This document shows positions 1-20,823 of a stretch of 20,823 nt of DNA, piece after piece. The translations under genes were made by a program, and so were the position numbers. Below the pieces are notes generated by a model. It was not told where the DNA came from. It saw only the letters and a list, made by a program, of their open reading frames with translations, and made no database searches. This DNA comes from a virus. Location: the IMG/VR virus record IMGVR_UViG_3300050015_000489, positions 1 to 20,823 of that record; one strand, given 5' to 3'. The first letter of the stretch is position 1, and each line of letters starts with the position of its first letter.

Positions 1-225
1 GGATAATACTATTTCTTTCAATTGGTTGAGGTCAGATCTCAAATTACCTATTTCAACAATTGCGTCGGATAATAATTTTTTCTCGGTAAGAATTTTTTCT
101 CGTTGGAGAATATATCGTGTTCTTGATTGTTTATCTGTATTTATTATACCATAACTATCAATATGCCTAGATAAATTTAGGTTATTATTTATAGGTATAT
201 AATCTGGTAATGTTTCTGTTGCCAT
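1..225 (-). CDS. Unidentified small phage protein, N-terminal part (cut by window edge)
   Basis: I do not recognise this gene. Translating the minus strand from the ATG at 225-223 gives 75 codons without a stop up to base 1, so the protein continues outside the window. It starts MATETLPDYIPINNN. From about residue 32 it becomes rich in Lys, Arg, Glu, Leu and Ile with a heptad-like spacing (for example REKILTEKKLL), which suggests a helix or short coiled coil. The start is well supported: a Shine-Dalgarno AAGGA (235-231) lies 5 nt upstream and overlaps the TAA stop of the preceding giant structural gene, so the two genes are probably translationally coupled. Its position in a late tail operon suggests a small structural or assembly protein, but this is inference only. 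A TATAAATA string at 186-193 on the minus strand lies inside the coding region. Confidence 0.7.
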   Translation of the reverse strand, partial: MATETLPDYIPINNNLNLSRHIDSYGIINTDKQSRTRYILQREKILTEKKLLSDAIVEIGNLRSDLNQLKEIVLS

Positions 226-233
226 AAAATTCC

Positions 234-3200
234 TTACGTTTCTAACGCGATTACCCTCAATTGTTCACAAAGTGGCACCGCGCTACTATTGGTAGATCTC
301 ATTACTATTTTGATTGAAAATTCAACAAATTCACCGATATAATCATTATGCCAATAATAATCTTTAAAATCGGTGATACTCTGTGCTGGAGAAAAATCAG
401 TATTAGGATCAGGAGTCATCAATACATAATCCTGACTGCCAAATGTAGCATTTGTGTTGGTTTCAAGTATTTTATAATATACATCAACTTGTGCTCCATA
501 AGGCCACATGATTGTAAGCCAAAAATGTAGGCTATTTGCTGGATTCTGTAAAACAACAGGTTTTGTAATATAAATTGCGGTATCTGTTTCACCATAAGGA
601 GCGGTTTCTGCCACATAATTAGGAGCGGCTCCAGATGGTATTGTAGCTGGTAATGACCCACTGATTCTATAATCAATACGATTACTAATCAATAGAGAAG
701 TACACCGAGTAGTATCAATCATAGGAGAAAGATTATCGGATAATGATGTTAAATCAATTTGCCAAACTAAACTCTTATTGGCATAGGTGCTACCCAAATT
801 TATCAAATAAGTTTCATTTGGTAAAGAAGCAACAACTTGTGGTTCAGATAAAATTGTATTCTGATTCGGGATAAATTGTGAGAATGGGAAACTTCCACCC
901 AATACTCGTTCATAAGGAATTTGAGTTCCGTGTGTGGAGGTTTCTGTTATTGCTCTCATATAATAATTGGTATTTGTGCCTGTAAAATTCAATTCATTTA
1001 CAATCGGCATAATTATATCATAGGCATAATTTCCCGTACATGTGAAAGCTACACCGGTCAATCCTGAAGAAGTGGCATTGACTGGGGTTCCACTACCATT
1101 TACAATTTGAATTGTATAACTATCTAATTCAGGATTTAGGATTAAATAAGTTCTGGATCCTAAAATTGTATCGGCAATTCCTGAAGCCCAAGATGAATTT
1201 CGTAAATCTCCAGTTACAGTAGGAACAATATAACTTACAGCGATTCCATTATAACTGGCTGCCCAATTAGCATTTCCCACTCCAGGTGGTATTGTAATTG
1301 TTACCGCACTACCAGAAGACATTCCATGGTTGGGTTGGTATATGCGAATGGTGTTTATTGCATTATAAGTTTGTATTGAAAGATTTGGTAAAGAAACAAC
1401 GGGCAATACCGGATTTTCCAATATAACTGTTCCTAAAACACTATAATTAAATACAGCACGATATAAGGTAAATTTCAATGCTTCTCCAGGAGAAGGAACC
1501 CATGTACTTGCATTTTGAGATTTGAATAATAATCCCGCATATGGAACTTGTGATATCAATGAATCTGTATTCAGAACATTATCTCCCAATAAAGCGGTCC
1601 ATACAAAATAATTATTACTATTTGATAATAGAACTATGGCATATTCAACCCCTTGTGGTAAATAAACAGGTGATGAAAATGGGAAATTTGTTGGTGTTGC
1701 CGCAGTAGAAGATACATTGATACTACTCGGATTCAAAACCACTGTGCTGAAAGGAACAACTGATTGTGTGGGTGTTCCATTTAGCATTTGTCTTATTTGT
1801 AGCGTTACGGGAATATTAGCATCTTTGGTAGCAAAATAAACATCAACAGAAGTAACACAATATCCACCGGATAATGTTCCAACCAAGAAAGATTGGGCTA
1901 ATGGGTCAATATAATCCACACCAGGAGCATATTCAAGTACTTGTTGTGATGTTGTAGTAGTTCCTAAATCAACCGTGGCAGTTTGTGAAACAGTTTGTGT
2001 TTGTATTTCAGGAACTCCAGTTGAAGTTATTGTTTGTTGATCCGTATCTAAAGTACCAGCGGCAGTATAGTTCGCGGTTGCATAAGTTGTAGTATTTGCA
2101 AGTACATTGTTTGGATCATTACATAATTTAAATACTCTAGTTCCTGTTCTAAATGCAGGATCTCCAGAAATTGTAGGATCAGGGAGATTGAATGTTCCCG
2201 ATACGGCACCCGCTGCATCAGTTATTAATGTACTTGGCGAACAATATGTTGTAACTGGTGTAATATCAAAAAAGGCGTAAACTTGTGTTAGAGGTTTCAA
2301 TCCCGTTGCGCTAAATGAAATACTATTGGCACGGCAATAAGGAACCATAGCAGTACTTACAGTTACATTATTTACTGTTTTAGTAGGTACATTAATTAAT
2401 GTGGTTGTAGTTCCTGTTGTGGACTGTTGTGCCGTTGAAGTTTCTGTGGCAGTAATTGTAACATAGACAGGATTACCAGGGGTTGGAGTAGTTGCTGGTG
2501 ATGAAAATTCATTATTACCTCCACCATCTACAACTCCAACCCAATCAGTTGTCCAGGCATTCCAAATAGTACCTAAAACATTTTCAGATTCTAATTGGGC
2601 TTGTGTGGCATTATACAATGAATTGTTAGTTATGGTTATATCTGGTAAATATGTAATACTAACCCAAGTATCAGTTGCAGGATTTAGAGTAATGTTGCCA
2701 ATAAATGTAAAAATATTATATGGGTTTATATTTTCTTGTCTTGAGGCTGTTGGTTGCGTCACAACAGGACTTTCAGTATATGGTAATGTCAAAAGGTTAT
2801 TATTTGGTTTTAGTGTTTGAAATTCTATATTAGAACTTTCCGTCGCATCATATACCATACCAATAGGATTGATATTATATGTAGGACGCATAATTTTATT
2901 CAAAGCATCCAAAGAATAATGAATATCTGGATTTGTATAATCGGCAACCGAATTATCCACAAAATTATCTACCACAAAACCAGATTGATAACGATTCAAT
3001 CCCGTTGTAGCATCTGGAATCTGCATATTGGCAGTTGTTTGTTCTAATAGATTCAAGGCTGTATAATATTCTAAATTAGAAATTCTTTGGTCTAAATTAC
3101 CAATATCAGCCATTGTATATACTTTATTGGGTATAGTTTTGATAGTAACTGATTGTGGAGTAAAAGTATACGCGGGATAAGTTATAATAGCTAATACCAT

Positions 3201-5792
3201 ACCACTTGAAGGATCAGAAGGAGCTAATGGTGTTAGTGAAGGTGTCCCTTGAATGACAGAAAACACCCCCGTTTCAGTTAAATATAATTTATCGACTCTT
3301 GCTAGGTAATAGGAAAAATCAGATACAACATCATCATTTGGTTTAACTAAATGACCTACAGTTCCATATATAGGTGGTAAAGGTACTGTATTTCCTCCTG
3401 TTGGAGAAGCAGAATCATTTACCCGTGGTCTAAAATCATAGCAATCACGTAAAGCATATTGAAAACCATTTGAACCATTATAAATGGGAATACGAGAATA
3501 CCAATCTGTAAATGAACCAAAACTTGTATAGCTATTTACATCAAAATAATCTCCTGACCCATGAGAAAAATAAGTATAAACAATATAAACATTAGTTGGT
3601 GCTGGATATCCCGCCAATAGAGTTAATGTTCCAAAATCATATCTGTTATCTCTTTGTCCATTATCAAATGTATACCAAGAGGTAATATTTTCACCAGTTT
3701 CATCTGTACCTAACCAAACACCTGTAATTTGATAAACATCGGCTTTACCAAGGTTTATCAGACTTGAGGGACCACTTACTGATAAAATTTGAGTGTTTAG
3801 TGTCTTTGTTTTTTCTGGTGCTATATTTTGTGTAACTGTTGCGGAAAGTTTTACCGTTAAAGCATGTAATGGCGCGTTGAATGTTAGTTGTGTTTCTCCT
3901 GAAGAAAATACTGGAGTAGCAGAAGTAACATCAATTAGTGTACCTTCTGTAGTTGTAGATGAAGTTTCTACGGTTGCTACATAATCAGTAATTTCCATCG
4001 CAGAAAAGATTTGATTTACACTGGTAGAGAAAGTAACTGTGCCACTGGACACACCCACAGAAGCAAAAACTTTACGGAAAGAATATGAAGTGGTAACATT
4101 ATTACTTTGATCTCTAACTGTTGATACCACATTTTGTGGTAAATTATAAATCAAAATATTATCGGCAGTATCAAATAATGTTATTGTTTGTAAAATATTT
4201 GCTGATCCACCTAAATTGGAGTTAATTGGTGAATTTACAGGTATTGTAGTTGTAGTTGGGAGAACTAATAGAAGATTATTAGTTGTATCCCAATCATATA
4301 CGGTTGCTGTAAGAGCACCCGAAGTAATGGTGCATACAGGGGAAAAACTTCCAACAACATTCACAATATCCAATTGAGTCAAAACATTTGCCGTTGTTGT
4401 TATTGTTCCATCAGAAACAGCAAATGAACGGATATCAGTTGTTTGATAACTACCCGTCAAACTTATATCAGCCAAGAAACATTGAAAAACTGGTCCAGGA
4501 CTTCCAATAGCTTGGAATGCCCCATCTTGAAATTGTAATCCTCGTAATGTTGCTGTTCCTATTACTGAAGTAAGAGGCGCTACACCATCAGTAACAATTG
4601 GGGTGCCATATAAATTTATTTGTGGTAAAGTATCATAATTTGGTATTCCAAATAAACGATTTATAAATACATAATTTCCTAAATAAGCTCTTGTATGGCT
4701 ATTCTGGAAAAAATTGGTTGATCTTGCTTTATTTAAAGCTACATATTGTTTGGAAATAGTTTGAATTTCATAACCTTGTACGTAGGCTTTACCGGGTTCT
4801 ACACCCAATGCTAATTCATCTTCCTGGCCACCTTGACCCGAAGTAAATATACCACCATTATTTCCATTCAATAGATCTTCATGTAAATCAAACCCAAATG
4901 GTGAAGTAATAAAATTACCATTTGCATCATATGTTCTCCGAGCAAGGGTATCTACTAAATCTCCTAATACAGTTTGTTGAACTTGAGATTGAATTATACC
5001 ATTAGAAATAACCATCAATGAAGTAAATTCACTATCAGGTACAGCATCCGACGCCAAAGCCACAAGATTTAAAACGATTTTATAACGATATGCTCCTGGA
5101 GCCGCATAATTGGGAGAACCAATCGCATTATCATATAATGATATATCTTCTTCAGGAGTAACGATTGTTTCGACCGCTTCTAATCCAACATTTACACTTG
5201 GGTATTGGTTATAATCTGCTAAACGAATAGTTTGTGAAACTACATTCAAAAATTTACCAAAAATGAAATATACACCATTATCAATTGAAGCCTCTGATGT
5301 AAGTCCTGTTGAATTCGGAGTAATAGCTTGGCAAACATCAACATTACTTGGCAAAACTTTGATTATTTCATTATCAGCAAATGTAGCTGTAGTATTATTG
5401 GTTCCTGAGGAAACATATTTGACATATATGGTATTGATATTGGCTTCTACCTGGATAACTTGCGCTATAACACCAGTTGTAACGCCTTGAATCTGAACAT
5501 TTCCAACAATAGTTGGATCTATCAAATTATAATCAACTGGAGCAGAAGAATATGTAGGATTAACCTTTACATAGGAAAGGTTTGTATCATATGTAATTTG
5601 TCCTGGGCTTACCATAGCCCCATTGGAAAATATATATGAACCAAACCGATTTATTTGTTCTCCAAAAATTGATTGTAATTGTGTAAGTTCCCGGGCTTGT
5701 AAGGCATACCCTGGACGGAACAAAATTTGGTAAAACTCTTTAGAAGGAGAATAATCATCAAAAATTGGGGCTGTTGCAAAGCTTAATGGCAT
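234..5792 (-). CDS. Giant DUF4815-type phage tail/baseplate structural protein (1852 aa)
   Basis: This is a large virion protein, probably at the baseplate or tail-fibre interface. The N-terminus carries the DUF4815 signature FRPGYALQARELTQLQ (residues 25-40), followed by a segment with YIFSNGAMVSPGQ. A DFRPR motif lies near residue 785, and GTIWNAWTTDWVG near residue 1072. Around residues 1295-1325 there is DPLAQSF followed by a DVYFATKD stretch, a pattern I know from large structural proteins of T4-like cyanophages. The middle is beta-rich, low in charge and Thr/Ser-rich, as in fibre-like proteins. There is no signal peptide, and there are only about 11 Cys in 1852 residues. Base composition is AT-rich like the baseplate genes, in contrast to the GC-rich gene just upstream. 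No Shine-Dalgarno is evident before the ATG at 5792; the 37-nt gap contains CTAAATA (5798-5804). The structural assignment is solid, but the exact location in the virion is not. Confidence 0.85.
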   Translation of the reverse strand: MPLSFATAPIFDDYSPSKEFYQILFRPGYALQARELTQLQSIFGEQINRFGSYIFSNGAMVSPGQITYDTNLSYVKVNPTYSSAPVDYNLIDPTIVGNVQIQGVTTGVIAQVIQVEANINTIYVKYVSSGTNNTTATFADNEIIKVLPSNVDVCQAITPNSTGLTSEASIDNGVYFIFGKFLNVVSQTIRLADYNQYPSVNVGLEAVETIVTPEEDISLYDNAIGSPNYAAPGAYRYKIVLNLVALASDAVPDSEFTSLMVISNGIIQSQVQQTVLGDLVDTLARRTYDANGNFITSPFGFDLHEDLLNGNNGGIFTSGQGGQEDELALGVEPGKAYVQGYEIQTISKQYVALNKARSTNFFQNSHTRAYLGNYVFINRLFGIPNYDTLPQINLYGTPIVTDGVAPLTSVIGTATLRGLQFQDGAFQAIGSPGPVFQCFLADISLTGSYQTTDIRSFAVSDGTITTTANVLTQLDIVNVVGSFSPVCTITSGALTATVYDWDTTNNLLLVLPTTTTIPVNSPINSNLGGSANILQTITLFDTADNILIYNLPQNVVSTVRDQSNNVTTSYSFRKVFASVGVSSGTVTFSTSVNQIFSAMEITDYVATVETSSTTTEGTLIDVTSATPVFSSGETQLTFNAPLHALTVKLSATVTQNIAPEKTKTLNTQILSVSGPSSLINLGKADVYQITGVWLGTDETGENITSWYTFDNGQRDNRYDFGTLTLLAGYPAPTNVYIVYTYFSHGSGDYFDVNSYTSFGSFTDWYSRIPIYNGSNGFQYALRDCYDFRPRVNDSASPTGGNTVPLPPIYGTVGHLVKPNDDVVSDFSYYLARVDKLYLTETGVFSVIQGTPSLTPLAPSDPSSGMVLAIITYPAYTFTPQSVTIKTIPNKVYTMADIGNLDQRISNLEYYTALNLLEQTTANMQIPDATTGLNRYQSGFVVDNFVDNSVADYTNPDIHYSLDALNKIMRPTYNINPIGMVYDATESSNIEFQTLKPNNNLLTLPYTESPVVTQPTASRQENINPYNIFTFIGNITLNPATDTWVSITYLPDITITNNSLYNATQAQLESENVLGTIWNAWTTDWVGVVDGGGNNEFSSPATTPTPGNPVYVTITATETSTAQQSTTGTTTTLINVPTKTVNNVTVSTAMVPYCRANSISFSATGLKPLTQVYAFFDITPVTTYCSPSTLITDAAGAVSGTFNLPDPTISGDPAFRTGTRVFKLCNDPNNVLANTTTYATANYTAAGTLDTDQQTITSTGVPEIQTQTVSQTATVDLGTTTTSQQVLEYAPGVDYIDPLAQSFLVGTLSGGYCVTSVDVYFATKDANIPVTLQIRQMLNGTPTQSVVPFSTVVLNPSSINVSSTAATPTNFPFSSPVYLPQGVEYAIVLLSNSNNYFVWTALLGDNVLNTDSLISQVPYAGLLFKSQNASTWVPSPGEALKFTLYRAVFNYSVLGTVILENPVLPVVSLPNLSIQTYNAINTIRIYQPNHGMSSGSAVTITIPPGVGNANWAASYNGIAVSYIVPTVTGDLRNSSWASGIADTILGSRTYLILNPELDSYTIQIVNGSGTPVNATSSGLTGVAFTCTGNYAYDIIMPIVNELNFTGTNTNYYMRAITETSTHGTQIPYERVLGGSFPFSQFIPNQNTILSEPQVVASLPNETYLINLGSTYANKSLVWQIDLTSLSDNLSPMIDTTRCTSLLISNRIDYRISGSLPATIPSGAAPNYVAETAPYGETDTAIYITKPVVLQNPANSLHFWLTIMWPYGAQVDVYYKILETNTNATFGSQDYVLMTPDPNTDFSPAQSITDFKDYYWHNDYIGEFVEFSIKIVMRSTNSSAVPLCEQLRVIALET

Positions 5793-5825
5793 ACTATTAT
5801 TTAGTCATCTTTAATTTAATTAGGA

Positions 5826-8800
5826 GCGTTTAGTTTGGTGTGGCGACACCTGAAACACGGGCGCTGTTTCCCAGCGGCCCGCAGGAGATCCGGTAGTAAT
5901 AAGGGGTTCCACTGGTTAAGCCAGTGACGGTTTTACCGCGCGCCAGCACGCCGCCAGAGTCGGTTGGATCAGAGGCGTCATTGGTAGAGGCGAAGGGGGA
6001 TGTAGAGGTCCCGATAGAGCAGGTATTCCCGTCCGGGGCGGTGTAGAAGAACGTCAGGTTCCCGGTCGCCTGCGAAATCACGCGCACGTTACGCACCAAA
6101 GGCCGTGGTGTCATGCCCCATACCGGGGTGTCGCATGTATCGACCGACCCACCCCCGCAACTGGCGGTATTACTCCCAAAATTCGCCTGCCCGTAGTACG
6201 CTACGTTCATTTCGTCCCAGGCGCGGCGGGCGGTGATGATCTTGCCTGTCCCTTCGTCGGTGATGGTCAGGTCGTGATCTACCGCCATTGCAGCGCTTGT
6301 AAGCAAAACATTCCCGTAGTTGCCGTCGATGGAATCGAAATATCCGGGCATCATCACCGGATACTGGGACATCTGAGCGCCTTGAGAGTGGCTGGCTTGG
6401 GTTGTATTGAGTTGCCCTGGCGTTACCGTGTATGTTGAAAACCCAACCCACATGCCTGAACTGCCGCCCGTCAACGTGACCTGGGAAGTCAGGCCAGAAT
6501 CGTTGTAGAACGAAATCACATATGGACTGGTCGTCACCACGCTAACATAAAAATCGCAGTTGTTGTTTAGCACCAGCGCGGCGTGATCCGGCGTGTTAGC
6601 TTTGCACGCTGAGTTGCCGACCATCCCGTTATCAACGGCGCTCGTTGCATAGACGCGAACAAGCTGCCCGCTGACGAACGCGGGGCTTGGCGTTCCCGAT
6701 AGCGTAACTTGGCTCAGGCTGGTGTTGACGGATGAAACCGATACGAAGTTTGTTGAACCTGCGGTTGCGGAGAATACCTCGTTGTCGATCTTCATGTAGT
6801 GCGGAAGATCGTACCAAGTGTTCACGTTAAGGTTATTCGAGGGTGGACCGCCAGCCTGCGAATTGTCGGCGCCGAGAAACTGAACACTAGTCGCCCCGGC
6901 TGAAATTGCTTGGGCGATAGTGACCGATGAGATAATTGCGGATCGCGCGGCTGTCCAGGTCTGAAGGTAGCCGTCATACTGGCTGTTGATCGCTGGGACG
7001 CTCACGCCATAACGGTAAAGGGTCGAGGCAAAGGCCGGGTATCCTTGGTTGAAATCAGAGTCTGCGATCAAATGAAGCTCGTGCTGAGAGATGATGGTCT
7101 GGCTGGGAAGCGCCAGAGGATATAGGTCAGTCACGAAGGCAAATGCCGATCCGTAATAGCCATTGAACCAAGGGCCGGTCGCCTGCCCAGTGACGGACGT
7201 ACTTACGCCGGTGACGAGTCCCTGGTCGCCTTGGGCTGGGAACAGAAGAGGATTGGGGAATCCCCGTGTGGACCCGTGCAGCCAATCCACATTGCCTTCA
7301 TACGCGCATCGCACCATGCGCCAGATGCTTGTCTCGGTAGACAAATTAAAGCCTGTACAACTCGTGCTGACCGGGCAGGCGGAATCGGGAGTGCAGGAAG
7401 TCCCTGTCGGTGAGAACGACCCGTTCGTGATGTTGAACTTCCCTTCGCGCGCCTCCAAATTATTGTTGAGTTTCTTCTGGAAATAGAGCTGTTCCGGTGT
7501 CCCATCCGGACTGACAGAGGCGGTAAAGCCAAGTTGCCGCACATCCCACGCATCAATACGTGGGGAGCCGGATGAGAATACCAGACCCCGTTTCTGCCAG
7601 CGATCCCAGTTCGCTCCAGGTACGCCCCCAGACCCGGCCGACGCATTCTGTCCGAGCAGCAGCCAATTTGTGAGCGCCCAATTTGCTTCGAGATAGATGT
7701 ATTTCCCAGTGAAGAGGTAAGCGGTGTAGAACGCTTCGGGCAGGTGAGCCGTGTCAGGACCCCATCCGTTGATATCCGGCGCAGTTATATTACAAATCAC
7801 GCTCCCGGTGTCCCCGGTAACACAGCTCACCATGCAAGTCGGTGTGGTACAGGAACTGTTTACCGTTGAGCCAGCAGGCGAAATCGGCGCGTCGCCGCCG
7901 CCTCCCGTGGTTGCGTGGCCGAAAAAGTCCAGCGTGGGGCGCACGTCGATGCTTACGCCTCGCCCAAACGCATTGGCGGAACTTCCAACGCCACTCACGT
8001 AGGTTGAGGATGTGCGGTTCTCCAAGAACCAGATCGGCGCATGCATAAAGCCCTTGGCGTTCCCCAAGACCACCGGCGCCAGGGTCGAATTGAAGCCGCT
8101 GGCGACATACCTAGAATCCCAACGTGACAACACCCCGTAGAACGGCCACGTTCCGCCTGCTCCGGTATCGAGAGTCTGATACTGCGCCCATCCCATGTGA
8201 GGGGCGACTGGGGTCAGTCCATCGCTGCGCGATGTCACTGCCGTCGCGCCAAGGTCGGTTGCATTGAACGCCGCCACTTCGAGCGCTATAGCGCTGGCCC
8301 CAATCGTTCTTCCGATGTAGGAAGGGACCGCTTTGCTGTATGTCACATACGCCAGGTTGAAATCGACATTCGCTGCTGGTTGGGTTGAGGACCAGCACGT
8401 TTCCATTACCCGTCCGAATGTCTCGATTACGAATGCAGCCGGTGCGGTGTAGCAGGCGGTCGTTTCCGCTGCCCCAGTGTAGACCACGAACGATTCAAGC
8501 CGCTGGTCCTGCGCCCGGTCCATCCAGCCGTTATCAATGATATTGTCCGTCTCGACATAATTCGTGCCGCCGGCCGGACTGGTGTAGAACGTGACCACGT
8601 AGGACGGTCGCATAGAGTTGTATTGCCCGGTTCCAGCGCTCCATGTTGCGCCTGAGTATGGGTCGGTGCATCCTGCGGTGCATTGCCATCCGAGAGACGT
8701 GGTGCGGGTCGTGTCACCGTTCTGGTCGTCCGCCGCTTCCCGCACAAGCACACTCGTCCGCAGCGGTCCGGATTCCAGATACTTCCACATCCCCGCGCCG

Positions 8801-9210
8801 ATCATGGCCCGTGCGTCACAGGGGACCGTGGAGCCGATCAGGCAGGACTCGGTGACGCCTCCGGTAGTTGCCGACCATCCTGCCCCCCAGGACCCAGACC
8901 CGCCGCCGGTGTTGAATGCAAGCATCGCAGCTTGGTTTAAGCCGGAGCCACTGGAAGAAGCGGAAGACGAAGATTCAAACTCAATAGTGATACTGGAACT
9001 GGCCGTGATGGTCTGCTCCATCGTGATAAGAGCAAATTTCACATAACCTGCCGCACAGCCGGAATCCGCAGGCCATCGGGTCTTTACGTCGGACTGCCAG
9101 TATGTGAGGATAGTGCCGCCGGTGTATGGGGCCGCATAGTTGCAGACTTCGCCTTGCGCGAAATAGCGGGGGATGGTCTGGAGGTGCTTCTGCGTTGTGC
9201 CAGACAGATC
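5826..9210. other. GC-rich compositional island 1
   Basis: The stretch is visibly richer in G+C than its surroundings: 34 of 60 bases in 6001-6060 and 37 of 60 in 8881-8940, against 25 of 60 in 3001-3060 and 17 of 60 in 15121-15180. The left border coincides with the stop codon of the 1150-aa gene. The right border falls inside the same gene, after the signal-peptide codons. Boundaries are by eye, to within a few tens of bases. Confidence 0.75.
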
Positions 9211-9282
9211 CCACCATACAATTGAATTAGAAAGTGCGAAGGATGAAATGGCAGTTAATATTAATAGTATAATTGTTTTCAT
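5830..9282 (-). CDS. GC-rich secreted 1150-aa protein, putative polysaccharide-active enzyme or adhesin with C-terminal FN3-like domain
   Basis: The N-terminus, MKTIILLILTAISSFALSNS, is a Sec signal peptide: a Lys followed by a hydrophobic core and a small-residue cleavage region near 16-18. The mature part has 22 Cys, many close together (for example around CTTPTCMVSC), which fits an oxidising extracytoplasmic setting. Near residues 508-540 a segment with AHLPEAFYTAYLFTGKY and many Trp resembles the helical (alpha/alpha) repeats of some polysaccharide lyases and hydrolases. Ser/Thr/Gly beta-rich segments follow, and the last ~90 residues look like a fibronectin type III domain (LTSGTPYYYRISC). 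I cannot name catalytic residues. Codons are GC-rich (34 of 60 bases G+C in 6001-6060), but the first ~24 codons are AT-rich. The gene begins 6 nt after the previous stop without a visible Shine-Dalgarno, suggesting translational coupling. It could instead be a host-binding fibre or a lysogenic-conversion factor. The ORF is certain; the function is tentative. Confidence 0.6.
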   Translation of the reverse strand: MKTIILLILTAISSFALSNSIVWWDLSGTTQKHLQTIPRYFAQGEVCNYAAPYTGGTILTYWQSDVKTRWPADSGCAAGYVKFALITMEQTITASSSITIEFESSSSASSSGSGLNQAAMLAFNTGGGSGSWGAGWSATTGGVTESCLIGSTVPCDARAMIGAGMWKYLESGPLRTSVLVREAADDQNGDTTRTTSLGWQCTAGCTDPYSGATWSAGTGQYNSMRPSYVVTFYTSPAGGTNYVETDNIIDNGWMDRAQDQRLESFVVYTGAAETTACYTAPAAFVIETFGRVMETCWSSTQPAANVDFNLAYVTYSKAVPSYIGRTIGASAIALEVAAFNATDLGATAVTSRSDGLTPVAPHMGWAQYQTLDTGAGGTWPFYGVLSRWDSRYVASGFNSTLAPVVLGNAKGFMHAPIWFLENRTSSTYVSGVGSSANAFGRGVSIDVRPTLDFFGHATTGGGGDAPISPAGSTVNSSCTTPTCMVSCVTGDTGSVICNITAPDINGWGPDTAHLPEAFYTAYLFTGKYIYLEANWALTNWLLLGQNASAGSGGVPGANWDRWQKRGLVFSSGSPRIDAWDVRQLGFTASVSPDGTPEQLYFQKKLNNNLEAREGKFNITNGSFSPTGTSCTPDSACPVSTSCTGFNLSTETSIWRMVRCAYEGNVDWLHGSTRGFPNPLLFPAQGDQGLVTGVSTSVTGQATGPWFNGYYGSAFAFVTDLYPLALPSQTIISQHELHLIADSDFNQGYPAFASTLYRYGVSVPAINSQYDGYLQTWTAARSAIISSVTIAQAISAGATSVQFLGADNSQAGGPPSNNLNVNTWYDLPHYMKIDNEVFSATAGSTNFVSVSSVNTSLSQVTLSGTPSPAFVSGQLVRVYATSAVDNGMVGNSACKANTPDHAALVLNNNCDFYVSVVTTSPYVISFYNDSGLTSQVTLTGGSSGMWVGFSTYTVTPGQLNTTQASHSQGAQMSQYPVMMPGYFDSIDGNYGNVLLTSAAMAVDHDLTITDEGTGKIITARRAWDEMNVAYYGQANFGSNTASCGGGSVDTCDTPVWGMTPRPLVRNVRVISQATGNLTFFYTAPDGNTCSIGTSTSPFASTNDASDPTDSGGVLARGKTVTGLTSGTPYYYRISCGPLGNSARVSGVATPN

Positions 9283-9288
9283 AAAATT

Positions 9289-10116
9289 TTAGAAATGTTT
9301 AATATCTATTGCTGTCCACACCGCAACCGGCGGTGTAACCGATCCAGATGTAATTTTACAAAGAGCTACTGTAACTGTATTAGCAGCACTAACTCCACCG
9401 GACCATTGAAATCCAGAACCAAAAATTGTAGCTGGCGGTCCAAGTAAAATTGCATCTCCTGTAACAACACCAGTAATTGTAAATGTTTGTTCATTACAAG
9501 TGGATTGAGCCATAGCTGACCCACTATTAAAAGTAAGAGTAGATGAACCTAATAAAAATGTAGGAACTGCACTTGTATCAATTGATGCCGGAGATCCTGA
9601 AGAACCATTACCAGTCAATCCTAATCCAGTTACTATAGTTGCACCCGAAGTCGCTTGTATTAATTCCCATGCATATGTGGATGCTCCTGTATTACTGCAC
9701 CCATACCAAGTTGAATTAATTGCGGCGGCGTTTGATTGAGCGTATAGTCTACCAACATGACTAGAGGCATTACATAATGTGCTAGACGGCGTGCCACTAC
9801 CTGACCATACTCTAAAAGATGTTGCCGAACTAAAATCATCACTACCAGTCCATAAATTAGTTCCCGCAAGTATTGGTAATAACGTCCATGTATTTGTTGC
9901 GGTACAATAATATTGTAAATTGTTTGTAATATCAACATCTAGATCTTTACCCGCAGTACAATTTTTGGATCCTTGTGGTGTACCAGAACTAGTTTGGAAA
10001 TTAATTTTACCATTTATTGCACCAGAAAGATTTGTAGACGATGTAAGAGAACTAAAATCAGCCCATTGGGCAAACGCAGGTATTGTAAGAAATATAAGTA
10101 AACAAAAATGTTTCAT
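9289..10116 (-). CDS. Signal-peptide-bearing tail-fibre-like protein (275 aa)
   Basis: The N-terminus MKHFCLLIFLTIPAFAQ is a textbook Sec signal with an AFA/Q cleavage site after residue 16. The mature protein has six Cys that fall in three pairs: C53/C71 and C115/C140, each inside a small module (C...YYC..TNTW and C...GRLY...WYGC...YAW), and C207/C253 bracketing the C-terminal domain. The Cys-GRLY-Cys-W module and a C-terminal domain with GDAILLGPP and VSAANTVTVALC look like pieces of bacterial and phage fibre or adhesin proteins, especially those seen in soil bacteria; this family resemblance is from memory, not a search. Composition is AT-rich throughout, unlike the two GC-rich neighbours. 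A Shine-Dalgarno AGGAAA lies about 9 nt before the ATG. A likely role is a host-surface binding fibre or exported adhesin. The signal peptide is odd for a virion protein. Confidence 0.65.
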   Translation of the reverse strand: MKHFCLLIFLTIPAFAQWADFSSLTSSTNLSGAINGKINFQTSSGTPQGSKNCTAGKDLDVDITNNLQYYCTATNTWTLLPILAGTNLWTGSDDFSSATSFRVWSGSGTPSSTLCNASSHVGRLYAQSNAAAINSTWYGCSNTGASTYAWELIQATSGATIVTGLGLTGNGSSGSPASIDTSAVPTFLLGSSTLTFNSGSAMAQSTCNEQTFTITGVVTGDAILLGPPATIFGSGFQWSGGVSAANTVTVALCKITSGSVTPPVAVWTAIDIKHF

Positions 10117-10127
10117 AAGTAAGTTTC

Positions 10128-10346
10128 CTAATTCGTTAATGTTGAAAGTTGAGCATTCGTTAATGTTGAAAGTTGAGCATTCGTTAACGTTGATAATGTT
10201 AAACTTCCGCCAGAGGTAAATATACTTACCGTACCAATATTTTTAACATTTCCACTCATTTTAACTTGACCTTTTGCATATTTAACATCAAAACTCAACA
10301 TTATCAATATAATTAATGGAATACAAAATAATTTTATTCGTGTCAT
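10128..10346 (-). CDS. Small secreted repeat peptide (72 aa) with LSTLTNAQ repeats
   Basis: I do not recognise this protein. It has an N-terminal Lys/Arg-flanked hydrophobic segment (IKLFCIPLIILIMLSF) followed by DVKYAKGQV, which reads as a Sec signal with cleavage near AKG/Q. A short Gly/Ser/Thr-rich linker follows. The protein then ends in two and a half copies of the octapeptide LSTLTNAQ, encoded by a 24-bp DNA tandem repeat. It sits between two larger signal-peptide genes, 12 nt after one and 11 nt before the other, so it is read in the same operon. A GAGGG stands about 12 nt before the ATG. The mature part has no Cys. It may be a remnant or short version of a fibre protein whose distal part was lost, or a genuine small secreted peptide. 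The ORF is short but well placed, and the leader makes chance unlikely. Confidence 0.6.
   Translation of the reverse strand: MTRIKLFCIPLIILIMLSFDVKYAKGQVKMSGNVKNIGTVSIFTSGGSLTLSTLTNAQLSTLTNAQLSTLTN
10131..10196. repeat. 24-bp direct tandem repeat (two perfect copies plus a degenerate third)
   Basis: Bases 10131-10154 and 10155-10178 are identical (each begins attcgttaatgttgaaag), and a diverged third copy follows from 10179. The period is divisible by three, so gain or loss of a unit would keep the reading frame and change only the number of LSTLTNAQ units at the C-terminus of the small secreted peptide. The repeat ends directly at that gene's TAG stop (10130-10128). Confidence 0.9.
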
Positions 10347-10354
10347 TTCGTTGA

Positions 10355-12260
10355 ACCCTCACGGCACCATCATCATTACCGGCCAAATTCCAAGGTGCGC
10401 GGTAATCCCGCCGCCACCGCTGCAATTCGCCGGAAATGCCAAACTTGATCCGTCGCCCGTCACCGTGGCCGTAGCGGACCTAAACTGCCGGGTTGTGTCC
10501 GTGTTGTCTAAGACGAGAAACTCGCCGCCGCCCTGAAGCACTAAGGCGGACGAGTCAGTTGCAACGCCTATCAGGTAGGCTCCGGCGGCCAAGGTCACTG
10601 GCGACGTGAAGATCGCACTGATGGGGACGCCACTTACGTTCAGATCCGGGCTTCCGCCGCTGATTATCGGCGTGGTGGTTGCATAGGTCGTAGAGCATGT
10701 CGAGTCGGCGCTGAAGATGCCGAAAAGTAGCCCGCAAATTCCCCCGGTACAGGAGGTCCCGCTGGCTGTCTTGATCTGGAAGTTGATCTTCCGGAACGTT
10801 GCGCTGAACGGAAGGGTTACCTGCCACCACGCCCCATACCCGGTGCCTGGATTATAAGCCGAGGAAGCGACAAAGTTTCGTCCGAATGGGTACCACGCCC
10901 CAATTCCAGACGTGCCGATGATTGTTCCGCTACTCCCGCCACTCGGCGCATTCCCAATCGTCGGCACTTCCCAGTACGTCCCATCGTAGATGAGGGCTAC
11001 TGGCACATTCGCAACCAGATCCCCTGACGCCAGAACCGTCGACTGGCTCCACTTCCGAACGTGCTTCGCCGCCGTAGAGTTGACATTGATTGTCACGTCC
11101 CCTGAGTTAGTAGTGCCGGGGGTGTACAGAATTTCATCTCCCGATGCCGGGGTAAACGAGGGCGACGTGGTGCAGGACTGCGCCGTCCCTGACCCCGAAG
11201 AATCTACGCAGGCCCGGGCCGTTGCTAGAGGAAAGTGAGCGCCGACCGCCGGGGTTGATCTGTGCGCCACACCGGCCGTGTCGATGTAACTCACAAACTG
11301 GCTGTCGGAGGGATTAGCGATTCCAACGACTGTGGTGGACGCGACGCCCGAGGAGTTGAGGCAAATTTGCGTGTGCGAAGTCGAATCGAAATAACAAGAC
11401 TGGTATGTGCTAGCCGGGGTGCTTGGTGCGGTACCTTCAAGTCCCGTCACGATGTACTCACCGGAGTTAGTTACTGTTATTTCCTTCTGCCATCCCGCGC
11501 CGCCCGTGCCGGCCGCCAAGCAAACCCACTCATTCAGGTTGGTCGAGTCGTAGTAAGCCTGAAGGAGCGAGGTGGTGGGAGCTACACACGTCGCGGTGGG
11601 CGCGCCCGAGCCCGTGGTCTGCGTCAGGATGCCGCTGCCGCCGGCGTACTGCGGGATATTGAGCGTCCCGCCGCTGAGGGTCGCGGCGCCGCTGGTGCCC
11701 GTGGTCGTAAGCGTCAAGGCGCTCTGGAAATGGGATGGCGAATAAGTTTGCCAAGTCCCGGCCCAGTCGCCTGAATTGGTTGGCGGAAACGTCGATGGGT
11801 AGCCGGTCAAGCCTGAAATCGTCGAATAATTCGTGAGCGCCTGCTGGAAGTAGCTGGGCGCATGTGTCTGCCAGGTGCCCGCCCAGTCGCCGCTATTCGT
11901 TGGGGGGAAAGTGGACGGGTAGCCGGTCAGTCCAGAAATGGTGGAGTAATTAGCAAGTGCCGTCTGAAAATAGCCCGGTGCATGTGTCTGCCAAGTCCCG
12001 GCCCAGTCCCCGGAGTTAACAGGGGGAAACGTAGACGGCCACGCACCCGGCGCACCCGTAATCGGTGACTGATACAACCCCACCATCGCCGTCTGCGCCC
12101 TCGCGGCAGTGAAGTACAAACTACCCGATTCCGCAACCTGTGAGGTATTGATCGCCGGCAGGTCCCGAAACACCAGCGCTCTTAGCGCCGAAGTGTCCGA
12201 TGAACTGCCGCTTGGGTCTGTAGCCATCACCAAATTCGGCAGCCCACTCGGCGCCGAACC
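10355..12260. other. GC-rich compositional island 2
   Basis: A second GC-rich block covers codons ~100 to the stop of the 733-aa fibre gene. The left edge coincides with the stop codon at 10359. The right edge is an abrupt drop to AT-rich codons near 12250-12270, around the residues SIASSGGSAPSG. The AT-rich interval 9210-10350 separates it from island 1. Boundaries are by eye. Confidence 0.75.
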
Positions 12261-12560
12261 ACCAGAACTAGCAATACTGGACCATCCACCAACAGCAACG
12301 GCAACACATGCTGGTGTAGGTGTACCAATTGGAGCACTACATGAATAATAAACATGATTCAATGTATCCCAATACGTATCACCAGGAAGATTTCCAGATA
12401 ATGAACCGGGAGGACCACTACCAGAATATTTTTGTGGAACAGCCGCAAAATTATTATTAATTGCGGCTGGGAGTCCAGCACCTGTAATCGTATTTGGTAT
12501 TGGTACAACTTGCCCAAATAATCCTACCGTCCAAAACAAAAGAAAAATTAATTTTTTCAT
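10359..12560 (-). CDS. Chimeric signal-peptide-bearing tail-fibre-like protein with three 40-aa repeats (733 aa)
   Basis: The N-terminus MKKLIFLLFWTVGLFG/QV is a Sec-type signal. Residues ~30-95 form a fibre-like GDTYWDTLNHVYYSC module. Residues 174 to about 283 hold three copies of a 40-residue unit containing TFPPTNSGDWAGTWQT. A typical phage-fibre stretch follows (TLNIPQYAGGSG), then a module with SFTPASGDEILY and YDGTYWE that I associate with fibres of environmental phages, then a beta-rich C-terminal domain starting near GAWYPFGRNF. The mature protein has 12 Cys. The first ~100 codons are AT-rich; from about 12260 down to the stop codon the gene is strongly GC-rich. A Shine-Dalgarno (TAAGGT) lies about 10 nt upstream of the ATG, and a T4-type late promoter lies upstream of that. 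It is likely the first gene of an accessory fibre cassette with a receptor-binding or adhesive role. The fibre-like nature is well supported; the target is unknown. Confidence 0.7.
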   Translation of the reverse strand: MKKLIFLLFWTVGLFGQVVPIPNTITGAGLPAAINNNFAAVPQKYSGSGPPGSLSGNLPGDTYWDTLNHVYYSCSAPIGTPTPACVAVAVGGWSSIASSGGSAPSGLPNLVMATDPSGSSSDTSALRALVFRDLPAINTSQVAESGSLYFTAARAQTAMVGLYQSPITGAPGAWPSTFPPVNSGDWAGTWQTHAPGYFQTALANYSTISGLTGYPSTFPPTNSGDWAGTWQTHAPSYFQQALTNYSTISGLTGYPSTFPPTNSGDWAGTWQTYSPSHFQSALTLTTTGTSGAATLSGGTLNIPQYAGGSGILTQTTGSGAPTATCVAPTTSLLQAYYDSTNLNEWVCLAAGTGGAGWQKEITVTNSGEYIVTGLEGTAPSTPASTYQSCYFDSTSHTQICLNSSGVASTTVVGIANPSDSQFVSYIDTAGVAHRSTPAVGAHFPLATARACVDSSGSGTAQSCTTSPSFTPASGDEILYTPGTTNSGDVTINVNSTAAKHVRKWSQSTVLASGDLVANVPVALIYDGTYWEVPTIGNAPSGGSSGTIIGTSGIGAWYPFGRNFVASSAYNPGTGYGAWWQVTLPFSATFRKINFQIKTASGTSCTGGICGLLFGIFSADSTCSTTYATTTPIISGGSPDLNVSGVPISAIFTSPVTLAAGAYLIGVATDSSALVLQGGGEFLVLDNTDTTRQFRSATATVTGDGSSLAFPANCSGGGGITAHLGIWPVMMMVP
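11712..12041. repeat. 120-bp direct tandem repeat (about 2.75 copies) inside the fibre gene
   Basis: The string gcccagtc recurs in equivalent contexts, and the anchors at 11751, 11871 and 11991 are exactly 120 bp apart. Each unit encodes 40 residues of the pattern YPSTFPPTNSGDWAGTWQT, followed by a Phe-Gln-rich helix-like part and NYSTISGLTG. The copy nearest the N-terminus starts at the Trp codon 12041-12039; the C-terminal copy is diverged and incomplete. The repeats would lengthen the fibre shaft. They could also promote copy-number change by recombination. Confidence 0.9.
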
Positions 12561-12583
12561 GTTTTCTTTACCTTAACAATAAA

Positions 12584-12591
12584 TATTTATA
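12584..12591 (-). promoter_or_regulatory. T4-type late promoter box TATAAATA
   Basis: The minus strand reads TATAAATA exactly, the T4 late consensus recognised by sigma gp55. It lies in the longest intergenic gap of the window (12561-12604), between the gp8-like gene and the first fibre-cassette gene. Transcription would start a few bases downstream and leave a short leader that still contains the TAAGGT ribosome-binding site before the ATG at 12560. The box overlaps a 12-bp AT palindrome (12579-12590). AT-rich DNA gives chance matches, but the position and spacing are right. Confidence 0.6.
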
Positions 12592-12604
12592 ACATTTGAC
12601 ATCG

Positions 12605-13885
12605 TTAGAACTGCAACACAATTTTGATATCTTCAAACTGTGCTGGTGCTCTAAGTACAGGAGACATATTTTCGGTTGTTAGAATTAGTCCACTATTTGG
12701 CTGTATATCAGGATATGTGATTGTTGAAACTGTTCCAATTGCGGTTGCACCACTATTTTGTATAGTTTCGCTAACAATAAAGGTTCCAGTAACTTGCGTT
12801 AATCGCAATACTGGAGTAACAAAATCCACCACATATGCGGTAGCACCACTCGTATAACCTGTTACTAAATCCCCGGGATTATAAGTTCCTGTTATACTCG
12901 TAAGGGAAATATTAGTAGTTAATGTTCCGACATTAGCAGCAAAATTATATTGCGAACCATATGCTAATGGATTTAAAAGTAAACCGAATTGTCTATATGA
13001 ATTTGCAGTTGTAATTTTTCCTGATTCAGATTCATTATAATTTATATCTACCATAATATTTGTTGCTTTTAGTTGATTAGCAGGATCAAAACCAATACCA
13101 CCAGGAGGGCTAAGTATAGCATGGGCTGTAGCTCCACCAGAACCACTAAATGAAACCGTAGCTTGTGTATAATTTATTCCTGGAGTAATAATCGTAATAG
13201 AAGTGACCGAGGTTCCTGTAAGATTGGCTATAGCTGTACAACCTGTACCTGTACCATTTACTGTTACTATTGGGGTTGTTAAGTAACTTCCACCATTAGT
13301 AACTTGAATATTATAAATTGCTCCCGGGACCGCAGTTGCTTGGACAGACCATTGCAATGAGCCATCATTGTATAATAAAGTATAAATTGGAATCCAAAGG
13401 GAAGATAAAAATTGTAAAACATCTCCCGATGATACTTGAAACATAAATTTCCAAATATAACCATCAGCAAGAGTAACCGGGGTAGTTCCTGTAGATGTTG
13501 GTTCTACTGATGATGGTTGGCCGCCATTATTATTCAAACAAATATAAACATTATGACTCGGTGTAATAACATAAAATGGTGTAATTTGAACTAGATCAGT
13601 ATAAAAATTATAAACTGTCGAAGAAGTCCATGCATATGCAGGTATCACTAAAATTGCATCTGATGGAGCCACACGTTTAACCGCAATCATTTGTAGATAG
13701 TCATTATATTTTTCAGATACCGTATCTAATGGTGCCGGTGGATTGGAATCATTAGACCAAGGTTCTGTTTGCCCTATCCAAACATAAAGGTTATTTGTGG
13801 ATAGTTGGGTCTGTAATAATCCTTCTAAAAATTTTTGAGCAGAATATACACTAAAATTTGTAGATTTGACGGCATAACTTGACAT
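12605..13885 (-). CDS. 8: gp8-like baseplate wedge protein
   Basis: This is a baseplate wedge component homologous to T4 gp8. Matching features in order are: an N-terminal block with WSNDSNPPAP (residues 43-52) and a conserved MIAVKRVAPSD stretch; NVYICLNNNGGQPS (112-125); DGYIWKFMFQ (141-150); and a C-terminal tail with TTENMSPVLR and QFEDIKIVLQF, the usual gp8 ending in T4-like phages. At 426 aa it is longer than T4 gp8 (334 aa). The extra length appears as Gly/Thr-rich beta segments at about 190-265 and 320-390. A Shine-Dalgarno AAGGA stands about 6 nt before the ATG at 13885. It follows the tail protein gene after 8 nt and is the last gene of the wedge block before the fibre cassette. Composition is AT-rich with few Cys. 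In T4, gp8 binds gp10/gp7 and gp6 to build the wedge. Confidence 0.88.
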   Translation of the reverse strand: MSSYAVKSTNFSVYSAQKFLEGLLQTQLSTNNLYVWIGQTEPWSNDSNPPAPLDTVSEKYNDYLQMIAVKRVAPSDAILVIPAYAWTSSTVYNFYTDLVQITPFYVITPSHNVYICLNNNGGQPSSVEPTSTGTTPVTLADGYIWKFMFQVSSGDVLQFLSSLWIPIYTLLYNDGSLQWSVQATAVPGAIYNIQVTNGGSYLTTPIVTVNGTGTGCTAIANLTGTSVTSITIITPGINYTQATVSFSGSGGATAHAILSPPGGIGFDPANQLKATNIMVDINYNESESGKITTANSYRQFGLLLNPLAYGSQYNFAANVGTLTTNISLTSITGTYNPGDLVTGYTSGATAYVVDFVTPVLRLTQVTGTFIVSETIQNSGATAIGTVSTITYPDIQPNSGLILTTENMSPVLRAPAQFEDIKIVLQF

Positions 13886-13893
13886 AGTTGTCC

Positions 13894-15492
13894 TTAATTT
13901 ATCGTAACAATTCCAGAAATCCCTGAAGGAGGAGTAAATGAAATACCATCAATTATAAGATCTCCAAATAATAACAAACCTGCGGGATGTAGTACTTGTT
14001 TTATTATATTTATGTATTCGCTTAATTGTTCATGTGTCCGCAAAACATATGAAAAATCCTGGTAAAAATATGAATCCTGTATATATTTTCTACAACTCAA
14101 AAAACCAGAATCATCAACATATCTGCCAGCATATTGACCAACAGCCCCAACAGTAATTGTTCCTGTCGCATTTCCATTTCCGGCTAATGTAAAATTAGCA
14201 GCAATGGGTGTTGTATAATTTATTCCAAAATCTTTCGCTTTGACAGTTTGTATATTTCCTAAATTGATACTATAATGAGTGGTAATATCTGGAGTAGTTA
14301 TCCAATCAGTATTCAATGTCGCTATTTGGGTGGCACCCACATAACTGATAATTCTATTTTCTTGATTAGCACCAGTACCATCAGTAAGGGTAATATACAT
14401 ATTATCATAATATCCATCTACACCAGAAGAATTTGAAGCTAATTGGATTGTTGATGATGATGTGCCTACCGGGACAACTCTACCTATTAGAGTGCCACTG
14501 ATTATATTTACCGAAAATATTGCTGTTTGATTACCACCGGTTACTGTAATGATATCTTCAGGTTTATATGCTGTTCCTTGATTTTCAATATCTATTCCAG
14601 TAGCTAATCCATACAGAGTTGGTAGTATTAAACTACTAAATTCAAATGTAACCAAATCTAAAGGTAAAACCATTTCATCCATCGTCATACCCAATTTTCT
14701 ATATAGTACCCAAGTATCATCATAAAAATAATAGATGGCTTGAGTCCCCGATAATAAAATATTATCGGCTTGGCTAGTTGTCTTCCATGCCGTGGTAACA
14801 CTTAAACCATTATTAGTATCGTTTCCATTTATAGGATCAACAAAATAATTTACATTTAAGATTTCCGGAATAACAATTTGTAGTGATTCACCAATTTGAA
14901 AATTTCCTTGGAGAGAAGAAATATACATTTCGCTAACTACATTACTTCCAATCTGCAATAGTATAACATTTTCAACATTAGCTGTAGCCCCTGACGTAAC
15001 ACCAATAATTTTCCGACTGATATATTGTAAGGTATCTATCGGAGTTGTAGTTCTAATAATAGTATCAACCGACCAATGACCGTCAGATGGACGAATAACA
15101 TCAATTTTTGGATAATAAAAACTAATCAGGTCATCATATAAAATTTGAAATAATAATTTGAATGATCCTTCAGAACCACGAGATAAATAAAAATCTTTAA
15201 TATGTTTTGCCAATTTCTTCGGATCTGCTAACATTGTTGTTGGCAAACCATATAGATATTCAAAGAAAAAATATTGGAGAAATTGTGGTAAAACTGTATC
15301 TATATTTCTTTGGTCTAATAAAGAAAAAATACCTTGAATTGGCCCCAAAGATAATTCTGATTGATTTTCTTCCATCCACGCAAAATACGCCTGCATAAAT
15401 TGTAAAAATAAAGGAAAATTTTCGCGGATATATTCAGTACTACCTTGTTGTAAACTGGTATATTCACTAATTTGTCCAAAAGGTTCAGGCAT
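13894..15492 (-). CDS. Baseplate/tail structural protein in the gp7 position (532 aa)
   Basis: The N-terminus (YIRENFPLFLQFMQAYFAWME, residues 21-41), a helical region ending in FYLSRGSEGSFKLLFQ (101-116) and YPKIDVIRPSDGHW (127-140) form a pattern I know from structural proteins beside gp6 and gp8 in T4-like cyanophages and other environmental myoviruses. The C-terminal block with IQDSYFYQDFSYVLR (471-485) and LHPAGLLLFGD (501-511) is also characteristic. The middle (about 200-450) is a beta-rich insert that contains YFVDPINGNDTNNG (216-229), a motif usually found at the start of parallel beta-helix domains. By gene order (gp25, gp6, this, gp8) it occupies the place of T4 gp7 but is about half its length, so its functional equivalence is inference. 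AGGA 7 nt before the ATG gives a good start. The gene begins 3 nt after the gp6-like stop. Confidence 0.75.
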   Translation of the reverse strand: MPEPFGQISEYTSLQQGSTEYIRENFPLFLQFMQAYFAWMEENQSELSLGPIQGIFSLLDQRNIDTVLPQFLQYFFFEYLYGLPTTMLADPKKLAKHIKDFYLSRGSEGSFKLLFQILYDDLISFYYPKIDVIRPSDGHWSVDTIIRTTTPIDTLQYISRKIIGVTSGATANVENVILLQIGSNVVSEMYISSLQGNFQIGESLQIVIPEILNVNYFVDPINGNDTNNGLSVTTAWKTTSQADNILLSGTQAIYYFYDDTWVLYRKLGMTMDEMVLPLDLVTFEFSSLILPTLYGLATGIDIENQGTAYKPEDIITVTGGNQTAIFSVNIISGTLIGRVVPVGTSSSTIQLASNSSGVDGYYDNMYITLTDGTGANQENRIISYVGATQIATLNTDWITTPDITTHYSINLGNIQTVKAKDFGINYTTPIAANFTLAGNGNATGTITVGAVGQYAGRYVDDSGFLSCRKYIQDSYFYQDFSYVLRTHEQLSEYINIIKQVLHPAGLLLFGDLIIDGISFTPPSGISGIVTIN

Positions 15493-15495
15493 ATT

Positions 15496-17325
15496 TTATC
15501 CTAATGTTGTTCCAATCGGCGGATTTGCAACCATCGTCACAGTAACATCTGATGTATTGATTACAATAATTTGATTTTGAATTGGTGTTATATCATTGAT
15601 TTGTGGTGTCACAATTATATTTAAATTACCACTTACATCAATAACACCAGATGGATCAAAATTAGTTAGTGTTACTGTACCTGTATTATAATTTATTGTT
15701 CCCGCATTCAAATTAGTATAAGTTATTACAGGACCTACATATTTATAGGTTTGTATGATGCCCAAAGAATTATCACTAAAATAATATTGTTGTCCACTTA
15801 CATAGGAAACATCAACATTTGAATCAATAAATGCCGTAGTCTTGAGAGATCCAGGAATAATAGGATTTGAAAAATTGAATGTATAACTATTGATAGCATT
15901 TATTGCTGGTGCGAATTGTTGATACATTTGTACCGTAGTCAGATCATTTGTAATCGAAGGTTCTGATTCATCAATCAATCTGGTCAATAAAGAAAATCTA
16001 AAAATATCATTGAATTGACCTATATTAATATTGGCAAAATTTTGAATTGTATTTGCTACCAATGTTTGAATTTGTCCCGAAGAATTATTTGTAAATTGAG
16101 CATTATATTTTACCGTTGAATTGATTATGAGGAATAAATATGATGGATCAATAACTTGAGGAACAATAGAAACAATATTTCTTGATTGTAAAATACTGGT
16201 CACAATACTCTGTTTGGTCAATTCTGTTAGAACATACCCCAAAACGGGTTTGATACTTATAAAGACTGTCCCATATTGAGGTGGAATATTTGTTTCTCCA
16301 CCCCATACGGCTACACTAGCCGCGTTCGGATATTGTTCTAATATAATATTTTGATAATCTGTAGAGGTTACGGCCCTATTTTGTGTTTGATAATTTTTTG
16401 GTGCGGTAAATCTGACACTATCTTTACTTTCTCTTTCAGAACCACCGGTAGCAGCATTTACGGTGGTTATTGTAATATTACTATAACCACCAATATTACC
16501 TGAAACTGTAAAAATATTAGCAAAATTAGGGGCGTCACCATTACATGCAAGATACGTAAGATAGACTATGTTACCATCAGATAAAGAGGCACCTAAAATA
16601 CCATCACCAAAATATACTTCATATTGTTCATTATCAATTTCCTGTAAGAAATATACATTAGAAGTAGCGCCTAAAGTTGTGATATCATCTTCCAAAGTGA
16701 ATGTGGTTAATAAAGTGTTTTCCAAACTTTGTTGAATATTAACCACCAAAGTTTCTGTATCGACACTAGAATTTGGAATAATATATTGTATTGGATTAGA
16801 ATTGTTAACTGTATACCGGAAAGTATATGGTATACCTTCGTTTATAGGTACATTATTTGCCACATATTGATTTTGAATAGCATCATAAGGAACTGTAATT
16901 GTATTTGTGGTTACGAAGGTATAATTAATACTATTGACAATTGTATTAAATGTGGTATTTGCAGGAATAACCAATGTTGCCGGAGGAGTAGGACTCATTG
17001 GAGGCACAACAGTAATATTTACTATTGCCTGTGATGATTTTCTAGATCTTGGGGTATAACCAAGTTGTTTGGCAATACTAACAATATTGGCTCTGCGGTC
17101 CGCGGAATCTAAAAACATTTCATTGGCCGCCATATTTAAGTAATATGCGAGATATACTGTATTATACGATAAAATATTGAGAATTACAGATAATCCAGAA
17201 CCTGCAAAGTCATAATCAGTAAATGCTGATTGAGATTGCAAGTAAGTTTGTAATGCTGATTTAATAGCATCAAAATCTAATGAACTAATATTTAATTTTG
17301 TAGACGAAGAAGTAACTTGAGGCAT
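15496..17325 (-). CDS. 6: gp6-like baseplate wedge protein (Baseplate_J family)
   Basis: This is the T4 gp6 homologue, whose dimers link the wedges into the inner baseplate ring. The N-terminal stretch with LDFDAIKSALQTYLQSQ (16-32) and ANEMFLDSADRRANIVSIAKQ (67-87) is the classic gp6 opening. The Baseplate_J core shows YEVYFGDGILGASLSDGN (235-252), then GGSERESKDSVRFTAP (294-309) and RAVTSTDYQNIILEQYP (317-333). Length is 609 aa against about 660 in T4. The ATG follows the TAG of the gp25-like gene with no spacer, and GGAG within the end of that gene can serve as ribosome-binding site, so the two are translationally coupled. Composition is AT-rich, matching the rest of the wedge block. Nothing key appears to be missing. 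Confidence 0.93.
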   Translation of the reverse strand: MPQVTSSSTKLNISSLDFDAIKSALQTYLQSQSAFTDYDFAGSGLSVILNILSYNTVYLAYYLNMAANEMFLDSADRRANIVSIAKQLGYTPRSRKSSQAIVNITVVPPMSPTPPATLVIPANTTFNTIVNSINYTFVTTNTITVPYDAIQNQYVANNVPINEGIPYTFRYTVNNSNPIQYIIPNSSVDTETLVVNIQQSLENTLLTTFTLEDDITTLGATSNVYFLQEIDNEQYEVYFGDGILGASLSDGNIVYLTYLACNGDAPNFANIFTVSGNIGGYSNITITTVNAATGGSERESKDSVRFTAPKNYQTQNRAVTSTDYQNIILEQYPNAASVAVWGGETNIPPQYGTVFISIKPVLGYVLTELTKQSIVTSILQSRNIVSIVPQVIDPSYLFLIINSTVKYNAQFTNNSSGQIQTLVANTIQNFANINIGQFNDIFRFSLLTRLIDESEPSITNDLTTVQMYQQFAPAINAINSYTFNFSNPIIPGSLKTTAFIDSNVDVSYVSGQQYYFSDNSLGIIQTYKYVGPVITYTNLNAGTINYNTGTVTLTNFDPSGVIDVSGNLNIIVTPQINDITPIQNQIIVINTSDVTVTMVANPPIGTTLG

Positions 17326-17730
17326 CTAGCGTAATTTCTCCAAGAAAAGGTTTACGGTTACTGGAGCAGTTTGCCCCACAATCTGATATGTAATACTAGC
17401 ATTGTATCCATTATGGTCAGGATCGGCAGATACATTCACTCCAATAACCATAACTCTCGGTTCATAGTTTTGTAGTACATCTAATATTGAACGCCTTATA
17501 GTAATACATGTCATTGGTGTAATGTTTTCAAATAATGAATTCATTACCGCGCATCCTTGCTCTGGATGGAAAGGTATTTCAAAATTACGTGTCATTACCA
17601 AATTTACTACAGAAACCTGAATTGAAGCAGCATCTATTAATGTGGTAACATCACCGGTTACGGGATTTGCACGAAAGGCTAGAGATACATCAATATATCT
17701 AGGTTTAATTGGTTTTGGTTGTGGTGCCAT
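17326..17730 (-). CDS. 25: gp25-like baseplate wedge protein
   Basis: This is a short (134 aa) baseplate wedge protein of the gp25/TssE family, which nucleates sheath assembly at the wedge core. It contains the expected order of motifs: a start strand YIDVSLAFRANPVTGDV (12-28), a helix with VSVVNLVMTRNFEIPFHPE (39-57), LFEN, and the hallmark NYEPRV with EPR at residues 90-92 just before the strand MVIGVNV. Length matches T4 gp25 (132 aa). It directly precedes the gp6-like gene, the same pairing as in many T4-like and other contractile tails. The ATG at 17730 has no clear Shine-Dalgarno. A CATAAATA sequence overlaps the stop of the glycosyltransferase gene 8 nt upstream, too close to be a normal late promoter. 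Confidence 0.93.
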   Translation of the reverse strand: MAPQPKPIKPRYIDVSLAFRANPVTGDVTTLIDAASIQVSVVNLVMTRNFEIPFHPEQGCAVMNSLFENITPMTCITIRRSILDVLQNYEPRVMVIGVNVSADPDHNGYNASITYQIVGQTAPVTVNLFLEKLR

Positions 17731-17740
17731 ACATACTTAT

Positions 17741-18898
17741 TTATGACATCTTTAACCAGTTCATATTTGTTCTTGTTTCCAAACCACTGAGATCATACCA
17801 TCCGGATCCCCAAAGAGTCATTAAGGACTTAAAATATTCCTCATACATATATTTCACACGATGTATAGAATAATTAGCTTCTGCAATATCTCTAATTTTT
17901 TGATAATCAAAATCTAAATGAGTTGCCGCATAAACGAATTGTTCTAATGTATGGCATCTCCATCCAGTAACTCCATGTTTAATTGTGAATGAAAAGGCGG
18001 CATGATCTGTAGTAATAACTGGAGTTCCACAAAGTTGTGATTCTACCGCTACACCACCAAAAGGTTCCAAAAATGTTGTAGGCATCAAAACAGCTTTTGC
18101 CTCTCGCATCAATTGAGACCTCAATTTTACATCAGCATATCCAGCATAAGAGATCTTGTCATTTAAAGGAATATCAATTCCTTCTTCAGTTTTTAACAGA
18201 TCATCAGTTTGTGATATTACACCTTGTCCGGCAAGTATTAGATTCATTCCAGTTGCTTTTTGTATCTCCAAAACAACTTGAAGGCCTTTACGTCTAATTA
18301 ATCTACCGATATACAGAAGGTAATCTTTTTTCTTATCACAAAATTCAAAATCATCAGGATTAAAATAATTAGGAATTACTGCATCATAACATTTAAAATC
18401 AGGATCTTGTGATAAAATACCATAACACAATGCTTGGTGTGTATATGTTTCAAATACTCTAAATTTTGAAAATATACCTGTATAACCAACAAATGGTTCC
18501 ACATTAATTGTCGATTCTTCGCCAACAATATCAAAAATTGGTTTTTGACATAAACCACCAACAATACAAACAAAATCTTTCTTTTGTTTTCGCTTATTAA
18601 TTTCTTCGGCGGCTCTTGTGTTCGTCAATCGCCAATAAAGTTGAGTTGGATCCCATTGGATTGGAAAGGTATTCTTTTTCCAATCCGTTTTACCAAAAAA
18701 CTTCTGTTGTTCGGCATTAGATATAATGTCTATATGTTCATTACAATATGCTTGCGAACCTTCAGCACTATAATCAAAAGTTTCATGTCCTAAAGACTGC
18801 ATCATTTTATGAAAATTGAGCACTTTTTGGGAATAGGCACAGGCATTATATTCTTTGGAAACTTTAGTATGCGGCAAGCTTATAATATGAAATCGCAT
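17741..18898 (-). CDS. GT4-type (GT-B fold) glycosyltransferase
   Basis: This 385-aa protein should transfer a sugar from an activated donor to an unknown acceptor in the cytoplasm. The C-terminal half is a typical GT4 donor-binding domain: LLYIGRLIRRKGL (194-206), NLILAGQG (219-226), YAGYADVKLRSQLMREAKAV (251-270), and the EX7E motif in EPFGGVAVE with Glu278 and Glu286, followed by GTPVITTDHAAF. The N-terminal half is less conserved and has no signal peptide or membrane segment. It lies between the collagen/beta-helix fibre gene (9-nt gap) and the baseplate block (10-nt gap), so it is expressed with virion genes. That context points to modification of a virion protein such as the Thr-rich collagen stalk, though modification of host surface glycans is also possible. 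No Shine-Dalgarno is obvious. The family assignment is firm; donor and acceptor are unknown. Confidence 0.9.
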   Translation of the reverse strand: MRFHIISLPHTKVSKEYNACAYSQKVLNFHKMMQSLGHETFDYSAEGSQAYCNEHIDIISNAEQQKFFGKTDWKKNTFPIQWDPTQLYWRLTNTRAAEEINKRKQKKDFVCIVGGLCQKPIFDIVGEESTINVEPFVGYTGIFSKFRVFETYTHQALCYGILSQDPDFKCYDAVIPNYFNPDDFEFCDKKKDYLLYIGRLIRRKGLQVVLEIQKATGMNLILAGQGVISQTDDLLKTEEGIDIPLNDKISYAGYADVKLRSQLMREAKAVLMPTTFLEPFGGVAVESQLCGTPVITTDHAAFSFTIKHGVTGWRCHTLEQFVYAATHLDFDYQKIRDIAEANYSIHRVKYMYEEYFKSLMTLWGSGWYDLSGLETRTNMNWLKMS

Positions 18899-18907
18899 CT
18901 TGTTATT

Positions 18908-20823
18908 TTACACGTAAGACGGCCACCATAAAGAGTCTATACTGTCCCAATATAAAGTCATAGCTCTACCAGTTATCGCAGTAGCGGCAACAACTATATT
19001 TCCACCAGTCCCAAGAGTAAATACACCAAACGAATTAAATGGAAGAAGAACAATTGGACCGGTATATGCTCCACCTATTCCATTAGGGCTACGAGCAATT
19101 GTTGTAATTGTGCCCGGACCCAATATTCCCTGGATGGGGCTTGGAGAAATACTGGTAGTTGCAGAAATAGGATAAACTAGGACATTATCCAAATTATTAT
19201 TGATAACTACAGATTTATTCGATGTTGAAGCATTATAGATAAAATAAGCTGCTGAATCGCTATTTCCCCGGCGATTTCCCATTATAGTAACGATTGTTGC
19301 GGCATCTGAAACATATATATCGGTACCCGATGTAGTATTCAACGCAAAATAATTGTCGGTGATACTGGCATCTATTACTCCAGTGCCAATCTCCAGGCAG
19401 TTACCATAATTAATAGCAACAAATTCACAATTAGCTACGCTACCACCATAACTACCACTCAACATTATGACCCCATATAATGCGGTAGTTTGACAATTGG
19501 CAAAACTACAACCAAGGATACTGGTAATCTGTGTGTCCGCCCCAATAACAACACCATAGGAATAATATTGGTCAAATTGGGTACCGTGAATCCTAGTATA
19601 TCCAGGATAGGATGTTGTGCTACCAACTGTATTTCCTACTATATTTACACCAATCAAAGCACCAACAATTACTCCATCTTCAACTTGAACACCTTGACAA
19701 TCATTCAAGATATCAATTCCATCCCATTCACCACCAAGACCCATATTTGTAAACCCAGTTATAGTTGAATTGATTACTCGTTGTGCTGTAATGATGGCCA
19801 ATCTTGGTGAGGGGAAATGTAATGGAAATCCTGTGGTCATATGCCGAATATTTGTAAATTCAACATTGAATGAATAATTACCATATCCACCATACCAACT
19901 GGTTCCATCTGCGGTACTTCCAAAGAATAATGTGGTACTATCAATCAATTGAATATTATTACAGGTTACATTGAAACATCGGTCAATAGTGATTCCATTA
20001 CCAACATCATTGACAATAATGGAGTCAACGGTGACATACATATTTTGAACAATAGATAATGCTGTTGCCGTATTAGTAGGTGTTCCCGTTAGGTTAAATG
20101 ATAATTCACGGAAACCAATATTAGTTGCCGTTGAAACTGTTTTGAATACAATGGCAGTTGAAGATACTGGAGTAAATACAGTAGAAGGTCCGGCACCACG
20201 AACCACGATATTAGAAGGAACATTGATAGTTCCATATGGGGAATATGTACCGGAAGGAATAAATACTGTACCACCAGAAGATGTAATAAAATTGATAGCT
20301 TCTTGAATTCCAACAGTGGCACTTTGAACAGTCCAGGCGCCCGAATGGGAATTAGCGCAGGTTACCGTTACATTTAGCCCAGATACATTAGTTACTGGGA
20401 CAACTTCAGCCAATCCAGTTCCAGCACTTATATAAAGGTTATCTCCTATTACAAGCCCAGGGGGAATTGAATGCAATGCAAATGTATTGGATCCACCTGA
20501 AAGAGAGCCACCAGGAGTATATGGTGTAAAATTAAAAGGGGTTGAAACTATGTATATATTAGGCCCAGTGTAACCTGTGTATCCAGTATAACCAGTATAT
20601 CCTGTGAAGTTACCAGGACCAGTATATCCTGTAGGACCAGTATATCCTGTTGACCCCAGGGGTCCTGTATACCCAGTAAAATTACCAGGTCCAGTATAAC
20701 CTGTGTATCCAGTATAACCAGTAGGTCCGAAAGGACCTGTATACCCAGTAAAATTACCAGGTCCAGTATACCCAGTATATCCTGTGGGACCAGTATAACC
20801 AGTAGGTCCGAAAGGACCTGTAT
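18908..20823 (-). CDS. Collagen-like/beta-helix tail fibre or tailspike, N-terminus outside window
   Basis: The frame is open from the TAA at 18910-18908 to the window edge, giving 637 visible residues. No ATG, GTG or TTG occurs in frame between the edge and a TTG at 20476, and the collagen repeats continue across that stretch. The TTG is therefore internal, and the real start lies beyond the window. The first 87 residues are collagen-like Gly-X-Y triplets dominated by GYT and GPT. A 28-residue linker follows, then a pectate-lyase-3-type beta-helix opening with [21 protein letters not shown] and [11 protein letters not shown], then many short beta-helix rungs, and a C-terminal segment ending in [15 protein letters not shown]. 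Such beta-helix proteins are usually tailspikes that bind or cleave surface polysaccharide; no catalytic residues can be assigned by eye. The gene is followed after 9 nt by a glycosyltransferase gene. There is no signal peptide in the visible part. Confidence 0.85.
20561..20823 (-). repeat. Collagen-like Gly-X-Thr coding repeats
   Basis: On the minus strand this stretch encodes 87 residues of Gly-X-Y triplets, mostly GYT with some GPT and GPF. Almost every Y position is Thr. The triplet register is kept throughout, but at three places the unit GPGNFT puts Asn where Gly should be. At DNA level the repeat is built of 9-bp multiples; for example, identical aggtccgaaaggacct strings lie 81 bp apart (20723 and 20804). 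The array continues past the window edge. Confidence 0.95.

Follow-up and report, generated by a model that had tools for sequence, protein, structure and literature searches.

Filamentous phages are known to fit their coat proteins with Sec leaders that are used before assembly. These are virion proteins with Sec leaders, as in the proposal made below, but filamentous phages are non-tailed and are extruded through the membrane, unlike the phage considered here. The prophage adhesins PblA and PblB are tail-type proteins that act on the surface of Gram-positive hosts after release by lysis. Compared by description, they resemble one reading of the present locus, that of phage tail-type proteins at the cell surface, but they have no Sec leader. 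Six leaderless tail spikes, from the Jilinvirus phages Arya, ECOO78 and ECO1230-10 and from Alux-21, KA2-1 and ZRG1, share an attachment domain with five leader-bearing proteins described below, and the same place in the tail module and the same type of enzymatic body, but they begin directly with that domain, without a leader and without a cysteine pair. Phage T4 Spackle (gp61.3) is periplasmic, with a cleaved leader and two cysteines that lie close in space (PMC7650644). It is comparable to the exported proteins proposed here in having a cleaved leader and a pair of cysteines, but it is a small lysozyme inhibitor rather than a fibre, and there is no sign of homology. SAR endolysins such as JG068 gp47 also carry a Sec-type N-terminus (PMC3765740), but these enzymes serve in lysis, keep their release anchor uncleaved and have no tail role. 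None of the papers covered by a literature search, which leave out most subscription journals, describes a tailed-phage fibre with a Sec leader, in line with the preliminary description of this DNA, which knew of no described system of this form.

An inserted cassette in a T4-like phage

The window, that is the whole 20.8-kb virus record analysed here (20,823 nucleotides), derives from a T4-like myophage of 30-40% GC. It comprises gp25-, gp6-, gp7- and gp8-like baseplate genes, then a DUF4815 gene. Four ORFs sit in this tail module, with the gp8-like gene on one side and the DUF4815 gene on the other; all are on the minus strand, at the places first reported for them, and are tightly packed with gaps of 12, 11 and 6 nt. 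The features are as follows, a slash marking the predicted cut.

12605..13885, minus strand: gp8-like baseplate wedge protein, flank, without leader
5793..12604, minus strand: complete inserted cassette at the gp8-like/DUF4815 junction, missing there in 19 of 19 relatives examined
10359..12560, minus strand: 733-aa fibre-like protein, predicted leader residues 1-16 (LFG/Q), 12 mature cysteines
12513..12560, minus strand: predicted Sec leader MKKLIFLLFWTVGLFG of the 733-aa protein, from the leader rule
10128..10346, minus strand: 72-aa stub (MTRIKLFCIPLIILIMLSFDVKYAKG/Q), weaker leader, bodiless
9289..10116, minus strand: 275-aa protein (AFA/QW), accepted by the leader rule, 6 mature cysteines
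10069..10116, minus strand: predicted Sec leader MKHFCLLIFLTIPAFA of the 275-aa protein, from the leader rule
5830..9282, minus strand: 1150-aa protein, accepted by the leader rule, 22 mature cysteines, weak C-terminal Fn3-like match
9235..9282, minus strand: predicted Sec leader MKTIILLILTAISSFA of the 1150-aa protein, from the leader rule
234..5792, minus strand: DUF4815 protein, 1852 aa, flank, without leader

We examined the same junction in 19 relatives found via gp8, which include a 175.7-kb contig (gp8 55% identical) and Ochrobactrum phage OC. In 19 of 19 the DUF4815 gene directly follows gp8, with a gap of 3-24 nt (79 nt in phage OC going by the deposited annotation). The cassette is thus, judged by gene order, an insertion of about 6.8 kb. 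A leader call on the DUF4815 protein of the Ochrobactrum phage was rejected as a wrong-start artefact.

Leaders were called by a rule asking for a basic n-region, a 9-residue core free of charges whose Kyte-Doolittle values average 2.2 or more, and small residues at both -3 and -1. The rule accepts the 733-aa (MKKLIFLLFWTVGLFG/QVVP), 275-aa (MKHFCLLIFLTIPAFA/QWAD) and 1150-aa (MKTIILLILTAISSFA/LSNS) proteins, which have the features of Sec/signal peptidase I leaders and for which cleavage and translocation are predicted. No further main ORF of the window passes it, and the gp8-like and DUF4815 flanks indeed lack a leader as had been noted. The earlier observation of leaders on all four proteins is confirmed, with three of them clear; the 72-aa protein fails the rule, having D and K between core and cleavage site, and plausibly carries a weaker leader than the others. 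The rule accepts 0.5% of shuffled N-termini and 11 of 227 real phage proteins (5%), and the chance of at least three leaders in four is about 4e-4. Taken alone, the window leaders are modest evidence; they become firm once relatives are counted. The 275- and 1150-aa genes contain no in-frame restart just behind the leader, and the 733-aa gene has one in-frame TTG, at codon 67, and no good restart just behind the leader.

The cassette is mosaic in composition. The 733-aa gene is AT-rich to about residue 97 and GC-rich in the body that follows, which includes three 40-aa GDWAGTWQTxxPSxFQ repeats; repeats of the GDWAGTWQ type recur in several unrelated contigs, mostly within leader-bearing proteins. 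The 275-aa gene is AT-rich from end to end, and its residues 1-73 are related to the 733-aa N-terminus (32% identity, E=0.002). In the 1150-aa gene GC3 rises from 0.20 in the leader to 0.70 in the following 20 codons. Leader GC3 is 0.45-0.90 in GC-rich phages, and the step is therefore not accounted for by a general AT ramp at the 5' end. By composition, the leaders are the phage's own and the GC-rich bodies imported DNA. The end of the 72-aa stub (10131-10193) consists of 2.6 copies of a 24-nt repeat, perhaps the scar of a lost fibre body.

Searches of Pfam and PHROG gave no significant match for any of the four cassette proteins, nor did the PDB with the 733- and 1150-aa proteins as queries. 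The 1150-aa protein had no relatives in viral contigs, phages or plasmids, and the 275-aa protein nothing past one weak local phage match; an AlphaFold model of the latter, made with no alignment, was uninformative (pLDDT 35). The Peptidase_S74 C-terminal chaperone domain was found in 0 of 12 records and is absent from the window proteins. A genome search for the host returned a sole match, partial and 39% identical, to a Patescibacteria contig whose matching ORF has no leader.

Several neighbouring genes were recorded. A glycosyltransferase gene (17741-18898) lies within the baseplate cluster of the window, and a similar-looking gene occupies the same place in L002. The window also encodes a collagen-like fibre with GYTGP repeats and a likely beta-helix body (18908-20821; 5' end beyond the window), and this fibre may have a leader too. 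L002 (17295-17864) and L007 (18728-19291), phages with a related gp8, encode look-alike leader-bearing proteins of 187-189 aa (..AFG/QTTT, ..VFA/QTPA) downstream of DUF4815, perhaps a phage-coded outer-membrane protein. A patatin-like protein (GGGIRG motif) is encoded behind the tail genes of another related phage (L006 7530-8432).

Leaders, cysteines and attachment domains in other phages

The same arrangement is found in Tunturi_1, a cultured podophage that infects Tunturiibacter, a member of the Acidobacteriota (PMC11924767). Leaders are present on ORF12, 13, 14, 16 and 17, which is five of six consecutive tail-module genes, and on no protein outside the ORF12-17 block in the first 50 kb; this clustering has a probability of less than 1e-4 by chance. 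ORF14 is annotated as tail spike and ORF17 as virion structural, and ORF17 has no plausible in-frame restart just behind its leader. The other Tunturi_1 proteins above 300 aa are portal, head, adaptor, nozzle-like and internal proteins and enzymes, except for an early-region ORF annotated 'tail protein'. The paper describing these phages mentions no signal peptides and gives no mass spectrometry of virions (PMC11924767). Tunturi_3, which infects the same host strain as Tunturi_1, has a tail module without leaders, and export is therefore no host necessity. Runs of three to five large leader genes were also found in the metagenomic contigs G010, G011, G015, G016 and G017; the other large proteins of G010, G011 and G016 resemble portal, nozzle, adaptor and internal proteins or enzymes. 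The motif xx[AGS]Q occurs at residues 13-35 in 37 of 46 leader-bearing proteins versus 26 of 216. Phage contigs of other groups (L035, L037) encode leader-bearing repeat proteins of the GGTG..APxxGQVL type, and the leader trait may thus extend beyond acidobacterial phages. In a spring-water phage (L062 4731-4976), a protein annotated with a Sep15/SelM redox domain adjoins a very large unannotated gene.

The mature window proteins contain 12 (733 aa), 6 (275 aa) and 22 (1150 aa) cysteines. Cysteine makes up 1.86% of the mature sequence in the 46 leader-bearing proteins, hand-picked as tail-block genes and including a few that fail the strict leader rule, versus 0.56% in 51 leaderless virion proteins (p 7e-13), chosen by annotation, of which 5 pass the rule when later in-frame starts are allowed. 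The number of cysteines is even in 40 of 44 leader-bearing proteins (p 9e-9) versus 19 of 37 leaderless virion proteins, and in 37 of 41 when one protein is kept per homology cluster. In the L075-L086 loci, fetched after the parity idea had been noted, all 18 proteins with at least two cysteines have an even number. An automated survey of proteins of at least 250 aa from seven contigs, which partly covers the L075-L086 and L026 loci again and so does not count as independent of these, gave even numbers in 21 of 23 leader-bearing proteins versus 93 of 165; the two odd ones seem to have passed the leader rule falsely and were kept in the counts. Parity is strongest for a cut at residues 16-20 and declines as the assumed cut shifts inward. 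Enrichment and even number together are a mark of disulfides, which we infer for these proteins. Between Tunturi_1 and Tunturi_2, ORF17 (L069 19474-23028 and L088 10903-14745) differs by about 96 aa inserted in the body, which takes the cysteines from 32 to 34, still an even number.

An HMM was built from the first 95 residues of the six leaderless tail spikes named above. It matches directly behind the leader in Tunturi_1 ORF12 and in proteins of G011, G016, L029 and G004 (5e-12 to 1e-7), the last of which narrowly misses the leader rule. A cysteine pair lies at matching places in four of these five leader versions, and its second position is alanine in the leaderless spikes; the G004 protein has two cysteines, one of them elsewhere. 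Thus, as judged by homology, an N-terminal head-binding (virion-attachment) domain stands behind the leader in five relatives. It is not seen in the window, where the N-terminal region of the 733- and 275-aa proteins gave no match to the tail-spike head-binding domain.

A proposed assembly route and its alternatives

Export and oxidative folding of such proteins are strongly indicated by their sequences. Export, as suggested in the preliminary description, has good support from the content and parity of cysteines, the xx[AGS]/Q motif and recurrence in unrelated phages. The reading we favour, at about even odds, is that the cassette encodes tail-fibre or spike proteins that are Sec-exported, disulfide-stabilised and held in the periplasm until they dock on virions at lysis. 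In this proposal, the Sec machinery would carry the proteins across the inner membrane and signal peptidase I would remove the leader, usually at xx[AGS]/Q. The cleaved spikes would fold in the oxidising periplasm and form disulfides between paired cysteines. They would probably stay there until lysis of a diderm host, because no outer-membrane export domain was seen (no Pfam match to an autotransporter or T9SS C-terminal domain in the window and related leader-bearing proteins). At lysis they would meet virions and dock via the N-terminal domain exposed by cleavage, as suggested by the attachment domain behind the leader in relatives. Variable bodies would be swapped between phages while leader and docking domain are kept.

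Large trimeric fibres usually fold in the cytoplasm, which counts against exported spikes, as does the presence of another, collagen-like fibre in the window (18908-20821). The main rival is that the proteins are secreted and never enter the virion: depolymerases, glycosidases or adhesins would pool in the periplasm and, freed at lysis, strip capsule or biofilm or act as decoys. The alpha-galactosidase, F5/8 type C, CBM5/12, beta-helix and chitobiase C-terminal domains on leader-bearing proteins of related phages agree with such enzymes, although enzymatic bodies are equally usual in tail spikes. The accessory nature of the window cassette, inserted next to baseplate genes that seem complete, also speaks for this rival. 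We nevertheless consider it unlikely, since five relatives show homology to an attachment domain immediately after the leader and few other spike candidates are left in Tunturi_1, G010, G011 and G016. The view that Sec export would make a fibre miss assembly is likewise weakened by this domain and by spike or fibre candidates within the leader block of Tunturi_1 and several contigs. Among the roles outside the cell first considered, the same evidence favours joining the virion at or after lysis, and capsule remodelling and superinfection control are less favoured.

In a split fate, only part of the protein would be exported, and copies left in the cytoplasm, whether or not they keep a leader, would be assembled in the usual way; the leaders would then be compatible with normal assembly in the cytoplasm. 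Such a fate is improbable, as neither the window genes nor Tunturi_1 ORF17 offer a plausible in-frame restart just behind the leader, and the even cysteine numbers point to oxidised folding of most of the protein. Hydrophobic N-termini are also able to anchor proteins, and an uncleaved virion or membrane anchor had been put forward as the alternative to export. The strong small-x-small/Q cleavage motif (37 of 46) and a parity that is best with the cut at residues 16-20 and weaker further in make this very improbable. Finally, the sharp GC shifts at about 12300, 10400, 9200 and 5830 might point to an assembly artefact or chance, an explanation that is scarcely credible since reading frames continue through the shifts and stop at gene borders, and the same architecture is present in an isolated phage and many contigs.

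Docking of exported spikes at lysis might, more tentatively, represent a widespread second assembly route in tailed phages that has gone unnoticed, by which Sec-exported, processed and disulfide-bonded receptor-binding spikes join virions only at lysis. The idea is open to testing at once in cultured Tunturi_1, and a leader combined with an even number of cysteines offers a simple sequence test for such spikes in soil phages, whose fibre genes are mostly unannotated. Such a route would account for the very production of spikes rich in disulfides, and it casts doubt on the view that tailed phages make and fit their fibres in the cytoplasm.
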